DNA of 6,329 bases from a bacterium (GTDB lineage: Bacteria > T1Sed10-126). The position numbers and the translations under genes are program-made. The stretch covers positions 1 to 6,329 of the forward strand of contig PWOD01000141.1 of NCBI GenBank assembly GCA_003557545.1, written 5' to 3'. The notes below the pieces were generated by a model. The model saw only the letters and a list, made by a program, of their open reading frames with translations. It had not been told where the DNA came from and did not search any database. Shown piece after piece: positions 1 through 6,329 of the stretch (within the stretch, counting starts at the first letter, position 1; each line of letters starts with the position of its first letter).

Positions 1-1595
1 GCAGCCTCCTCGACCGGGACGTGTCTGACCACCTCCCAGCCCTGTTTGCGATACGTGGTGATTCTCTGGCTGGCACGCCGGGCCAGCCGGTCACTGAATC
101 GGTCTTCGAAGTCGACGACCACACCCCGGCTCTTGTGGATCTGCGGACAGATCCGCGAGGCCCGGCCCGCTTCCTGCTCGGCCCTGCTGGACGATGCCCC
201 GGCACCGGCCCGGATCACGAACTGGAGCCGCGGGAAATCCACCGCCTCCGACCACACACCCGTGGCGACCACCCCCGGAATCCGTCCCTCGGTGAAATCA
301 ACCCTGACCTGCCGGTAGGTCTCATCGTCCATCCGGTCGGCCATCTTGCTGCCCACCTGGGTCGCACTGCGGATAGACTCCACCTGGGACCTGTACTTTC
401 TCAGCTTCGGCGACCGAGCGAACAGCCACTGAACCCGGTCAACCGGATCATCGGGCATGTCAGAAGCGTTCTCAGCCGCCTTCACGAACGAGGACTCCTT
501 GAGAAGCCGGGCCGCCTCGTTGCGGGCCCTGTCCCCGGGATGGGTGGCGTAGACCAGCGGCCAGTCTGAGCCCAGGTGCTCATGGATGCGCACCGCATGC
601 TCGATGGTCTGGGTCAGGATCAACGTCTGACCCATGCTGACCAGCTGCCTGGCAACCTGGGCGATCTCAGCATTGCGGTCATCGTTGCGCCAGACCCCTT
701 CCCTGTTTACCTCGTGGCTGGATCCGTTCTCAACCGCCCGGCCAGAGCTCTGGACCATCACCACGGTCATCGGTACCACCAGGCCCCGGGCCACGCCCTC
801 GGCATAGGTCACGCTGGACGCCACGGGCCCGAACAGGGACTCGATCTTGATCTCACCATCGTCGTGACGGCCCTCAGGCGTGGCGGTGAATCCGAACATC
901 CGGGCCTTCTGGACCCGACTCAGGGCAAAGAAGCTGCGGTCCACCGCCGCACGGTGAACCTCATCGACCAGCAGCAGAAGGCAAGAAGACAGAAACCCGT
1001 TCCTGTCCGCTGCCTCCAGGCTGTCAAGACTGATGACAGTCACAGGTCGAAACTTCTTCTTGCCGCATCCGATGATGCCCGCATCGACACCCCTCGATTT
1101 GAAGCGATCGTGCAGGTTGAACACCGAACCCCTCCCTTTGGTCACCACCCCGATCGGGTAACGGTCACCGAGGTAACTGTAACTGGCGCAGGCCCTTGAA
1201 ATCACCTCGCTCTTGCCCCAGGCCGTGCAGCAATTGATCAACGCCCGGGGCAGGGTCCATATCGCATCCAGTGCCGGCTGCTGCGTCGGCCTGAGAGCCC
1301 CGACCACGTCCCGGTTGGGTTCAGGCAGGATTTCCAGTTGATGACGGCGGTGGTCCACCGTCTCGTAGGGATAACCCTGCTGGTCCAGGATCCCGCACAC
1401 CCGCTCGTACAGACCACCGTAGGTCACCAGCGACCCACCCGTGACATGATAAAGCGGCTCTTTCTCGAACTCATAACGGTTCTTGTAAGGAACATATGTC
1501 TTTTTGCGCCAGTTGAGATGGGGCCCCAACACCGGCTGGGCCCACTCGCCCGGCGTAACGGACAGCAGGTTGCCGATCCGCTCGACCTTGAGCAT
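1..1595 (-). CDS. UvsW-like superfamily 2 DNA helicase (C-terminus beyond left edge)
   Basis: The minus-strand frame is open from ATG at 1595 to base 1, giving 531 codons with no stop, so the C-terminus is outside the window. Helicase motifs occur in order: a Q-like motif (LRPTQQ, about residues 101-106), Walker A TAWGKS (124-129), DEVH box (211-214), motif III FTATP (236-240), a motif V region near 441-455, and motif VI QEAGRASRI (474-482) with candidate arginine fingers R478 and R481. The first 90 residues resemble the extra N-terminal region of phage UvsW-type helicases. That family is known to unwind branched DNA and R-loops and to drive branch migration in recombination-dependent replication. 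The start is supported by AAGGGG eight bases before the ATG. The gene follows the Rad50-like gene by 90 bp. Walker A lacks the usual first glycine of GxGKS/T (A125-W126-G127-K128-S129). A related DEAD-like helicase of another subfamily is possible. Confidence 0.9.
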   Translation of the reverse strand, partial: MLKVERIGNLLSVTPGEWAQPVLGPHLNWRKKTYVPYKNRYEFEKEPLYHVTGGSLVTYGGLYERVCGILDQQGYPYETVDHRRHQLEILPEPNRDVVGALRPTQQPALDAIWTLPRALINCCTAWGKSEVISRACASYSYLGDRYPIGVVTKGRGSVFNLHDRFKSRGVDAGIIGCGKKKFRPVTVISLDSLEAADRNGFLSSCLLLLVDEVHRAAVDRSFFALSRVQKARMFGFTATPEGRHDDGEIKIESLFGPVASSVTYAEGVARGLVVPMTVVMVQSSGRAVENGSSHEVNREGVWRNDDRNAEIAQVARQLVSMGQTLILTQTIEHAVRIHEHLGSDWPLVYATHPGDRARNEAARLLKESSFVKAAENASDMPDDPVDRVQWLFARSPKLRKYRSQVESIRSATQVGSKMADRMDDETYRQVRVDFTEGRIPGVVATGVWSEAVDFPRLQFVIRAGAGASSSRAEQEAGRASRICPQIHKSRGVVVDFEDRFSDRLARRASQRITTYRKQGWEVVRHVPVEEA

Positions 1596-1685
1596 GAATA
1601 CTACCCCTTAAGCAGCATCGTCCAGACTAACCGGTTGGATGTGAGAGATCAACATACCTCGTGGTCTGTATCACCAGGAATCCGC

Positions 1686-4049
1686 TCAACTCTGGACTTC
1701 AGCCCGACTTAACTTGTCGATTTTTTTCGATGACAGGTCGATCGCCTCATCACAGGCCCCGGCGATCTCATCATGATGGGTGGTCAGGATCATCTGCGTC
1801 TGACCGTCACCAGACATCGTGCGAAGGCTCTCGGCCATGGTCTCGATACCGTCGCTGTCGAGGCCGTAGGTCGGCTCATCCATGGTCAGCAGCCCGAACG
1901 AGCTGGCGAACAGGGCGTGGACCGACCAGATGAAGGACACACACCACCGGCAGGCCTCCCCACCGGACAACAGTGAAGCCGGATAACGGGACCCATCCGG
2001 CCAGACCGCCTCGAACTCCCCACCATCCAGATCGATCCTGAACTCAGCCCCGAGCCGGGGCAAGTACTCATTGGCCGCGGCCGCGAGGGCCCGGCTGTAC
2101 TGATCGATCATCTCCGCCGGAAGCTGATCCCGATGCAGCAGTTCCCGCAACCGTGTCACCTTGTCCTTGAACCGGCGCTTGCTCTCAGCACGCTGCTGCC
2201 ACTGGGTCATCTCCTCATGGCTATCCCTGAGACGCTTTAGCTGACTGGCCATGTAATCCATCGTGCTCCGTGCCGCTTCCAGATCCGATCTCAGCTTGCG
2301 GTGGGTCTCCACCTCCCGTCGGGCCTTCTCGACCTGACTGTCGGTGGGTGCCTCGGCCACCACCCGCTCGGCCTGCTCAAAAGATTCCTGAACCTGCTGC
2401 CACTCGGACTTGGCCTCATTGAGCTGACTGGACAGGTCCACCACCTGCCCACTGAGCTGACGGTGTTCGTACTCCAGGCTCTGCAGTTGCTGTAAAGTAT
2501 TGGACAGCAACTGCTTACGTTCAAGGTTAAACTCCACCGCCGGCAGCTGATCCAGCTTGGCCTGCAGGTCGGCCAGCGACTGCTCGATGTGCTGCCGGGC
2601 CGCCTGGACCTGGGCGTTGTGTTTCTGGGCCTCTGACAGGTCCTTCTGATACTGCCGCTGACGGGCGAGATTATTGCTTCTGACCTGAGACAGGTCGTCC
2701 TGAGCCTTCCGCAGGCTGATCTGGGCCCTCTTGCGATCCCGACCCGTTTGTTTCTCCCGCTCAACCATCTCGGCTCGCCTGCGGCTGATCGTGTCCGGAT
2801 CGGCCAGGTTCTGCACCGTCTGGGTGAACGCCTGCTGGATCGCTGGCAGGTCACCCTGGGTCTGGTTGCCCTCGGCCCGGTAGATATAACTGGGGCCCGG
2901 GTGAGCCTCGACACGGATATCCACAGCCAGGACGCTGCTTTCATCCAGAACGGACAGGGCCGACCTGGCCGCCTCATGTTCCTGGTCCGACTTGTCGAAG
3001 GCCCTCTGGGCCTGATCGACCTGCTCCTGATAGGGCTGCTCATCCACCTGCTGCGGCTCTTGCGGCTCTTGGACCGGCTGACCGGGATCCCGGGCCTTGA
3101 GCTGATCGATCTGGGACTGCAGGCTCTTCCTCTGGCTGTGAGCCATCTCCTGCTGGTTGAGCTCTTCCAGTGCCTCCTGAACGGCCGCAGCGTCGCCGTG
3201 TTCGGCCTGGAGCTTGTCCAGTGCTGACTTGACCTGTTGATACCGTTCGATGCTGGAGGTGCTGGTGGCCCGGACGCGGGCCAGTCTCTGCTCCAGATGC
3301 TCTTTCTGGTCCTTGAGATGGTCCCGCTTGGCCCGGGCTTCCAGGGCCGCTTCCGACAACCGGATTGTCTGCTGGGCCTGTTCCAGGTCAATGCCGCCCA
3401 GCCGCTGCTCCAGCTCCTGCCGGGACTTCTCCTTCTGATGCCATTCCTGCTTCTGACTCTCGATCTGAGCCGACAGCCGGTCCATCTCATCGCGGTAGTC
3501 GGGGACTTCCCCCAGCTTCTTGATGAGCCCGGCCAGCTCATCACGGCTCTTTTCCAGCCAGTCCAGCCCGGTCAGCTTCAAAAACGCCGTCTGTCGATCG
3601 GCCCTGGACTCGAAGAGCAGGCTCTGCATCTGGCCCTGCTGGATGAAGCTGAACCGGGTGATCGAGGCAGTGTCCAACCCCAACCGCTCCTGGATCCAGC
3701 CAAGCACCGCCCGGGAGCCGGTGATCGACTCATCACCGCAGGTCAGCTTCCGGCCGCCGCCGGCGAGGTCGGTTTCCAGGGTCATCAGCCGGCCATCGTG
3801 CAGCCGGTACCGTCCCTCGATCCAGCTCTCATCGGCCTGCTCGCTGCCGACCCGGCGGATCATCTTCTGTATCGTCGAACCCTGCATGGCGTTGCCGGTC
3901 AGCTGCAGCCGGATGGCGCTGAGCACGGTGCTCTTGCCACATCCGTTGGGCCCGACCAGTCCCAGGTTGCGGCCACCGGTGAAGTCCACCGACAACTCAT
4001 CCACACCCCGGACGTTCTTGAGTTTAATGCTCTCGACGCGAATGCTCAT
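1686..4049 (-). CDS. Rad50/SbcC/gp46-like SMC-family ATPase without a zinc hook
   Basis: This 787-residue protein has the complete split ABC ATPase of the SMC/Rad50 class. Walker A is GPNGCGKST (33-41), the Q-loop lies in FIQQGQ (135-140), the signature is LLSGGE (693-698), Walker B is LLTMDEPT (720-727), the D-loop is GLDSD (729-733), and the switch histidine is in TTHHD (756-760). Between the lobes, residues of about 155-645 are rich in Q, E, K, R and L, as in a long coiled coil. In this family ATP-driven head engagement controls an associated nuclease (SbcD, Mre11, gp47) that trims DNA ends. No CxxC hook lies at the coil apex. The only C-x-x-C (C700-C703) follows the signature motif. The apex instead holds a Pro/Gln/Glu-rich segment (about 321-339) and a non-coiled stretch (about 365-420). 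The ATG overlaps the preceding 32-aa ORF stop, with AAAGG seven bases upstream. A RecF-like or defence-type SMC ATPase is an alternative. Confidence 0.9.
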   Translation of the reverse strand: MSIRVESIKLKNVRGVDELSVDFTGGRNLGLVGPNGCGKSTVLSAIRLQLTGNAMQGSTIQKMIRRVGSEQADESWIEGRYRLHDGRLMTLETDLAGGGRKLTCGDESITGSRAVLGWIQERLGLDTASITRFSFIQQGQMQSLLFESRADRQTAFLKLTGLDWLEKSRDELAGLIKKLGEVPDYRDEMDRLSAQIESQKQEWHQKEKSRQELEQRLGGIDLEQAQQTIRLSEAALEARAKRDHLKDQKEHLEQRLARVRATSTSSIERYQQVKSALDKLQAEHGDAAAVQEALEELNQQEMAHSQRKSLQSQIDQLKARDPGQPVQEPQEPQQVDEQPYQEQVDQAQRAFDKSDQEHEAARSALSVLDESSVLAVDIRVEAHPGPSYIYRAEGNQTQGDLPAIQQAFTQTVQNLADPDTISRRRAEMVEREKQTGRDRKRAQISLRKAQDDLSQVRSNNLARQRQYQKDLSEAQKHNAQVQAARQHIEQSLADLQAKLDQLPAVEFNLERKQLLSNTLQQLQSLEYEHRQLSGQVVDLSSQLNEAKSEWQQVQESFEQAERVVAEAPTDSQVEKARREVETHRKLRSDLEAARSTMDYMASQLKRLRDSHEEMTQWQQRAESKRRFKDKVTRLRELLHRDQLPAEMIDQYSRALAAAANEYLPRLGAEFRIDLDGGEFEAVWPDGSRYPASLLSGGEACRWCVSFIWSVHALFASSFGLLTMDEPTYGLDSDGIETMAESLRTMSGDGQTQMILTTHHDEIAGACDEAIDLSSKKIDKLSRAEVQS

Positions 4050-4144
4050 GAAAGAACCTTTCGTTTGTGGTAGTACCGGCCCAGGATCTCAAAGGCCTCA
4101 CTGTACCGCGAGACGGGCGGATCTGACTGGTATTCTCTGGTCAT
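4046..4144 (-). CDS. Small 32-aa protein, unrecognised, coupled to its neighbours
   Basis: This 99-base ORF encodes 32 residues beginning MTREYQSDPP and ending HKRKVLS. It fills the space between the 90-aa gene and the Rad50-like gene exactly. Its ATG overlaps the upstream TGA by four bases (ATGA), and its own TGA overlaps the ATG of the Rad50-like gene in the same way. A good Shine-Dalgarno, GAGGG six bases before the ATG, lies inside the end of the upstream gene. The second half (SEAFEILGRYYHKRK) could form a basic amphipathic helix. I do not recognise a family. The precise double overlap and the ribosome site argue that it is translated, either as a small partner protein or as a coupling cistron for the ATPase. 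Confidence 0.6.
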   Translation of the reverse strand: MTREYQSDPPVSRYSEAFEILGRYYHKRKVLS

Positions 4145-4413
4145 TGGTCACCCTCTTCTTTCCGTCTACGGTAAACCTCACCCATAGCCCAAAAAAGAGC
4201 CCGGGTACCGGGACGGGTGTCCCGACTCGGTTTCAACACAATCCCCAGGTCCACCAGCTCCTGAGTGGTCATCAATCTGTCAAGAGAGGATACCAGCCGG
4301 TCGACCGCCTCCTGTCGCTCGAACTCATCCTGCATCGCCCGGACCGTCGGGTCGGGCTGGTTGGGATCGGTACGATATCTCAAGAGATGCTCACCCACCT
4401 TTTCGGTCAACAT
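4141..4413 (-). CDS. Hypothetical 90-aa protein, unrecognised
   Basis: The frame is open further upstream to an ATG at 4473, but the first 20 residues of that version are a tryptophan-rich out-of-frame shadow of the HTH-like ORF. I therefore chose the internal ATG at 4413, which gives 90 residues starting MLTEKVGEHL. It overlaps the HTH-like ORF by 23 bases and ends in a TGA that overlaps the next ATG. There is no clear Shine-Dalgarno, so translation probably depends on re-initiation from the preceding ORF. The protein is predicted to be mostly helical and charged: an acidic stretch near residues 27-36 (MQDEFERQEA), a short segment MTTQELVDLG near 48-57, and a basic tail YRRRKEE. There are no cysteines, signal peptide or membrane segment. 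I do not recognise a family. Its position suggests a role connected with the recombination genes, but this is only inference. Confidence 0.72.
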   Translation of the reverse strand: MLTEKVGEHLLRYRTDPNQPDPTVRAMQDEFERQEAVDRLVSSLDRLMTTQELVDLGIVLKPSRDTRPGTRALFWAMGEVYRRRKEEGDQ

Positions 4414-4549
4414 AACCAGTAATGCGATCCGCCACCAGCTCCACCTGCCACTCACACCCCAGGCACCGGGCAATATCCGCCAGGTCCTCCACCGTGAACC
4501 TCTTGGAACCGTTTAGGCGCTTCTTGAGCCAACCCTTCTTTCGACCCAT
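4391..4549 (-). CDS. Short helix-turn-helix-like protein, perhaps truncated by the insertion
   Basis: The ORF encodes 52 residues. Residues 3-32 (from RKKGWLKKRLNG through FTVEDLADIARCLGC) resemble the recognition helix and following helices of Cro/CI (XRE) type DNA-binding proteins, where a W/V-S-K-x-LNG pattern precedes a TxEDLxxIAxALG helix. The helices normally found before this, about 25 residues, are absent. The ATG lies only a few bases from the left end of the inserted IS element, and no Shine-Dalgarno precedes it there (only CCGCGGTTG). Either the insertion removed the true N-terminus, or the ATG is native and the insertion removed the ribosome site. Removing the element in silico places GGTGA at a suitable distance. 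The 3' end overlaps the 90-aa gene, so this ORF probably led the operon segment. Family assignment is tentative. Confidence 0.55.
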   Translation of the reverse strand: MGRKKGWLKKRLNGSKRFTVEDLADIARCLGCEWQVELVADRITGYVDRKGG

Positions 4550-4566
4550 CAACCGCGGCAAGGGGA

Positions 4567-4586
4567 CCGTCGCCTTCAGGCGACGG
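4567..4586 (+). repeat. Left-end hairpin of the IS element
   Basis: CCGTCGCC (4567-4574) pairs perfectly with GGCGACGG (4579-4586) around a TTCA loop. Its position just inside the left border matches the subterminal hairpin that Y1 transposases bind at the left end. The bases before its foot (AGGGGA) would hold the guide that recognises the cleavage site. No T-run follows, so it is not a typical terminator. Confidence 0.75.
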
Positions 4587-4606
4587 GGGAATTGCCGCCC
4601 TCCCTC

Positions 4607-4634
4607 TTGATTAGAAGAATGCAGTCTGTATAAT
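4607..4634 (+). promoter_or_regulatory. Sigma70-type promoter for tnpA, predicted to give a leaderless transcript
   Basis: A perfect TATAAT lies at 4629-4634, and TTGATT (4 of 6 matches to TTGACA) lies at 4607-4612 with a 16-base spacer. The usual start point, about seven bases after the -10 box, falls at 4641-4642, which is the tnpA ATG itself. The region is much more AT-rich than its surroundings. No Shine-Dalgarno is seen before the ATG, consistent with a leaderless mRNA. Confidence 0.6.
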
Positions 4635-4641
4635 AGGCATC

Positions 4642-5040
4642 ATGGAGCCACGTTACTCCAAGAATGCCGGGGCGGTCTTCTCTCTGAAGTACCACCTCGT
4701 CTGGTGTCCCAAGTACAGGCGTGCCGTCCTCGTCGATGACGTGGCCGACGGTCTGAAGCAACTCCTCACGGAGAAGGCTGCGGAACTGGAGATGTCCGTC
4801 CTGACGATGGAGGTGATGCCGGATCACGTCCACCTCTTCGTCGAGTCGGACCCACGTTGGGCGGTGGCCGAGATCGTCAATCGCCTCAAGGGCTACACGT
4901 CCCGCATCCTCCGATCCGAGTTCCGGCCCCTGCGATCCAGGCTGCCGACCCTGTGGAGCCGGTCGTACTACGCCGGGACAGTCGGGCATGTCAGCGAGGC
5001 GACCGTGAGACGTTACATCGAGAGCCAGACCGGGAAGTGA
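4642..5040 (+). CDS. tnpA: IS200/IS605 Y1 transposase TnpA (HUH single-strand transposase)
   Basis: The 132-residue product has the usual length of IS200-type transposases. It contains the metal-binding HUH motif H62-V-H64 within MEVMPDHVHLFVE, the conserved YHLVWCPKYRR near the N-terminus (residues 17-27), and the catalytic tyrosine Y125 in VRRYIESQ near the C-terminus. These enzymes act as dimers, cut single-stranded element ends through a 5'-phosphotyrosine link, and excise and insert the element as a circle, often at the replication fork. All catalytic residues are present. The start has no ribosome site but lies at the predicted transcription start of a TATAAT promoter. The stop is three bases before the tnpB ATG, so both genes are probably on one transcript. 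Confidence 0.95.
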   Translation: MEPRYSKNAGAVFSLKYHLVWCPKYRRAVLVDDVADGLKQLLTEKAAELEMSVLTMEVMPDHVHLFVESDPRWAVAEIVNRLKGYTSRILRSEFRPLRSRLPTLWSRSYYAGTVGHVSEATVRRYIESQTGK

Positions 5041-5043
5041 CCG

Positions 5044-6165
5044 ATGCGTAGGGCCTACAAATACCGACTCTTCACGAACGCCAACCAGGAGCGGGAACTG
5101 GATGCGATGCTGGAGACGCATCGTAGGCTGTACAACTCCTGCCTGGCCCAGCGGAAGGAGCGGTACGAGGCCGAGAAGGTCACGGTCAAGTACACGGAGC
5201 AGTCGGCCCGGTTTAAGGTCGAGCGATCCACCAACCCTTACTATGCTCGGCTCAACTTTTCGTCGGCCCAGGCGACGATGCGGCGGTTGGACAAGGCGTT
5301 CGCCAACTTCTTCCGCCGGATCAAGGCGAAGGAGACGCCCGGCTATCCCCGGTTCAAGGCCAGGGACCGATTCCACTCGATCGAGTTCCCGGCTCACGGG
5401 GACGGCATCCGGTTGACCGGCAACCGCCTGCGGGTCCAACACGTCGGCACGATCCGGGTCAAACTCCACCGTCCGGTCGAAGGGACGATCAAGACCGTCA
5501 CCCTCAAGCGTGAGGCCGACAGGTGGTACGTCGTCGTCTCCTGCGACCTGGGTGATGTCCAGGTCGAGCCGAGCGACAAGCCTCCGGTCGGCATTGACGT
5601 GGGAATCGAGTCGTTCCTGACCACTTCTGAAGGCGTCCAGGAGCCGAATCCCCGATACCTCAAGGATGCGTTGCCGGACCTCCGCAGGAAGCAGCGGAGC
5701 GTGTCCCGCAAGCAGAAGGGCGGCAAGAACCGCCGCAAGGCCGTAAAGAAGGTGGCGAGGGCTCATGCCCGTGTCCGCAACCTGCGACGGGAGCATCACC
5801 ACCAAGTTGCGTTGCGTCTGGTCCGTCGTCATGGCGTGATCGCTGCGGAAAGCCTGAACATCCGGGGGATGCTCGGGAACCGCAGGCTCGCCAGGGCGAT
5901 CAGCGATGTTGCCTGGGGCAACTTCTTGCTGACGCTGCGATCCAAGGCTGAGAGTGCCGGGGTCGCATTCGTGGAGGTTGATCCTCGGGGAACCTCGCAG
6001 GAGTGTTCCGGGTGCGGTCGTGTTGTTCGGAAGGCACTCGGCCAACGGTGGCACTCCTGCGAATGTGGTTGTTCCCTGCATCGAGATCACAACGCCGCCA
6101 GGAACGTCCTGGCTCGTTGTCTGGCCCGGACGGGGCCAGTGGGCGTCAAGGTCGGCGTTGGCTGA
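5044..6165 (+). CDS. tnpB: TnpB RNA-guided DNA endonuclease (IS605 OrfB)
   Basis: The 373-residue protein is close to the usual TnpB length. The N-terminal part begins with the characteristic MRRAYKYRLFTNANQE, and SSAQATMRRLDKAFANFFRR is the family helix near 73-92. The RuvC-like catalytic residues are all visible: D185 in PVGIDVGIES, E269 in VIAAESLNIRGM, and D348 in LHRDHNAARNVL. A zinc finger lies between the last two, with C321 and C324 (CSGC) and a cluster C339, C341, C343. TnpB of known members uses an RNA from the element's right end to cut double-stranded DNA next to a short motif, favouring retention of the element after excision. The protein thus looks catalytically competent. The gene starts three bases after the tnpA stop with only a weak ribosome site (GGGAAGTGA), which suggests coupling. 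Its last part probably overlaps the guide RNA. Confidence 0.95.
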   Translation: MRRAYKYRLFTNANQERELDAMLETHRRLYNSCLAQRKERYEAEKVTVKYTEQSARFKVERSTNPYYARLNFSSAQATMRRLDKAFANFFRRIKAKETPGYPRFKARDRFHSIEFPAHGDGIRLTGNRLRVQHVGTIRVKLHRPVEGTIKTVTLKREADRWYVVVSCDLGDVQVEPSDKPPVGIDVGIESFLTTSEGVQEPNPRYLKDALPDLRRKQRSVSRKQKGGKNRRKAVKKVARAHARVRNLRREHHHQVALRLVRRHGVIAAESLNIRGMLGNRRLARAISDVAWGNFLLTLRSKAESAGVAFVEVDPRGTSQECSGCGRVVRKALGQRWHSCECGCSLHRDHNAARNVLARCLARTGPVGVKVGVG

Positions 6166-6228
6166 CTTCGCCCAAGAAGCCGCTCCCTTCAGGGAGCGGA
6201 GTCGTCACTCACCTTGACCTGGAGGGTC
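6060..6228 (+). ncRNA. Predicted TnpB guide RNA (omega RNA / reRNA) with guide beyond the right end
   Basis: In studied IS200/IS605 elements the TnpB guide RNA comes from the tnpB 3' end plus the right end, and its guide is the adjoining flank. The expected structure is present here: a perfect 7-bp stem CTGGCCC/GGGCCAG (6121-6127 with 6133-6139) inside tnpB, a possible longer pairing GGGCG/CGCCC (6141-6145 with 6169-6173), and the 8-bp terminal hairpin at 6180-6199. With the right border at 6208, the guide would begin TCACCTTGACC at 6209. The 5' end at 6060 and the 20-base guide length are estimates. Confidence 0.5.
6180..6199 (+). repeat. Right-end hairpin of the IS element
   Basis: CCGCTCCC (6180-6187) pairs perfectly with GGGAGCGG (6192-6199) around the same TTCA loop as the left hairpin. 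Stem length and loop are the same, but the stem sequence differs. It would serve both as the TnpA recognition structure and as the terminal stem of the guide RNA. No T-run follows. Confidence 0.75.
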
Positions 6229-6329
6229 GTCACGTGGCCAACCTGAACCGGGCTGGTAGAGAAGACTTTTGCATCAGCCAGGAGAACGACCGTGAGTAGG
6301 AATGACCAGGAAAAGCTGCCCGACCCGCA
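6189..6329 (-). CDS. Possible 3' end of an interrupted leftward gene (starts beyond right edge)
   Basis: A minus-strand frame is open from the right window edge and now stops at 6189-6191 inside the right hairpin of the IS. Only the codons down to about 6209 would be native, roughly 40 residues. The peptide contains SFLLTVVLLADAKVF and, near the border, HVTTLQVKV. If the element is removed between 4553 and 6208 this frame ends AGT TGA, and that TGA overlaps the ATG of the HTH-like ORF. This is the same tight packing seen elsewhere in the leftward operon. Against it, the in-register plus-strand frame is equally open and carries two Shine-Dalgarno-like sites, so this may be a shadow. I do not recognise a family. 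Confidence 0.3.
   Translation of the reverse strand, partial: CGSGSFSWSFLLTVVLLADAKVFSTSPVQVGHVTTLQVKVSDDSAP
6234..6299 (+). CDS. Possible 21-aa rightward small ORF (alternative to the leftward reading)
   Basis: GTG at 6234 is preceded at seven bases by GGAGGG (6221-6226), a strong ribosome site. The ORF encodes 21 residues from (M)ANLNRAG to SQENDRE and stops at 6299, overlapping the next candidate start. It is short and lies in register opposite the leftward frame, so at most one of the two is likely to be real. No family is recognised. Confidence 0.22.
   Translation: MANLNRAGREDFCISQENDRE
6292..6329 (+). CDS. Possible start of a rightward gene running off the right edge
   Basis: GTG at 6292 follows AGGAG (6280-6284) by seven bases and overlaps the stop of the preceding 21-aa ORF. 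Only the first 12 residues, (M)SRNDQEKLPDP, fall inside the window, so nothing can be said about function. An ATG at 6302 in another frame has no properly spaced ribosome site. Confidence 0.25.
   Translation, partial: MSRNDQEKLPDP

Follow-up and report, generated by a model that had tools for sequence, protein, structure and literature searches.

A probable phage Rad50/gp46-like ATPase whose coil tip has no cysteines where the zinc hook would be

The CxxC hook at the tip of the coiled coil has been called absolutely conserved in Rad50 (PMC13402864); it is described as kept even in viruses, and loss of zinc binding has been reported to be lethal (PMC5093744). In the literature searched, a hook-less Rad50 had no precedent apart from LmuB. 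The locus described here raises the question of whether a Rad50/gp46-like ATPase has lost this hook and, if so, what occupies the tip of its coil. The window, i.e. the whole stretch of DNA analysed, is 6,329 nucleotides long. ORF calling placed a single open reading frame of 787 residues at 1686-4049 on the minus strand, the strand having been absent from the original prediction. The protein and its parts are as follows.

1686..4049, minus strand: 787-aa Rad50/gp46-like ABC ATPase, antiparallel coil between the half-heads (ORF, phrog_77, SMC_N, AAA_23, gp46 profile)
3927..3953, minus strand: Walker A GPNGCGKST, residues 33-41 (motif reading)
3630..3647, minus strand: Q-loop FIQQGQ, residues 135-140 (motif reading; aligned to gp46)
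3096..3503, minus strand: ascending coiled-coil arm, residues ~183-318 (helix in both AlphaFold models; heptad signal)
3033..3095, minus strand: residues 319-339, a break rich in Pro and Gln that interrupts the ascending arm (non-helical in both models)
2844..2936, minus strand: Cys-free tip at the zinc-hook position, residues ~372-402, SVLAVDIRVEAHPGPSYIYRAEGNQTQGDLP (alignments, fractional distance, beta periodicity, AlphaFold loop)
2136..2843, minus strand: descending coiled-coil arm, residues ~403-638 (helix in both models)
1953..1967, minus strand: ABC signature SGGEA, residues 695-699 (motif reading)
1857..1892, minus strand: Walker B and D-loop LLTMDEPTYGLD, residues 720-731, catalytic Glu retained (motif reading)
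1767..1784, minus strand: H-switch TTHHDE, residues 756-761 (motif reading; H758 invariant in two alignments)

A bipartite ABC head is thus complete from Walker A through Q-loop, signature, Walker B with its glutamate and D-loop to the H-switch, as originally predicted. A long antiparallel coil lies between the half-heads, as seen from the heptad signal and from low-confidence AlphaFold models. The Pfam families SMC_N and AAA_23 scored above cut-off, and the best phage family in PHROGs was phrog_77 (SbcC/gp46, E=8e-36). A profile made from 30 non-redundant phage gp46 sequences matched the protein at E=4.9e-21, including the conserved pre-signature segment. Foldseek placed the Rad50 chains 7zr1 and 3av0 on top among solved structures, the query being a poor model. 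The half-heads without the coil matched PADLOC Mad3 at 3.6e-14 and 8.6e-16, and phrog_77 more weakly, at 2.5e-6 and, for the C-terminal half, 2.9e-11. Orthology with gp46 is probable and not settled, because the half-heads alone score best against Mad3.

The other genes of the window are listed below.

3..1595, minus strand: UvsW-like superfamily-2 helicase, downstream of the ATPase and co-oriented with it, truncated at its 3' end where the contig stops (phrog_16, S-CRM01 UvsW)
4141..4473, minus strand: small ORF upstream of the ATPase, start uncertain, 89-110 aa (ORF calling)
4642-5040, plus strand: Y1 transposase TnpA of an IS200/IS605-type element
5044-6165, plus strand: TnpB of the same element

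The helicase matched the superfamily-2 DNA helicases of phrog_16 at E=7e-35 and UvsW of S-CRM01 at E=5e-7; its nearest solved sequence is XPBII (2.3e-6), not UvsW. Phage OC has uvsW, gp47 and gp46 in one cluster, and Group 2 jumbo phages have SbcC/SbcD homologues and UvsW in their core set (PMC7824862). The pairing of a gp46-like with a UvsW-like gene points to a T4-type recombination module. An Mre11/gp47 gene adjoins gp46 in most of the gp46-bearing phages looked at; none is visible in the 6.3 kb window, and the six metallophosphatase matches in the bin are all on host-like loci of 39-46% GC. The small ORF at 4141..4473 had no family match in Pfam, PHROGs and a further search. The IS200/IS605-type element appears complete, occupies 4560-6210 with hairpins near 4566-4590 and 6176-6201, and is present as a single copy in the assembly. 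The ORF directly next to its end, at 4391-4549 on the minus strand, is small and helix-turn-helix-like (MGRKKGWLKKRLNGSKRFTVEDLADIARCLG...); the insertion may have truncated it, and it weakly matches the phage repressor family phrog_4583 (E=0.0045).

The source bin comprises 2.15 Mb in 239 contigs. The contig has a G+C content of 62% against an average of 45% (37-53%) for the sampled contigs of the bin, and its tetranucleotide correlation with the bin is 0.12, whereas the bin's own contigs average 0.85, with one as low as 0.21. Because both profiles depart from the bin, the contig is very probably foreign and misbinned. The helicase, the PHROG matches and the foreign composition make a phage origin likely; phage structural genes were not found in the 6.3 kb window. 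A different phage fragment in the same bin (L042, G000:C7) carries a terminase large subunit and a possible portal protein; its G+C content of 41% is near that of the bin.

A resemblance to defence ATPases must be weighed against this context. Mad3 (MADS) shares the head sequence profile, and LmuB (Lamassu) shares an optional hook, many but not all of its homologues being hook-bearing according to a review (PMC10586767). Together with the best half-head matches going to Mad3 and the lack of an adjacent nuclease gene, this suggests an SMC/Rad50-like ATPase outside the Mre11-Rad50 nuclease, kin for example to Mad3 or LmuB, in which hooks are optional. Such an identity is unlikely, if still to be reckoned with: the neighbour is a phage helicase of the UvsW type, the pre-signature segment matches gp46, and the partner genes of the defence systems are missing, no methyltransferase, LmuA or LmuC being recognised within the window. 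The Walker B glutamate is moreover kept (MDEPT), whereas LmuB generally has Gln (PMC10586767); neither the Glu-to-Gln change nor the LmuA/LmuC partners that define Lamassu LmuB were found in the window.

Cysteines occur in the protein only at residues 37, 104, 700, 703 and 766. Residues 105-699 are free of them, which agrees with the predicted absence of cysteines from the coil apex, and the CxxC tip that characterises Rad50, SbcC and gp46 is missing. Absence of cysteine could by itself be chance in a Q-rich coil; it is meaningful because all 84 sampled relatives with a full-length coil, from phages or plasmids, have CxxC at the matching place, with some redundancy among the 84. These span T4-like, T5-like, Ackermannviridae, Herelleviridae, Lak and jumbo phages. 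Sixty-four are gp46-like proteins from viral contigs (30 of them less than 70% identical to one another); on a scale running from Walker A (0) to the RIDL motif that adjoins the signature (1), their CxxC lies at 0.50-0.59. The other 20 are five annotated relatives; D146, phiLo and Paride; eleven sequences from Ackermannviridae, Herelleviridae, T5-like, Pootjesviridae, Lak and other phages; and L043, which is 93% identical to phiVP505 and whose CYGC was seen in the alignment. At the equivalent point of the present gene, residues 364-424, no CxxC exists in any reading frame. The absence of a match to the zinc hook family PF04423 was not used as evidence, since it matches only 4 of 32 alignment members, 31 of which are hook-bearing.

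Two phage proteins in this comparison deserve mention. The ATPase of Flavobacterium phage FPSV-S1 (L179:3501-4769), Rad50/RecF-like and 422 residues long, has a short coil and lacks CxxC; it is the only Cys-free phage relative seen, and it has no long arm. A single 866-residue ORF of Thermus phage phiLo (L180:2502-5102) apparently joins a nuclease resembling Mre11 to a Rad50-like ATPase with a CYVC hook.

Nine of the eleven prolines of the coil (residues 185-640) fall within 319-420; with random placement, at least nine in any 102-residue window has P ~0.001. The segment PVQEPQEPQQ (residues 325-334) belongs to a Pro-rich stretch, 319-339, which precedes the tip by some 30-50 residues. Pro-containing breaks occur at a similar distance before CxxC in Vibrio phage VH7D (TPEAP), a T5-like phage (FPAPTD) and a Staphylococcus phage (IPTIPED), and 20 of 64 T4-type gp46 proteins have at least one proline 15-75 aa before the hook. 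Because hook-bearing gp46 proteins show comparable breaks there, residues 319-339 are best read as a break in the arm. The view that the Pro/Gln-rich segment takes the place of the hook was accordingly rejected, as it lies before the tip and has counterparts in these hook-bearing proteins. Length, also put forward as a distinguishing feature, was discarded too: many phage gp46-like homologues are 675-1,009 aa long, a span that includes 787 aa.

The tip itself was located in several ways. The fractional distance gives residues 364-424, two alignments put the CxxC column at ~371 and ~393-402, and the better AlphaFold model turns, with low confidence, at 382-402; the tip therefore lies at approximately 372-402. 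AlphaFold gave a poor model from the single sequence (pLDDT 47) and one of pLDDT 59 from a ten-sequence alignment, with no gain at the tip; a 32-sequence alignment, in which the N-terminal half-head was out of place, did not enter the folding. Both runs interrupt the helix, all at low confidence, at ~319-337 and at 382-402 (or 365-401), which is consistent with the predicted non-coiled apex and argues against a plain continuous coil.

Within the tip, DIRVEAHPGPSYIYRAEG occupies residues 377-394. Of all 9-mers of the coil, VDIRVEAHP (376-384) alternates most strongly in the hydrophobic pattern typical of strands; it is followed by PGP and SYIYRAEG; this periodicity suggests that the tip is probably a short beta-hairpin. 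A small beta-containing domain had been proposed for a stretch within residues 319-420. Strand-like character at the tip is supported by periodicity only; AlphaFold lends no support, assigning no strand there (pLDDT ~30-40 in either run). The canonical zinc hook is already a small beta-hairpin (PMC5093744), so a Cys-free hairpin at this site is a modest structural step, and it would be an enlarged version of the canonical hook, with no new domain. SMC hinge proteins are alike in principle, dimerisation without metal being possible there; their hinge measures 150-200 residues against ~30 here, or at most 100 counting the Pro-rich part, and no hinge family matched.

Searched by tblastn in phages and plasmids, the whole protein gave no close relatives, and the apex alone gave none in phages. 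The half-heads (the C-terminal query with its first five residues wrong, the rest exact) gave no close relative in phages; neither did a distant DNA search, 58 other genomes or one other genome of the same phylum, and a search via the neighbouring helicase gave nothing. Scanning viral and genome contigs for peptide patterns, or searching for motif patterns, yielded no close relative either; both approaches are weak, as this type of scan also missed a known phage gp46. The hook-less variant is a divergent form of a known family, so far one sequence. The proposed distinct phage Rad50 subfamily gained no second member in phage, plasmid and genome searches, which likewise produced no close homologue, with or without CxxC.

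A single known sequence with a transposon just upstream could be a decaying gene or lone variant, in which recent mutation removed the hook after the IS200/IS605 insertion before the operon and left a non-functional protein. This is quite improbable, given 787 open codons with consistent codon usage over the whole gene, intact ATPase motifs throughout, and a tip that is a different segment of ~30 residues with no mere Cys substitutions in a hook. That an assembly or frame error conceals a normal hook is scarcely credible, even for a contig whose bin, of 239 contigs, is metagenome-like: a frameshift was ruled out by in-frame codon usage (log-odds for residues 291-465 positive only in the annotated frame, except that the one window 321-345 is also weakly positive in a second frame; GC3 continuous) and by the absence of CxxC near the apex in the other two frames.

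Compared with T4 gp46 (phage Rad50/SbcC, PHROG 77), the protein is alike in its head motifs, antiparallel coil, pre-signature segment and the company of a UvsW helicase. It differs from T4 gp46 in being ~220 residues longer and without CxxC, in a signature that reads SGGEACRWC instead of SxGExxRIDLA, and in having no adjoining gp47 gene within the window. VH7D gp46 (745 aa, L085) is likewise long-armed, with a break that contains proline ~37 residues ahead of the tip, and aligns over the full length at 21% identity; its tip is CSTC, which the present protein lacks. With the hook of cellular Rad50/SbcC it shares the position at the coil tip and possibly the small hairpin described for the canonical form (PMC5093744), whereas the zinc ligands are missing and the tip is larger.

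On balance, these data favour a phage Rad50 of the gp46/SbcC type, serving recombination-dependent replication, that has lost its CxxC hook and carries a Cys-free tip. Its ABC ATPase head, from which the long antiparallel coil extends, would most likely pair with an Mre11-type nuclease to resect DNA ends, as is thought to be done by Gp46/Gp47 in T4 (PMC3016280). Resection would feed recombination-dependent replication, and the UvsW-like branch-migration helicase would then act on the branched products. The hook would have been lost in this lineage, leaving a Cys-free turn of ~30 residues, probably a short beta-hairpin. There are no paired cysteines at the tip; therefore zinc joining is not possible there. 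The two molecules would instead have to be kept together by the ATP-sandwiched heads and the nuclease dimer, which may suffice, possibly with the help of a metal-free contact made by the new tips.

A bolder and rather doubtful proposal is that the zinc hook has given way to a natural dimerisation module that needs no metal, formed by the tip at ~372-402, probably through two beta-hairpins paired edge to edge. Such a dimer is mechanically possible, because an SMC (MukB) hinge functionally replaces the Rad50 hook in fission yeast (PMC6969161); if true, the module would be the natural counterpart of that engineered hook-to-hinge swap. A working hook-less phage Rad50, if real, would test whether the hook merely joins two arms, as the swap suggests (PMC6969161), and would reveal which steps of end processing are independent of tip joining.
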